Part shown: in pieces, positions 1-64,000 of the stretch
Numbering within the stretch: position 1 is the first letter of the stretch
Layout of the letters: each line of letters opens with the position of its first letter
Origin: Erysipelotrichaceae bacterium
GTDB taxonomy: Bacteria; Bacillota_I; Bacilli_A; Erysipelotrichales; Erysipelotrichaceae
Direction: 5' to 3'
Length of the DNA: 64,000 nt
NCBI GenBank assembly: GCA_029974225.1
Contig: JARKSP010000008.1
Location: forward strand, 62,001-126,000
Notes under the pieces: generated by a model
Databases searched by the model: none
Told to the model about the DNA's origin: nothing
Seen by the model: the letters and a program-made list of their open reading frames with translations, nothing else
Made by a program: the position numbers and the translations under genes

Positions 1-690
1 ATTGATATATTTGATGTTGTCATCATTCGCCAGGAAAGCTCCGATTGTATAAGCAGATGAACGGCGGGTAGCTTCGTCAATTAAATCCAGCAGGAAATCC
101 TTATGCATGACATATGTTTCTAAAGAGATGTTTTTAACGCTGGTAGAGCCATGACTGACTTTCATCAGCACTACTCTGTTGTTGATTAAGTCAAATTCCT
201 CACATCCGATGAAACGCTTGTGACCATCATCGACCTGTTTGTAGACCGCAGTTACATCAGCACCGGTTTTAATATGCTGTTCGACAACATCCTGATAATT
301 GATTCTGCAAATCATATAGCTAGGAGCGATAACCACATATTCCTGATTAGACTCCTTGATAAATGATGAGTACTGCTTTAATAAATTGATATCTGTAAAA
401 TATAGTTTATTTGTGATGTTTTTATCTGAATATAGAATCTGAAAAGAGCCACTCTTTGAGTTGATGTTATAATGTGAGCCAATTCCAATATGTTCAATCA
501 GTGATCTTGGTTTTTCTCTGACCAAAACCTTGATATGGTCCATTCCTGAATTAACCATATTACTTAAAACGAAGTCAACAATGCGATATCTTCCCAAGAA
601 AGACATTGCTGGAATTGAGCGGAAATTAGATAATCCTTCAATTCTCACTCTTTCATCTTCAAAATTAACAATACCTAAAATATCTTTCAT
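1..690 (-). CDS. glgD: Glucose-1-phosphate adenylyltransferase regulatory subunit GlgD (partial, runs off the left edge)
   Basis: Own minus-strand translation from ATG at 690: MKDILGIVNFEDERVRIEGLSNFRSIPAMSFLGRYRIVDFVLSNMVNSGMDHIKVLVREKPRSL..., typical of GlgD; absent from the ORF track because it is truncated. Confidence 0.9.
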   Translation of the reverse strand, partial: MKDILGIVNFEDERVRIEGLSNFRSIPAMSFLGRYRIVDFVLSNMVNSGMDHIKVLVREKPRSLIEHIGIGSHYNINSKSGSFQILYSDKNITNKLYFTDINLLKQYSSFIKESNQEYVVIAPSYMICRINYQDVVEQHIKTGADVTAVYKQVDDGHKRFIGCEEFDLINNRVVLMKVSHGSTSVKNISLETYVMHKDFLLDLIDEATRRSSAYTIGAFLANDDNIKYIN

Positions 691-691
691 C

Positions 692-1813
692 TTAATTTAC
701 CTCCCTTGAAGTGAATAACTCAATTTTGTCATCACTACCAACAACTTCATTTTCAAGGATTAGTTGTCTTTCTCCGACAATGCAGTTTTTAATTTTTGCA
801 CCTCTTTTAACTACTGATTCAGGCATAATTACTGAATTAATAACTTCTGCTCCTTTTTCAATTACTACATCTCTAAACAGGACACTGTTGACGACTGTAC
901 CATCAACAACACACCCCTGGTTAATGCTGCTTCCTTTTAAAGTTGCATTTGGTCCAATGAACTGAGGAGTGGTTGGAACATCTTCGCTATAGATTTTCCA
1001 GCTTTCATCATCCAATTTCAGCGGGTCACCTTGAGCCAGCAGGTCCATATGAGCCTGCCACAGAGAATCAACTGTTCCGACGTCTTTCCAATAACCGGCA
1101 AACGGATAAGCAAACAGACGTTTGCCTTCATTTAAGAGGTTAGGAATAATATTTTTACCGAAGTCATGAGCACTATCTTTTCTAGGACAGTTTTCTATCA
1201 ATGCGTTTTTAAGAACATCGAAATTGAAGATATAAATACCCAGACTAGCCAGGTTGTTTTTTGGTACCGGAGGTTTTACTTCAAACTCTTAAATACTATA
1301 ATCTTTATTAGTATTCATGATACCAAAACGAGTTGCTTCTTCAAATGTAACGGTCAATCCAGCGATTGTCAGATCCGCATTGTTTTCTTTATGGAAGTCC
1401 AGCATATGGTCATAATCCATTTTGTAGATGTGGTCCCCTGATAAAATCAGGACATATTCAGGGTTATACTGATCCATAAAGTCAAGATTCTGGTAAATAG
1501 CATCTGCTGTACCCATATAAAGGCTAAATCCGGTTACCTTTTCACGAGGGTTCAAAACAAACGTTCCTCTATCCCTGCCATCAAGTCCCCAATGCGATGC
1601 TTGAGAAACGTACGAATTCAGAATAATTGATTCGTACTGAGTTAAAACTCCAACATATCTAATTTTAGAGTTTGCGCAGTTGCTTAATGGGAAGTCTATT
1701 ATTCGGTACTTTCCACCAAAATGAACTGCCGGTTTAGCGGCTTTTTCGGTTAGTTCCATTAGACGGGTTCCTCTTCCACCTGCTAAAATCATTGCCAACA
1801 TTTCTGTTTTCAT
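692..1813 (-). pseudogene. glgC: Glucose-1-phosphate adenylyltransferase GlgC, interrupted by an in-frame TAA at 1289-1291
   Basis: ORFs 1289..1879 and 692..1201 are in the same frame; the translation reads ...[49 protein letters not shown]..., continuous GlgC sequence; ATG at 1813 with AAAGGATG upstream. Confidence 0.88.
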
Positions 1814-1885
1814 AATAACATCCTTTCTTAAAATTTTTATTAATAGATTGTTAATCTGTATATAACCATTATAAACCACAATTAA

Positions 1886-3094
1886 TTATTTAACAAAGCT
1901 ATTTCGCACTAAAGATACAAAGTGCAGCGAACCGGTTACAATAAGGGTCTTGTTTTTTGTAAGCGCATACCTGACAGCCTGTAAATAGTCATGGCAGACC
2001 AGCACATCCTGACCCTGAGCTAATTCTAAAGCTCCTGCCATCCGGTCACTTTCAAATTCGGTGACGATAACCTCACCCTTACTGATAAGTTTTTTCAGCA
2101 TCAGTCGGTAGTTTTTATCTTTCAGAGCTGAAAAGACAAAGATATAGTCTTCGTTCGGGTTTAGCGACGCCAGCAGTCCGTCGATACCGCTAACATTATG
2201 AGCTCCATCAAGAATTATTTTAGGTTCTTCACTTATTATTTCAAAGCGGCCCGGCCAGTTGGTCAAAAGCCCTTTTTTTATCTCTTCTTCTGTGACATCC
2301 AGAAGCTTCTCACTGTTTAACTGCCTTATTGTTTCAACAGCTAAAACCGCATTGTCTATCTGATAGAGGCCTGCTGTGGGAATAAAGTATTCTTTTCCTT
2401 TATATTCAAAACCTAAGCCCCCGCCTTCCGTTATTTCTTCTGCTTCAGCGGTAATAATCAGTCTGGTTTGCTTATCAGCGCTGATTTTGTTAAAAACATC
2501 AATTGCCTCCTTTTTCTTTTCAGCAGTGATCACTGGCGTCTTCTCCTTAATGATTCCTGCCTTTTCATAGGCAATCTTTGCAATTGTGTCTCCCAGAATC
2601 TGAGTGTGCTCTAAATCGATATTAGTAATAACACTGACCAGAGGATTAATGATATTGGTGGCATCAAGTCTGCCACCTAAACCAACTTCATAAACCGCAT
2701 AATCGACTTTATTATCCAGAAAGTAGTCGATGGAAATCAGCATGTCAATTTCAAACATTGTCAAATCCATTTTCTGCCACAGACTGTAATTTTCATTTAC
2801 CTTCCTTAAAAAGTAGTCTGCACTGATATTTTCATTGTTGATTCTTATTCTATCTAAATGTGTCATTAAATGCGGAGACGTAAAACTTCCGACTTTATAG
2901 CCGGCAGCCTGTAAGATGCTTCTTAAGTAATTAACCGTTGAGCCTTTACCATTGGTCCCGGCAACGTGAAGACATTTCAATCTGTTTTGAGGATTGTTTT
3001 TCTGTCTTACATAGTCAGAAAAATCCGAGAACTGATGCTCGCTTTTTTTTCTTTTAATAATCCAGTCGATTGCCTGCTCTACATTTTCAAACAT
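1886..3094 (-). CDS. folC: Folylpolyglutamate synthase / dihydrofolate synthase
   Basis: 402 aa; HVAGTNGKGSTVNYL P-loop, SFTSPHL, ILDGAHN motifs of FolC/Mur ligases. Confidence 0.93.
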   Translation of the reverse strand: MFENVEQAIDWIIKRKKSEHQFSDFSDYVRQKNNPQNRLKCLHVAGTNGKGSTVNYLRSILQAAGYKVGSFTSPHLMTHLDRIRINNENISADYFLRKVNENYSLWQKMDLTMFEIDMLISIDYFLDNKVDYAVYEVGLGGRLDATNIINPLVSVITNIDLEHTQILGDTIAKIAYEKAGIIKEKTPVITAEKKKEAIDVFNKISADKQTRLIITAEAEEITEGGGLGFEYKGKEYFIPTAGLYQIDNAVLAVETIRQLNSEKLLDVTEEEIKKGLLTNWPGRFEIISEEPKIILDGAHNVSGIDGLLASLNPNEDYIFVFSALKDKNYRLMLKKLISKGEVIVTEFESDRMAGALELAQGQDVLVCHDYLQAVRYALTKNKTLIVTGSLHFVSLVRNSFVK

Positions 3095-3095
3095 C

Positions 3096-3755
3096 TTACA
3101 TTGTCCAATCTATTGGCTGTAAACCGTTTTTAACTAAAAAATCATTGGCTTTAGAAAAGTGTCGGCAGCCCAAAAATCCTCGATGAGCACTTAGCGGAGA
3201 CGGATGAACGGTGGTTAAAACCAGATGTCTGGGATTATCCAACAGTTTCATCTTTTCTTTGGCATTATTACCCCACAAAAGGAAAACCATCGGCTGATCC
3301 TGCCTGTTTAAATGAGCAATAACATTGTCGGTAAAAATCTCCCAGCCTTTTCCCCTATGCGAATTGGCTTTTGACTGTTCCACTGTCAATACCGCATTGA
3401 GCAGCATTACTCCCTGGGTTGCCCATTTTACCAGATAGCCATTGTCAGACATTTTAACCTTTAAATCATCTTCAATTTCTTTATAGATATTCACCAGTGA
3501 TGGTGGCAGAGGGACATTTGGCTTAACCGCAAAAGCCATACCGCAGGCCTGATTTGGCTGATGATAGGGATCCTGTCCCAGTATTACCACTTTCACTTTA
3601 TCCAGATCGGTAAAATAGAACGACGAAAAGACCTCTACCTTTGGCGGATAGATGGTTTTATGCAGATATTCCTGTTTTAAAAAAGAGGACAACTTTTTAA
3701 AATAGTCCTGACTGAACTGCTCATTTAAAAAATCGTCCCAACTTTCATTTATCAT
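3096..3755 (-). CDS. ung: Uracil-DNA glycosylase
   Basis: 219 aa; GQDPYH, LLLNAVLTV and HPSPLSAHRGF motifs. Confidence 0.97.
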   Translation of the reverse strand: MINESWDDFLNEQFSQDYFKKLSSFLKQEYLHKTIYPPKVEVFSSFYFTDLDKVKVVILGQDPYHQPNQACGMAFAVKPNVPLPPSLVNIYKEIEDDLKVKMSDNGYLVKWATQGVMLLNAVLTVEQSKANSHRGKGWEIFTDNVIAHLNRQDQPMVFLLWGNNAKEKMKLLDNPRHLVLTTVHPSPLSAHRGFLGCRHFSKANDFLVKNGLQPIDWTM

Positions 3756-3756
3756 T

Positions 3757-5718
3757 TTACAGCTCCCTTAAAATTACGGTCGATATTCTTTTGACCAGCC
3801 ACTCTTTTTCAGCTATAAACTCCTGCCTGCCCCCATCATCAAGGATAACCTGTTTTGTTCCTCTGAAAGAATAGAGGAAGTCGTCCTGAGAAGGGTTGAT
3901 AATGAAGGTCAAATCCTGATATTTACCAATTATTATTCCCTCTTTTTCAGAATAGCTGACACTGGCTGAACCAAAATTGTATTTCTTTTTGATTTCAATC
4001 AGATTTTTGGTAAATCTGACGACATCATAATATTCTTCTTTTTGCCTGTGATTGATTTTGTTGACACTGTCTGGAGCATTATAGGTGTTTGGTATGCCGT
4101 TTTTGCTGCGGCAGAACTCCTGACCGGCATGCAGAAAACTTATTCCCCGGGACAGTAGGATACAGGAAATCAATAACTTCTGTCTTTGTATCCGCTCCCT
4201 GTGAGTCTCGTTGATGCAGCAGCGGTTAAGTTTATCAAAACAGGCCATATCGTCATGGCATTCAACATAGTTGATTGACTGAGATGGCTTAAAGAATCTT
4301 TTAGCCTTCATTACTTCAATGGCTTTTTTTGCCATCCAGATATTTCCGGTACCATAGCCGGTAGCACTGTAATCGAAGGAATTACCTTTAATAACATCTC
4401 TGAATTCATCATTAAAGAAGCTTATATTCTTTATCAGTCTGCTATTGCTGTAGTTGGCCATCTCTAATTGTTTTTCGCCGGTTTTCATAACCCAGCCTTC
4501 GCCATATAACATAACATCTTCTTTGATGCTTTTCAGGTTTTCTTCAATTTTCAGCATTGTTTCGATATCAATGAAACTCATCAGATCAAATCTGAAGCCA
4601 TCTACATCATATTGTTTAACAAAATATACCAGCGTATCGATTATATATTTGCGACACATTCTTAATCCGGTATCTAATTCAGCGCCACAGAATGAACCTT
4701 CATAAAATTTATTTTCCTTATCATATCTAAAGTAATAGTAAGGAACTATTTGGTTGAAACTGCTTCTAGAGGCATAATAGTGGTGATTGAAAACAACATC
4801 CAGAACCACTTTCATTTTCTTATGATGGATTGCCTCACACAGGTTCTTAAATTCATCTATCACCAGCAAAGGATTGGTCGGATCATAACAGTAACTGTTA
4901 TCTAAGGCCTGATATTGAACCGGGTCATAGCCCCAGTTGTAATAAATATCCTTGTGATAATCGTTAACACTGCCAAAATCATTGACTGGCAACAGCTGAA
5001 TATGGCTGATGCCCAGTTCGCTGATATAATCCAAATGTGGTATTAAGCCGTCAAAGGTGCCTGATTCACTGTAATCTCGGATACAGACTTCATAAATAAC
5101 CGGATCTTCAGTTATTTCCCGAACACTTGGCTCAGCTTTAATCAGATTGGCTACCACCGACTGTTTGCTGTTGGCGGTGCTGGCTTTTCCGTATGGATCA
5201 ATGGTTGTGTAGGTATTGCCGTTTACTGAAACAATGTAGTTGTAAAGACTGCCTGTTAAATCGCCGTTAAAAGCTAGAGAATAAACGCCGTTTACCTCAT
5301 TCCTGTTCATTTTAAAGTATTTATCGTTAATGCTTAAAATGACGTTATTAGCTGTTGGAGCCCATAATTTGAAAGTGGTTATCCCATTGATTACTACTGA
5401 ACCTAAATCATCGTCGTCATAATAATACTGCTGATTAAATCTTTCGGTTTTGACAATATAACGATAAACCAGCGGAGTCCTGTAGCCATTTATCCCCATT
5501 ACTTCGTAAGGCTGAGAAACAACTATATCAGCATCAAAAGAATACTTATATTCATAATAAGCATTCTTTTTTGTTTTACTAATTAAATTTAACGGGATTA
5601 TTAATTCATTTTTTATCAAATCAAATCTATTACACTCACCATCAAAGAAACTGATATCCATTTCAATTGTGATCAGCTTATAGTCGTCTAGATAGGCTCT
5701 GATAAAATAATCATTCAT
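3757..5718 (-). CDS. pulA: Type I pullulanase (GH13)
   Basis: 653 aa; YNWGYDP, DVVFNH, GFRFDLM, YVECHDD GH13 motifs. Confidence 0.93.
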   Translation of the reverse strand: MNDYFIRAYLDDYKLITIEMDISFFDGECNRFDLIKNELIIPLNLISKTKKNAYYEYKYSFDADIVVSQPYEVMGINGYRTPLVYRYIVKTERFNQQYYYDDDDLGSVVINGITTFKLWAPTANNVILSINDKYFKMNRNEVNGVYSLAFNGDLTGSLYNYIVSVNGNTYTTIDPYGKASTANSKQSVVANLIKAEPSVREITEDPVIYEVCIRDYSESGTFDGLIPHLDYISELGISHIQLLPVNDFGSVNDYHKDIYYNWGYDPVQYQALDNSYCYDPTNPLLVIDEFKNLCEAIHHKKMKVVLDVVFNHHYYASRSSFNQIVPYYYFRYDKENKFYEGSFCGAELDTGLRMCRKYIIDTLVYFVKQYDVDGFRFDLMSFIDIETMLKIEENLKSIKEDVMLYGEGWVMKTGEKQLEMANYSNSRLIKNISFFNDEFRDVIKGNSFDYSATGYGTGNIWMAKKAIEVMKAKRFFKPSQSINYVECHDDMACFDKLNRCCINETHRERIQRQKLLISCILLSRGISFLHAGQEFCRSKNGIPNTYNAPDSVNKINHRQKEEYYDVVRFTKNLIEIKKKYNFGSASVSYSEKEGIIIGKYQDLTFIINPSQDDFLYSFRGTKQVILDDGGRQEFIAEKEWLVKRISTVILREL

Positions 5719-8121
5719 CTAAAACTTGATCTCCTCTAAATGCCAAATGTCATTGTTATAGTCCCTGATTGTTCTATCAGATGAGAAATATGCACTATTA
5801 GCGATGTTAGCCAAACACTTTTTAGTGAATTCATTCCTATTATTCCGGTATAATTCATTAATTTTTCTTTGAGTTTCAATATAGGCTTTAAAGTCAGCCA
5901 GCAGGAAGAACTCATCATTGCTATACATGATTTCATCAAAGATGCTCTTGAATTCTTCAATGTTTATAGACCATGTGCCATCTACCAGTGAATCCATTAC
6001 TTTCTTGATTCTTGGGCAGCTGTGATAGTAGTCAAAAGCATTATATCCGGTATTTCTCAATACCCTTAACTCCTCAACTGTTTTACCAAAGATAAAGATA
6101 TTGTCATCACCGACACATTCTCTTATCTCCACATTAGCGCCATCCAGTGTGCCTAGGGTAATTGCGCCATTCATCATCAGTTTCATATTTCCGGTTCCGC
6201 TTGCTTCTTTACCTGCGGTTGAAATCTGCTCACTTACATCAGCGGCATTTAACAGAATTTCAGCAATACTTACACTGTAGTTAGGAATAAATACCACCTT
6301 GATGAATTTATTGACATCCGGATCACTGTTGATAATTCTCTGCAGCGTATTGATTAACTGAATAACCTTTTTAGCGAATACATAGCTTGGTGCTGCTTTG
6401 GCACTGAACAGGAAAGTTGTCGGATGCATCGTGAAATCAGGATTGCTCTTGATCTGCTGGTATAGATAAATGATATTCATACAGTTCAGCATCTGGCGTT
6501 TGTAGGCATGCAGACGTTTAGCCTGAACATCAAAGATACTGTGAGGATCTACATCTATGCCCATTGTCTTTTTAATATAATCAACCAGAATCTGTTTTCT
6601 TTGCAATTTAACCGCATTAAACTTATCTATAACTTCCTGATCTTCGATATGGTTTTTTAAATCTGCTATTTTTGTCAGGTCGGTCAGAAATTCATCACCT
6701 ATAGTTTCCCTCAGCAGGTTGGTCAGTTCCGGATTTGAATAATACAGCCATCTTCTAGGTGTAACACCATTGGTCTTATTATTGAATTTGTCAGGATATA
6801 GGCGATAGAAATCTTTCATCACATCATCTTTTAATATCTGTGAATGGATTTCTGCCACTCCATTAACCGAGAAGACTGTAGCATTAGCCATATTTGACAT
6901 ATGAACCATGCCCTTATTGATGATAGCTACTCTGCTGACCAATTCAAAATCATGCGTTTTGGCATAAACTTCTGCTCTGAAGCGGTTGTCGATTTCCTGA
7001 ATCAGAATGTATATTCTTGGGAGCAGTTTGTTAATCATTGTGACAGGCCATTTTTCCAAAGCCTCCTGCATGATAGTGTGGTTGGTATAAGCAACCGTTT
7101 TAGTAACAATACTCCAGGCGTGATCCCATTTATAGTGGAATTCATCCAGCATTATTCTCATCAGTTCAGGAATAATTAAAATTGGATGCGTATCGTTTAA
7201 CTGAATAACAACCTTTTCGTGTAAGTTATCCAGGGTTTTATAATTTTCATAATGACCTTTAATAATCGTCTGTAAACCCGCTGAAACGAAGAAATACTCC
7301 TGCTTGATTCTCAACATCCGGCCCGCCTCAGTTGAGTCATCTGGATAAACGTTTTGGCAGATCTTATTAACATCCTGAATATACTGAATAAAGTCCTGTC
7401 CGGCAGGAGCGTTATCGCTTGCTTCCGGTTTCCATAATCTCAGGGTATTGACGCACTTATTATTAGCGCCAATAATCGCCATATCATATGGTACAGCTCG
7501 AATGATTTCAGCATCAACATGTTTAACGTCCATAATTCCCTGAGGGTTCCAGAAAGTTTCTACGTGACCATAAAACTTTACCTCTACTGCGCTGTCTGAT
7601 TTTCTGACTTCCCAGGGGTTACCATATTTTAACCAGATATCAGGAACTTCTACCTGTTTGTCATTTTCAATTTTCTGTTTGAACAGACCATACTCATATC
7701 TGATAGTATTGCCATGGCCTGGCAAATTCAAGGTCGCAATTGAATCCAAGAAACAGGCTGCCAGTCTACCTAAGCCACCGTTTCCTAAGCCGGCGTCAGT
7801 TTCCAGTTCTTCGATTTCATTGATATCATAGCCCAGTTCAGCTAATCCTTCCTTAACAATGTCATAGATGCCCAGATTCATCAGGTTGCTTGTCAGAAGT
7901 CGTCCGATTAGAAATTCCATTGAAAAATAGAATAATTGTTTCTGCTGATTTTTGATTACCGCTTCCTTTGCTTCCTTCCAGTTTCTAGCGGCATAGTCTT
8001 TGACCATTTCGCCTAATACCAGATACCTCTCAGATGGTCGAGTATACTCGACCCCGTGCCCATACTTCTCAATAACTGTCTGACAGTATTGAGCTTTAAA
8101 TTCCTCTTTGTTATTAAACAT
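5719..8121 (-). CDS. glgP: Glycogen/starch phosphorylase
   Basis: ORF 5719..8166; likely start ATG 8121 after GGAGGG; EASGTGNMKLMMNGAITLGTLDGANVEI pyridoxal-phosphate region. Confidence 0.95.
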   Translation of the reverse strand: MFNNKEEFKAQYCQTVIEKYGHGVEYTRPSERYLVLGEMVKDYAARNWKEAKEAVIKNQQKQLFYFSMEFLIGRLLTSNLMNLGIYDIVKEGLAELGYDINEIEELETDAGLGNGGLGRLAACFLDSIATLNLPGHGNTIRYEYGLFKQKIENDKQVEVPDIWLKYGNPWEVRKSDSAVEVKFYGHVETFWNPQGIMDVKHVDAEIIRAVPYDMAIIGANNKCVNTLRLWKPEASDNAPAGQDFIQYIQDVNKICQNVYPDDSTEAGRMLRIKQEYFFVSAGLQTIIKGHYENYKTLDNLHEKVVIQLNDTHPILIIPELMRIMLDEFHYKWDHAWSIVTKTVAYTNHTIMQEALEKWPVTMINKLLPRIYILIQEIDNRFRAEVYAKTHDFELVSRVAIINKGMVHMSNMANATVFSVNGVAEIHSQILKDDVMKDFYRLYPDKFNNKTNGVTPRRWLYYSNPELTNLLRETIGDEFLTDLTKIADLKNHIEDQEVIDKFNAVKLQRKQILVDYIKKTMGIDVDPHSIFDVQAKRLHAYKRQMLNCMNIIYLYQQIKSNPDFTMHPTTFLFSAKAAPSYVFAKKVIQLINTLQRIINSDPDVNKFIKVVFIPNYSVSIAEILLNAADVSEQISTAGKEASGTGNMKLMMNGAITLGTLDGANVEIRECVGDDNIFIFGKTVEELRVLRNTGYNAFDYYHSCPRIKKVMDSLVDGTWSINIEEFKSIFDEIMYSNDEFFLLADFKAYIETQRKINELYRNNRNEFTKKCLANIANSAYFSSDRTIRDYNNDIWHLEEIKF

Positions 8122-9946
8122 TTTTCCCTCCATTATGTAATTTTGCCTCAAATATAATTGCCGCATATGGTGCGACGCGAATATTAAGTTTATATTTCAT
8201 ATTGTGTATTTTTCCTTTTTTCGCCTGAATCTTTTTGAAGTTACACATATTACATCCACCATAAATATCTTTTTCCGAATTCATGATTTCAGTGAAATAA
8301 CCGTAGGTAGGCACCCCTATTTCAAAGCTTTCATAAGCCACAGGTGCCATATTCAATACTACAACATAACATTTTTCGTCATCGAATCTGACATAGCTGT
8401 AAATTCTCTGATGATTATTATCAGCATCAATCCATTTGAATCCCTTATGGTCATAATCATATTTATAGAAAGCCGGATGAGCTTTATAGATCATGTTCAA
8501 ATCACGGCATAATCTTCTAAAACTGTCGTGAATTGGATATTTTAAAATAAACCAGTCTAACTCTTTTGCCTCATCAAACTCTCTGAAAGACGCAATTTCA
8601 TTGCCCATAAAGTTTAGTTTTTTGCCTGGATGAGTATACATATAGACCATAAGATTTCTGCACTGCCTGAATTTGTCCTCATAGCTACCCCACATCTTAT
8701 CAACTATTGTCTTTTTAGAGTGGACAACTTCATCATGAGAAAATGGACAGATAAATCTTTCCGAATAGAAATAAGCCATTGAGAAGTTTATAAGATTATG
8801 ATCATATTTTCTATATTCCGGATCCATTTCATAATACTTCAAGGTATCATTCATCCAGCCTAAATCCCATTTATAATCAAAACCTAAGCCTTCAACTTCA
8901 TTGCCTGTCACCTTTGGATAATCACTGCTATCTTCCGCTATGGTTATGACACCTGGGTAGTTTTGATGAATGTGATAATTGAAGCGTTTGATAAAACTGA
9001 TGGCTTCCTTATTTTCACCCAGCCCTTTATTTCCGTGGTAGTAAATAAGATTGCTCACCGCATCAACTCTAACGCCATCAATATGATATTTATCCAGCCA
9101 CAAGCAGACACTGCTTAACAGAAAACTTTTTACAATGTTTTTGGAAAAATCAAAATAATATGTTCCCCATTGACTTTCATTATGTTTTTTATTACTCGGT
9201 TCATAAAGCGGTGTCCCATCAAATCGGCCCAATCCAAAAGTATCCTTCAGGAAATGAACCAGCACAACGTCCATTATTACACCTATATTTGCCTGATGGC
9301 AGGCATCAATAAACATCATCAGCTGATATGGCGAACCATATCTGGAAGTGCATGAATGGTATCCGTATTGCTGATAACCCCAGGAAGCATCTAAAGAGTG
9401 CTCATTGAGCGGCAGAACTTCAATATGGGTATACCCCATTTCCAGAACATAAGGAATTACCACATCAATCATCTCATAATAGGTAAGCCATTTACCCTCA
9501 GAATTAAGCTTAAATCCACCTAGATGAAGCTCATAGATATTCATAGGTTTGTCAAAGCATTTGTCTCTGTTAGCCATCCAGTGCTGATCCTTCCAGGGAT
9601 AATCCAGAGAAACTACCTTATTACAGACTCCTGGCCGTAACTCATTGTAGAAACCATAAGGATCGGCCTTTTCAACCAGTTTTCCTTTTTTATCTTCTAT
9701 CACATACTTGTATCTGGCATATTCACCAACATTTTCCAGGAAGATTTCCCAAAAGCCTAAGTCTGATTTAAACATGAATGTTTCATTGGCGTTCCAGTTG
9801 TTGAAGTCACCAACCACTCTCACACTTTTAGCGTTTGGGGCATATACTCTAAAGATTGTTCCGTTTTCCTGCAGATGAGCGCCAAATATCTCATAACTTT
9901 TCATTCCGTAGCCATCATAAAAACTCTTAAGCTTATTCAAATCCAT
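8114..9946 (-). CDS. glgB: 1,4-alpha-glucan branching enzyme
   Basis: ORF 8114..9961; start ATG 9946 after GGAGGG; DVVLVHF, GVRVDAV, FSHDEVVH motifs; overlaps glgP start. Confidence 0.93.
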   Translation of the reverse strand: MDLNKLKSFYDGYGMKSYEIFGAHLQENGTIFRVYAPNAKSVRVVGDFNNWNANETFMFKSDLGFWEIFLENVGEYARYKYVIEDKKGKLVEKADPYGFYNELRPGVCNKVVSLDYPWKDQHWMANRDKCFDKPMNIYELHLGGFKLNSEGKWLTYYEMIDVVIPYVLEMGYTHIEVLPLNEHSLDASWGYQQYGYHSCTSRYGSPYQLMMFIDACHQANIGVIMDVVLVHFLKDTFGLGRFDGTPLYEPSNKKHNESQWGTYYFDFSKNIVKSFLLSSVCLWLDKYHIDGVRVDAVSNLIYYHGNKGLGENKEAISFIKRFNYHIHQNYPGVITIAEDSSDYPKVTGNEVEGLGFDYKWDLGWMNDTLKYYEMDPEYRKYDHNLINFSMAYFYSERFICPFSHDEVVHSKKTIVDKMWGSYEDKFRQCRNLMVYMYTHPGKKLNFMGNEIASFREFDEAKELDWFILKYPIHDSFRRLCRDLNMIYKAHPAFYKYDYDHKGFKWIDADNNHQRIYSYVRFDDEKCYVVVLNMAPVAYESFEIGVPTYGYFTEIMNSEKDIYGGCNMCNFKKIQAKKGKIHNMKYKLNIRVAPYAAIIFEAKLHNGGKNV

Positions 9947-10022
9947 ACGACAACCCTCCATTATGAATTGTACTACATTTTCTAAAAAAGTTATAGGGGT
10001 TTTTCATTCAATAGAATTTTTT

Positions 10023-13000
10023 CTATTCGACTGACTTTAATGATTCAACCATCTCTATTTTCCTTAAAGGCTTTCTGGTAAACAGCAAGACAATAAAGGT
10101 GAAAATAAAGGTAATCGCATAAGCCAGAAGATAACTTAAAGGCTTTATTTGAGTTGGAAATAAGATCATATCAATTTCAATTATCGACATTACAAATCTC
10201 AACTCAATCATGCCTAAAGGCAAGCCGCATAACCCTCCTATAGCCGACAGCATCAGAATCTCTTTAAACAGGTAGCTGTAGATCTCATAGTCTCTTAAGC
10301 CGATTACTTTTAAGGTTGCTATTTCTCTTGTTCTTTCAGAAATATTCACCTGAGTCAGGTTCAGCAGAACCACAAATGCCAGAGCCCCAGAAGTGACCAC
10401 AACCGCCCCAATAATAATATCTAAAGCTTCAATGGTCGCATTGAACTGATCAACAAACGAGGTGAAGTCAGTTACCGAAGCAACATTTTTAACCTCTTTC
10501 AGGCTCTTTTGAACATTTTCAAAACCTTTAGAGTTGGTAATTGCCAGTTTGTTATAGTGAATCACTTCATCGAACAGCTGCTGATAAAGGCTATCGGAAA
10601 TATATAAATAGTGCTGAAAGTACATTTTACAGATATAAGTAATCTGAACTTCTGATTTTATGCCGTTAATTGATTCAATGATAATATAGTCTCCCGGTTT
10701 TAATTCATTGACTTTTGCAAATTTTTCTGAAATAATGACTCCCTTGTTATTCAGTTTTAACTTTTCTTCCGTTTTTATATCATATAAATTAAAGATGTTA
10801 CTACAGCTTCTGGCATCTAACACTTCAACAATTATCGTTGTCTCCTGCGAAGTATTATATATTTTTCCATTATATGACATAATCGGAACAATAAACTCAT
10901 TGTCCAGGTCATTTTCTAAAACCGAGATTATTTCTTCAATGTTATGATCATTTTCCAGATTAACAATGGTATTGTAGTCCCAGAATTCTTTATATTGGAT
11001 GTTTACGATATTGCTGATTGAATCCTTAATGCCAAAACCAAGCAATAACAGACTGGTACATCCGGCCACCCCGATTACCGTCATAAAGAATCTTGCTTTG
11101 TATCTGAAGATATTTCTAACGGTGATTTTACTGGTGAAAGACAGCCTGTTCCAGAAAAACCTGATTCTTTCCAGGAAAACCTTTTTGGCTTTTTTAGGAG
11201 CTTTTGGTCTCATCAGCTGAGCTGGCACTTCTTTCAAACTTTTTTGCACAACAATGCCGGAAACAATCATCATTAAACCGCTAAAGCTGATAAAACAGAC
11301 CAGAACATTTCTGATTGGATAGGAGATCAGAAATTCTGGAAAATCATACATCATGCGCCAGGTATTGTAGATGATTGTTGGAAAAAGTATTTCACCTGTC
11401 AGCACTCCGATAATAGAACCGATAACAGTTGCCAGAAAAGCATAAATCAGATATTTGGCAATTATTTGACCTTTACTGAACCCCAGAGCTCTGAAGATGC
11501 CAATCTGTCCTCGCTGCTCATCAATCAGGCGGGTCATAGTAGTCATGCAGATTAAAGCGGCGACCAGATAGAATAGAACCGGCAGAATAGAACCGATTGA
11601 CTGCATCTGAGCAACAGTATTTTTAAACATGATACTTGTATAATGGTAATCACGGTCCAGAATCATCCAGCTGGCATCTGGCAGCTCTCTCAGCTGCTGT
11701 CGAGCTAGTTTAAGTTCGTTTTCAGCTTTCTCTATTTCTGTATTAAACTTTATTAAACCCTCACGATAATCCTGTAGGCCATCCTGATATTCTTTTTTAT
11801 TGGCGTCCAGCTCCTTTTGGGCAGCATCAAGCCGCTCTTTACCTTCTTCAATCTGTTTTTTGCCTTCAGCAATTTCCTGTTTTGCGGCTTCCAGGTCTTT
11901 TTTACCCTGGATTAGCTGTGTCAGCTGAATATAGGTGGTTTCAATTGAACCCCCTGCCATTTCATCAATTTCATTCATTGCCAGTTGAGTTGGACTTATC
12001 TCGCTATCGGGATTATCTCCAATATTGTCAATTATTCGCTGATTGATATCCAGAATATTCTGACAGGTTTCTATTGTTATCTGGCAGACGGCAATCCTGG
12101 TCTGCAGATTTGTTTTCTGTAAATTAAGGTTTGAGATTATTTCAGGGTCTGTTTCAATGGCCAGTTCATCATTTACTTCAGCCAGTTGCGCTTCATACTC
12201 CTGTTTCAAAACCCTGTTTTCATTAATTATCAACCTTAGATTATTATTCTGCTCGATAATCTGAGCATAAAGGTTATCTCCGGTTTCATTTTCTATCTCT
12301 CCGATTCTTTCCAGAGCTTTGTAAGTCTGATATAAGGTTGTTGTCTGACTATAGATTTCATCAATGCTTTTGTTCTGTTCCGCTTCTATTTCCCTTATCG
12401 CCTCATTTACCTGTTTCAGATTATTGTCAACAATCTTTTCATTATCCAGCAGTTTCTTTTCCGAAGTTTTTAAAGTCAGCAGGTTATTATCTATTTCCAT
12501 CTGAGCAATAATCAGCATCAGGTTAACTTCTTCCAGTTGCCTTTTTGCCTCTTCAAGCTCTTTTTCGCCTTCAGCCTTTTTTTCCTGCAGCAGTATTTCC
12601 CCTTCAATAATTTCATTTTCAATATCCACCAGCAATTTCTCCTTTAAATAGTCCTGCTGTTTCGTGGTGATAAGCTCTAAATCTTCTATTTTACCAGCTA
12701 CATAATCAAAGTATTCATCAGTGGTTGTCTGATAGTTTTGAGCATTTTCGATTGATAAATAAACTGTCGTATAATAATCGCTGATGAAATTGCTGTTGGC
12801 AATATATAGGACATAATTTAAATCCAGGTTTTTTAATAACGATGTTGGTAAAAACAAGGACATATATTCACTGCTTTTTACCTTGCCAACAATTGTAAAT
12901 TCCGTGTTTTTGATGACTTCAGAAACATCCGAATCATCTAAATAGATTGTTACTTTTTCTCCTATTTCAAATAAAGAAAACTCACCAGCAATATATACCG

Positions 13001-13382
13001 CTTCATCTGGTTTCATTGGCAGTCTTCCTTCAACCAGAACCAGCTTGTTGACATCGCTTTCCAGTTCTCTTAATCGGATTACCCTTTCGCCTTCATTTTC
13101 AACATTAACCAGCACATCCTGCATTTTCGAAGCAAAGATACCATCAATAAAATCAATTTCTTTTATCACATCGATATCTTCATCACAGAAACCATAAGAA
13201 GAAAAAAGCTGAATATCATGAAGATTGGTTTCGATGTTATATTTATCAACACTGTTTCGCATCAGTCCTGGAGCTGAAAACATACCCATCATAAAACCAA
13301 CACCAATCGCAACGATACTGACCAGCGAAAAAAATCGGTTCAAACTTTTCTTTATCAATCTAAATGTGTCTTTTCTAAACAT
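10023..13382 (-). CDS. FtsX/MacB-type ABC transporter permease with long coiled-coil extracytoplasmic insert
   Basis: 1119 aa; N- and C-terminal FtsX-like TM segments, central Glu/Lys/Gln-rich heptad region. Confidence 0.87.
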   Translation of the reverse strand: MFRKDTFRLIKKSLNRFFSLVSIVAIGVGFMMGMFSAPGLMRNSVDKYNIETNLHDIQLFSSYGFCDEDIDVIKEIDFIDGIFASKMQDVLVNVENEGERVIRLRELESDVNKLVLVEGRLPMKPDEAVYIAGEFSLFEIGEKVTIYLDDSDVSEVIKNTEFTIVGKVKSSEYMSLFLPTSLLKNLDLNYVLYIANSNFISDYYTTVYLSIENAQNYQTTTDEYFDYVAGKIEDLELITTKQQDYLKEKLLVDIENEIIEGEILLQEKKAEGEKELEEAKRQLEEVNLMLIIAQMEIDNNLLTLKTSEKKLLDNEKIVDNNLKQVNEAIREIEAEQNKSIDEIYSQTTTLYQTYKALERIGEIENETGDNLYAQIIEQNNNLRLIINENRVLKQEYEAQLAEVNDELAIETDPEIISNLNLQKTNLQTRIAVCQITIETCQNILDINQRIIDNIGDNPDSEISPTQLAMNEIDEMAGGSIETTYIQLTQLIQGKKDLEAAKQEIAEGKKQIEEGKERLDAAQKELDANKKEYQDGLQDYREGLIKFNTEIEKAENELKLARQQLRELPDASWMILDRDYHYTSIMFKNTVAQMQSIGSILPVLFYLVAALICMTTMTRLIDEQRGQIGIFRALGFSKGQIIAKYLIYAFLATVIGSIIGVLTGEILFPTIIYNTWRMMYDFPEFLISYPIRNVLVCFISFSGLMMIVSGIVVQKSLKEVPAQLMRPKAPKKAKKVFLERIRFFWNRLSFTSKITVRNIFRYKARFFMTVIGVAGCTSLLLLGFGIKDSISNIVNIQYKEFWDYNTIVNLENDHNIEEIISVLENDLDNEFIVPIMSYNGKIYNTSQETTIIVEVLDARSCSNIFNLYDIKTEEKLKLNNKGVIISEKFAKVNELKPGDYIIIESINGIKSEVQITYICKMYFQHYLYISDSLYQQLFDEVIHYNKLAITNSKGFENVQKSLKEVKNVASVTDFTSFVDQFNATIEALDIIIGAVVVTSGALAFVVLLNLTQVNISERTREIATLKVIGLRDYEIYSYLFKEILMLSAIGGLCGLPLGMIELRFVMSIIEIDMILFPTQIKPLSYLLAYAITFIFTFIVLLFTRKPLRKIEMVESLKSVE

Positions 13383-14092
13383 TAGTACTCAATATCCTCT
13401 ACATTCTTTGGCTTTTCATTAATTTTTATGTCACTGATTGTTCCACTTTTTACTCTTATCACCTTATTGGCCATATCTGCCAAAGCTGCATTATGAGTAA
13501 TCATAACCACTGTCATTCCGTGGTTGTTACACATGTCCTGTAAAACTTTTAGAACCTGTTTGCCTGTTACATAATCCAGTGCTCCGGTTGGCTCATCGCA
13601 CAATAAAAGCTTAGGATTTTTAGCTACTGCTCTGGCAATTGCCACGCGCTGCTGTTCCCCCCCTGACAGTTGGGATGGAAAATTGTTCATTCGATCATAT
13701 AATCCAACAGTTTTTAGCACTTCTCTTGAACTCATTGGATCTTCTGCAATCTGAGTAGCCAGTTCAACGTTTTCTTTTGCAGTCAGGTTTTGAACCAGAT
13801 TGTAAAACTGAAAGACAAAGGCGATATCATAGCGACGATATTCACACAGTTCTTTATCATTGGCACCCGAAATATCTTTATCATCAACAATAATTGTTCC
13901 ACTCGTTGCACTGTCCATACCACCTAGAATATTGAGGATTGTGGTTTTACCAGCTCCTGAAGCACCTAAGACACAGACAAACTCTCCTTTTTCAATCTCA
14001 AAGGAAATATTATCTAAAGCCTTGATTTCAACTTCGCCCATCTTGTATATTTTAGAAACATTTTTAAACTCTATAAAACTCACTTCCGTCAC
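13382..14092 (-). CDS. ABC transporter ATP-binding protein (LolD/MacB type)
   Basis: GASGAGKTT Walker [16 protein letters not shown] signature, [12 protein letters not shown] Walker B; stop overlaps start of the permease gene. Confidence 0.95.
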
Positions 14093-14717
14093 CTAAACTC
14101 TTTCTAATATCATACTGAAACATTGAAAGGCAGCTTTCCAGATATAACATGGTTACATTTTTCAGTCTTTCTGTGTCCAGCTCACTGATAGCAAATATTT
14201 CCTTTAGTCCGCTAAATAAACCGACAGCATAACTCTGCGCCAGAGTTGACGCTTCCTGATCATAACCCTGAATGTCATCTCTGCCAATCAGGAAATACTT
14301 AATTAAATTGGCGCACCATTTGGTTATTCCATCATTAACTTCGGAATGCATCATCAGGATATTAAACTCAACTTTGTACTGGTAGAAAATGTCAACCATC
14401 TCTTCGACAAACATATGTATTTTTTCTTTCAGATTAGACAGATTTTCTGCATTTAAATAAAATTCTTCAGAATAAAAAGTCAGCTTGTCATCAGTCAGCT
14501 TTTTGAGCAGACTGTCTAACAGCATCATCGGAGGAGATACAATCTGAATAATCAGTTCTTCTTTCCCAGAAAAATAACGGTATAAATTACCAACTGTCAT
14601 CTTGCTTTTTCTGGCAATAGCTCTCATGCTGGCATCCTTATATCCTTTTTTGAAAAACTCCGCTTTTGCAGCTGTTAATATTTTATCCCTGACTTCCTCT
14701 TTCAATACTTGCGCCAT
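14064..14717 (-). CDS. TetR/AcrR family transcriptional regulator
   Basis: ILTAAKAEFFKKGYKDASMRAIARKSKMTVGNLYRYFSGKEEL HTH; start ATG 14717 with CAGGAG upstream. Confidence 0.93.
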   Translation of the reverse strand: MAQVLKEEVRDKILTAAKAEFFKKGYKDASMRAIARKSKMTVGNLYRYFSGKEELIIQIVSPPMMLLDSLLKKLTDDKLTFYSEEFYLNAENLSNLKEKIHMFVEEMVDIFYQYKVEFNILMMHSEVNDGITKWCANLIKYFLIGRDDIQGYDQEASTLAQSYAVGLFSGLKEIFAISELDTERLKNVTMLYLESCLSMFQYDIRKSLGDGSEFYRV

Positions 14718-14728
14718 AATAATAAACT

Positions 14729-14780
14729 CCTGTTCATTTTTTATTATACACCTGTTCTCAACCGCAGTAAACACCTGTTC
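14729..14780. promoter_or_regulatory. Three CCTGTTC direct repeats, candidate TetR operator array
   Basis: CCTGTTC at 14729-14735, 14751-14757 and 14774-14780 (start-to-start 22 and 23 bp), directly upstream of the TetR gene. Confidence 0.45.
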
Positions 14781-14932
14781 ATTATTAATTTACAATTTTT
14801 TTACAATATCCAAAACTATGAACTTTCTAATGGAGAACATGAAATTCATGATTTCAAACTTGATGTAAGCATCATACACGATTTCTGTCCTCAGGGGATA
14901 AATTACCTAAGCAAAGAAACAGTTCACCAAAA

Positions 14933-14978
14933 AAAAGAACAATAGCAATTAAGCCGGCTATTGTCCTCTTTTTAAATC
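14933..14978 (-). terminator. Intrinsic terminator downstream of the transaldolase gene, probably bidirectional
   Basis: GAACAATAGC...GGCTATTGTCCTC inverted repeat flanked by A-run and T-run. Confidence 0.75.
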
Positions 14979-15000
14979 AATTTAGCTAAAACTTTAATTA

Positions 15001-15663
15001 TTATCTTAAAGTCTTTTTATTATAAACTTTATACCAGTTATTGGTGAAAGCATCTATCGCTTCATCAGTTGCCGGGTTTAAATACATTAAATCAGCGATA
15101 TCCACTGGCAGGGTTACTGATTCAATGCCGTTTCTGATCAGCTCTTTTACCTGACCGGTATTCTTTAATGAAGCTGCAATAATTTCCGTATCTAAATCAT
15201 GTTCATCAAGCATTTCCTGTAGAATAATTGTTTCTTCAACCCCATCAGTATAATTACTCATTCTGTTAACATATGGCGCCAAATACTCTGCTCCGTTTAA
15301 TGCTGCCACAAAACCCTGTGTAGCATTATTAATAGCCGTAGCCAAAATCTTAATTCCTTCTTTATGCAGAGTCTTAATCGCTTTTAAGCCGTCAGCTGTG
15401 ACCGGTACTTTTACGACAATATTCTTTCTTAGAGAAGCGATGTATCTTCCCTCTTCAACCATTGACTCATAGTCCGTTGAAACTACCTGAACAAAAAGTG
15501 TCTGCTTTTTATCCAGCACCTCATCAATTTCGGCAATCACTTTTTCAAACGGTTTGTTTTCTCTGGCAATAATTGTCGGGTTGGTTGTTACACCCCAGAC
15601 ATTCAGGATTTCACACAATCTCTTAATTTCTTTTACATTAGCTGTATCAATTATTAATTTCAT
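15001..15663 (-). CDS. Transaldolase / fructose-6-phosphate aldolase-like
   Basis: 220 aa; MKLIIDTANVKEIKRL, GVTTNPTIIAREN, VVKVPVTADGLKAIK motifs. Confidence 0.9.
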   Translation of the reverse strand: MKLIIDTANVKEIKRLCEILNVWGVTTNPTIIARENKPFEKVIAEIDEVLDKKQTLFVQVVSTDYESMVEEGRYIASLRKNIVVKVPVTADGLKAIKTLHKEGIKILATAINNATQGFVAALNGAEYLAPYVNRMSNYTDGVEETIILQEMLDEHDLDTEIIAASLKNTGQVKELIRNGIESVTLPVDIADLMYLNPATDEAIDAFTNNWYKVYNKKTLR

Positions 15664-16586
15664 CTTTCCACCTCAATATTATTCTTTCTCGCAAATTCAA
15701 ATAGCTCTTGCTCACTTAGAGTTCCACTATTTCCTCCCCTGACCGTACAGGCATAACCACCATTCACTGTCGCTAGCTTTAGGCAGCTTTCATAATCATA
15801 GCCCTTGTTTAAAAAATGTAAGAAGCAGCCAGCAAAGGCATCTCCTGCACCGGTAGAGTCTACTACTTCAACAGCCAGGGCCTTGAAGCAGTGCTCGCTA
15901 TCTTTAGTATAACACGTTGCACCATTGGCGCCATCAGTTACACAAATAAAATCCATCTGATTTTCCAGAAGTTCCCTACCATCATAACCTAAAGAATTAC
16001 ATAGCCTCTGATAGGATTGTTTGTTTAAAAACAGTCCATCTGCCAAAGTAGCCAGCATGCGGGCTTCCTCTACCTTGCTATATTGACTGGCACCATCAAA
16101 AATCAGTTTTGCCCCTTTTTCTTTAGCCTGTCTTAAACAGTCAAGCTGTTCAAAAGAAAGAGTCAGAGTATACATCAGACTGTAAATAAAAGACGAATTG
16201 TCCAACAGGTCCTGCATTTTTTTATCTACTTTAAAAAAAGGTCTTACCGGTTCAATAACGAAAATGCACTTTTCATCAAGGCACTGCATAATCAGGCAAT
16301 GGCCATTTACCACATCATGACCATACTGCAGGTTGGAAACATCTACCTTTTTCTTTTTCAGTTCCTCAACCAGCCATAAGGTTTTTTCATCCTCCGCCTT
16401 AAGATAGTCCAGCACCTTTACATCACTGCCTAAAGAGGCACTGACAGCAGCCACATTTAAAACACAGCCTCCGACCTTTTCCCCTAAGGGCTTGGCCATC
16501 GTGACATCACCGGCACCAGGAAAAGCTTCTATCTGATAGAAACTGTCAATATCACTGCCGGCAATCATCAAAATATGTTTATTCAT
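15660..16586 (-). CDS. PfkB family carbohydrate kinase
   Basis: 308 aa; GGCVLNVAAVSASLG and VVDSTGAGDAFAGCFL motifs. Confidence 0.92.
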   Translation of the reverse strand: MNKHILMIAGSDIDSFYQIEAFPGAGDVTMAKPLGEKVGGCVLNVAAVSASLGSDVKVLDYLKAEDEKTLWLVEELKKKKVDVSNLQYGHDVVNGHCLIMQCLDEKCIFVIEPVRPFFKVDKKMQDLLDNSSFIYSLMYTLTLSFEQLDCLRQAKEKGAKLIFDGASQYSKVEEARMLATLADGLFLNKQSYQRLCNSLGYDGRELLENQMDFICVTDGANGATCYTKDSEHCFKALAVEVVDSTGAGDAFAGCFLHFLNKGYDYESCLKLATVNGGYACTVRGGNSGTLSEQELFEFARKNNIEVER

Positions 16587-17577
16587 AAAGGTTTGTTAAT
16601 TTATCTGCAATATATTCCAAGTCAAATTTGTTTACCTGATTTATCAGGTCCAGCTGTCTCTTATTGTAGTAACCATTCAATGTTCCGGTCATTGCTCCGA
16701 CAATGGTGGCAATTGTATCAGTATCGTTTCCAATATTAACAGCTGCAATTACCGCTTTTTCCACATCTCCAGCGCTGGCCGCCAGAAGACCAAAGGCTGT
16801 CGGCACTGCTTCTGCTGCCGAAAGGCCACAGCCAATAATATCCGATAGTTCTTTCATCGCTTTTACGATATCATCCTGACACCTTCTGCCAATGTTAACT
16901 GCTAAAATAATTCTTTTATAAACTGAAGGATTAGCCAGCTGAAGGCCATGTTTTTCACCTTCCAGCGCTCCCTTTAGTCCGGCTTCAATCATTGAATCAA
17001 CTGTTGCCTCTTCATTTAGCGCCTGGGCTACCGCTGCTGCAACCGCACAGGCTCCACTCAGAGCTGTACTGTTGTTATGAGTTGGCTTACAGATTGTGAG
17101 GGCATCTTCAATCGCTTTAGCCACATCACCACCACTGGCTAAGCCAACTGGGGCAATCTTCATTGCTCCCCCGTTTGAACCTCTCAGGTTATCATAAGTC
17201 GGCTTGAAAGAATTAGAATAAGGTTCTTCTTTCCCCATTATTCTGTTAATCGCTAAACAGGTCGTTGGACCGGCCAATCTGTAATACGGGGTCTTTGACC
17301 AGTTAATCAAAGCGGCATGAGCGGTCGTATTGTTGATTATTCCCTTATGATTTATAATCGCCATAGCAGTGTAGTAAGCCAGGGAAAAATCGTCAGTGAC
17401 ACTTCCTCTTTTGAACCCCCTGGCAAAAACATCATCTGGCGGAGCAATAAAGTCCATCACAAAACCACCAAATCTTTCTTTAATCTGCTCGGTGTTTCTT
17501 GTTTCGGTGGCTGCACCCATAGCATCACCTACAGCTGCTGCCAGTAAACCGCCCAAAATCTTTTTATATCTGCTCAT
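16579..17577 (-). CDS. ADP-ribosylglycohydrolase family protein
   Basis: 332 aa; GLLAAAVGDAMGAATE, GSVTDDFSLAYYTA, NIGNDTDTIATIVGAMTG. Confidence 0.92.
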   Translation of the reverse strand: MSRYKKILGGLLAAAVGDAMGAATETRNTEQIKERFGGFVMDFIAPPDDVFARGFKRGSVTDDFSLAYYTAMAIINHKGIINNTTAHAALINWSKTPYYRLAGPTTCLAINRIMGKEEPYSNSFKPTYDNLRGSNGGAMKIAPVGLASGGDVAKAIEDALTICKPTHNNSTALSGACAVAAAVAQALNEEATVDSMIEAGLKGALEGEKHGLQLANPSVYKRIILAVNIGRRCQDDIVKAMKELSDIIGCGLSAAEAVPTAFGLLAASAGDVEKAVIAAVNIGNDTDTIATIVGAMTGTLNGYYNKRQLDLINQVNKFDLEYIADKLTNLYE

Positions 17578-17610
17578 ATTTTATTTCCTTCAACATAGAC
17601 ATTATAACAA

Positions 17611-17658
17611 ATAAAGACAATTAATCTCATTTTTTTGAAATGATTTTGTTGTCTTTAT
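17611..17658. repeat. Perfect 10-bp inverted repeat ATAAAGACAA/TTGTCTTTAT with an imperfect nested stem
   Basis: Left arm 17611-17620, right arm 17649-17658; lies between the M28 peptidase end and the ADP-ribosylglycohydrolase start. Confidence 0.6.
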
Positions 17659-17680
17659 CTGTGATTAATCATTCTTTTTA

Positions 17681-18934
17681 TTAATCCTGAGGCTTTCCCT
17701 TTAAATAATCCTCAATTTTAGCAACCATATTTTCGGGCATTTCTCGAGGAACCGGAAAAGCATAGCTATTAATCATTCTTACCGCAAATTTTCTGATGAA
17801 TTCCGCTGTACGATACAGATTCTTGGAATCCATAAAAAACAGCTGATCATAACGGTTATGAATATAAGCCTGACCTTTTTCACCATATCTGCCAAAAGAT
17901 ACTGCTGGTATTCCTTTTGAGGCAAAAGGCATATTATCTGAAGAGTAGATATCCTGTTTAACCAGTATTTCAAAGCCTTTTTCCTTAGCCAGATAATCGA
18001 TGTAATGAACCAGACTTATCGGTCCGGTGACTACTGCTGAATCACTTCCTAAAACCGGACCTGCAACATCAACATTGATGTTCAGAACAATCTTATTCAG
18101 GGTGTCTTTGTGCTTTTCAACATGAGCCTTTGACCCCAGTAAGCCTCTTTCTTCAGAACCGCACCAGACAAATCTGACCGTTCTATCCGGTCTGTTAGCC
18201 AGAAAGTAGTGGAAAAGTTCCATTAAAATTACACTTCCTGCCCCGTTATCATAAACCCCCGATGAAAACTGTACGGAATCATAATGAGCGGTAAACACTA
18301 TTACTTCATCAGGACATTTTTCTCCTTTGATCTCGGTAACGACATTTTGAGAATTTACTTTGTAGGTATCCTGCACTGTGCTGATGGTAATTTCGTTAGG
18401 GTTTTCCAGAACCAGTTCCATTGCATCCTGAATTTTCATATGTACACCAGGCAGATTTTTCTTTTCTCTAAGCAGTTCTCTTATTTCCCGGTTATCCAAA
18501 TCCGTGTTTTCCCTGCTGTCTCTTAACTCGCCATCATACGTGATAAACCCGACCGCTTTGGCGTCAACAAGTTTTTCATAGATTTTCATTCTTAAATAAT
18601 CATTGATCAGAACTATTTTACCTTCACAGTTTTTAAGTCCGACACCATTATCGGCTGTAAGATAGTAAAACGGTGCTGTCAAACCCTCTTTCGATGTATT
18701 AGCACATTGATTGTAGGCTGTAACCTCATACTCCTTAGCTTCAGATTTCAAACTTGCGACCTTTACATCCTGCCAGTCAACTTCAAACTCTTCTAAAAAA
18801 GCCACATTATCGGTTGCCTCAATTGTTTTTTTCAGTATCTGAGCAGCTCGCTTTTCCTCCTTAGAACCTCCCACTCTGCTGAAACCAATTTCCTTTAATA
18901 ATTGCCATTGTCTTTTTTCATTAATCATAATCAT
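17681..18934 (-). CDS. M28 family zinc aminopeptidase with PA-like domain
   Basis: 417 aa; VFTAHYDSVQFSSGVYDNGAG, WCGSEERGLLGS motifs. Confidence 0.9.
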   Translation of the reverse strand: MIMINEKRQWQLLKEIGFSRVGGSKEEKRAAQILKKTIEATDNVAFLEEFEVDWQDVKVASLKSEAKEYEVTAYNQCANTSKEGLTAPFYYLTADNGVGLKNCEGKIVLINDYLRMKIYEKLVDAKAVGFITYDGELRDSRENTDLDNREIRELLREKKNLPGVHMKIQDAMELVLENPNEITISTVQDTYKVNSQNVVTEIKGEKCPDEVIVFTAHYDSVQFSSGVYDNGAGSVILMELFHYFLANRPDRTVRFVWCGSEERGLLGSKAHVEKHKDTLNKIVLNINVDVAGPVLGSDSAVVTGPISLVHYIDYLAKEKGFEILVKQDIYSSDNMPFASKGIPAVSFGRYGEKGQAYIHNRYDQLFFMDSKNLYRTAEFIRKFAVRMINSYAFPVPREMPENMVAKIEDYLKGKPQD

Positions 18935-20256
18935 TTACCTGATACCGCTATTTCTTTAATTAAGATGGAAGGCACTTCATAACCATCGATTTGTAATTCC
19001 ACATCTCTACCAACCGCAAGCACATCATTAAAGATATCAAAAACATTTCCGGCCACTGTAATCAGTGCCACCGGCTGACCTTTTTGGCCTTCTTCAATCA
19101 TATATCCGCTGGCAATCAGAGAAAAGTTTCCTGATTGCGGATTCAATCCTGCATGCGTTCCACTTATTTTCTCGATATATATTCCCTTTCTTGCTTTTTT
19201 AATAAGTTGCTGTTGACTTAATCTTCCTGGCTTTATTGACACATTGACCAGTTCTGTTGACAGTTTTCCTGAAATCTTGTAGCCATTGCCTGTTGACTCT
19301 ACTTTATCTTTATAGGCTGTTTTCAGATTGTAAACATAGGTTTTCAAAATACCCTTTTTAATCAGCACCTTGTTATAGGCAGCAACACCCTCGTCATCAA
19401 AATATCTGAAAAACGGGTTTTTCCTTAACGGTTCTTCCGTAACCGTAATTTTATTTGAACAGACTTTCTGCTGCAGTTTATCGGCCAGCAAAGATGATTT
19501 TTTCTGTACCTGTTCAGCCGATATATTTGACAGCCAGGCTGCTAATAATGATCCTGTCGCTTCTGGAGAAAACACACATCTATACCTGCCAGAAGCACAA
19601 GGCGCCGAACCGAATTGAGCAATCGTCTTTTCAGCAATTTCCTGAGCATACCGCTTTTCATCTAAATCAGCTATGTCACTGATGAAACGATGAATAAACG
19701 CTGCTTTGGTTTCGTTTTTCTGATCAACAGCAGTTGCTGAAGTATAAACATGGGCATAGTTTGTTTTTGAGCGGAGTTTTAAACCATAAGAGTTTAAAAT
19801 TGTGTAATCCTGGGTCTCTTCATTATACTGAGTTGAAACATCTTTAATCAGCTCACTGCTGCTTCTGACGGCCCTGTCCAGTTTTTTAATGGCTTTAACT
19901 TTTTCCTCCGCTGTAGCAATGGCTAGTTTTTTATTAAAAACATTTTTCTTTTTGTAGGATTTTGATCCTTCAAAAATAAAAGTTTTATCTTCACTATCTA
20001 ATAATAGAGCATTTTCTTTGATCCGGTTTATGAGGTAGTCTACGGTGTTTTTATCGAGTTTCTCGCTTTCAGCAGTTCCCATTTTACCATTATAGATACC
20101 TCTGGCGGATATTACAAATGAATTGCTCATTTTATATGAATCAATTTCGTTATTGAAGAAAGAAAATGAGAAACGGTCAGTCTTTTTAACGATAAGCTCC
20201 AGAGCTTCAAAGTTTTCTTCTTTAGCTCTTTTGAAAAATTTACTGTATTTAACCAT
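18931..20256 (-). CDS. TldD/PmbA family protein, TldE-like subunit
   Basis: 441 aa; RYRCVFSPEATGSLLAAWL, STGNGYK..., GTHAGLNPQSGNFSLIASGYMIE. Confidence 0.88.
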   Translation of the reverse strand: MVKYSKFFKRAKEENFEALELIVKKTDRFSFSFFNNEIDSYKMSNSFVISARGIYNGKMGTAESEKLDKNTVDYLINRIKENALLLDSEDKTFIFEGSKSYKKKNVFNKKLAIATAEEKVKAIKKLDRAVRSSSELIKDVSTQYNEETQDYTILNSYGLKLRSKTNYAHVYTSATAVDQKNETKAAFIHRFISDIADLDEKRYAQEIAEKTIAQFGSAPCASGRYRCVFSPEATGSLLAAWLSNISAEQVQKKSSLLADKLQQKVCSNKITVTEEPLRKNPFFRYFDDEGVAAYNKVLIKKGILKTYVYNLKTAYKDKVESTGNGYKISGKLSTELVNVSIKPGRLSQQQLIKKARKGIYIEKISGTHAGLNPQSGNFSLIASGYMIEEGQKGQPVALITVAGNVFDIFNDVLAVGRDVELQIDGYEVPSILIKEIAVSGK

Positions 20257-21661
20257 TTTTTACTTTTCCTCCTGTTCCGCCAACGGTAATCTCGCTTATT
20301 CTGATTGTCGGCTGACCGACATCAGCTGGAATATAGCCTGATTTTGAGCCACATGTTCCCTGTTCTCTTCTCAGATCATTTCCGACCATATCGACATGCA
20401 ACAGGACTTCCTTTCCTGAACCGATCAGGGTAGCGCCCCTGACCGGGTGAATTATCTTGCCATCTTTAATCAGATAAGCCTCATTGACCGCAAAGTTAAA
20501 TTCACCTGTTGCTGGAGTGACACTTCCTCCGCCCATGTTTTTGGCATAAATTCCATATCTGGTGCTGGCAATAATTTCCTCTGGCGTCGACTTGCCAGGT
20601 AAAATAAAGGTGTTGCTCATCCTGCTGGTTGGTTCAAATCTGTAAGACTGTCTTCTGGAAGCACCATTGCTTTTTTCGTTCATCCTTCGACTGTTAAAGT
20701 CATCTATCAGATATGAATTTAGAATTCCGTCTTTGATTAGAAGGTTTCTTCGAGTCTTGTTACCCTCATCATCAATATTGCCCGAACCCCAGGCTCCTTC
20801 AATAGTACCATCATCGACAGCACTGACAATACTTGAAGCAATCCTTTCTCCTTTTTTACCCGAGAAAACTGACAGACCTTTGGAAACTGACGTAGCTTCT
20901 AATGAATGACCACAGGCTTCATGAAAGATAACTCCACCAAAACCATTACCGATAACAACCGGCATTTTCCCTGATGGACAGTCTTTGGCTGAAAGCATTG
21001 TCACGGCTGAAGCAGCAACCTGTTTTGCCTCTAGATTTAAATCCGTTTCTTTTATGAAGTATTCCATTCCTTTTTGAGCCCCTTTTGCGGTTCTGAATGT
21101 TTCAATTTTTCCCTCTTTTGCGGCAACTGCTAATAACGATGCTATCCCTCTGCTGCGATAATCCGTCAGATGCCTGCCGTCAGTGTTATAGATTTCAACC
21201 TTCTTATTACTATAGGCAAAATTAGCTGTCGTTCTGACTACTGACTCATCATAGTTTTTCATCACTTTAGAGGCTTCCTTGAGCATTTCCACAATCTTTT
21301 CTCTTGGATAACTTTCATAGGGAATCTTGGGCTGATTTTTCTTTTTCTGTCTGACCTTTTTAATTGTTTTAACTTCTATTTTTCTTGTTTCAGAAAACGA
21401 GACTGCTAAATCCCTGGCTAACTTCTTTAGGCCTTTGCTTGTCAGATCATTGGTATAGCCATAAACACTTTGCAGTCCATTAAACAATCTGATTCCGGCT
21501 CCATAGCTTAAAACGTCATGAATAGTTTCAACTTTGCCATTATCAACACTGATAGTTGCATGACTATCTTCTTCTAAATATATCTCAGCAAAGTCTGCTC
21601 CTGTTTCGGTAGCGATATTTAGAATCTCTATTGCCAGTTTCTTCAAAATCATATCCAACAC
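20249..21661 (-). CDS. tldD: TldD metalloprotease subunit
   Basis: 470 aa; FHEACGHSLEA (HExxxH) metal-binding motif, GGGSVTPATGEFNFAVNEAYLI. Confidence 0.93.
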   Translation of the reverse strand: MLDMILKKLAIEILNIATETGADFAEIYLEEDSHATISVDNGKVETIHDVLSYGAGIRLFNGLQSVYGYTNDLTSKGLKKLARDLAVSFSETRKIEVKTIKKVRQKKKNQPKIPYESYPREKIVEMLKEASKVMKNYDESVVRTTANFAYSNKKVEIYNTDGRHLTDYRSRGIASLLAVAAKEGKIETFRTAKGAQKGMEYFIKETDLNLEAKQVAASAVTMLSAKDCPSGKMPVVIGNGFGGVIFHEACGHSLEATSVSKGLSVFSGKKGERIASSIVSAVDDGTIEGAWGSGNIDDEGNKTRRNLLIKDGILNSYLIDDFNSRRMNEKSNGASRRQSYRFEPTSRMSNTFILPGKSTPEEIIASTRYGIYAKNMGGGSVTPATGEFNFAVNEAYLIKDGKIIHPVRGATLIGSGKEVLLHVDMVGNDLRREQGTCGSKSGYIPADVGQPTIRISEITVGGTGGKVKNG

Positions 21662-21696
21662 ACTCCTGTCTGTTTATTATACTCCGATAAAAAAAG

Positions 21697-21735
21697 AATG
21701 TCATAAAAATCGGGTCTTTTTTGACCCGATTTTCA
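21697..21735 (-). terminator. Intrinsic terminator after phosphoglucomutase orientation or bidirectional
   Basis: AAAATCGGGTC-ttttt-GACCCGATTTT hairpin flanked by A/T runs; 3' end lies by the stop of the downstream gene at 21736. Confidence 0.6.
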
Positions 21736-23424
21736 TTATTTAGTGACTTCTTCGATTGACTTGAAGTATTTATCCTTCTTAGTCTCTACATCTTTCTGGT
21801 TTTCGCCTTTGATACAGTAATAGAATTTACACTTTGGTTCAGTTCCTGAAGGCCTTATCGCAATCCAAGAACCATCTTCCATAAAGTATTTTAGAACATC
21901 ACTTCTGTCAAAACCTACGATATCGCTTTCTACACCGTTTTCGATAGATTTGGCTGTTCTGAAATCCTGATACTTAGCAACTTTATATCCGCCCAGTTCT
22001 GCTGGAACATCAGCTCTTAAATCAGCTAATAACTTCTTAAGTTTTTCGGCTCCATCAGCTCCCGTCAAAGTGATTGACTGGATAGTCTCTAAGTAGGTTC
22101 CATACTTATCATAAAGCTGTTTTAAAACATCAAGCAAAGTTAAGCCTTTTTTCTTATAGTAGTTTGCACACTCCGCCAGCATCAGGCATGACTGGTTAGC
22201 ATCTTTATCTCGGACAAATTCTTTAACCAGATAGCCATAGCTTTCTTCATAGCCAAAGACAAAGTCTTTCTCCTTACTGATTCTGTAGCCTTCAATCTTA
22301 TCACCGATATATTTAAAGCCTGTTAATGTTTTTTCAGTTTCTACACCATATTCTCTAGCGATAATTTCGCCCAAATCAGAAGTGACAACCGTATTGAACA
22401 TTACTGGATTTTCTGGCATCAGGCCTTTTTCACGCATTTGAGAGAAGATGTATTCGATTAATACTGAACCGGTCTGATTTCCAGTCATTAAAGTATAATC
22501 CTTGCCATCCTTTACTGCTACACCCAGTCTGTCTCCATCAGGGTCAGTAGCCAGCACAATATCCGCGTCTACTTTTCTAGCATATTCAAGAGCCAGGATA
22601 TATGCGTCTGGATCTTCTGGATTTGGAACTAAAGTGTTTGAGAAGGCAGGGTCAGGTGTACATTGCTCTTCAACATATACCGTGTCATAGCCAACCTTAT
22701 CAAATAATGCTTTAACCGGCATCAGACTTGTGCCATGCTGAGGAGTATAGACAACCTTGAAATTATCTTTAGGTAAATCTGGATTTAACTGAATCTTCAG
22801 TACTCTCTCTAAATAAGCAACGTCAACTTCTTTACCGATATAATTGATCAGTTTTTCCTGCTCAGCAGTCAGTTTTGGCGCTTCAATGAAATCATCACCC
22901 AGCTTACCGATTTCTTCAATCACTCCTTCAATCAGTTCCGGAATCAGCTGACAGCCGTTTTTGTCATATACTTTATATCCGTTATATTCTTTAGGGTTGT
23001 GCGAAGCAGTAATCATAATACCGCCATCACAATTCAAGTGTCTAACAGTAAAACTCAGTTGCGGAGTAGTTCTTAAAGTTTTGTAAACATAAGATTTAAT
23101 ACCTTTTGCTGCCATAATTCTAGCTGACTCCATCGCAAATTCGGTAGATTTGTATCTGTTATCATAAGCAATAGCTATTGAAACTTCGCCTCCTTTTCGG
23201 TTTAGGTAATTAGCGAAACCCACTGTTGCTTTTCTGACAGTATAAACGTTCAGTCTGTTTGTGCCAGCGCCCAGAACATTACGCATTCCTGCCGTACCAA
23301 ATTCAGCATCCTTATAGAAAGCGTCCTTTTTCTGTGCTGGAGTCATATTTTCCAACTCTCGCTTTAAATCTTCATCCATATAAGGATGGTTCAACCATTT
23401 TAAATACTTTTTTTCTACATTCAT
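21736..23424 (-). CDS. pgcA: Phospho-sugar mutase (phosphoglucomutase)
   Basis: 562 aa; ITASHNPKEYNGYK, ATDPDGDRLG, IRPSGTEPKCKFYY. Confidence 0.93.
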   Translation of the reverse strand: MNVEKKYLKWLNHPYMDEDLKRELENMTPAQKKDAFYKDAEFGTAGMRNVLGAGTNRLNVYTVRKATVGFANYLNRKGGEVSIAIAYDNRYKSTEFAMESARIMAAKGIKSYVYKTLRTTPQLSFTVRHLNCDGGIMITASHNPKEYNGYKVYDKNGCQLIPELIEGVIEEIGKLGDDFIEAPKLTAEQEKLINYIGKEVDVAYLERVLKIQLNPDLPKDNFKVVYTPQHGTSLMPVKALFDKVGYDTVYVEEQCTPDPAFSNTLVPNPEDPDAYILALEYARKVDADIVLATDPDGDRLGVAVKDGKDYTLMTGNQTGSVLIEYIFSQMREKGLMPENPVMFNTVVTSDLGEIIAREYGVETEKTLTGFKYIGDKIEGYRISKEKDFVFGYEESYGYLVKEFVRDKDANQSCLMLAECANYYKKKGLTLLDVLKQLYDKYGTYLETIQSITLTGADGAEKLKKLLADLRADVPAELGGYKVAKYQDFRTAKSIENGVESDIVGFDRSDVLKYFMEDGSWIAIRPSGTEPKCKFYYCIKGENQKDVETKKDKYFKSIEEVTK

Positions 23425-23483
23425 ATTATTTCTCCTAATTTCAAAAAGAGGGAAAGCGTATCCTTCCCCACTGATTTTCTTAA

Positions 23484-23750
23484 TTATCCGATAACTTTTT
23501 GTGCCTTTAATGTTTCAACAATCGTATTGATGCAATCTTCTTCACCTTCACCGTCACAGGTAACTACGATTTCAGACTGAGTAGGGATACCTAAAGACAT
23601 AACACCCATTATTGACTTCATGTCAACTGAACGTCCTTTGTATGAAATTGTAACTTTACATTTGCATTTGCTAGCTGCATTTACTGCAACCGTTGCTGGA
23701 CGTGCATGTAGTCCTACTGGATCGGTAACTAAAACTTTAACTTCTGTCAT
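23484..23750 (-). CDS. ptsH: Phosphocarrier protein HPr
   Basis: 88 aa; DPVGLHARPATVAV and KSIMGVMSLG motifs. Confidence 0.97.
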   Translation of the reverse strand: MTEVKVLVTDPVGLHARPATVAVNAASKCKCKVTISYKGRSVDMKSIMGVMSLGIPTQSEIVVTCDGEGEEDCINTIVETLKAQKVIG

Positions 23751-23860
23751 ATTATTAAACCTCCTTGTTAAATTAATATTTTATACAATCTACAATGATT
23801 TTATTATATTTTGAAAGGGTTTTCAAGAACAAAATGACAAGATATTATTTATCTTATCAA

Positions 23861-25021
23861 TTATCCCCGTTTTTTCTTTTCTCTGACATAAAAATAGGTA
23901 AATAACAGCGCCAACAGGGCAAAACAGCCTATCGTATGCAAGGCAATATTAATATTAAAGCTGTCTTCCAGGATTCCAGTCATCAGTGGAGCTATTAAAG
24001 CACTCACTGAAGAATAGATCGCCAGCCCAACCTGCTGACCGCTACTTTTCAAACTGGCTGGTGATTCATTATCAATCAGCTGCTTTGAAACCACATGCAT
24101 AATTGGAAAACAGGTCAGTTGCAGTAAAGAAATAATTAAAACCTGTGGCACGCTTACTGAAAAACCATACAGCAGGAATCTGATGCCATATGAAATGATT
24201 GATATTATTAACAGCGGAATAGCTCCAAACTTCTTAACCGCTTTACCGCCATAAAAGAATAGCGGCAATTCAATTATCCCTGTTATCATCCAATAATAGC
24301 TTATCTGAGCATTTGTAGCCTTTAAAGAGTCCAGCTTGCTTATGATGGTATAGTCTAAGGCTGTCTGCATCATATAAATGCTAAGCATCACTAAAATCAT
24401 GTAAACATAACCTTTATTTTCAAAAAGTTTTCCAACTGATTTTAATTCTATTTTTTCTTGAGTTTCCTTGATGGCATCATCCATTTTTAAATTTATGATA
24501 ATTAAAATAAAATTTATAAAGGAAAAAGCTGCTCCAAGATAAATATATCCTAGGTTATCAATAACGATTGCTGTAAGCCAGGAACCAATCACCCAGCCTA
24601 TTGAACCAAAAGCTCGGATAGCCCCATAGTTTGTTTTGCAGTATTCCCCGCTTTCCAAGACCCACGAATCCAGCAAACCCATACTGACTCTAAACATTAC
24701 AGCATTTAGAGACACCAGGATAAAGTGCACATAGAAATTGTAGGAATTATAGCTATATAGTGCTGACACCAATACTGAATAAATGATGTAACCATAAATT
24801 ACGTATCTTCTGATGGTCTTGTTTTTGTCACATAAATATCCCACTATAAATTGGAAAAACATTGATAACAAGGCTCCAAAAGAAACCATTATGCTTCTCT
24901 GTGTCGCTGTATACCCTATTGTAATTAAATATGATATCAGCATACAATAGCCTAACCCTTCGGCAATATAAGCCAGCAGGTTAGTTATCGCAAACATTAT
25001 TATTTTTTTTCGGTCGTTCAT
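23861..25021 (-). CDS. MFS transporter (LacY-like/MFS_1-like)
   Basis: 386 aa with about 12 hydrophobic segments; GAIRAFGSIGWVIGSW. Confidence 0.85.
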   Translation of the reverse strand: MNDRKKIIMFAITNLLAYIAEGLGYCMLISYLITIGYTATQRSIMVSFGALLSMFFQFIVGYLCDKNKTIRRYVIYGYIIYSVLVSALYSYNSYNFYVHFILVSLNAVMFRVSMGLLDSWVLESGEYCKTNYGAIRAFGSIGWVIGSWLTAIVIDNLGYIYLGAAFSFINFILIIINLKMDDAIKETQEKIELKSVGKLFENKGYVYMILVMLSIYMMQTALDYTIISKLDSLKATNAQISYYWMITGIIELPLFFYGGKAVKKFGAIPLLIISIISYGIRFLLYGFSVSVPQVLIISLLQLTCFPIMHVVSKQLIDNESPASLKSSGQQVGLAIYSSVSALIAPLMTGILEDSFNINIALHTIGCFALLALLFTYFYVREKKKRG

Positions 25022-25088
25022 TCACCTCACCTCTTTATTTAATTGTATCACATTGAAAATTATTATATACTATTTGTGGTGATTAAAT

Positions 25089-26351
25089 ATGGAAGAAGTC
25101 ATTAAGATTAAGGGAGGAAAACTGCTTAACGGAACCATCAGAGTTTCTGGTGCTAAAAATGCGACGGTAGCACTGATACCGGCTGCTGTTTTAGCCTACG
25201 GAAAGGTTAAGATTGTAGGCATTCCAAATATCTCAGATGTCAACAGTTTAAAGGACATTCTGGAATATATGGATGTCAAAGTAACTACCCCAAATGTCGA
25301 TGAAATAGTGATTGACACAACAAATATGGAAAATAAGCCTCTGGTAATTGATGCTGTCAGTAAACTGAGAGCTTCTTATTATTTTATGGGAGCCTTATTA
25401 GGCAAATATAAGCACGTAGTAATAAGAATGCCTGGCGGCTGCAACCTCGGCCCTAGACCTATTGATCTGCATATCAAGGGTTTTGAAGCTTTAGGGGCTA
25501 AAATTGAATATGATAATGGCAACTATATTCTTACTGCTGATGAGCTGACCGGTGCCAACATCTACTTAGACTTCGCTTCTGTTGGAGCTACAATCAACAT
25601 CCTGATGGCGGCGGTTTACGCCAAGGGTAGAACTCTGATAGAAAACGCTGCCAGAGAACCTGAAATCATTGACTGTATCAACCTGTTAAATAAAATGGGG
25701 GCCAGAATTAGAGGCGGGGGAACAAGTACCATCGTAATTGATGGTGTTGAAAAACTGGACGGTTGTTTCCATGAAATTATTCCCGACAGAATTGAAGCTG
25801 GAACCTATATCATTTTAGCAGCCGCGATGGGAGAGCATGTCATTATTGAAAACGTTATCCCTTATCATCTGGATTCTCTGCTTTCTAAACTGAAAGAAAT
25901 TGGTGTCAATATCACCTTCTCATTCGATCAGGTTGAGATTTACAAAACTGATACCCCATATGAATGTACAAATGTCAAAACTATGCCTTTTCCTGGTTAT
26001 GCTACTGACCTGCAGGCTCCCTTAACAGCTCTATTGACCCAGGCTATAGGCAACAGTAAAATCACCGAAACAATTTATTCGGAAAGGTTTAAACACTGTC
26101 AGGAACTGAATAAAATGGGCGCCAACATTATTTTAGGACCAGCTTCAGCAACCGTTGTCGGACCAACAAAACTTACAGGCGGTAACGTTAAAGCTACTGA
26201 CTTAAGATGTGGAGCAGCTCTGGTAGTTGCCGGATTAATTGCTGAAGGCACTACTACCATCCATGATATCTACCATATTGATCGTGGTTATGAAGATATT
26301 GTTGCCAAACTATCAGCTTTAGGCGCTGATATTTATCGTGAAAACATTTAG
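25089..26351 (+). CDS. murA: UDP-N-acetylglucosamine 1-carboxyvinyltransferase
   Basis: 420 aa; GAKNATVALIPAAVLA, MPGGCNLGPRPIDLH, DLRCGAALVVAGL. Confidence 0.96.
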   Translation: MEEVIKIKGGKLLNGTIRVSGAKNATVALIPAAVLAYGKVKIVGIPNISDVNSLKDILEYMDVKVTTPNVDEIVIDTTNMENKPLVIDAVSKLRASYYFMGALLGKYKHVVIRMPGGCNLGPRPIDLHIKGFEALGAKIEYDNGNYILTADELTGANIYLDFASVGATINILMAAVYAKGRTLIENAAREPEIIDCINLLNKMGARIRGGGTSTIVIDGVEKLDGCFHEIIPDRIEAGTYIILAAAMGEHVIIENVIPYHLDSLLSKLKEIGVNITFSFDQVEIYKTDTPYECTNVKTMPFPGYATDLQAPLTALLTQAIGNSKITETIYSERFKHCQELNKMGANIILGPASATVVGPTKLTGGNVKATDLRCGAALVVAGLIAEGTTTIHDIYHIDRGYEDIVAKLSALGADIYRENI

Positions 26352-26390
26352 TAATTGCCTATTTTTAATAGAAAAATGACAATTAAAGTA

Positions 26391-26419
26391 TTGAAAAAGA
26401 GTATTAACTGTGTTAGTAT
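26391..26419 (+). promoter_or_regulatory. Sigma-A-like promoter for rpmE (TTGAAA-N17-TAGTAT)
   Basis: -35 26391-26396, -10 26414-26419, upstream of rpmE. Confidence 0.6.
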
Positions 26420-26432
26420 ATTTAAGCACTTA

Positions 26433-26457
26433 CTTTGGATTCGCAGGTAATCCAAGG
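26433..26457 (+). promoter_or_regulatory. Leader hairpin upstream of rpmE; candidate L31 autoregulatory leader
   Basis: CTTTGGATT-CGCAGGT-AATCCAAGG stem-loop just upstream of AAGGAG and the rpmE start. Confidence 0.45.
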
Positions 26458-26474
26458 CGAAAGGAGATTGTATT

Positions 26475-26681
26475 ATGAAAAAGGATATTCATCCAAAAAC
26501 TTATCAGATAACTGTTACTTGTGCTTCTTGCGGAACAGAATTTTCAACTCACTCTACAAAAAAAGATATTAAAGTTGACACTTGTTCAAACTGTCACCCG
26601 TTCTATACCGGTAGACAACGTTTCCAGGCTGCTGCAGGACGTATTGAACAATTCAATAAAAAATACGGCATCAAGGAATAG
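26475..26681 (+). CDS. rpmE: 50S ribosomal protein L31
   Basis: 68 aa; MKKDIHPKTYQITVTCASCGTEFSTHST...DTCSNCHPFYTGRQRF. Confidence 0.97.
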   Translation: MKKDIHPKTYQITVTCASCGTEFSTHSTKKDIKVDTCSNCHPFYTGRQRFQAAAGRIEQFNKKYGIKE

Positions 26682-26776
26682 ATTAAAGAAAATAAAAGAA
26701 GTCTGTTAGTATAGACTTTTTTTATTTTAAGGGGAATGTTTGTTATAATGTAATTAGTATATTTTGGAGATAAGTT

Positions 26777-27724
26777 ATGATAAAAAAACCTATTAATGTA
26801 ATCTTGGACGGCGATCCGGGACATGATGATGCCATTGCCTGGGTTGTCGCTAAAGCCAGTTCTGATTTCAATATTTTAGCCTGTACTGCTGTCAATGGTA
26901 ACTGCAGTGCTGCTAAAGCGGCTTTCAACTCACAGCGTGTCTGCGCACTTATTGATTTGGATGTGCCGATTGCCAAAGGACAGGATAAACCTCTGGTTAT
27001 CGAATCACTGAAAGCACCCACCAACATTCATGGGGAAAGCGGTCTGGATGGACCGGAGTTACCGATGCCAAAAAGGGAACTGGAAGATCTGACAGCTGTT
27101 GAGCTGATGATTAAAATTCTGGAAGAAACTGAAGAAAAAGTCACTATTGTTGCTACTGGTCCGTTGACCAATGTCGGGGCTCTTTTACTGGTAAGACCAG
27201 ACTTAAAGGAAAAAATCGAGCAGATCTCTATTATGGGTGGCGGCATCAAATACGGAAACTGGACCGCTGCCGCTGAATTCAATATCTTAATTGATCCCGA
27301 CTCTGCCGATATTGTTTTTAGAAGCGGATTGCCAATACTGATGGCCGGATTGGATGTTACTGAAAAAGCTCTGGTCACTCCTAAGGATGTCGAAGAAATA
27401 AAGAAAATCAATAACCCTGTAGCTGATATTGTCTGGCAATGGCTGGAATTCTTTTATAGGTTCCATGTTTCAATTGGTTATCCTGGAGCACCGATTCATG
27501 ATTTATGTGCTGTGCTGGTACTTAATCATCCAGAAATATTTGATTTACAGGAAATGTATGTTGAAGTAGAAACCGCCAGTGAATACTGTAAAGGTGCCAC
27601 CATCGGAGATATCAACAACATCACCGGAAAAAAACCAAATGCGACAGTACAGATGGATGTGGACAGAGAAAAATTTGTTGAATACATGATTGAAGCTATT
27701 AAATGCTACAGCGAGGATAATTAA
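26777..27724 (+). CDS. Inosine-uridine preferring nucleoside hydrolase family protein
   Basis: 315 aa; VILDGDPGHDDAIAW, ATGPLTNVGALL, AEFNILIDPDSADIV. Confidence 0.94.
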   Translation: MIKKPINVILDGDPGHDDAIAWVVAKASSDFNILACTAVNGNCSAAKAAFNSQRVCALIDLDVPIAKGQDKPLVIESLKAPTNIHGESGLDGPELPMPKRELEDLTAVELMIKILEETEEKVTIVATGPLTNVGALLLVRPDLKEKIEQISIMGGGIKYGNWTAAAEFNILIDPDSADIVFRSGLPILMAGLDVTEKALVTPKDVEEIKKINNPVADIVWQWLEFFYRFHVSIGYPGAPIHDLCAVLVLNHPEIFDLQEMYVEVETASEYCKGATIGDINNITGKKPNATVQMDVDREKFVEYMIEAIKCYSEDN

Positions 27725-27726
27725 TT

Positions 27727-28287
27727 ATGAAGAAAGTTTTGTTAAGTTTAGAAGAATCAAAAGATAACCAGCAGCTTTTATCACTGATTAAGAAACAGTC
27801 TGATATTCAGCTTGTCGATCTCGCTGAAATTAAAGATGATAAATTTACAGTAATTGTTAATGGTCCTCTGACTCAGCTGGCTGACATTCTGATGACCAGA
27901 TACAAACTCATAAGCCAGATTGAAGAAGTTTTGTTTGTCGGAGGAACAGATGCCTATGGCGATGTTACGCCAGTGGCGGAAAAAAATGTTTATGCTGATG
28001 TCTTCAGCGCTCAACAGGTCTTCCTATCAACTGTAAAAATTGTAATGTTTGGTCTAAATGTCACTGAAGATTTGCAAAACAGAGCCTTGGCTCCACTTGT
28101 CTATTTAAAGGAGCCATCAGTATTTGTTAAAGAACAATGTGGCATCTATGTTGAAACCAAAGGTAAAGTTACCTATGGAAAAACTGTTACTGATGTTTAT
28201 TCAGATTTCCAGTTTGAAGATCATCATTGTGAAATTATCTTAGATATTGATATTGAAAAATACAACAGTATTATTAAAACCTTATAA
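27727..28287 (+). CDS. Truncated/degenerate nucleoside hydrolase-like protein
   Basis: 186 aa; VNGPLTQLADIL, LFVGGTDAYGDVTPVAEKNVYADVFSAQQV, MFGLNVTED align with the upstream gene but no DxDxxxDD motif. Confidence 0.75.
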   Translation: MKKVLLSLEESKDNQQLLSLIKKQSDIQLVDLAEIKDDKFTVIVNGPLTQLADILMTRYKLISQIEEVLFVGGTDAYGDVTPVAEKNVYADVFSAQQVFLSTVKIVMFGLNVTEDLQNRALAPLVYLKEPSVFVKEQCGIYVETKGKVTYGKTVTDVYSDFQFEDHHCEIILDIDIEKYNSIIKTL

Positions 28288-28295
28288 TTAAACAC

Positions 28296-28321
28296 AAAAG
28301 AGGCGCGTGCCTCTTTTTTTA
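28296..28321 (+). terminator. Intrinsic terminator of nucleoside hydrolase pair
   Basis: AGAGGC-gcgt-GCCTCT followed by T-run. Confidence 0.88.
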
Positions 28322-28415
28322 CGTTTATCTGATTTGTCCAATGAAACTTTTTTGACTTTTAGTCTTCAAAGATTATATCCTAAAAATCTATGCTTTATGT
28401 TAGAATATACGCTAT

Positions 28416-28679
28416 ATGAAACAGATTTTCTATATTTATTTTCTTATCATAAATATTGTGACTTTTGCGGTATTTGCCTTTGATAAGTTTTCCGCTATAA
28501 AAAAGGGTCCAAGAATAAGAGAAAAAACACTTTTCGGGTTAATCATTATTGGAGGTTCACTTGGCGGTTTACTTTCAATGTCTTTTTTCAGGCATAAAAC
28601 CCAAAAGATTTATTTTACCGTAGGCGTTTTATTAATTATGACGATACAGGCAGCTCTTATTTGCTATCTCTTTGACTAA
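28416..28679 (+). CDS. DUF1294 family small membrane protein
   Basis: 87 aa; FAFDKFSAIKKGPRIREKTLFGLIIIGGSLGGLLSMSFFRHKTQKIYF. Confidence 0.85.
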   Translation: MKQIFYIYFLIINIVTFAVFAFDKFSAIKKGPRIREKTLFGLIIIGGSLGGLLSMSFFRHKTQKIYFTVGVLLIMTIQAALICYLFD

Positions 28680-28692
28680 GATATTGCCTCAA

Positions 28693-29586
28693 CTAGATCT
28701 TAATGACTTCTCTGATAAAGCCCTTAGAAGCAGCCAGTTTTTCAGCAGCTTCTTTTTCATCGATTCCCAGCAGAATCATCACAATAGCAACCTTGCAGCT
28801 GTAATTGCTCTTCTCTAAAGCCTCCGTAGCAACATCTCTATCAGCTCCTGTTGCCTCCATTACAATTCTCTTACATCTTTCAACAAGTTTTTCGTTGGTT
28901 GCCTGAACATCAACCATCAGATTGCCGTAAACCTTGCCAGATTTAATCATCGTGACAGTTGAGATCATATTAAGGATTATTTTCTGACAGGTCCCGGCCT
29001 TTAATCTGGTAGATCCGGTTAATACTTCTGCACCGGCATTTACCTCCACCGGATTTTGGGAATGTTTGGAGATTTCAGTATTGTAATTGCAGCAGACACT
29101 TCCCGTTTTTGCCCCTACCTCTTTGGCATATTCCAATCCGCCAATAACATATGGCGTTCTTCCGCTGGCAGCAATGCCGATGACAATATCCTTTTCTGAC
29201 AGATTGATTTTCTTTAAATCCTCTACTGCCAGCTGCTTTGAATCTTCTGCCGCTCCTATGCCGCTGTCAAAGGCTCTGGCTCCACCGGCAATCAGAGCAA
29301 TAAACTCCTGGTCACAGTTAAAGGTCGGCTTACATTCAACAGCATCCATCAGACCGATCACTCCACTTGTTCCAGCGCCCAGATAAATAATCCTTCCTCC
29401 CTCAGCAATTACTGCAATTGTCTTTTTTATCAGGTTTTCTATTTCGGGCAAGGCTTTATTTATTGTTTCAATAACTTTGCTATCTTCACTATTCATGATT
29501 TCAATGATTTCTTTTACTGATAGCAAATCTAAATTCATCGTCTTTTCATTTCTTATTTCCGTTTTCAGACTGCTGATACTGACCAT
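28693..29586 (-). CDS. murQ: N-acetylmuramic acid 6-phosphate etherase
   Basis: 297 aa; LKTEIRNEKTMNLDLLSV, RIIYLGAGTSGVIGLMDAVECKPTF, IAASGRTPYVIGGLEYA. Confidence 0.94.
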   Translation of the reverse strand: MVSISSLKTEIRNEKTMNLDLLSVKEIIEIMNSEDSKVIETINKALPEIENLIKKTIAVIAEGGRIIYLGAGTSGVIGLMDAVECKPTFNCDQEFIALIAGGARAFDSGIGAAEDSKQLAVEDLKKINLSEKDIVIGIAASGRTPYVIGGLEYAKEVGAKTGSVCCNYNTEISKHSQNPVEVNAGAEVLTGSTRLKAGTCQKIILNMISTVTMIKSGKVYGNLMVDVQATNEKLVERCKRIVMEATGADRDVATEALEKSNYSCKVAIVMILLGIDEKEAAEKLAASKGFIREVIKI

Positions 29587-29732
29587 TTTCTATCCGCCCC
29601 CTTAATTTAATTTTATCATATTCAATATAATCGTTAAATGTTGCCATTTTCCGTTTAGCTTTTTAAAATGTTTATTATTTCCCCTAAATGTGTTAATATT
29701 TTTCGTGTACAATATAGAAAAGAGGTAAAAGC

Positions 29733-31376
29733 ATGAACAGAATCGAAACACTTTTGATAAATGAAATCCGTGAAGCTGTTTTTTCAACTTTTCATATTGC
29801 ATTAGAGGATGATTTTGTGACTGTTGAAATACCAAAAGACAGCAGTAATGGTGATTACTCTACCAATATCGCTATGAAATTAACCAAAATAGTCAAGCAG
29901 AAACCCGGTTTAACAGCCCAGATGCTGGTTGAAAAATTAAATGAAACCTGTGATATTGCGGAAAAGATTGAAGTGGCTGGTGTTGGTTTTATCAACTTCT
30001 TTATAAAAAATCAGATTTTGGCTGATATAATAAACACTGTTATTGATGCTAAAGAAGATTATGGCAGAAATCAGAGCGGCAGTAACCTGAAAATACTGGT
30101 TGAATATGTATCGGCTAATCCTACCGGCCCATTACATTGTGGCCATGCCAGAGGAGCAGCCTGGGGTGATGCCATCTGTCGTTTATTAAAAACATCAGGC
30201 TATGACTGTTTAAGAGAATACTATATCAATGATGCCGGTAATCAGATTGACATGTTAGGCGAGTCTATTTATGGGCGTTACCGTCAGTACTATGGCTTAG
30301 ATTTCACTTTGCCTGCTGATGGCTATCACGGCCAGGACATTGTGGAAATCACCAAAGAGATTATTGATGAAGTCGGTGATAAGTATCTTCACACCGATAA
30401 ACAGGAAGCCTTTGAATTCTTTAGATGGGAAGGCCGAAACAGACAGCTTAACCGAATTAAGGAAGACTTAGCCTATTACGGCTGCGAGTTTGACTCATGG
30501 ATTTCTGAGCAGTGGATTGTTGACAGCAGCCGAGTTGATAAAGCCCTGGAAAAAATGGTGTCTATGGGCCTTACATACCAGCAGGATGGCGCTTTCTGGT
30601 TTAAGAGCACCGAATATGGCGATGACAAGGATCGAGTATTAAAAAAATCAGACGGATTTTATACATATTTAACGCCTGATATCGCAAACCATCTGTATAA
30701 ATTTGAAAGAGGTTATAAAAAACTGGTTAACCTGTGGGGAGCTGATCATCATGGCTACATAGCCAGAATGAAGGCAGCTCTGATTGCTTTAGGCTACCCC
30801 GAAGATGCTTTAGAAGTTGACCTGATTCAGATGGTCAGACTGGTTGAAGATGGCATAGAAGTTAAAATGAGCAAGCGTACCGGTAATGCGATAACCATTA
30901 GAGAGCTGGTTGATGAAGTTGGCTTAGATGCTGCCAGATATTTCTTTGTCAGTAAAGCTGTTGACACTCATCTTGACTTTGATTTCAACCTGGCTAAATC
31001 CGAAACCAATGACAACCCTGTCTATTATGCTCAATATGCCTATGCCAGAATCTGTTCTGTCTTAAGACAGCAGTCCGCACATAGATTAGAAAGCTATCCT
31101 CTTTTAAACTGTGAAAAAGAAGTTGCTTTACTGAAACACATTGGCCAGTTTACTTCCGTTGTTGCCGATGCCGCTAAAACAAGAGCACCGAATAAGGTCT
31201 GCAACTACATTCAGAAAATGGCTCAGTATTTCCATTCCTTCTATGCAACTAACAGGATTTGGGACGAAAACAATCTTCCGTTATCCAGACAGCGTCTGGC
31301 TTTGATTGAAGCTACCAGAATTACCCTGAAAAACGCTTTAGATTTAATTGGTGTTTCTGCTCCTGAAAGAATGTAA
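29733..31376 (+). CDS. argS: Arginine--tRNA ligase
   Basis: 547 aa; VEYVSANPTGPLHCGHARGAAWGDA (HIGH-like), MSKRTGNAITI. Confidence 0.96.
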   Translation: MNRIETLLINEIREAVFSTFHIALEDDFVTVEIPKDSSNGDYSTNIAMKLTKIVKQKPGLTAQMLVEKLNETCDIAEKIEVAGVGFINFFIKNQILADIINTVIDAKEDYGRNQSGSNLKILVEYVSANPTGPLHCGHARGAAWGDAICRLLKTSGYDCLREYYINDAGNQIDMLGESIYGRYRQYYGLDFTLPADGYHGQDIVEITKEIIDEVGDKYLHTDKQEAFEFFRWEGRNRQLNRIKEDLAYYGCEFDSWISEQWIVDSSRVDKALEKMVSMGLTYQQDGAFWFKSTEYGDDKDRVLKKSDGFYTYLTPDIANHLYKFERGYKKLVNLWGADHHGYIARMKAALIALGYPEDALEVDLIQMVRLVEDGIEVKMSKRTGNAITIRELVDEVGLDAARYFFVSKAVDTHLDFDFNLAKSETNDNPVYYAQYAYARICSVLRQQSAHRLESYPLLNCEKEVALLKHIGQFTSVVADAAKTRAPNKVCNYIQKMAQYFHSFYATNRIWDENNLPLSRQRLALIEATRITLKNALDLIGVSAPERM

Positions 31377-31397
31377 TTTATTAATGCCTATCAAAAC

Positions 31398-31427
31398 AAA
31401 GTGTTTCGAATCAGAAACACTTTTTTA
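31398..31427 (+). terminator. Intrinsic terminator of argS
   Basis: AAGTGTTTC-gaatca-GAAACACTT plus T-run. Confidence 0.88.
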
Positions 31428-31566
31428 AATTTATAATTGTCTCGATTACTTTTACGATACGATTTAATTCCCTTTCCATCATTAAGCTTAGCTTTCTTTA
31501 AAAAACATTTACTTTGTTCTATAATGGAATGGTAGATTAAACTTTTTTGTATTGGAGGTATTGAAA

Positions 31567-31704
31567 ATGAAAAATGAATTAAGAGGCATCGGAATACTGC
31601 TGTTTGCCCTAGTGTTAAACACGAGTTTAAGCCCAATGCTGTTTTTTGCTATTCCTGTAGGTCTTGTCGGTTTAGTTGTTCTTTTTAAAAAAGAATCTCA
31701 ATAA
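31567..31704 (+). CDS. 45-aa putative membrane miniprotein
   Basis: Own translation MKNELRGIGILLFALVLNTSLSPMLFFAIPVGLVGLVVLFKKESQ*; GGAGGT RBS 7-8 nt upstream; terminator follows; below ORF-track length cutoff. Confidence 0.7.
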   Translation: MKNELRGIGILLFALVLNTSLSPMLFFAIPVGLVGLVVLFKKESQ

Positions 31705-31738
31705 ACTTCAATTTTTATGTATAAAATATTTAAATAAA

Positions 31739-31774
31739 AATAGTATGTCTGTTTCAGATATACTATTTTTTCTT
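31739..31774. terminator. Bidirectional intrinsic terminator
   Basis: AATAGTATGTCTG-tttc-AGATATACTATT flanked by A- and T-runs between convergent genes. Confidence 0.75.
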
Positions 31775-31781
31775 CCATTTA

Positions 31782-32612
31782 TTATTTGGCGACAAAGATA
31801 TAGCCGAACGCTCCCGGACCCCAGTGGCAGGCAATTGCCGGATCAAGATTATCGTATTCAATCATTGCTGCTTTATATTTGTCACTGGTCAATGAAATTA
31901 ATTCATCAAGATTTGTTTCATCATAGGTATATGAAGGAATTATCGGATAACTGGTATCACAGTTCTGCTCTTCCAGATAATTAGCCAATATCTTAAGAGC
32001 TTTCTTTCGGCCCAGAACTTTATTAACCATTTTGACTCCTCCATCATCATTATCAATAGCGATGAACGGTTTTAACTGCATTACATTGCCGGCAATATAG
32101 GCTGCCTTTGACAATCTTCCTCCTCTGTACAGATACTCCAGTGTATCCGGGATTGCCAGCACTCTGATTTTTGGAAGTATTTCTTCAATCTTCTGTAAAA
32201 CTACCTCAATCGGCTGGTCGCGATGTCTGTTGATCTCTTCAACAATAATCTTGATTCCGCCAACCACCGTTTTACAGTCGATGACATGTACCTTCTCTTC
32301 CTCTTGAAAAAGCATATAAAGAGTGTTGAAAGTAGAAGAAATCCCTTTAGAAATAGGTATGACTATTACCTCGTCTCCCTGATTTACATATTCCATGACT
32401 CTCTTTTTAGCTTCAACCATATTTGGCAGCGAGGTTTTAGGAAACTGCTTTTCTTCTATCAGGGCATGATAGAAAGCTTCCATTGTCAAATCAACACCAT
32501 CCAAGTATTCCTTATCACCCAGTAAAATCTTTAAAGGTAATATTTCGACATTATACTTTTCCTTTTCTTCCTGTTTTATGCTGCTTCCTGAATCCACAAA
32601 TACTCTGATCAT
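31782..32612 (-). CDS. DegV family fatty-acid-binding protein
   Basis: 276 aa; IRVFVDSGSSI, PKTSLPN, ISKGISSTFNTLYML, LEYLYRGGRLSKAAYI. Confidence 0.92.
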   Translation of the reverse strand: MIRVFVDSGSSIKQEEKEKYNVEILPLKILLGDKEYLDGVDLTMEAFYHALIEEKQFPKTSLPNMVEAKKRVMEYVNQGDEVIVIPISKGISSTFNTLYMLFQEEEKVHVIDCKTVVGGIKIIVEEINRHRDQPIEVVLQKIEEILPKIRVLAIPDTLEYLYRGGRLSKAAYIAGNVMQLKPFIAIDNDDGGVKMVNKVLGRKKALKILANYLEEQNCDTSYPIIPSYTYDETNLDELISLTSDKYKAAMIEYDNLDPAIACHWGPGAFGYIFVAK

Positions 32613-32704
32613 TTTTTTATCTCCTTAACACTTAAATTATGTAAATTTTTTATTGTAATTTTGTCATTTCAAGTATATTAAATAGCTATTTAATTGTCAA
32701 AAAA

Positions 32705-33382
32705 TTATATTCCAAAGACAATAGTCAGAATAGCACTGAGAATTATCGCTGGAACCATATTCATTGGCTTGGCTTTAATAATATTAAGCATATTCAATCC
32801 TACTGCCAAAAGCACAATTGAACCCACGGCGGAAAGCTGAACAATACATTCACTGGTCAAAACAGGTGCAACTACCATCGCCAGCACACTGAGCAAGCCT
32901 TCATATACAAGTACAAACATGGCAGAAAAATAGACACCCATACCATACTTGGCTGCCAGAACTATGGCACTGACAGCATCGATAATTCCCTTCATTAAAA
33001 GAATACTGTAATCTGAGGTCAAACCATCCTGAATTGAGCCGACAATAGCCATGCCCCCAACACAGAAAAGCAGTGAAGCATTTACAAAGCCAGAGGCAAT
33101 AGGTGACTTAGAGCTGAATTTCTTTTGAATTTTTTCACCTAATCTGACAATCATTCCATCCAGATCAATTATATTGCCCATCAGAGTACCGATTGACATC
33201 GATAAAAGCATATTTAAAGCCGAGGTCATTTCCAGCATTCCGTCCACCCCAATATAAATAACACACAAACCCATTGCTATTACCAGCTGGTTCTGCAGTT
33301 CTTCTTTTAAAAATCTGCCGATAATCATTCCCACAGCTGTTCCCAGTACTACCAGTACGGCATTGATGATTGCACCAAACAT
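32705..33382 (-). CDS. DUF554 family membrane protein
   Basis: 225 aa; GTAVGMIIGRFLKEELQNQLVIAMGLCVIYIGVDG, SIQDGLTSDYSILLMKGIIDAVSAI. Confidence 0.88.
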   Translation of the reverse strand: MFGAIINAVLVVLGTAVGMIIGRFLKEELQNQLVIAMGLCVIYIGVDGMLEMTSALNMLLSMSIGTLMGNIIDLDGMIVRLGEKIQKKFSSKSPIASGFVNASLLFCVGGMAIVGSIQDGLTSDYSILLMKGIIDAVSAIVLAAKYGMGVYFSAMFVLVYEGLLSVLAMVVAPVLTSECIVQLSAVGSIVLLAVGLNMLNIIKAKPMNMVPAIILSAILTIVFGI

Positions 33383-33468
33383 AAAAATTACCCACCTTTT
33401 CCTTATATAATAATACCTTTATTCCAAAACAAAAAGAACTTTTATAATTTTAAGTGTATAATTATTTT

Positions 33469-34758
33469 ATGAAAACCATTTATAAAAATGTCAATATTTT
33501 AAATGGAACCAAAGATATGGTTCTGCAAAAAAACATGATGCTTACAGTAGAGAATGGAATTATTGTCAGTATAGAGGAGGCTAAAGATACAACGGAAAAC
33601 AATGTCATAGGTCTGCAGGGCAGGTTTCTGATTCCTGGACTGATAAACCTGCATATCCACACTCCCGGCACTGGCTTTCCCAAGAAAAAAGAAGCTGACA
33701 GTACGAAACTGGCCAAACTTGTTATGAGCAATAAATTTCTGCAGCAGGTTGGAAAAGCTATCTGCCGCAACGCTTTAAAGACGGAGCTGTTATCTGGAAC
33801 TACTACTGTCAGAACTGTTGGGGGCCTGGGTAATTTCGATTCTCAGCTACGCGATGAAATTAACCGCGGTAGAACTGTCGGCCCCAGAGTTTTAAGCTCT
33901 GATAGAGCTGTTACTATTCCGGGCGGACATATGGAAGGGTCAGTCGCTTATGGAGCCAAGAGCATTGAAGAGTTTGAACATTTCATCGAAGAAAACGCTA
34001 AAGCAAATGTTGACTGGATAAAACTGATGATTACCGGCGGAGTACTGGATGCTAAAGTCAGGGGCGAACCCGGAGAGCTCAGAATGAACAGCCAGCAGGT
34101 TAAGGCCTGCTGTGACAAAGCCCACAATTTAGGTTTGAAAGTCTGTGCTCATGTCGAAAGTCCTAAAGGTATTGTTATGGCCTTAGAAAATGGTGTTGAT
34201 ACTATCGAACATGGGGCAGCAATGAATGAAGAAATAATTGAATTATTCAAAAAAAGCAACGCCGTTTTAGTCTGCACTATTTCCCCAGCCATTCCTTTAG
34301 CCAAATTTGATCCCGCTGTTTCAAAGGCTAGCGAAATAGTTCTATACAACAGTGAAGTTTTACTGGAAGGTATACTTGCCGGAACTAGAAAATGCCTGGA
34401 AAACAGTATAACTGTAGGTCTGGGAACCGATTCAGTCTGTCCTTTCATAACACATTATGATATGTGGCGGGAATTGGAGTACTTCCATAAAATGGTTGGT
34501 GTGTCAAGGAATTTCGCCCTTCATACCGGAACACTGATTAATGCCTCAATTTTAGGAATTGAGGATGAAACAGGTTCAATAGAGGTCGGTAAATCAGCTG
34601 ACTTTATTGTCGTTGAGGAAAATCCTTTGACCCATGGCTTTTCAACCATCAGAAAACCTTATCTGGTTCATTTCAAAGACCAGCAGTATCTGCAGCCAAA
34701 AGTTAAAAAGAACGACATTTGCGAAAGAGAATTAGACAAATACTTAGCTACCCTTTAA
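33469..34758 (+). CDS. Amidohydrolase family protein (imidazolonepropionase/prolidase-like)
   Basis: ORF 33454..34758, ATG at 33469; IPGLINLHIHTPG, CAHVESPKGI, TIEHGAAM, GLGTDSVCPF metal-ligand motifs. Confidence 0.88.
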   Translation: MKTIYKNVNILNGTKDMVLQKNMMLTVENGIIVSIEEAKDTTENNVIGLQGRFLIPGLINLHIHTPGTGFPKKKEADSTKLAKLVMSNKFLQQVGKAICRNALKTELLSGTTTVRTVGGLGNFDSQLRDEINRGRTVGPRVLSSDRAVTIPGGHMEGSVAYGAKSIEEFEHFIEENAKANVDWIKLMITGGVLDAKVRGEPGELRMNSQQVKACCDKAHNLGLKVCAHVESPKGIVMALENGVDTIEHGAAMNEEIIELFKKSNAVLVCTISPAIPLAKFDPAVSKASEIVLYNSEVLLEGILAGTRKCLENSITVGLGTDSVCPFITHYDMWRELEYFHKMVGVSRNFALHTGTLINASILGIEDETGSIEVGKSADFIVVEENPLTHGFSTIRKPYLVHFKDQQYLQPKVKKNDICERELDKYLATL

Positions 34759-34939
34759 AATATTCTGATTAAACAATAAATAAATGGACATATTTTATGT
34801 CCGTTTTTATGTTCATTAACCTTAAGACTGGATGTAATGTAACTAATATGTTCTAGACAATAACAGGTCTTTAGGTTATCATCCAACACACAGCACATAA
34901 ATTAAGCAATAGTATAGATTTATGATGTATATTATCAGT

Positions 34940-35752
34940 TTATCTTTTATTATTCTGTTTTTTTATGTCAATAACAACAACTTCAGGATTGTTGAATACT
35001 CTTAACGGAAACAGGCTGTTGCCTAATCCTCGCGAGACAATCATTTTCGTATTATTCAGTACATATTCGCCAGCTGTATATTTTGGCAGAATTCCCTGCT
35101 GGGGCGAAAACAGACCGCCCACATAAGGAAGTCTGATCTGCCCGCCATGGGCATGGCCTGTTAACACCAGATCAAAAACATATTTAGCATATATATCAAA
35201 ATACTGGGGACGGTGAGCCAGTAACACATTAAAGGCTTCCATTTTTATTGTCTTCAACTGTTCTTCAATTATTTTTCGATAGACCTTTTCATTCGGTTTG
35301 GCTTTAAAACCCGGATCATCTATTCCCGCCAGGTTTATTTCTTCAACCTGAAGACTGCGATTGTCTAAAACATTAACACCCAGCTCAATCAGCTTAGCTT
35401 TAAAATCCGGATAAAAAGGTTTTCTTGATTCGTGATTGCCGGTTACAAAATAGACTGGTGCAAACTTAATAATCTTTTCAATCAGATGATAGCATCTGTC
35501 TACCTTTGTTCTTCTTGAGTCCAGCAAATCACCAGTAATAAAAATATAATCCGGGCCGGCACTTTCAATCAATTCGATTAATACACTGTTGTTTTTGCCA
35601 AACAGTTCATTATGGACATCTGATAAATGAACGATTCTTTTTTCTTTTTTCACTTTTTCACTGCTAAAAGTGTAGAAAGTTAAGCCTACATTTTTGTTTT
35701 GATAAATCGCATAAATTAAAAACACAACCGCTAAAACAATGATTAATTCCAT
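34940..35752 (-). CDS. Membrane-anchored metallophosphoesterase
   Basis: 270 aa; VHLSDVHNELFG, FITGDLLDSR, VTGNHESR, LTGHAHGGQ. Confidence 0.92.
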   Translation of the reverse strand: MELIIVLAVVFLIYAIYQNKNVGLTFYTFSSEKVKKEKRIVHLSDVHNELFGKNNSVLIELIESAGPDYIFITGDLLDSRRTKVDRCYHLIEKIIKFAPVYFVTGNHESRKPFYPDFKAKLIELGVNVLDNRSLQVEEINLAGIDDPGFKAKPNEKVYRKIIEEQLKTIKMEAFNVLLAHRPQYFDIYAKYVFDLVLTGHAHGGQIRLPYVGGLFSPQQGILPKYTAGEYVLNNTKMIVSRGLGNSLFPLRVFNNPEVVVIDIKKQNNKR

Positions 35753-35888
35753 AGACTAATATTATACTATCATTTTAAAAAAGGGAAACCAGATTTCTTT
35801 AGCTCCATACATTGATTAAACTGCGCTACCTAGAGTTTTTTATCTCTATATCAGAAAGAAACAGGATATGAACTATCTTTTCTGGCAT

Positions 35889-35917
35889 TTGGATTATTGA
35901 TATTCTTATAGTATAAT
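35889..35917 (+). promoter_or_regulatory. Sigma-A-like promoter for prfA-prmC (TTGGAT-N17-TATAAT)
   Basis: -35 35889-35894, -10 35912-35917, about 25 bp before prfA start. Confidence 0.6.
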
Positions 35918-35941
35918 TGCATCGTTAGAAGGTGATTATTT

Positions 35942-37009
35942 ATGGACAAAATGCTTGCTAGATTAGAAACAATGGCAGCCAGATACAATGAAATCAATGA
36001 GATGCTGATCAGTGGCTCATCTTTTTCTGATGCCAGGGAATATGGCAGAATCAGCAAAGAGCATTCTAAGCTGCAACAGCCAGTTGAGGCCTATCATCAG
36101 CTGGTTGAAACTTTAAAACACATTGAAGATGCTGAATTGCTGACCAAAGACCATGATTTAAGGGAAATGGCTGAAATGGAGCTGGAAGAACTGAGAGAAA
36201 AGAAACAAGAACTTATTGATCGTCTGGAAGTTCTATTAATTGAAAAAGACCCTAATGATGAATGTGATGCTATTTTTGAAATTAAGGGTGCGGCAGGTGG
36301 AGATGAAGGTAATATTTTCGCCGGTGATTTATATCGTATGTACTGCCGCTATGCCGAGACTAAAGGCTGGCAGGTTCAAACCTTCGACTTTGTTGAATGT
36401 GAAGCTGGTGGCTTCAGTGATATTTCTTTCCTTATAAAAGGCAATGAAGTTTATCGTGAACTTAAGTTTGAAGGCGGTGTTCACCGGGTCCAGCGTGTCC
36501 CTAAAACCGAAGCCAGCGGTAGAATTCATACTTCTACAGCTACAGTTCTGGTCTTGCCTGATTTGGAAGATGTTGACTATGAAATAGATATGGATGATTT
36601 AACCTTTGAAACCCATCGTGCTTCAGGAGCTGGTGGACAGCATGTTAACAAAACCGATTCAGCAGTCCGAATCACCCATATTCCAACTGGTATAACTGTC
36701 AACTGTCAGGATGGCAGAAGCCAGATTCAAAACAGAGAACAGGCTTTAAAGATTATTACAGCTCGAGTTTATGATGAGTATAAAAGAAAAGAAGAAGAAG
36801 AAAAAGGTGAAGTAAGAAAAAGTCAGGTTGGAACCGGTGATAGAAGTGAGAAAATCAGAACCTATAACTATCCTCAAAACCGTATTACTGACCATCGAAT
36901 TAACTTCACTCTTCAACAGCTGGATCGCGTTATGGAAGGTAAGCTAGATGATATTATTGCAGCCCTGCTTGATGCTGATCAAAAAGCTCGCATAGCCGGA
37001 GAGCAATAA
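35942..37009 (+). CDS. prfA: Peptide chain release factor 1
   Basis: 355 aa; RASGAGGQHVNKTDSAVRITHIPTGI (GGQ motif). Confidence 0.97.
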   Translation: MDKMLARLETMAARYNEINEMLISGSSFSDAREYGRISKEHSKLQQPVEAYHQLVETLKHIEDAELLTKDHDLREMAEMELEELREKKQELIDRLEVLLIEKDPNDECDAIFEIKGAAGGDEGNIFAGDLYRMYCRYAETKGWQVQTFDFVECEAGGFSDISFLIKGNEVYRELKFEGGVHRVQRVPKTEASGRIHTSTATVLVLPDLEDVDYEIDMDDLTFETHRASGAGGQHVNKTDSAVRITHIPTGITVNCQDGRSQIQNREQALKIITARVYDEYKRKEEEEKGEVRKSQVGTGDRSEKIRTYNYPQNRITDHRINFTLQQLDRVMEGKLDDIIAALLDADQKARIAGEQ

Positions 37010-37866
37010 TGGCCTCTTATCGTCAAACGCTGCAAAAAGCGCTAAAAAAATGCCAGCAGGCTGGCATTTCAGCCGAAGCAGCTAAAATTCTGCTGCTTGA
37101 ACTGTGCAACATGAACTATACCGATCTATATCTTAACTATGAAGGTGAAATCGAGGAAACCATCTGCCAGAAATTTCAGGAAGGCTTAAAGCGTCTTTTA
37201 AACCAGGAACCGCTGCAGTATATTCTGGGATATCATAAGTTTTACGGTTATAAAATTTTAGTTTCTCCTGATTGTCTGATTCCAAGATATGAAACTGAAG
37301 AACTGGTGGCCAACGTTTTAGCGGATTGTGATTATTACTTTAAAGATTATCCCGTGATTGATATCGCTGATATCGGAACAGGCTCTGGAGCGATTGCCAT
37401 CGCTTTAAAGAAAGAAGAAAACAGACTTAATATGATTGCGACCGACATCTCTGATAAAGCTTTAGACATGGCCAGAAAAAACTGTGAAAACAATGATTGT
37501 GAAATTACTTTTATGCAGGGAGATATGTTAAAGCCCTTAATAGAAGACAGGATAAAACTTGATGTTCTAGTCTGTAATCCGCCTTACATTCCCGATAAAC
37601 AGAAGGTGGAAGAAAGCGTCATCAGCTATGAGCCTCATCTGGCCCTGTTTGGCGGAGAGGATGGCCTAGACTTCTATCGCAGGGTCTTTGAAAATGCCCA
37701 TAAAGTTATCAGAGATAAATCGTTTATGGCTTTTGAAATTGGCTCTAATGAAAGAGAAACCCTGGAAAAACTGGTTAAAGAACACTTTCCTGATAGCAGG
37801 TATGAAGTATTAAAGGACTTAAATGGCAAAGACAGGATGCTGTTTATTTATCATAATTTAGACTAG
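37009..37866 (+). CDS. prmC: Release factor glutamine methyltransferase
   Basis: 285 aa; ADIGTGSGAIAIALKK and LVCNPPYIP motifs; starts at the last base of prfA. Confidence 0.95.
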   Translation: MASYRQTLQKALKKCQQAGISAEAAKILLLELCNMNYTDLYLNYEGEIEETICQKFQEGLKRLLNQEPLQYILGYHKFYGYKILVSPDCLIPRYETEELVANVLADCDYYFKDYPVIDIADIGTGSGAIAIALKKEENRLNMIATDISDKALDMARKNCENNDCEITFMQGDMLKPLIEDRIKLDVLVCNPPYIPDKQKVEESVISYEPHLALFGGEDGLDFYRRVFENAHKVIRDKSFMAFEIGSNERETLEKLVKEHFPDSRYEVLKDLNGKDRMLFIYHNLD

Positions 37867-37888
37867 TTAGTTAAACTGGTCTTTTTTT
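37861..37888 (+). terminator. Intrinsic terminator of prfA-prmC
   Basis: GACTAGTT-agtt-AAACTGGTC plus TTTTTTT. Confidence 0.75.
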
Positions 37889-37917
37889 ATTATATAATTA
37901 GATTGGAGGTGATTGTT

Positions 37918-38997
37918 GTGGGACTGAGATTTTATAAATCATTTAAAATCCTGCCTGGAGTTAGAATAAACATTTCCAAATCAGGTATCAGCTGGACTTT
38001 AGGTTCTAAAGCTGTAAAACTCAACACCGGTAAAAGAGGAACCTATCTGAATCTATCAATTCCCAAAACCGGTCTTTCATGGCGAGAAAGACTGGATAAA
38101 AAAGGCAGTGAAACTAAGCAGTCATTAACTAAAACCGAAACATCCAGACCAAATGAAGAAAGCAGAGAAATCATCCAGCAATATGAAAAAGAAAATGACT
38201 TTATTCTCAATCTGCATAAATATGCTGATGATGTTGTAACTAAGGAAGATTTCATTAATCATCTTAATTCTGTCAAGGGTGATTCTCTCAAAGACTCTTT
38301 GCGACTGGTGATTGATGGCGATAGCAAGACTATTAATGCTCTGATTGAAAACTATATCAACTCTATCGAGCTGCCATATGAATTCAAAATCGAATATCAG
38401 CTGGAAGACAATGTTCTTTTCATTGACCTGGATTTGCCGGAAATTGAAAATTTCAGCAGTCAGTATCCGACCCTATCTTCAAAGGGAGAAATACTGGTCA
38501 AAAACCTTAATCAGATCACTGTAAAAAAACAGTACAGCCAGGCAGTTATTTCCCTGGCAATCTATTTGGCTGCCAGCTTCTTTAATCTTTCTCCTTTTAT
38601 TGAATACATTGTTTTATCTGGCTATACCCAAAGGCGTAATCGGGACGGTGAATTGACTGATGATTATCTGTTCTCATTTAAATTTAACCGTTCAACAATG
38701 GAAAATGTATGCTTGTCCGACATCGACAAACCTTATGACTTTATCCTTAATTTTGAAAACCGCATCAATTTATCTGGTTCTTTCAATTTTAAAGCGATTA
38801 CTCCGTATCAGTTGAAAGAAGAGAAAAAAGATGAAGCGGTAAATCTTCACCTTAATGAGGCTATTCAGGGATTAAAGAATCTGGGATATATAACAGCCGA
38901 AATTAATCTTATTATCGACAAGATTAAAGATTTAAATCTTAACTCCACCGATGAATATTTAATTGAAGCCCTAAAAGAATTAAGCAAAATAAAATAG
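37918..38997 (+). CDS. DUF4236 domain-containing protein
   Basis: ORF 37903..38997; GTG 37918 after GGAGGTGATT; GLRFYKSFKILPGVRINISKSGISWTLGSKAVKLNTGKRGTYLNLSIPKTGLSWR. Confidence 0.85.
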   Translation: MGLRFYKSFKILPGVRINISKSGISWTLGSKAVKLNTGKRGTYLNLSIPKTGLSWRERLDKKGSETKQSLTKTETSRPNEESREIIQQYEKENDFILNLHKYADDVVTKEDFINHLNSVKGDSLKDSLRLVIDGDSKTINALIENYINSIELPYEFKIEYQLEDNVLFIDLDLPEIENFSSQYPTLSSKGEILVKNLNQITVKKQYSQAVISLAIYLAASFFNLSPFIEYIVLSGYTQRRNRDGELTDDYLFSFKFNRSTMENVCLSDIDKPYDFILNFENRINLSGSFNFKAITPYQLKEEKKDEAVNLHLNEAIQGLKNLGYITAEINLIIDKIKDLNLNSTDEYLIEALKELSKIK

Positions 38998-39016
38998 CCC
39001 TCAGGGCTATTTTAAT
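38992..39016. terminator. Bidirectional terminator overlapping gene ends
   Basis: AAATAGCCC-tc-AGGGCTATTT inverted repeat between convergent DUF4236 and rpoE. Confidence 0.75.
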
Positions 39017-39353
39017 ATTCATCCTCTTCGCTTTCTTCTTCGTCTTCCTCTTCTTCGTCGTCGAATTCATCTTCGCCTTCGTAATCGTAGTCTTCGCTTT
39101 CTTCGTATTCTTCGTCTTTAATTTCAATTTCCTGATATTTGCAACGAGATTTAAGATTCCAGACATTGTTTTCCAACATAACGAATCTTCCATCCAATGT
39201 CAGATTAGTATAAAACTGAGATTTTTTCCTAGATGCGATTTTTTCATCATAACCTAATTCATTATTTATACTAGACCATAACTCCTTAAACGACATTCCC
39301 TCTTTAGCATTCAACAGTATATTGTATGCTATATCTATAGCTTTTAAACTCAC
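39012..39353 (-). CDS. rpoE: DNA-directed RNA polymerase delta subunit
   Basis: 113 aa; N-terminal HARE-HTH-like domain and Asp/Glu-rich C-terminal tail. Confidence 0.9.
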   Translation of the reverse strand: MSLKAIDIAYNILLNAKEGMSFKELWSSINNELGYDEKIASRKKSQFYTNLTLDGRFVMLENNVWNLKSRCKYQEIEIKDEEYEESEDYDYEGEDEFDDEEEEDEEESEEDEY

Positions 39354-39456
39354 TTATTATCCTCTCCTGTATACATCGTTATGATTATAAATATAATGTC
39401 TTATAATTGCAACAACTTTTGAGGAAAATAGTAGAATTATAGCCCGTTTTTAACTA

Positions 39457-40074
39457 TTATGCGGTAAATTTATTCAAAAATCGGTTTTTTCTCAGCATTT
39501 CTATAAAAAACTGACCAATGGTCCCCTGGGAAAGCATGGAAACAAATGTTCCAATACCAAAACTTCCTCCTAAAACAATTCCTATTACCAGTACCGTAAG
39601 ATCCATCAGCATTCTGACATGCTTGAATTGTTTATTTACTCTTTTACTGATCAGTAATACCAGCCCATCATAAGGATTGTTGCCACACTTACTGTTTACT
39701 CCCAGCCCAATGCCTAAACCGATAATTATCAGTGCCAAAATAAAATAGACTACTCTCAAAAACATTGAACTGACTGGTAAAACTATATAACCGGAAAGCT
39801 TAATGCCCGAAGAGATTATAAAGGGATAGATAATATCTGGTAGTTTTAAAGCTTTTCTATCCGCTATGAAAATCAGAAGGGTAAAAAAGGCGTTAGCTAA
39901 GAAATTGCATAATGCCAGCTCTAAACCCAGTGTCCTTGATAAGCCCTGCTGAAATGTCGTCAGGGCATCAGCCCCAACATTAGCCATAACTGCCAAATAT
40001 ACCCCAAAACCGATTATTAAGCCGCTGACTATCATAACCGCTAGTCTTTTTAGAAAACTTTTACTCATAAACAA
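39457..40074 (-). CDS. YczE/YitT-like integral membrane protein
   Basis: 205 aa hydrophobic; GFGVYLAVMANVGADALTTFQQGLS, GVNSKCGNNPYDGLVLLIS. Confidence 0.8.
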   Translation of the reverse strand: MFMSKSFLKRLAVMIVSGLIIGFGVYLAVMANVGADALTTFQQGLSRTLGLELALCNFLANAFFTLLIFIADRKALKLPDIIYPFIISSGIKLSGYIVLPVSSMFLRVVYFILALIIIGLGIGLGVNSKCGNNPYDGLVLLISKRVNKQFKHVRMLMDLTVLVIGIVLGGSFGIGTFVSMLSQGTIGQFFIEMLRKNRFLNKFTA

Positions 40075-41012
40075 TAACTATCCTTTTTTATTTTCTTAAA
40101 CAGTTTAATGAAGTCGTGGTGATATTTTTCATCAACTTTCTTTAATCTTTGATTAAACTGGACTTCATTGACTATTAAATCACTGAATGTTTCTATGATT
40201 AATTCTATTACTTCGATATTTTCCTGCGGCAGGTAGACATCTACCTGTAAAATTCTGTTTCTTAATAAATCGACATAGATCTGAGCCTGGCCAAAATCAT
40301 AGTAATCACTGATACGAATTGTATATTTGCTGTTGGTGTTATAAACATATTTATAACTGTGATACAGTTCCATATAATCCAGAAGATCATCAGTAACGGA
40401 CATCTGATAAACATCTCCATACAAATCAGCTAAAGCCTGCAGGATGTTTTCCTTGATATCGATATATCTGATCAGCGGATCATAGTCGACAATATTTATG
40501 ATATCTCTTTTGCTGGCCGGATCTTTAAGCAGTCTGGCTCTTTTGCTTTTGTCACAGCTCCAGTATAGAGAACCGGCATGCATACATCTCTGCTGTTTAA
40601 TATAGTAATTATTATCGGTTATACGGTATTTGTTCAGCATAATCTCGTCATTATCTAAATATACCGGCAGCTGCATCTTGGTTAAAGCCTGATAAATTAC
40701 ATTTATCTGATCGGAAGGATTGTAGTTATTCATATATAAAAAGAAGGCATAATTAAGAGTCCCTAAATCATTAAAGACGGTTTTGCCATGACTTTCTCTT
40801 CTACATAAACGGGTCTTTTCAATTTCCATTCGGGATATATTGCATTCGCTGTAGGGACTGCTTTTCTTTCCTAATATTACTGAATCATTATTTCTCCACA
40901 CCAAAAAGACCAGGCTGTCATCAGGAATATTGTTAATGATGTGCGCCTGTAATGCTAAATTATGAAAGGGATTGATATTATCGCTGTCTACTAAATATAC
41001 CTTTTCTACCAT
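40065..41012 (-). CDS. lplA: Lipoate--protein ligase
   Basis: 315 aa; FLVWRNNDSVILGKKSSPYSECN, RRESHGKTVFNDLGTLNYAF, SLYWSCDKSKRARLLK. Confidence 0.85.
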   Translation of the reverse strand: MVEKVYLVDSDNINPFHNLALQAHIINNIPDDSLVFLVWRNNDSVILGKKSSPYSECNISRMEIEKTRLCRRESHGKTVFNDLGTLNYAFFLYMNNYNPSDQINVIYQALTKMQLPVYLDNDEIMLNKYRITDNNYYIKQQRCMHAGSLYWSCDKSKRARLLKDPASKRDIINIVDYDPLIRYIDIKENILQALADLYGDVYQMSVTDDLLDYMELYHSYKYVYNTNSKYTIRISDYYDFGQAQIYVDLLRNRILQVDVYLPQENIEVIELIIETFSDLIVNEVQFNQRLKKVDEKYHHDFIKLFKKIKKDSYCL

Positions 41013-41248
41013 TATAATATTTCCTTTGGAAAGAAGATCTTCTCGTCTTCATAAGAATCATTCTGACATAAAGAAGAAACTATTGTACTGACTGTTGAAA
41101 GTTCCCTGATTGAACCCTCTTCATCTAAGACCCAGATGCACTGTGCTTTACTGGTATACGGGCGATAAGGATTCTGACTCTGATAATCCTGATGCAGATA
41201 ATAGTCTGAATCATAGCATTTTTCTAAAAATTTTTTCTGTATTTCCAC
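41012..41248 (-). CDS. Small hypothetical protein overlapping lplA start
   Basis: 78 aa; overlaps the lplA start by one base. Confidence 0.55.
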   Translation of the reverse strand: MEIQKKFLEKCYDSDYYLHQDYQSQNPYRPYTSKAQCIWVLDEEGSIRELSTVSTIVSSLCQNDSYEDEKIFFPKEIL

Positions 41249-41266
41249 TTTTTTATATATTGTTTT

Positions 41267-42223
41267 CTATTTAAAAAGATTTCGGATTAAAATTCTTAGA
41301 GCTAAAACAGCAAAAATCTCATCATCCATCTGACTCATCATATTAAACCCGTAAAAACAGGTGGCATCATCCAGCAGATATAGCTCTTCATTTGAAAAGC
41401 GCTGTTTCTTAAGCAGAGCTTTAAACATCGGCAGCTTTTGTGCAAGGCTTTTATCTTTCTGATACAGATCAAATAAACGCTGAAACACTTTCTGCAGCAG
41501 AGCATCATAACTTCTGCTGACCGGATGATAGTAAACCTGCCAGTACATATGATATCTGGCCATAATGTAGTCCTCTATTGTATGCATCCCGCTGGCCTTA
41601 ATTGTCAGTTTATCATCGGCTACTCTCATCGTTCTTAAAACTCTTTCCAGATCAAATTCGCCATATTTGGTACCTGAAAAATAAGAGTCTCGAAGCAAGT
41701 AATCCATTCTGTCAGCATCTAATTGCGAGCTGACCATCTGACATAAGATTCTGTTTGGATGAGTGCCGTTTATAACGCTGGCCACATCAGCTGGTAAGCA
41801 GGTTTCATATTCTTTTAAAACCGTGTTGACCTCGGATTCTTCCAATATAATCTGAATTGTGTATAACTCATGGTCACTATCCATTATTGCTTCAAAAGAA
41901 TGAGAGAAAGGAGCATGACCTACATCATGCAGTAAACCAGCCAGTTTTACTGTCAGCTTTTCATAATCGGTTAGGGCACTACTGATATCTTTTACCTCGT
42001 TAATCATTCTCCTGATTATTTCATAGACACCTAAAGAATGAGCAAATCTTGAATGTTCTGAGGTATGATAAACCATTGATGTAGAACCTAACTGCTTTAC
42101 TCTTCTTAAACGCTGAAATTCCCTGGTTTGGATGCAGTTCCAGATTACTTTATCCTGTACTCTGACATAGCCGTGTATGGGGTCTCTAAAAACTTTTTCT
42201 TCAGATAATATGTTCATGATCAA
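41267..42223 (-). CDS. HD domain phosphohydrolase
   Basis: 318 aa; FRDPIHGYVRV, EHSRFAHSLGVYE, LAGLLHDVGHAPFSHSFE. Confidence 0.94.
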   Translation of the reverse strand: MIMNILSEEKVFRDPIHGYVRVQDKVIWNCIQTREFQRLRRVKQLGSTSMVYHTSEHSRFAHSLGVYEIIRRMINEVKDISSALTDYEKLTVKLAGLLHDVGHAPFSHSFEAIMDSDHELYTIQIILEESEVNTVLKEYETCLPADVASVINGTHPNRILCQMVSSQLDADRMDYLLRDSYFSGTKYGEFDLERVLRTMRVADDKLTIKASGMHTIEDYIMARYHMYWQVYYHPVSRSYDALLQKVFQRLFDLYQKDKSLAQKLPMFKALLKKQRFSNEELYLLDDATCFYGFNMMSQMDDEIFAVLALRILIRNLFK

Positions 42224-42300
42224 CCCTCCGATATATGTCTATTTTACCATAATATTTGCTATAATTGGATTGTAATAAAGAAATAAGGAACTGTAAAAAA

Positions 42301-42677
42301 ATGAAAAAAGAAATAAACTATTTTCTGTATTTTTGATTATTATTATTTTTGCTATTGTAACAGAACCCTACACCAAATGGTATCACCGTCTAGCCGATAT
42401 TCTTGTTTACAATAACTACAATCACTATCTTCCCTGTTCCGCCTTGCCTGAATTAAGTGAGGTTGAAGAAATTGTTTTGCTGCATCAGGATGTTATTGAA
42501 CAGATAGAAAACCTTTCTTCAGAAGGAAACATCGAAGTTGTGATAGATTCTCTGACCTGCTCTGGAAAGGGAAGCATCATCATTTATTATGCCAGTAAAG
42601 CTGAAAGAAAACTGATTGATGAGATACTGCCAGATAAAACTTTTTTTGGAATACCGATTTCATTGATTAATCGTTAA
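42301..42677 (+). pseudogene. Small secreted/membrane protein ORF with apparent -1 nt frameshift in an A6 tract
   Basis: ATG 42301 after AAGGAA; frame stops at TGA 42334-42336, but one extra A gives MKKRNKLFSVFLIIIIFAIVTEPYTKWYHRL... continuous with ORF 42333..42677. Confidence 0.65.
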
Positions 42678-42732
42678 CAATAATTTGACAAAAATACAAA
42701 ACTATAGAAAACACATAAGAAAGGGGAAAAAC

Positions 42733-43551
42733 ATGAATATTTATCAAAAATGTGTTGAAGCGGCTGATTATATCAGGCAATATGCTGATGGCAGCGGAGC
42801 TATCGGAATCATTTTAGGCAGTGGTTTAGGCAGTTTGGCAGTTGAAGTTGAAGATGCGGCAATTATCTCTTATAAAGATATTCCTCATTTTCCAATGACC
42901 AATGTTATTGGACATGCCGGAAGAATGGTAATAGGCAAATTAAATGGCATCAAAGTTATCTGTATGCAGGGGCGCTTCCACTTTTATGAAGGCTATGATA
43001 TGAAAATCGTCTCAATGCCGGTAAGAGTAATGAAGCTTCTGGGTATCCGCTCACTGATAGTAACCAATGCTGCCGGTGGTGTAAATAGAACCTTCGATGA
43101 GGGAACACTGATGGTAATTGAGGACTTCATCAATTTTATGGGAGACAATCCGCTAACCGGACCAAATATTGAAGAATTTGGTCCAAGATTCCCGGATATG
43201 ACTTTGGCATTAGACAAAGACTATCAGAAACTGGCTTTTGAAACAGCTGAAGAGTTGAACATCGCTTTAAGAAAAGGTGTTTATATGGCCTATCGCGGGC
43301 CAAACTACGAAACCCCTGCTGAAATCCATTTCTCTGAAGTAATTGGTGCTGATGCAGTAGGTATGAGTACCGTTCCTGAAATACTGGTAGCCAGACATGC
43401 CAACATTCCTACTATCGGCATTTCCTGTATTACCAATATGGCGGCTGGTATCACCGGTGAAGAATTAAATCATCTGGAAGTCGAAGCGGTTGCCAAAAGA
43501 GTCACCAATGAGTTTAAATCACTCATTAAACTGTTAATTACCAAGATGTAA
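42733..43551 (+). CDS. punA: Purine nucleoside phosphorylase I
   Basis: ORF 42685..43551, ATG 42733 after AAGGGG; GIILGSGLGSLA, GHAGRMVIGKLNG, GPNYETPAEI, GMSTVPEILVARH. Confidence 0.95.
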   Translation: MNIYQKCVEAADYIRQYADGSGAIGIILGSGLGSLAVEVEDAAIISYKDIPHFPMTNVIGHAGRMVIGKLNGIKVICMQGRFHFYEGYDMKIVSMPVRVMKLLGIRSLIVTNAAGGVNRTFDEGTLMVIEDFINFMGDNPLTGPNIEEFGPRFPDMTLALDKDYQKLAFETAEELNIALRKGVYMAYRGPNYETPAEIHFSEVIGADAVGMSTVPEILVARHANIPTIGISCITNMAAGITGEELNHLEVEAVAKRVTNEFKSLIKLLITKM

Positions 43552-43553
43552 CA

Positions 43554-43606
43554 AAAAAGAGGGCTTCAACAAATGGTTCTGATCATCTATTTGGTTGAAT
43601 CCTCTT
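43554..43606 (+). terminator. Intrinsic terminator of punA
   Basis: Long inverted repeat AAGAGGgcTTCAAC...GGTTGAAtCCTCTTTTC. Confidence 0.7.
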
Positions 43607-43647
43607 TTCAATTTTGCTATGTTCGCTGCTTTTTCTTCTGCTATAAT

Positions 43648-44337
43648 CTATTCTTCTATAAAATGATCACTTGTTTCATCGGCAGATGTATAGCTTGAAA
43701 AATAAGTTTGAGGAGCATTATCTTTCCTCATTTCATTAATATCGGTTCTATTATAATCAACTGAATCCTGCACTACTATCATATCAAGATTCTCTACTTT
43801 TAAAACATCTTTAAACTTATTAAAAGTGATTAATACCTCAAAGTTGGAAAACATCTCATCAATTTGTTCAATGGTATATTCACTTTCCAATATCGTTTTT
43901 TTAGGAACAGCAAAATGAGTCGCCCATATTAAGCTTCTGAAATCCTCAATGTTTTCAAAAGCTGGCCAGTCAGATTCTGTATATTCAGGAAATAACGTCA
44001 TGTATGAATCTATATCCTGGCCAAATAATACTTTTTCGATGATGAAATCGAGAATTTCTTGATTCTGATATGTTATTTGCACATTTTTAAACTGCATTCT
44101 TTCAAAATATATAGGGACAAAAGCAACTAAATACCTGTAGTATATGTTCTCTTCTGTTTCGACTTTGACAAGTTCTATTTTAGTTTCCAGATTCTCTGAT
44201 TTGTAAGAAGTTCTGTCTATCTGATAATAGTCTAATACTGACTGATGCAAACCTTGCTGTTCAACTAACAGTTTCTTTTCGTTACAGCCCGTAAGAATGA
44301 ATAACAATATCATCATAAATACTAATAATTTTTTCAT
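43648..44337 (-). CDS. Putative lipoprotein, unknown function
   Basis: 229 aa; MKKLLVFMMILLFILTGCNEK lipobox. Confidence 0.75.
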   Translation of the reverse strand: MKKLLVFMMILLFILTGCNEKKLLVEQQGLHQSVLDYYQIDRTSYKSENLETKIELVKVETEENIYYRYLVAFVPIYFERMQFKNVQITYQNQEILDFIIEKVLFGQDIDSYMTLFPEYTESDWPAFENIEDFRSLIWATHFAVPKKTILESEYTIEQIDEMFSNFEVLITFNKFKDVLKVENLDMIVVQDSVDYNRTDINEMRKDNAPQTYFSSYTSADETSDHFIEE

Positions 44338-44744
44338 AGTCTTCCTCCTAGCCTATTTCTGTCATACTTTAATATCTTATTAATAAATTTCATTTTTGTA
44401 AATAAAAGAGTGTCGTATAATACAGAATACGGTTTTTTGTATCACTGAACAGCAACAGATTTTAGACTTTACTGATATAAGGTTAAATTCTATTGATGTT
44501 ATGCCGATATTATTTGTGTAATTTCCGTTTCTCCAGTTAAAACATTTAAATTAAAATGAACTGTTGAATATATTGATCAGAAACCATATGTGTCTTCCTT
44601 TATGCTTCCTTACTAATTGTTTTTGCTATTGTGTCTTCAGAATATAAATGTTCATTTGAATACTATTCTTTATAAGAGAGTGTCATTCAAACGTTTATGA
44701 TAGAATTAAACTGTAATATCAGGCTAAACAGGGAGGATAAAAAT

Positions 44745-45320
44745 ATGCATCATATAAAAAATAATTTAAAAAGTTTTCGTTCTGCTGAATTAATCTCCGC
44801 TGCTCTTTTTGAGCTGCTGAAAGAAAAAACCTATGAAAAAATAACAATTACCGACATCTATCGAAAAAGCTTTGTTTCTAGAGCTACTTTCTATCGCCTG
44901 TTTGATAACATTGACGATGTTTTATATTATGAAGTAGATAAGGTGTTTTATAATATGAAAGAAGAATTAGCTGCTGTTGACTATCCTAATATCCTGCGTT
45001 TTTTTATTGAAAAGACTATCTTAAATCTTGACCTTTTTAAAACAATTATTCAAAATAAAAAATATTCCATTATCGTCAGCTGTTTTGAAAAACATAATGA
45101 GGATATACTTTCAACGATGACATTCATTAATCCTGACAATCAAATTCAGGCTTTTTATGAGTTGGAAATATTTGGCGGCATTCTTTTAGCGACCCTGAGC
45201 GCCTGGCACAAATTCGAACAGAAGGAAAATTTTGATCAATTAACTCAAAGAGTCATTACCTCAATTGGTTCATTGAACATTCTTTTTAACCTTAACAGCC
45301 AAAAAGCAGATGAAGTATAA
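44745..45320 (+). CDS. TetR/AcrR family regulator
   Basis: ORF 44697..45320, ATG 44745 after GGGAGG; AALFELLKEKTYEKITITDIYRKSFVSRATFYRLFDN. Confidence 0.88.
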   Translation: MHHIKNNLKSFRSAELISAALFELLKEKTYEKITITDIYRKSFVSRATFYRLFDNIDDVLYYEVDKVFYNMKEELAAVDYPNILRFFIEKTILNLDLFKTIIQNKKYSIIVSCFEKHNEDILSTMTFINPDNQIQAFYELEIFGGILLATLSAWHKFEQKENFDQLTQRVITSIGSLNILFNLNSQKADEV

Positions 45321-45347
45321 CAGATACTAATAATAACCGAATAATTA

Positions 45348-45382
45348 AAAAAGGCACTTTTATTTGCGAAAGTGCCTTTACA
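45348..45382. terminator. Bidirectional intrinsic terminator
   Basis: AAAGGCACTTT-tatttgcg-AAAGTGCCTTT between convergent genes. Confidence 0.8.
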
Positions 45383-45722
45383 TATCTCTGGTTGCGATAA
45401 TATCAATTCCTGTATCCAAGATATTCTTTACTATAATTTCATTTGTTTTTACTGGTGCTTTTACTACGACATTTTTAAGAGCTTTTGCGGCTTCAATCAG
45501 TTTATCCTTTGGCAGAGGTTTGCTGCTTTTGACCGGCAGACTGTTGTGAATGGCGTTTTCAATTCTGACGATTGTTGTCAGTACTCTGGTTGGATTAAGA
45601 ATTTTGCTTCTGCCATATTCAACTCCAATCTGACAGCTATGGCCCGTCACGGAGTAGTTGTTGTTTTCATCTACCAGCAGTTTGCATCCTTTAGGGCAGC
45701 CAATACAAATCAATTCAATCAT
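45378..45722 (-). CDS. DUF1667 domain-containing protein
   Basis: 114 aa; ELICIGCPKGCKLLV...YSVTGHSCQIGVEYGRSKILNPTRVLTTIVRI. Confidence 0.9.
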   Translation of the reverse strand: MIELICIGCPKGCKLLVDENNNYSVTGHSCQIGVEYGRSKILNPTRVLTTIVRIENAIHNSLPVKSSKPLPKDKLIEAAKALKNVVVKAPVKTNEIIVKNILDTGIDIIATRDM

Positions 45723-45727
45723 CTTTC

Positions 45728-46990
45728 CTAATCCTCCTCAATAAATATCGTAATATTATTCTGTTCGTTTCTAATCAGACTTACTGGAACCTTGATTTTC
45801 TCCAGTTCTCCCGGAATAACATATTCTCTTTTATATCTGCTGATAACATTGCCGCCAGAATCAGCAACCTTAATCACACAATTGCCTAAAACCCTGTTTG
45901 TCCTAAAAGAAACATCAATAAGTTTTTCTTCAATAGGCAGATGTATTTTCTGAGGAACAGTGTAACTGATTGGCTTATTGGCTTTTACTTCTATTATTCT
46001 TTCAAAGCTGCTTTCTTCCGAGACATATTTACAGGCTGCTAAAGCTGCTTTTTTAGCTTCTAAGGCTACGTTATCAGCTAAATCATGAACCTGAACCACA
46101 TTGCCGCAGCAGAAGATGCCCTCTACTGAAGTTTCCATGTTTTCAAATACTACCGGTCCCTTTGTTCTTTCATCAATTATGATGCCGGCAGCCTTGCTTA
46201 ACTCGTTTTCCGGTATTAAACCGATTGACAGCAGCACTGTGTCACACGGTATTTCAATTTCACTTCCCTCAATAACATTGTATTTTTCATCAACTCTGGA
46301 AATTATGACTTTACTTACCCGGTTATTGGTACATTTAATATCGGTGATGGTATGCGAGTAATACAGTGGAATGTCAAAGTCTTCCAGGCATTGTTTAATG
46401 TTTCTTCTTAACCCTGAAGAATATGAATTAATTTCCACGCAGGCTAATACCTTAGCTCCTTCCAAAGTCATTCTGCGGGCCATAATCAGACCAATATCAC
46501 CACTACCTAAAATAACAACTTTACTGCCAACGCTGTAGCCATTCATGTTCATATATCTCTGAGCTGCTCCAGCGGTATAGACTCCTGAACCGCGATCTCC
46601 CGGTGTAGCAATCGCTCCGCGAGTTCTTTCCCGACAGCCCATCGCTAAAATTATAGCTTTAGCTGCTATTTTCTGATAGCCTCTGGTATTTAAGATATAG
46701 ACATTTTTGTTTTCGTCCAGATCCATAACCATCGTATCAAGCATTATTTCTACATCGGTTTCTTTTATTTTCTCAATAAAGCGACCGGCGAATTCTGGTC
46801 CGGTAAGCTCCTCTTTAAACAGGTGTAGACCAAAACCATTATGAATACACTGATTCAGAATACCTCCCATTTCTTTATCTCTTTCAATGACAAGAATTTT
46901 CTTCAATCCCTTTTCACAGGCTGTCAGGGCAGCACTTAAGCCCGCAGGTCCAGCACCGATAACTATTAAATCATACATTTCAGTAGTCAC
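45728..46990 (-). CDS. FAD-dependent pyridine nucleotide-disulfide oxidoreductase
   Basis: 420 aa; DLIVIGAGPAGLSAALTA, GSGDIGLIMARRMTLEGA; overlaps upstream GlpA-like gene. Confidence 0.9.
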   Translation of the reverse strand: MTTEMYDLIVIGAGPAGLSAALTACEKGLKKILVIERDKEMGGILNQCIHNGFGLHLFKEELTGPEFAGRFIEKIKETDVEIMLDTMVMDLDENKNVYILNTRGYQKIAAKAIILAMGCRERTRGAIATPGDRGSGVYTAGAAQRYMNMNGYSVGSKVVILGSGDIGLIMARRMTLEGAKVLACVEINSYSSGLRRNIKQCLEDFDIPLYYSHTITDIKCTNNRVSKVIISRVDEKYNVIEGSEIEIPCDTVLLSIGLIPENELSKAAGIIIDERTKGPVVFENMETSVEGIFCCGNVVQVHDLADNVALEAKKAALAACKYVSEESSFERIIEVKANKPISYTVPQKIHLPIEEKLIDVSFRTNRVLGNCVIKVADSGGNVISRYKREYVIPGELEKIKVPVSLIRNEQNNITIFIEED

Positions 46991-48413
46991 CTTCTTTCGC
47001 TTTGTTCATCAGAATTTTTGATCCTTCCTTATCCAGCAGTATTTCATTGAACTCGATGTTCAGTTTTTCTTTTAATATCATCGCTACTCTTTCACCACAG
47101 AAACCGCTCTGACATCTTCCCATACCGGCATTGGTTCTTCTTTTTACAGCATCAATTGACTGTGGTGGAATTGGTGAGCTGAAACAATCCAGAATCTCTC
47201 CTTCTGTGACATGTTCACAGCGACAGACAATTCTGCCATAAGCTGGATTTTTGGCAATCAGTTCATTCTTTTCAGCAAAACTTAATTCCTTGAAACGAAT
47301 CTTCCTTCTGGTTTCCTGGTAATTCTGTTTTTTGACAAAATTCTCTTTGGTATTCAGCCAGTCAATAACATGATAGCCAATAGCGCAACCAGCTGTTAAA
47401 CCAGGTGAAGCGATACCTGCCAGATTGTAGAAGTTTTTAACTGATTTGCTTTCTTCAATAATAAAATCTCCTCTATCGCTTCTGGCTCTTATCCCGGCAA
47501 AATTCCTGATATTGTCGCGGTAATTTATGCAGTCCATTGTCAGTTTAGATTGTTCTTTAATATATTTTAAGGCTTCGGCTGTCGTTGCCAGATCTTCAGA
47601 TTCAACCGTTTCAGCATCAGGGCCAACAATCATGTTGCCATGAACGGTTGGACATACCGCTACCCCTTTTCCCTTCTGGCTCGGACTTTGAAAAAGCATC
47701 AGCTGAACTTTTTCTCCTTCGTTTTTATCCAGCAGAAAATACTGCCCGCGGACAGGTATGATGGTAAACTCTTTTTCTCCAATCATCTCGTGGACGACAT
47801 CGGAGTAAACTCCGGCGGCATTAATAATGTATCTACACTGATATTTATCTTTATTGGTGGTAATGGTAAAAATACCCTCTTTTTTAGTAATCGCTTTAAC
47901 TTCATTGTTCAGCTTTAAAGCCACACCGTTTTCAACTGCCACTTCAGCCAGAGCGATAGCAAACTGCCAGGGATCAACTATGGCACCGGTTTTGGCATAT
48001 AAAGAACCTTTTACATTTCCGCTTAACCGTGGCTGCAGTTCTCTGGTCTGTTTTTCATCCAGCAGATACAGTTCCTTAACGCCGTTCTGCTTTCCTCTCT
48101 GATATAACTCTTCAATTGTCTTCATATCTTCTTTGGTGTGAGCCACTACCAGTGAACCACAATTTTCATAGGGAACAGCCAGCTTTTCACAAAGCTGTTT
48201 TCCCATTGCAGAACCTTCAACATTATATTTCGCCATTAAAGAGCCTGGTTGCGGGTCATATCCGGCATGCATACAGCCTGTATTGGCTTTGGTTGTTCCG
48301 TTAGCCACATCATTATGTGTCTCTAAAACAGCAATTGACATTTCATATTGTGAAAGCCAGTAAGCTGTTGAGCATCCAACTATACCTGCTCCAATAATTA
48401 TTACATCATACAT
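46980..48413 (-). CDS. glpA: GlpA-like glycerol-3-phosphate dehydrogenase with BFD-like [2Fe-2S] domain
   Basis: 477 aa; DVIIIGAGIVGCSTAYWLSQY; RIVCRCEHVTEGEI...RRTNAGMGRCQSGFCG Cys motifs. Confidence 0.87.
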   Translation of the reverse strand: MYDVIIIGAGIVGCSTAYWLSQYEMSIAVLETHNDVANGTTKANTGCMHAGYDPQPGSLMAKYNVEGSAMGKQLCEKLAVPYENCGSLVVAHTKEDMKTIEELYQRGKQNGVKELYLLDEKQTRELQPRLSGNVKGSLYAKTGAIVDPWQFAIALAEVAVENGVALKLNNEVKAITKKEGIFTITTNKDKYQCRYIINAAGVYSDVVHEMIGEKEFTIIPVRGQYFLLDKNEGEKVQLMLFQSPSQKGKGVAVCPTVHGNMIVGPDAETVESEDLATTAEALKYIKEQSKLTMDCINYRDNIRNFAGIRARSDRGDFIIEESKSVKNFYNLAGIASPGLTAGCAIGYHVIDWLNTKENFVKKQNYQETRRKIRFKELSFAEKNELIAKNPAYGRIVCRCEHVTEGEILDCFSSPIPPQSIDAVKRRTNAGMGRCQSGFCGERVAMILKEKLNIEFNEILLDKEGSKILMNKAKEGDY

Positions 48414-48468
48414 CTTGGTTACCCCTTTTTATACAATTAAATTATATCACTTTATGTTGGTTATAAAA

Positions 48469-48496
48469 AAGAGCTTGCTGTTAATCAGCAACCTCT
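48469..48496 (-). terminator. Intrinsic terminator at end of YtvI-like gene
   Basis: minus strand GAGgTTGCTG-attaa-CAGCAAgCTC plus T-run. Confidence 0.65.
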
Positions 48497-49551
48497 AATG
48501 TTTTTTCACCTTCTGTTTTTTTGTTTTTTTCATCGCGATACATAAAGAAGGAGATTATAAGTGGAAATCCAATCATACCTATCAGACCAAACAGTTTCAA
48601 ACCGGCAATCATCGCAATTAAACTGACCAGTGGGTTCAGCCCCAATTTTGTTCCGACAATTCTTGGTTCAATGATATTTCTGATTATTGTTATTGTCGCA
48701 TAAAGAATGATTACGCCTAATGATCTTAAGAAATTACCAAAAATCAATTCAATAAAGGCCCATGGTATTAAGGCCGTTCCCACACCAAGAATTGGCAGAA
48801 TATCCATTATCGCAATTAATGCTGCTAACAGAACTGTTGGTCTGGCTTTCAGAAGTCCTAATCCGATTGTCAATTCTATGAATGTTATTCCCATGATAAT
48901 TATGTAGGATTTTAAAACATTAAGAATGTTTTCTCTGATAAATACAACGGCGTCTTCAATAAACGCGGTAACCTTTTTTGGCAAAACTCTATACATAAAA
49001 GCGACAATTCCCTGATAATCTAAAATCATATAGATAGACGAAACTATTGTTACTGTTACCGTAATGATAACTTTAGGAAATGAAGTAAGTATGCTTTTTG
49101 CAAAGTTAATCAGATACGTTGACACTGTCATTAAAATGGTCTTGATAGCCTCAAATATTGATGCCGTTATTTGGTTGAAGATGTCCGCAACTCCTTCAGG
49201 CAGCGCTTCATTCAGTTCAATAAAGAAATTGTAAACAATATTTATTGCCGGTTCTATATAGTTTGAGTATAGCCCTGCATAATCAAATCCCTTTACTGAA
49301 TTAACTGTAACTACTGAAATAAAAGCAAATAAAACAACTAAAACTACATAAAATCCTGCCAAAAGTAAAAGCAGTCTCTTTTTTCCAGGTTTACCAAATA
49401 GTTTTATAGTCATTTTTCTAACAGAATAAGCAATTAAAAAGCCAATAATAAAAGGCACCATGACAGGTAATAAATATTTCCCACAAAGATAGACGATTAA
49501 TATAATGCAGCAGTAATATAGAAAGTTGATAAGAAAATCTTGTTTTGACAT
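48481..49551 (-). CDS. AI-2E exporter / YtvI-like family membrane protein
   Basis: 356 aa; MDILPILGVGTALIPWAFIELI, EPRIVGTKLGLNPLVSLIAMIAGLKLFG. Confidence 0.87.
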   Translation of the reverse strand: MSKQDFLINFLYYCCIILIVYLCGKYLLPVMVPFIIGFLIAYSVRKMTIKLFGKPGKKRLLLLLAGFYVVLVVLFAFISVVTVNSVKGFDYAGLYSNYIEPAINIVYNFFIELNEALPEGVADIFNQITASIFEAIKTILMTVSTYLINFAKSILTSFPKVIITVTVTIVSSIYMILDYQGIVAFMYRVLPKKVTAFIEDAVVFIRENILNVLKSYIIIMGITFIELTIGLGLLKARPTVLLAALIAIMDILPILGVGTALIPWAFIELIFGNFLRSLGVIILYATITIIRNIIEPRIVGTKLGLNPLVSLIAMIAGLKLFGLIGMIGFPLIISFFMYRDEKNKKTEGEKTLEVAD

Positions 49552-49655
49552 AATTTTTACCTCAGTATATATAATACTACATTTCTTTTAACAGTGCATA
49601 GTGCATATTTCTGTAAAAAATGTTAGAATATTTAAAGTGAATTTAGGAGGACTTT

Positions 49656-51224
49656 ATGGAAAAGAAGCCTGTTGTATTAATTGTTATGGACGGCATTGGT
49701 CTGAATGAAAAGACTGATGGCAATGCTGTTAAAAATGCTTATACCCCTACATTAGATAGATTATGGGCAACCTGCCCTCATACTGCTATCGCCGCTCATG
49801 GCGAAGCGGTAGGTTTACCTTCTGATGGGGATATGGGAAATTCTGAAGTTGGACATAATGCCTTAGGATGCGGCCAAGTCTACTCGCAGGGAGCTAAACT
49901 GGTTAATGAGTCTCTTGCTTCAAAAGAAATTTATCATTCAGATGTCTGGACTTCTCTAGTGAAAAATGCTAAAGGCCACACTCTGCATTTCATTGGCTTA
50001 TTATCTGATGGTAATGTTCACTCACATATTTCTCATCTGATTGCGATGATCACTCAAGCCAAAGAGGAAGGATTATCGAAAGTTAGAGTTCATGCTTTAC
50101 TGGATGGGCGTGATGTCGGACCTAGAACCGGAGAAATCTATGTCAGGCAACTGGAGGAAGCAATGGCTAAATTAAATGATTCAGCTTTTGATGCCCGAAT
50201 TGCTTCAGGTGGCGGAAGAATGGTTGTTACTATGGACCGTTATGAAGCTAACTGGAAGATGGTTGAAGAAGGCTGGAGAATTCATGTTGAAGGTGTTGGC
50301 AGACAGTTTAACAATGCTACTGAGGCTATTGAAACCTACCGTAAGGAATTGGATCTGGATGACCAATATCTGCCTGGTTTTGTAATTGCTGAAAATGGCA
50401 AGCCGGTTGGAACTATCGATGATCATGACTCAGTTATTCTGTTTAACTTTAGAGGAGATAGAGCTTTAGAAATTTCAAGAGCTTTCGACAACAAAGATTT
50501 ACCTTATATTAAACGCGATAAATACCCTGCGGTCATCTTTGCAGGAATGCTGGAATATGATGGTGACTTACACATTCCAAACAGATATCTGGTAAATCCG
50601 CCACAGATTGAACATACACTATCTGAACTTCTGGTCAATGAGAGAATTCATTCTTATGCCTTAAGTGAAACACAGAAATTTGGTCACATGACTTATTTCT
50701 GGAACGGCAACAGAAGTGAGAAGTTTGATGAAACACTGGAAGTCTGGGAAGAAGTTAAATCTGATATCGTTCCTTTCGACCAGAGACCTTGGATGAAGGC
50801 GGCCGAAATTACCGATTTACTGATTGAAGCAATGAAATCAGATAAATATCAGTTCTTACGTGTCAATTATCCAAATGGTGACATGGTTGGTCATACCGGT
50901 GATTATGCAGCAACAATCGTTGGGGTTGGTGCTGTTGATCTGGCAATAACCAGAGTCTTAAAAGTAGCTGATGAAATGAACTATACCGTCGTCATTACAG
51001 CTGACCATGGTAATGCTGATGAAATGTATCAGAAAAGAAAGAGTCCAGATGCTCCAATTGTTCCATTAACTGCTCACACCTTAAATAAAGTTCCATTTAT
51101 CATCTACAATAATGATGTTGAAGTAAAAGAAGGTAACTTTGGTTTAAGCAATGTAGCAGCTACTCTGGTCAAACTTCTGGGATTGAAGCCACATGAAAAA
51201 TGGAATGAGAGTATCATTAAATAA
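49656..51224 (+). CDS. gpmI: 2,3-bisphosphoglycerate-independent phosphoglycerate mutase
   Basis: 522 aa; VLIVMDGIGLNEKTDGNAV, DGDMGNSEVGHNALG, ITADHGNADEM. Confidence 0.97.
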   Translation: MEKKPVVLIVMDGIGLNEKTDGNAVKNAYTPTLDRLWATCPHTAIAAHGEAVGLPSDGDMGNSEVGHNALGCGQVYSQGAKLVNESLASKEIYHSDVWTSLVKNAKGHTLHFIGLLSDGNVHSHISHLIAMITQAKEEGLSKVRVHALLDGRDVGPRTGEIYVRQLEEAMAKLNDSAFDARIASGGGRMVVTMDRYEANWKMVEEGWRIHVEGVGRQFNNATEAIETYRKELDLDDQYLPGFVIAENGKPVGTIDDHDSVILFNFRGDRALEISRAFDNKDLPYIKRDKYPAVIFAGMLEYDGDLHIPNRYLVNPPQIEHTLSELLVNERIHSYALSETQKFGHMTYFWNGNRSEKFDETLEVWEEVKSDIVPFDQRPWMKAAEITDLLIEAMKSDKYQFLRVNYPNGDMVGHTGDYAATIVGVGAVDLAITRVLKVADEMNYTVVITADHGNADEMYQKRKSPDAPIVPLTAHTLNKVPFIIYNNDVEVKEGNFGLSNVAATLVKLLGLKPHEKWNESIIK

Positions 51225-51718
51225 TGGTTGAAGCTGTATTTACTTTCTTTAGTGCTTTGGGAAGTGAATTCGCCCTGTTTATGATTTCTATGATTCCTCT
51301 TATTGAATTAAGAGGAGCGATTATCTTTGCTTCGGCTATCGGTTTTCCCTGGTACAAAGCTTTACCCATCTGTATTATTTCAAATATGCTCCCGGTTCCC
51401 TTTTTACTGATTTTCGGAATGAAAATTGTAAAATATTTAAAGAAGACTAAACTTTTTGGTCCTTTCTTTACTAAATACGAAGAGAAACTGCATACCAAAA
51501 GTGCAGAGGTTGAAAAATATGGTTTTTTCGCCTTGACAGTTTTTGTTGGTCTTCCCGTGCCAGCTACCGGAGCCTGGAGTGGGTCGCTGGTAGCGACAAT
51601 TCTGCAGTTTGATTTTAAAAAGGCTTTGCTGTCAATATTTCTGGGAGTTTGTGTTGCAGCAATTATTATGACTCTTGCCTGTTATGGTGCTTTCGGGTTT
51701 TTAAGATTGTTTGTTTAG
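51224..51718 (+). CDS. COG2426-like small multidrug export family membrane protein
   Basis: 164 aa; MIPLIELRGAIIFASAIGFPWYKALPICIISNMLPVPFLLIF, GLPVPATGAWSGSLVATIL. Confidence 0.85.
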   Translation: MVEAVFTFFSALGSEFALFMISMIPLIELRGAIIFASAIGFPWYKALPICIISNMLPVPFLLIFGMKIVKYLKKTKLFGPFFTKYEEKLHTKSAEVEKYGFFALTVFVGLPVPATGAWSGSLVATILQFDFKKALLSIFLGVCVAAIIMTLACYGAFGFLRLFV

Positions 51719-51767
51719 AAGACTTAAATCAGGTCTTCTTTTCTTATATAATGAGGTTGGTGATTTT

Positions 51768-52253
51768 ATGAGAGTTGTTTGTTTTGAAAAAGCCCATGAA
51801 GAAAATGGCTATTTAAGTGTCTGGTATCCCTGCAGCTTCTTTTTGGATGGCTACAAGTTCTGGTGTGTTGAACAATATCTGCAGTATCGCAAGGCTGTGA
51901 TGTTTAATGATGATTATCGCGCTGATAAGCTTTTATACGCCAAGGATAGAGAAGATATCATCAAATACAGCAAAGGCACTGTCAATTATGTTGATAAAGT
52001 ATGGAACGCCCGCCGACACATCAACCTGTATAAGGCCAATTATGCTAAATTTTCACAGAATCAGAAGCTTAAAGACCTTCTTTTGGCTACCGAAGATATT
52101 TGCCTGGCCAAATGCGGTAAAACAGATAAGGTATGGGGTACAGGTCTAAACTATGGTGACACCAGGCTTTATAATCTTTCCCGCTGGGAAGGACTCAATC
52201 TGCATGGTTTTGCCTTAATGGAAGTCAGAGATACTCTAAAAAAAGAAGCCTGA
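51768..52253 (+). CDS. NADAR family protein
   Basis: ORF 51711..52253, ATG 51768; YLSVWYPCSFFLDGYKFWCVEQYLQYRKAVMF, VWGTGLNYGDTRLYNLSRWEGLNLHGFALMEVR. Confidence 0.87.
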   Translation: MRVVCFEKAHEENGYLSVWYPCSFFLDGYKFWCVEQYLQYRKAVMFNDDYRADKLLYAKDREDIIKYSKGTVNYVDKVWNARRHINLYKANYAKFSQNQKLKDLLLATEDICLAKCGKTDKVWGTGLNYGDTRLYNLSRWEGLNLHGFALMEVRDTLKKEA

Positions 52254-52263
52254 TGGCTTCTTA
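52238..52263 (-). terminator. Terminator overlapping the NADAR and divIC stop codons
   Basis: AAGAAGCC (52243-52250) / GGCTTCTT (52255-52262); T-run on the minus strand side, terminating divIC. Confidence 0.75.
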
Positions 52264-52593
52264 ATCCTTATCTTCTGTAAGCGGAGGAAGAACATAGATC
52301 TGTTCGTTCTCCTTAGTAATCAGATATTTGCCTCTGGCAACTGCACTGACGTAGTTTTCATCTGTCAGTTTTTCTTTCTGTGTTTCTAAACTTTCTTTTT
52401 CCGCTTCTAATTTAGCTATCTCTTTTTCTGATTCTTTGACATCCCCTCTTAAAGAAAATGTCGTTTTTACTTCCTTGTACATTTGAAAGTACATATATAC
52501 AATAGCCGCAATCATTGCGGTTGCTAATAATAGTTTTATCAGTTTGCCTAAAGGATTAGACTTTTTTACTTTTCTTTTCGTCATCTTTATCAC
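52261..52593 (-). CDS. divIC: Septum formation initiator family protein DivIC-like
   Basis: 110 aa; single TM followed by coiled coil KESEKEIAKLEAEKESLETQKEKLTDENYVSAVARGKYLITKENEQIYVLP. Confidence 0.87.
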   Translation of the reverse strand: MIKMTKRKVKKSNPLGKLIKLLLATAMIAAIVYMYFQMYKEVKTTFSLRGDVKESEKEIAKLEAEKESLETQKEKLTDENYVSAVARGKYLITKENEQIYVLPPLTEDKD

Positions 52594-52693
52594 CTGTCAT
52601 TTAGTACCTTATTAAAGCATTTTTCCCCTGCTTTTTCAAGGATTTATGTCAAAAAAAGTCTATCAATGATATACTGATGGTACTAAGTGAGGT

Positions 52694-53539
52694 GTGTTTA
52701 TGTTCCCATTAATCTTACAATCCGATTTTGGCAGAGCTGATGGCGCAGTCAGTGCCATGTATGGCGTTGCCTGTACTGTTGCTCCAGCTATCAGAATTTA
52801 TGATTTAACTCATGATATTCCCCAATACGACATCTGGGAAGCCAGCTATCGTCTGATTCAGACTATTAACTATTGGCCAAAGGGCAGTGTTTTTGTTTCG
52901 GTTGTCGACCCGGGAGTGGGCAGTGAAAGAAAATCGCTGGTGGTTAAAGCCAATAATGATACCTATGTGGTTACTCCCGATAATGGCACACTTACTCATA
53001 TTAAAAGGATTCTGGGAATAAAAGAAGCCCGGATTCTCGATGAAGAAATTAACAGGCTGCCAAATTCCGGAGAAAGTTATACCTTCCATGGCCGTGATAT
53101 TTATGCCTATACGGGAGCCCGACTGGCTTGTGGTCTTATTTCCTTTGAGGATGTTGGCCCTTTATATGATGTCGATAGCGTCGTCGAGCTGCCGGTATCA
53201 AGACCATCTATTGAAAATGATGTTATTTCAGGTTCAATTGATGTCCTGGATGTCAGATATGGTTCACTGTGGACCAATATACCTCGCAGACTGTTCAGAC
53301 AATTGGGTATTGGTATTTCAGATAAAGTAGAGGTCACAATTTCAAATAATACCCGAACCATCTATAGTAACGTTCTGGTTTATGCCAGAAGTTTTGCTGA
53401 TGTCAATGTTGGTGAATCTTTGCTTTATGTTAATTCTTTAGATTGTGTAGCAATTGCTATCAATCAGGGCAGTTTTGCCAAAGCCTATAACATCGGGACA
53501 GGTATTAACTGGAAGATTAAACTCAGAAAATCTGCTTGA
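52694..53539 (+). CDS. SAM hydroxide adenosyltransferase family protein (DUF62), copy 1
   Basis: 281 aa; LQSDFGRADGAVSAMYGVA, VFVSVVDPGVGSERKSLVV, TPDNGTLTHI, FHGRDIYAYTGARLA. Confidence 0.9.
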   Translation: MFMFPLILQSDFGRADGAVSAMYGVACTVAPAIRIYDLTHDIPQYDIWEASYRLIQTINYWPKGSVFVSVVDPGVGSERKSLVVKANNDTYVVTPDNGTLTHIKRILGIKEARILDEEINRLPNSGESYTFHGRDIYAYTGARLACGLISFEDVGPLYDVDSVVELPVSRPSIENDVISGSIDVLDVRYGSLWTNIPRRLFRQLGIGISDKVEVTISNNTRTIYSNVLVYARSFADVNVGESLLYVNSLDCVAIAINQGSFAKAYNIGTGINWKIKLRKSA

Positions 53540-53564
53540 CATAAAATGCTTTACTCAATAAAAT
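53536..53564 (+). promoter_or_regulatory. Sigma-A-like promoter TTGACA-N17-TAAAAT overlapping the stop codon of DUF62 copy 1
   Basis: -35 53536-53541, -10 53559-53564, 17-bp spacer. Confidence 0.75.
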
Positions 53565-53570
53565 AAATCC

Positions 53571-53627
53571 ATAAGGGGATATGTTGATTTATTAAATGAC
53601 ATCCTTTGTGGATGTCGTTTTATATTT
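53571..53627 (+). promoter_or_regulatory. Candidate transcription attenuator in the leader of the ECF transporter operon
   Basis: Predicted RNA start near 53571; terminator hairpin GACATCC-tttg-TGGATGTC then TTTTATATTTT at about 53598-53627; upstream GGATATGT (53577-53584) can compete for ACATCC. Confidence 0.55.
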
Positions 53628-53679
53628 TGGGCAATTACACTATTGTGTTAATTATATTGCAGGAAAAAAGGAGAAATAT

Positions 53680-54258
53680 ATGAAGAAAGAAAGTATTGGA
53701 AAAATTTTATTAGGAAAATGGGACACTAAGACTATTGTTGGTGTAGCTATTGGGATTGCTTTATTTGCTGTATTAATGGTTTATGGCTCAATTAAAGTAT
53801 TCACTAACACTAACCTGTCACTAGCTATGATTGTTCCTGTTATCGTTGGCGGATTATTTGGACCACTGCCTGCGGCTTTAGTTTGCGGATTGGGTAACGT
53901 TTTGGCTGACCTGATTGGGGGCTGGGGCTTATGGTTCGACTGGTCAATCGGTAATGCTGCATTAGGTTTTATCGTCGGCTGTTTAAAACTATATGGTGCC
54001 GATATTGAAGACGGGGTCTTTGATATTAAGCATATGGTTATCTATGCTGTATTAGCTGTATTAGGCAACATCCTGGCATTTGGCGTTATCACTCCAATAT
54101 TCACTAAAATCCTGTTTGGCGGAGAGTTAAACATCACAATCGCTCAAGGCTGGTTTGCTGCTGTCTCTAACGCTACAGTATTAATCATTGCTGGTATTCC
54201 TATCTTAAAAGCTTTAGCAGCTAGAAACGCTCGTGGCAAAAACTTAACAAAAGAATAA
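53680..54258 (+). CDS. ECF transporter S component (UPF0397-like)
   Basis: ORF 53596..54258, ATG 53680 after AAAGGAG; VIVGGLFGPLPAALVCGLGNVLADLIGGWGLWFDWSIGNAALGFIVG. Confidence 0.85.
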   Translation: MKKESIGKILLGKWDTKTIVGVAIGIALFAVLMVYGSIKVFTNTNLSLAMIVPVIVGGLFGPLPAALVCGLGNVLADLIGGWGLWFDWSIGNAALGFIVGCLKLYGADIEDGVFDIKHMVIYAVLAVLGNILAFGVITPIFTKILFGGELNITIAQGWFAAVSNATVLIIAGIPILKALAARNARGKNLTKE

Positions 54259-54259
54259 T

Positions 54260-55972
54260 ATGTCAAAATCGCCTATTATTGAATTTAAAGACTTCACGTT
54301 TAGATATAGCTCTCAACTTGAACCGACTTTAAAGAATATAAACTTAACAATATATGAGGGGGAAAAAGTGCTTATTTTAGGACCGAGCGGGTGCGGAAAA
54401 AGTACTTTAGCCAATTGTATTAATGGCTTGGTTCCCTTCTCATATCCAGGCGAAATTCAAGGATCTTGTAAAATTGCTGGAACTGAGACCTCATCTTCTA
54501 GCATTTTTAATTTAAGTGCTGTTGTTGGTACAGTACTTCAGGATTCTGACGCTCAGTTTGTTGGTTTATCTGTCGGTGGAGATATTGCTTATGCACTGGA
54601 AAACGATAATATGCCACGAGAGGAAATGCTTCCACGTGTATTAAACTCTGCAACCCTTGTCGGTATGCATGAATTCTTAGAACATGTTCCTTACAACCTT
54701 TCCGGTGGACAGAAACAACGTGTTTCTTTAGCCGGTATTATGCATGATCATGTCAAGGTTCTTCTTTTCGACGAACCGTTAGCTGCTCTTGACCCTCAGA
54801 TGGGTAATCAGGCTATTGATCTGATTGATCAGATTCAAAAGAACAATAACTGTACTGTTGTTATTATCGAACACCGCCTAGAAGATGTCTTATATCGTCC
54901 TGTTGATAGAATAATTCTGTTAGAGGATGGACAGATTGTTGCAGATATGACCCCTAACGAACTGCTTTGTTCAAACATAATAGTTGAAAAAGGCATTAGG
55001 GAACCTCTATATCTGCAAGCCTTAAAGATGGCTGGCTGTAATGTCACGATTGAAGATAATCCCTGCAATGTTTTTGATATTAACCTTGATAAATATAAAG
55101 ATCAGCTGGTATCCTTCTACACTAGCGTAGATACAAGTAAGCCTGTCGAGGAGAAAGAAGTAGTTTTAGAAGTTAAAAATGTTGATTTTTCTTACGACAA
55201 GAAAAAAGCCTTGGATGATGTTTCATTTTCAGTCAATAAAGCCGATAAAATTGCGGTGGTCGGAAAAAACGGCGCCGGAAAATCAACAGCGGCTAAACTT
55301 ATCTGCGGCATCCTTCGTCCTGATAAAGGAAAAGTTCTTTTAGAGGGTGTTGACTATCTCAAATATTCAATCAAAGAACTGGGTCAGAAAATAGGTTATG
55401 TCATGCAGAACCCTAACCAGATGCTGGTTAAAGACATCATCAGGGATGAGGTTTCTCTGGGTTTGGTTCTTAACGGCAAATCTGAAGAAGAAATTGAAAG
55501 AAATATTGAGGAGGCACTGAAAAAATGTGATATCTGGCCAATGAGAAACTGGCCTATTTCAGTTGTCAGCTATGGTCAGAAAAAGCGCGTAACTATCGCT
55601 TCCATTCTGGCAATGAATCCTGAAATCATTCTTTTGGATGAACCAACGGCTGGCCAGGATTATCGTGTCTATACTGAAATAATGTCTTTTCTGGAAACCT
55701 TAAACAGGAATTATGGCATCACCATTCTGTTCATTACTCATGATATGCATCTGGCAATTGAATATACTGATCGAGCAATTGTCTTTGCTGATGGAAAATG
55801 TATTGGCGATGATTCCGTATTCAAGATTTTATCAAATAATGACATTATTGAACAGGCCAATCTGAAGCAGACTTCTCTATATTCTTTAGCTACCAGAATA
55901 GGTCTTAATCCTGAAGACTTTATTGAATCATTTATTGTAGCGGAAAGGAGAAAGCGTCATGAAAAATCTTAA
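54260..55972 (+). CDS. ECF transporter double ATPase (YkoD/CbiO-like fusion)
   Basis: 570 aa; two Walker A (GPSGCGKST, GKNGAGKST), NLSGGQKQRVSLAG and VVSYGQKKRVTIAS signatures, two Walker B. Confidence 0.94.
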   Translation: MSKSPIIEFKDFTFRYSSQLEPTLKNINLTIYEGEKVLILGPSGCGKSTLANCINGLVPFSYPGEIQGSCKIAGTETSSSSIFNLSAVVGTVLQDSDAQFVGLSVGGDIAYALENDNMPREEMLPRVLNSATLVGMHEFLEHVPYNLSGGQKQRVSLAGIMHDHVKVLLFDEPLAALDPQMGNQAIDLIDQIQKNNNCTVVIIEHRLEDVLYRPVDRIILLEDGQIVADMTPNELLCSNIIVEKGIREPLYLQALKMAGCNVTIEDNPCNVFDINLDKYKDQLVSFYTSVDTSKPVEEKEVVLEVKNVDFSYDKKKALDDVSFSVNKADKIAVVGKNGAGKSTAAKLICGILRPDKGKVLLEGVDYLKYSIKELGQKIGYVMQNPNQMLVKDIIRDEVSLGLVLNGKSEEEIERNIEEALKKCDIWPMRNWPISVVSYGQKKRVTIASILAMNPEIILLDEPTAGQDYRVYTEIMSFLETLNRNYGITILFITHDMHLAIEYTDRAIVFADGKCIGDDSVFKILSNNDIIEQANLKQTSLYSLATRIGLNPEDFIESFIVAERRKRHEKS

Positions 55973-56810
55973 TATTATTAATCTGACAAAGGGAGAAACC
56001 TTCCTGCATCAGCTTTCTGGCACCACTAAAGTCCGACTGTTCGCTGTTTTAATGGTTTATGTGACGATGTCGTTTGACTTGCCAATAATCTTACCGTTAT
56101 TTATTGTTACAATTGTTGGCCTAGTTTCACTAAAGCCAAGCTGGAAAGTAATTAAACCTGTTGTTATCTTTGTTGTTGCTATGAATATAGTAAACATCGT
56201 CCTGTTCTGGTTAGCTAATCCGCATTGTGGTTTTGAATACACTGGTGATAAAACTGTCTTATTTGCTTTCACTGATTATCTTGTTGTCACTAAAGGGACT
56301 TTCTGGTACCTGACAGTCAGGCTTTTAAAGATGCTGACTTCCTTTACCACTTCTTTAGTCTTCATCATGTCTATTACTCCAAGTGAGTTAGCTGCCGGCC
56401 TTACTTCATTAGGCCTGCCTTATAAGCTTGGCAGCATTGTTGAACTGGCTTTCAGATATATTCCTGACATTTCTAGAGATTATGAAAACATCTCTATCTC
56501 AATGCAGTGTCGAGGCTTGGAATTAGATGCCAAGAAAATAAAACCCATAGAACGCTTAAAGCAGATGATTATTATTCTGATTCCTTTAATTGTTACTTCG
56601 TTTGATCGCGTTGGCAACATTTCCAATGCTATGGACTTAAGAGGATTTGGAAAAGGGAAACAGAGGTCATATTATTCTGAGTACCCTGAAAGAAGAAACG
56701 ATACAATCTTTAAGGTCATCTACTGTTTAATTGCTCTCTTCTGTGTCTACTATATCGTTTCAGGCCTTATCTCTCCGCGTGATCCTAAAATGTGGATTTA
56801 CTGGAGCTGA
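55959..56810 (+). CDS. ECF transporter T component (CbiQ-like)
   Basis: 283 aa; multiple TM; SISMQCRGLELDAKK and NAMDLRGFGKGK coupling motifs. Confidence 0.93.
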   Translation: MKNLNIINLTKGETFLHQLSGTTKVRLFAVLMVYVTMSFDLPIILPLFIVTIVGLVSLKPSWKVIKPVVIFVVAMNIVNIVLFWLANPHCGFEYTGDKTVLFAFTDYLVVTKGTFWYLTVRLLKMLTSFTTSLVFIMSITPSELAAGLTSLGLPYKLGSIVELAFRYIPDISRDYENISISMQCRGLELDAKKIKPIERLKQMIIILIPLIVTSFDRVGNISNAMDLRGFGKGKQRSYYSEYPERRNDTIFKVIYCLIALFCVYYIVSGLISPRDPKMWIYWS

Positions 56811-56812
56811 TT

Positions 56813-57655
56813 ATGAATTATCCAACCATCGTAATGATGACAGACTTTGGCGCCGACAATATTAGTGCCTGTGCCATGAAAGGTGTCTGTAAAACTGTTT
56901 GTAATGACCTGGTTACTGCTGATCTGACTCATTCAGTTATACCATTCAACACCTGGGAAGCCAGTGCCTACCTTATTTATGTTGAACCTTTCTGGCCTAA
57001 AGGAACTATCTTTGTCAGTGTTGTTGACCCTGGTGTGGGGACGAAAAGAAAAGCCTGTGTTGCCAAACTAAAAGATGGCAATTATGTGGTCACACCAGAT
57101 AATGGCACCTTAACCCATGTCTTCTATGAAATTGGCATACAGGAAGTACGGGAAATTGATGAATCCATCAATCGTTTGCCGGCAACAAAAGACACTTCTG
57201 TTTTTCATGGTCGTGATCTGTTTGCCTACTGTGCTGCCAGATTAGCGGCAAACATTATTTCCTATGAAGAGGTTGGGCCGCTTTATCCGGTTGAAAGCAT
57301 TGTCTTGCATAATACTTTTTATAATCCGGTCATCAGGGAAAATCACATAGAAGGATTGATTACTGCTGTTTTTAAACATTTTGGTAATTTATTTACCAAT
57401 ATTCACTATGAAGACTTCAATAAAGCCGGCTTTAAAGAAGGTGATTATGTTGATGTCAGAATCACTCATAAAGATGAGATTAAATTTAATCAGAAGGTGC
57501 TGTATCAAAAATCGTTTGGCTATGTTGATATTAATCAGCCGATTATATTCAATGGTTCAAACCTGGTAATCTGCCTGGCTTTAAATCAGGGCAGCTTTGC
57601 GGAAGTCTATCAAATATCTTCTGGTATGGATTGGAGGGTTGAGTTTAAAAAATGA
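56813..57655 (+). CDS. SAM hydroxide adenosyltransferase family protein (DUF62), copy 2
   Basis: ORF 56792..57655, ATG 56813; MMTDFGADNISACAMKGV, YVEPFWPKGTIFVSVVDPGVGTKRKACVA, FHGRDLFAY. Confidence 0.9.
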   Translation: MNYPTIVMMTDFGADNISACAMKGVCKTVCNDLVTADLTHSVIPFNTWEASAYLIYVEPFWPKGTIFVSVVDPGVGTKRKACVAKLKDGNYVVTPDNGTLTHVFYEIGIQEVREIDESINRLPATKDTSVFHGRDLFAYCAARLAANIISYEEVGPLYPVESIVLHNTFYNPVIRENHIEGLITAVFKHFGNLFTNIHYEDFNKAGFKEGDYVDVRITHKDEIKFNQKVLYQKSFGYVDINQPIIFNGSNLVICLALNQGSFAEVYQISSGMDWRVEFKK

Positions 57656-58506
57656 AACCAAATATTGTCTGGCAGACCGACTTCAGCTTAACCTGGGGAG
57701 CAGTAAGCAGTATGCGTGGCGTTGTTAAACAGGTCGACCGTGAGCTGGAGTGTTATGACATCACTCACGATATTGAACAGTTCAATGTCCTGGCGGCTTC
57801 AAGAGAGCTGATGTATGTTGAACCCTTCTGGCCTAAAGGAACTATCTTTGTCAGCGTTGTTGATCCGGGGGTTGGCACACCAAGAAAAGCCTGTGTCGCT
57901 CTATTGAATGACGGCAACTATGTAGTTACACCTGATAACGGAACTTTAACCCATTTGTTTTATAATGTTGGAATTAGAGAAGTTAGAGAAATTGATACCA
58001 CTGTCAACCGCTATAAAGGAACTGAAGATGTATCAGTTTTCCATGGTCGTGATATCTTTGCCTACACTGCTGCCAGGCTGGCCAGCGGAATAATTTCCTT
58101 TGAGCAGGTTGGAGCAAGTTATCCGGTAGAAGAAATCGTTGTTGAAGATTACATCTATTTAAGAGCAAAGGTTGCTGATAATAATATCAAAGGAATTGTC
58201 ACCAGTGTTTCAGATCCTTTCGGTTCTATTATCTTCAATGTTCTGACAAAAGACTTTAATCAGGTTGGCTACAGTCATGGCGATATTGTCCATGTTGAAA
58301 TCGTTCATAACGATAAAGTCTATTTTAAAGATGATGTTCTATATGAAAAATCATTTGGCTATGTCGACTTAAACAAGCCTGTTCTATACAATTCCAGCAG
58401 TAATTACATCTCTATTGGTTTAAATCAGAATAACTTCCGAGATATCTACCAGATAAAGGATGGTAAAGACTGGCTTGTCAAATTGTCAAAATTAAAAGAA
58501 GATTAA
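57652..58506 (+). CDS. SAM hydroxide adenosyltransferase family protein (DUF62), copy 3
   Basis: 284 aa; WQTDFSLTWGAVSSMRGVV, YVEPFWPKGTIFVSVVDPGVGTPRKACVA, FHGRDIFAY; overlaps copy 2 stop by 4 nt. Confidence 0.9.
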   Translation: MKPNIVWQTDFSLTWGAVSSMRGVVKQVDRELECYDITHDIEQFNVLAASRELMYVEPFWPKGTIFVSVVDPGVGTPRKACVALLNDGNYVVTPDNGTLTHLFYNVGIREVREIDTTVNRYKGTEDVSVFHGRDIFAYTAARLASGIISFEQVGASYPVEEIVVEDYIYLRAKVADNNIKGIVTSVSDPFGSIIFNVLTKDFNQVGYSHGDIVHVEIVHNDKVYFKDDVLYEKSFGYVDLNKPVLYNSSSNYISIGLNQNNFRDIYQIKDGKDWLVKLSKLKED

Positions 58507-58542
58507 CTCTTCTTTTTTTCTTGGTCAATTTTATTTTCCCGC

Positions 58543-59406
58543 TCAAGGAAATGTAACAAGTTTAAACTTGCTATTATCATTAATGTCGCCTGTAAATCTA
58601 AAAATATATGCCGAACTTAACCAGGGATTTGCATCATACCCTAATTTGGCATAGTAGCTTTCATATGAGCCTTCATATCGATTGGCTGTAGAATTAGGAA
58701 ATCTTTCCTGAACCAGTGAATTATCAATCCATCTGCCATTTTCCCAAGTCGCAACATACATCCAAACATGACCAATAATTCCGTCCTCATCTCTGCCTAA
58801 TGCAATATCTCCAGGCAAGACCTTTGACCCCGGTTCAACCTGCACCCATTTTCCATTGCTGAAATTATGTACCAGATACCCCGTCTGTGCATAAGTATGC
58901 TTAGGATTAAATTCTCCTCGTCCGCCTAAACAGGCTGGAAAATTATCATCGGCGCCACTCCACCAGACAGCCATGGCAACATTGAAATCACAGCTGGCAT
59001 ATAAACAATATGAAGGATAGCACCATCTGGAAGTATTATGCTCAGTGTACGAGATATTATTTAATTCGACTACTAGTTTTGGAGCTATGTTTACAAATGT
59101 TTCAGGGCAGTAACCCGGAACTCCAATATAGGCAACTACATCACTTATACCCCAACAGGTGAACCATAACTTGTCTGTTCCCGCCGTAGTATCCATCACA
59201 GCTAACGATATTGCCGCTTTTGCTATATCTATATTATTAAAATAGAACCTGCGATAGGGATGATAAAAACTCAATTCCAGAGGTTCCACTATTTGATACT
59301 GTGGTGATGGTTCTTCTGATTGTTTGACTCCAGTAAAATGCAGTATCATTATTAAAATTGAAAACATCAGTGCTGCAGCAATAGCTAATTTAACTTTCCT
59401 TTTCAT
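58543..59406 (-). CDS. Exported NlpC/P60- or CHAP-like cysteine hydrolase (putative)
   Basis: 287 aa; N-terminal signal/TM anchor; ...CDFNVAMAVWWSGAD... and VLPGDIALGRDEDGIIGHVWMYV pattern. Confidence 0.55.
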   Translation of the reverse strand: MKRKVKLAIAAALMFSILIMILHFTGVKQSEEPSPQYQIVEPLELSFYHPYRRFYFNNIDIAKAAISLAVMDTTAGTDKLWFTCWGISDVVAYIGVPGYCPETFVNIAPKLVVELNNISYTEHNTSRWCYPSYCLYASCDFNVAMAVWWSGADDNFPACLGGRGEFNPKHTYAQTGYLVHNFSNGKWVQVEPGSKVLPGDIALGRDEDGIIGHVWMYVATWENGRWIDNSLVQERFPNSTANRYEGSYESYYAKLGYDANPWLSSAYIFRFTGDINDNSKFKLVTFP

Positions 59407-59476
59407 ATTTTTAATATCCTTACATACCTATATGGTGAACTGCTGTGAGAATAAAGACCCGACGAACAGGTTTTAT

Positions 59477-59758
59477 TCACTCATTCCTTTTCTTTTCATC
59501 TTGGCTGATTCTATACTCTTCTAAAACTTCATAAAGTATGCCGGCATCATTCTTTCTTACTTGCTCTTTAATATCTGTGACTTTAATTTTCATTACTCTG
59601 GTGCCGTAGGTTATTTCAATAATATCACCTATTTTTACTTCTTTTGAAGGTTTGGCGATTTTGCCGTTTACCGTGATTCTTTCATTAACTGCCAGTTCCT
59701 TTGATACGGTTCTTCTTTTTAGTATTCTTGAAACCTTTAAATATTTATCTAATCTCAT
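59477..59758 (-). CDS. rqcP: S4-domain RNA-binding protein (RqcP/YabO-like)
   Basis: 93 aa; MRLDKYLKVSRILKRRTVSKELAVNERITVNGKIAKPSKEVKIGDIIEI. Confidence 0.92.
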   Translation of the reverse strand: MRLDKYLKVSRILKRRTVSKELAVNERITVNGKIAKPSKEVKIGDIIEITYGTRVMKIKVTDIKEQVRKNDAGILYEVLEEYRISQDEKKRNE

Positions 59759-62700
59759 AAACTGTTAATCACCTCCAATACCTTCGCTATTCTATTCATA
59801 TAGTTTTTTTTCTTTCCTATAATCAGAATAATCTGGTTTTTAATATATCTAAGATTTATTTCATTTGAAATTTTTGAAATTTTTTCAAAGAATTCTACGC
59901 CATCAATCACTGCTGAATACTCTCTGGTTAAAACTATACGGTTTTCCTTCTCATATTCTTCATAAGAAGCTATCCTATCGCTGTTTAACATTATTTCCAG
60001 TCTTTTCTTTTCAAAGAGATTGGTAATAGTTACAGGCAACTTACCATAATAATCCGTTAATTCTTTTTTATAGCCGGTGAGTTCCCTTTCGCTTTTTATA
60101 GAGGCTAATTTCTGATAAATTTCTATCTTTTCCAGATCTTCTCTGACAAATTTACCAGGAATATAACCATCTACCTCACTAATCTTATTTCTGGTCTCTT
60201 GAATTTCTTCTTCAACTATTCCTTTTTGTCTGTTTATCGCCTTATTCAGCATTTCCAGATATAGGCTCATTCCGATTGTATTGATAAAACCAGCCTGTCT
60301 TTCCCCCAGCAGATCTCCAGCTCCTCTAATTGTCAAGTCGCGCATCGCTATCTTATATCCTGAGCCAAGCTCGGTAAATTCCTTTATTGCCTGAAGTCTT
60401 CTGGTTGCTGTTTCTGACAACTGTTTGTTATCACGATACATCAGATAGGCATAAGCTATCTTATTGCTTCTGCCGACTCTGCCTCTAATCTGATATAGCT
60501 GAGCTAAACCGAATTTATCAGCATCTTCGATGATGATGGTGTTGACATTGGGAATATCGATTCCGGTTTCAATGATGGTCGTACAGATCAGAATGTTAAA
60601 TTCCTTATTGATAAAGCGATACATAACATCTTCAATTTCTTCTCTGTTCATTTTTCCGTGTCCAACCGCTACTGTAGCATTTGGAACCATCGCTGATATT
60701 CTTCTGGCTACATTGTAAATGTTGCTGACATTATTATAGAGGTAGAACACCTGCCCGCTTCTGGCCAGTTCCCTGGAAATAACTTCTCTTATCAGGGAGT
60801 CGTTTTTTTCAACAACATAGGTTTGTATCGGCATTCTGTCCTGCGGAGCGGTATCCAGCTGGGACAGAGACATTACCCCAACCAGAGACATCTGCAGAGT
60901 TCTGGGAATTGGCGTGGCACTTAATGATAAAACATCAATGCTCTTTTTATATTCTTTAATCTTTTCCTTAGCCTGAACACCAAATCTTTGCTCTTCATCA
61001 ATTATCAGTAAACCTAAATCTGCGAACCTGACATCATTGCTTATTATCCGGTGAGTTCCAATCAGGATATCTATTTTACCCTGTTTTAATTCTTTAATAA
61101 TCTGTTTCTGCTGTGATTCCACAACATACCTGTTTAACAGTCTGATTTTTACCGGAAAGCCGCGAAATCTTTCGACAAAGGTATTGTAATGCTGCAAAGA
61201 AAGGATAGTCGTTGGGCACAGGTAAGCGACCTGTTTTAAGTCTTTAACAGCTTTAAAAGCTGCTACCATTGCCACTTCTGTTTTACCAAAACCAACATCA
61301 CCACATAAAAGCCTGTCCATCGGTCTCGGTTTTTCCATATCATATTTTATTTCGACAATGGCTTTTTGCTGATCTTCAGTTAACTGATAGGGGAAATTGG
61401 CTTCAAATTTACGACTGTACTCATCATCCTTACTGAAAGCATGACCGATATTTTCTTCTCTGGCTGAATAAAGTTCTACCAGTCTTTGGGCAATGTCATT
61501 TACTTCACTTTGGATTTTCTCTTTGCTTCTTTCCCAGCTTTTACTTCCAAGTCTACTTAACCTTACCCCTACTCCTTCAGCGGCCAGAAACTTTCTGACC
61601 ATTTTGAACTGTTCCAGTGGTACCAGCAGTAAGTCATCATCTTTATATCTGATCTGCAGATAATCGCGATATTTGTTCTGGATTTCTTTGGTTATGATTC
61701 CTTCATATTTCCCAATGCCATGCTGATTATGAACGACATAATCACCAATCTTTAAATCGGTATATGACTCTAAGACAATTGCTTCCCTGAACTTGCTCTC
61801 GTATCTTCCTCTGACAATTTTGACACCAAACAGCTCTTTGGCTGTTAAAACCATCACTTCTTCATAGTTGAAACCTTCAAAAAGTTCAACTTCAGTATAA
61901 TCGACATAATCAGAAAGCTTTAGTTTTTCCTGACTGAAGGCACTATCCAGCAATTCTTTCTGGGTGTTGTTGATTGACAGTATTATCTTATTTCTCTTTG
62001 ACATTCTTACTATTTCTTCAACCACTTTATCTAAAGGCAAAAGAGGAAAGTAAGTCATTTTAACTTTTGATTTTACTGAATCAAAGCTGGAAAAAGTACT
62101 TCTTATATGATAAGGGTGATGTTTTTCAACAACTCGATCAAAATCATCAAAAACACTATAGTAATTCAGCCCTAAATCACTGCTGAATAGTTCACCGATA
62201 TATTCATTGTTCTCCTCGATTATCAGGTCTAGATTGGCACTGATATCATCAGCGGTTGAAATTATCACCTGTTTCTTTGCTACATAGTCCAGAAGTGAAG
62301 CTGTTTTTTCCTTAAAGCATTGATAGCGATAGAGATAATGCTCAAAAATATTATTTTTAAGGTAATTAATATCCCTTTCAATGTTATCTTTTAAGGTCGT
62401 AAAGTTTCTGGCTTTCTTTTTATCTCTTTCTAATTGGCTATATACTCTATGCTCAAAAGCAGAAAAATCCTCATCAAAGATTAATAGTGAGGCCGGTACA
62501 ATTTTACAGCTGCTGATTTTTTTTATTGTTCTTTGGGTTGAGATATCAAAATAGCGAATTGAATCAATTTCCTCATCAAAAAATTCAATTCTTATCGGTT
62601 TTTCATCCTGAATAGAAAAGACATCAATTACCCCGCCTCTTAAGGAAAAGGTCAGTGGCTGGTCAATTCTGGCTGTCTGTTTATAGCCGTTTTTTATTAA

Positions 62701-63150
62701 GCCTTCTCTTAAATCATTCATATTATATTTCTGATTTACCGTCAGATTAATTATATGTTTCTCAAAACTTTCTTTCTTTGGCAGATATCTTATCAGTGCC
62801 ATTGGATGAGTAATGACTATTTTTGGATTTTTGTCTAAGCATAAGGTTGTCAGCACTTCCATCTGGTTGGCATACATACTGGGAGAAGCAGCGACAGCTT
62901 CCACTCTTAATGACTCTTCCATAGTGAAAAGCAGCACCTCATCCTTTAGCAGGGGGTATAGCCGATAATAAAGTTGCTGTGCTGAATACATGTTGCCTTT
63001 AACGACAATCTTTGTTTTTTTCTGTTGCTGAAAGCTGGCTGCCAAAACTAATGTTTCTTCGGTCTCTGTCAGCCCGTTTATCTTTTCGATATTCTTGTTC
63101 AGGGCTAAGACCGCCGGATCTTTCTCTAACAATTGATAGAAATTAATCAT
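59755..63150 (-). CDS. mfd: Transcription-repair coupling factor
   Basis: 1131 aa; CID region, LLCGDVGFGKTEVAMVAAFKAV, IIDEEQRFGVQAKEKIK, QIRGRVGRS. Confidence 0.97.
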   Translation of the reverse strand: MINFYQLLEKDPAVLALNKNIEKINGLTETEETLVLAASFQQQKKTKIVVKGNMYSAQQLYYRLYPLLKDEVLLFTMEESLRVEAVAASPSMYANQMEVLTTLCLDKNPKIVITHPMALIRYLPKKESFEKHIINLTVNQKYNMNDLREGLIKNGYKQTARIDQPLTFSLRGGVIDVFSIQDEKPIRIEFFDEEIDSIRYFDISTQRTIKKISSCKIVPASLLIFDEDFSAFEHRVYSQLERDKKKARNFTTLKDNIERDINYLKNNIFEHYLYRYQCFKEKTASLLDYVAKKQVIISTADDISANLDLIIEENNEYIGELFSSDLGLNYYSVFDDFDRVVEKHHPYHIRSTFSSFDSVKSKVKMTYFPLLPLDKVVEEIVRMSKRNKIILSINNTQKELLDSAFSQEKLKLSDYVDYTEVELFEGFNYEEVMVLTAKELFGVKIVRGRYESKFREAIVLESYTDLKIGDYVVHNQHGIGKYEGIITKEIQNKYRDYLQIRYKDDDLLLVPLEQFKMVRKFLAAEGVGVRLSRLGSKSWERSKEKIQSEVNDIAQRLVELYSAREENIGHAFSKDDEYSRKFEANFPYQLTEDQQKAIVEIKYDMEKPRPMDRLLCGDVGFGKTEVAMVAAFKAVKDLKQVAYLCPTTILSLQHYNTFVERFRGFPVKIRLLNRYVVESQQKQIIKELKQGKIDILIGTHRIISNDVRFADLGLLIIDEEQRFGVQAKEKIKEYKKSIDVLSLSATPIPRTLQMSLVGVMSLSQLDTAPQDRMPIQTYVVEKNDSLIREVISRELARSGQVFYLYNNVSNIYNVARRISAMVPNATVAVGHGKMNREEIEDVMYRFINKEFNILICTTIIETGIDIPNVNTIIIEDADKFGLAQLYQIRGRVGRSNKIAYAYLMYRDNKQLSETATRRLQAIKEFTELGSGYKIAMRDLTIRGAGDLLGERQAGFINTIGMSLYLEMLNKAINRQKGIVEEEIQETRNKISEVDGYIPGKFVREDLEKIEIYQKLASIKSERELTGYKKELTDYYGKLPVTITNLFEKKRLEIMLNSDRIASYEEYEKENRIVLTREYSAVIDGVEFFEKISKISNEINLRYIKNQIILIIGKKKNYMNRIAKVLEVINSL

Positions 63151-63718
63151 CTTTTTCCCTTTTATTGTGCATATTCATTACTTTATCAAAAGGTAAATCA
63201 ATAAAATCAAGCGCCGCTGAAGCTGCATTTTCCAGTGCAGACTTAAATAGTTGTAACTTATCTTTCTCTACTTTTCCTAAGACATAGTCCGAAGTCAGAA
63301 TTAATGGGTCCTTTTCAATTCCAATTCTGATTCTAGGAAATTCTTTGGTCAGGATATTGGCAATAATACTTTTCATTCCTTTATGACCGCCAGATGATCC
63401 CTTGCTTCTTAATCTGATTTGACCGTAACTGATATCCAAATCATCATAAATTACCAGCAAATCCTCCTGTGGATTAATCTGATAATAGTTAACTGCTTTT
63501 CTTACTGCCTCGCCAGAGTTGTTCATATAGGTTTGCGGTTTCATCAGGAGTACCTGTTGCCCTTTATACATCGTTTTACCAACCAAAGCATTGAAGGCTT
63601 TCCTGTTGACATCAACATGTAATTTATCAGCTAAAATATCCAAGACCAAAAAGCCAGCATTATGTCTGGTTCTTGCATATTCTCTCCCTGGATTTCCTAA
63701 ACCTACAATCAACTTCAT
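63143..63718 (-). CDS. pth: Peptidyl-tRNA hydrolase
   Basis: 191 aa; MKLIVGLGNPGREYARTRHNAGFLVLD, MKPQTYMNNSGEAV, KGSSGGHKGMKSI. Confidence 0.97.
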   Translation of the reverse strand: MKLIVGLGNPGREYARTRHNAGFLVLDILADKLHVDVNRKAFNALVGKTMYKGQQVLLMKPQTYMNNSGEAVRKAVNYYQINPQEDLLVIYDDLDISYGQIRLRSKGSSGGHKGMKSIIANILTKEFPRIRIGIEKDPLILTSDYVLGKVEKDKLQLFKSALENAASAALDFIDLPFDKVMNMHNKREKDD

Positions 63719-63747
63719 TTAAATTACCTACGATTTTTTATTCTACA

Positions 63748-64000
63748 CTATTTATCTTTTATGTCAATGATGTCATTTATTATATAGTAGCCACACATTA
63801 TCCCGGCCGTTGCCGGAACAAACATCATTGATCCCAGGCTTTCTTTTTGAGCTTCACTTATTTCCAGTGGTTTTTCTTTGGAAAATACGACCGGAATATC
63901 TAAAGGGATATCATTTTTTCTGCTCAGCGACCTTAAGGCTTTAGCCATTGGATCATTTTCTGTTTTGGCGAGTTTTGTGATAAATACTTTTTGAGGATCT
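63748..64000 (-). CDS. tcdA: tRNA threonylcarbamoyladenosine dehydratase-like (ThiF/MoeB family), partial C-terminus
   Basis: Frame stays open to the window edge: DPQKVFITKLAKTENDPMAKALRSLSRKNDIPLDIPVVFSKEKP...GSMMFVPATAGIMCGYYIINDII. Confidence 0.8.
   Translation of the reverse strand, partial: DPQKVFITKLAKTENDPMAKALRSLSRKNDIPLDIPVVFSKEKPLEISEAQKESLGSMMFVPATAGIMCGYYIINDIIDIKDK

Follow-up and report, generated by a model that had tools for sequence, protein, structure and literature searches.

Three diverged DUF62 genes flank an MtsABC-type ECF transporter in an Erysipelotrichaceae bacterium: a candidate module for SAM salvage

A cluster of three DUF62 genes arranged around a complete ECF transporter raises two questions at once: what do DUF62 proteins do in cells, and what does the transporter carry? 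The cluster lies in a 64,000-nucleotide stretch of DNA from an Erysipelotrichaceae bacterium, hereafter called the window. An Asp-Arg-His triad marks DUF62 hydrolases, which convert SAM to methionine and adenosine (PMC10491745, PMC12120602). The StDUF62 enzyme prefers the (R,S)-SAM epimer and is inhibited by moderate salt, and the authors of that 2025 study question whether hydrolyzing SAM is what it does physiologically and suggest that at least some DUF62 proteins have an unknown one (PMC12120602). The transporter is named MtsABC in SEED, where it is described as a ‘methionine-regulated ECF transporter’ (S. suis SSUSC84_0347-0348; PMC9423846), and we found no report of the substrate of this transporter in the open-access papers searched. 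We propose, with a probability of roughly 0.52, that the cluster is a salvage module of the methionine regulon, which would import SAM or a SAM-like adenosyl compound and split it to methionine and adenosine by means of specialized hydrolases.

The gene order given in the first-pass annotation (D1-S-double ATPase-T-D2-D3, all on the + strand) is confirmed by open reading frames and Pfam matches. The features of the cluster are as follows.

52700 to 53539, + strand: D1, DUF62 / SAM hydroxide adenosyltransferase, class A (Pfam, triad, tree)
53536 to 53564, + strand: predicted sigma-70 promoter TTGACA-17-TAAAAT for S-A-T-D2-D3 (11/12 match)
53594 to 53628, + strand: attenuator-like terminator hairpin (53594-53620) with T-rich tail, in the leader of S
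53680 to 54258, + strand: S component, PF07155 / PRK13661 (UPF0397; MtsA-type; profile matches)
54260 to 55972, + strand: A component, fused double ECF ATPase with DUF3744 linker (MtsB-type; profile matches)
55959 to 56810, + strand: T component, CbiQ family (MtsC-type; profile matches)
56813 to 57655, + strand: D2, DUF62, diverged copy with Asn/Phe at the D21/D210 sites and an intact triad
57652 to 58506, + strand: D3, DUF62, diverged copy with Trp/Ser at the D21/D210 sites and an intact triad

All six genes score far above their Pfam cut-offs (SAM_HAT_N and SAM_HAT_C in D1, D2 and D3; PF07155 in S; two ABC_tran domains plus DUF3744 in A; CbiQ in T), and D1, D2 and D3 are the only DUF62 genes in the whole genome. 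The touching or overlapping ends noticed earlier from S onward are also real: S and A are 1 bp apart, A and T overlap by 14 bp, the ATG of D2 lies two bases past the stop codon of T, and D2 and D3 overlap by 4 bp. Three start codons had to be moved on the basis of ribosome-binding sites. D1 most likely begins at the ATG at 52700 rather than at the GTG at 52694, D2 most likely begins at the ATG at 56813, and S begins at the ATG at 53680 rather than at 53596, a position that falls within the terminator hairpin.

The description of the cluster as one operon is sure for S-A-T-D2-D3 and does not extend safely to D1, which is set apart by a 140-bp gap holding the promoter and the hairpin. Because S-A-T-D2-D3 has its own promoter and attenuator-like terminator, D1 may represent a separate unit. 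The three-copy gene order is preserved in four further genomes of the genus (G001, G002, G005 and G006), and therefore the triple arrangement is not an accident of assembly. Just upstream of the cluster is a gene for a NADAR-domain protein (51711-52253 of the window), whose place is occupied by a gene of similar size in G001, G002 and G006.

Alignment reveals D-R-H at the catalytic triad sites of D1, D2 and D3 (D72-R79-H132 in D1, numbered from the GTG at 52694), where fluorinase FlA carries Y-T-Y. As judged from these residues, the three proteins are hydrolase-type, not halogenase-type. Halogenase activity was rejected given the hydrolase triad and scores of 67-100 bits with the fluorinase model TIGR04507, far below its cut-off of 400 bits. 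The NCBIfam cut-offs for (R)-SAM hydrolase equivalogs are likewise missed (best 144, 108 and 100 bits, against 350 for NF058624 and 470 for NF053629), although these models cover narrow groups and their cut-offs bear only on the equivalog claim. PDB 7ccg, a structure from the DUF62/fluorinase superfamily, bears the name ‘DNA-directed RNA polymerase subunit delta’, and so does S. suis SSUSC84_0347, which adjoins MtsA; this label is a propagated misannotation.

The three copies are not equivalent to one another. Identity is 42% between D1 and either of the other two, and 55% between D2 and D3. The positions that match fluorinase Asp21 and Asp210, which we take to be contacts to the methionine part, are occupied by Asp/Asp in D1, by Asn/Phe in D2 and by Trp/Ser in D3. 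In a tree of 79 proteins, D1 falls within a 29-member Asp/Asp clade (SH-aLRT 97), and D2 and D3 fall within another, made up of 43 copies that are mostly diverged (SH-aLRT 99). Class A and other copies were assigned by tree clade and not by the two residues alone; some copies in loci L036, L138 and L140 that have Asp at both sites fall in the diverged clade.

The association of DUF62 genes with this transporter is already known and named in databases, as the first-pass annotation had suspected: it corresponds to MtsABC of SEED. DUF62 genes adjoin this UPF0397-type S-A-T set widely in Bacillota and also beyond (Bacillus, Streptococcus, Enterococcus, Lachnospiraceae, Anaerococcus, Arcanobacterium and others). 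The survey of DUF62/UPF0397 neighbourhoods that the annotation had proposed yields 1 to 6 DUF62 copies per operon, with three as part of the range. Two copies are the norm in the window's family of Erysipelotrichia, where S-A-T-D-D is the typical order and operons hold 2 to 6 DUF62 genes. The emphasis placed on the number of copies is thus only partly justified, and what does stand out is that the copies descend from an old split and stay together. The view that three copies are an oddity of this genome or an artefact of assembly was rejected because the set is conserved in the genus and falls within the range of 1 to 6.

In 45 of the 51 multi-copy operons, one or more class-A copies are accompanied by one or more copies of the other kind; when copies were shuffled among operons 2000 times, such pairs arose in 27.3 operons on average and in 38 at most. 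Shared descent inflates the observed count, but the pairing spans Lachnospiraceae, Clostridiaceae and Erysipelotrichia. Because so many operons pair a class-A gene with a diverged one, the paralogues look specialized (for SAM epimers, for other adenosyl compounds or as mixed trimers) rather than redundant. Seen against these relatives, the present trio varies on a widespread plan and does not simply serve to raise gene dosage. Neither the pairing of diverged paralogues nor the links to guanine and SAM riboswitches described below appear to have been reported in the open-access papers searched.

Additional genes are present in some of these clusters. About a dozen loci carry an M20 peptidase-sized gene between T and D, which was confirmed as an M20-family, dipeptidase-like gene in L036, L041 and L043 and was assigned by size only in L100, L148, L150, L154, L159, L167, L171 and L172. 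The streptococcal methionine ABC operon also includes an M20 peptidase (PMC5359408, PMC2627894). Other clusters contain a GNAT acetyltransferase (L089:8190-8987), a GntR-UTRA regulator (L060:11207-12733) or a fusion of GNAT and GntR-UTRA (L058:10020-11714). One contig (L174; G238:C106) carries the same operon twice in inverted orientation, which is probably a palindromic assembly error.

Control elements in relatives point to the methionine regulon. Met T-boxes immediately precede DUF62 or S in ten loci, eight from Bacilli and two from the window's bacterial family (L068, L069, L071, L074, L076, L084, L105, L124, L190 and L192), and the specifier, read by pattern or by eye, is ATG in 10 of 10. 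A SAM riboswitch precedes a six-copy operon (L187, G178). A guanine-type purine riboswitch (L039:8369-8470, - strand), which carries the C of the guanine class, immediately precedes an S-A-T-DUF62-DUF62 operon in which neither copy is class A (L039/L180, G011). In another locus (L038), metK is found directly 5′ of S-A-T-D-D, with a T-box nearby.

Published cases agree with this pattern. The pneumococcal genes spd-0431 to -0434 are induced without methionine, in a manner that requires CmhR (PMC5359408), and mtsABC of Vibrionales belongs to the MetJ regulon (PMC4239095). As judged by synteny with the flanking Trk genes in L094, spd-0431 to -0434 are the same locus. Upstream of DUF62, a streptococcal CmhR-type site turned up in L094 only, with three mismatches, and not in four other streptococci; it is weak on its own. 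Together, the pneumococcal genes, the MetJ-regulon mtsABC, the T-boxes and the riboswitches count in favor of methionine-regulon salvage.

The window carries a different arrangement at the corresponding position. The strong promoter match at 53536-53564 overlaps the stop codon of D1, and the hairpin at 53594-53620 comes next, before S. Both are preserved in G001, G002 and G006, and the hairpin stem exhibits one double compensatory change within the genus. An Rfam scan revealed no recognized methionine riboswitch in the window, and the leader yielded no Rfam match even with permissive settings. In relatives, this leader position holds a Met T-box or else a SAM or guanine riboswitch, and we therefore read the segment at 53536-53680, in which the promoter is followed by a short hairpin and a terminator just upstream of S, as a candidate attenuator of an uncharacterized kind.

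The metabolism of the host is also consistent with a need for the products of SAM hydrolysis. No match to MetE (PF01717), MetH/MmuM (PF02574) or PurC (PF01259) was found in its own genome, which is ~95% complete. Because these proteins are unmatched, methionine and adenosine, both products of SAM hydrolysis, probably must be obtained from outside. This gut-type bacterium seems unable to make methionine or purines, and the predicted auxotrophies depend on a genome of this completeness. Phosphorylase-family genes (PF01048), which could use adenosine, are present. The sole MetK-like gene found in G000 and in G001 (L196:949-1731, - strand, G000:C84; L208:982-1764, - strand) encodes a compact protein of 260 residues that scores only 32 bits as MetK and retains HPDK and GKDxSK type motifs; G003, G004 and G005 carry a near full-length MetK of about 340 residues.

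The sequences themselves supply the gene content, the intact triads, the conserved linkage and the control elements upstream of relatives. From these we infer the transported compound, the direction of the pathway in vivo and the division of labor among D1, D2 and D3. The ECF transporter (S, double ATPase and T, of MtsABC type) would import SAM or a related adenosyl-sulfonium compound, and the DUF62 enzymes would hydrolyze it to methionine and adenosine, neither of which is apparently made by the organism. D1 might take one SAM epimer, leaving the second epimer, or different adenosyl compounds, to D2 and D3. The idea in the first-pass annotation that an adenosyl-type compound is imported, or that SAM-derived products are scavenged, gains support from the Met T-boxes and the SAM and guanine riboswitches of relatives, from the methionine-starvation control in pneumococcus and from the predicted auxotrophies. 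The stricter proposal, a dedicated uptake system for SAM (adenosyl-sulfonium) whose DUF62 paralogues divide the work by epimer, by substrate or through mixed trimers, is tentative and less likely than not. Counting against SAM import and hydrolysis are the instability of free extracellular SAM, the many DUF62 genes that stand alone without a transporter, and a MetQ-type methionine lipoprotein in the genome, through which methionine can also enter. The lack of a recognized methionine riboswitch in the window, together with the salt sensitivity of StDUF62 and its authors' doubts, weighs in the same direction.

Other explanations assign the transporter a different cargo or the enzymes a different duty. 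If S imports riboflavin, as the names PF07155/PRK13661 say, its link to DUF62 would be incidental, and S indeed matches PRK13661 (‘ECF-type riboflavin transporter’) with 121 bits against a cut-off of 99. However, no FMN riboswitch lies upstream of the S genes scanned, window included, whereas in L094 an FMN riboswitch precedes the gene of another S protein (PF12822) located a few kb from the DUF62-S-A-T set. Moreover, S has no sequence match to solved S components, any RibU included, and the fold nearest to its predicted structure (mean pLDDT 92.5) is that of FolT, with 16% identity, while RibU ranks behind. The riboflavin label was rejected because control elements, sequence and fold are all unsupportive, and riboflavin import is very improbable. 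Regulation and fold therefore speak against placing S, by this label, in a known substrate class unrelated to adenosyl chemistry, an outcome that the first-pass annotation had regarded as damaging. The invariant Asp79, Trp90 and Gln158 and the near-invariant Trp87 of S (194-residue translation) would suit a cationic, aromatic ligand, which is only suggestive.

A stronger competitor, which we nonetheless consider unlikely, is that methionine itself or one of its precursors is the cargo of the transporter and that DUF62 acts on internal SAM only, such that the operon reflects shared regulation and not a shared substrate. DUF62 might then remove the (R,S) epimer, as the preference of StDUF62 would suggest (PMC12120602), or recycle excess SAM to methionine during a methionine shortage. 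Methionine control alone would be enough to group the genes, and stand-alone DUF62 genes without a transporter in Virgibacillus and Thalassobacillus also have Met T-boxes. However, exactly these genes are closely and repeatedly linked, the guanine-type riboswitch of L039 points to a purine-containing product, and one housekeeping reaction needs no several diverged hydrolases per operon. Decidedly less probable, and compatible with SAM salvage, is the formation of mixed trimers by D1, D2 and D3, and by the additional copies of other operons, in which unlike subunits create a new specificity between them or serve structural roles. The active sites of DUF62 and fluorinase proteins lie between protomers of a trimer (PMC12120602), the excess of class-A and non-A pairs over shuffled operons fits such assemblies, and operons with 4 to 6 tandem copies (L135, L139 and L147) include one copy without the catalytic triad, as expected for a non-catalytic subunit. 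Yet homotrimers must be functional, given that operons with one copy are common, and the co-occurrence count is also raised by shared descent.

SAM salvage, if correct, would give DUF62 proteins their first demonstrated physiological role. We know of no ECF transporter for SAM so far, and a dedicated SAM uptake system would be the first. The gene linkage, the control by methionine, SAM and guanine elements and the auxotrophies make SAM salvage one testable answer both for the role of DUF62 and for the substrate of the transporter. The paired paralogues also provide material for studying a stereochemical or substrate-based division of labor in the fluorinase superfamily.

The DUF62 / (R)-SAM hydrolases (StDUF62, PH0463 and 2zbu) have the same two domains and the same Asp-Arg-His triad and align over the full length, whereas D2 and D3 differ from them at the D21/D210-equivalent sites and the genes here are clustered with a transporter. 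Fluorinase FlA and chlorinase SalL belong to the same fold family, and D1 retains Asp at the equivalents of FlA D21 and D210, but the proteins of the window carry a hydrolase triad and lack a halogenase context. The counterpart of the transporter is MtsABC, which shares the UPF0397-type S component, the fused double ATPase with DUF3744 and the CbiQ-type T component; a DUF62 gene adjoins it in Streptococcus, and MtsABC is methionine-controlled. In place of a recognized methionine element, the window has only a promoter and an unassigned attenuator-like hairpin, and in place of the one DUF62 gene of the streptococcal cases it has three, which derive from two old lineages and stand on both sides of the transporter.
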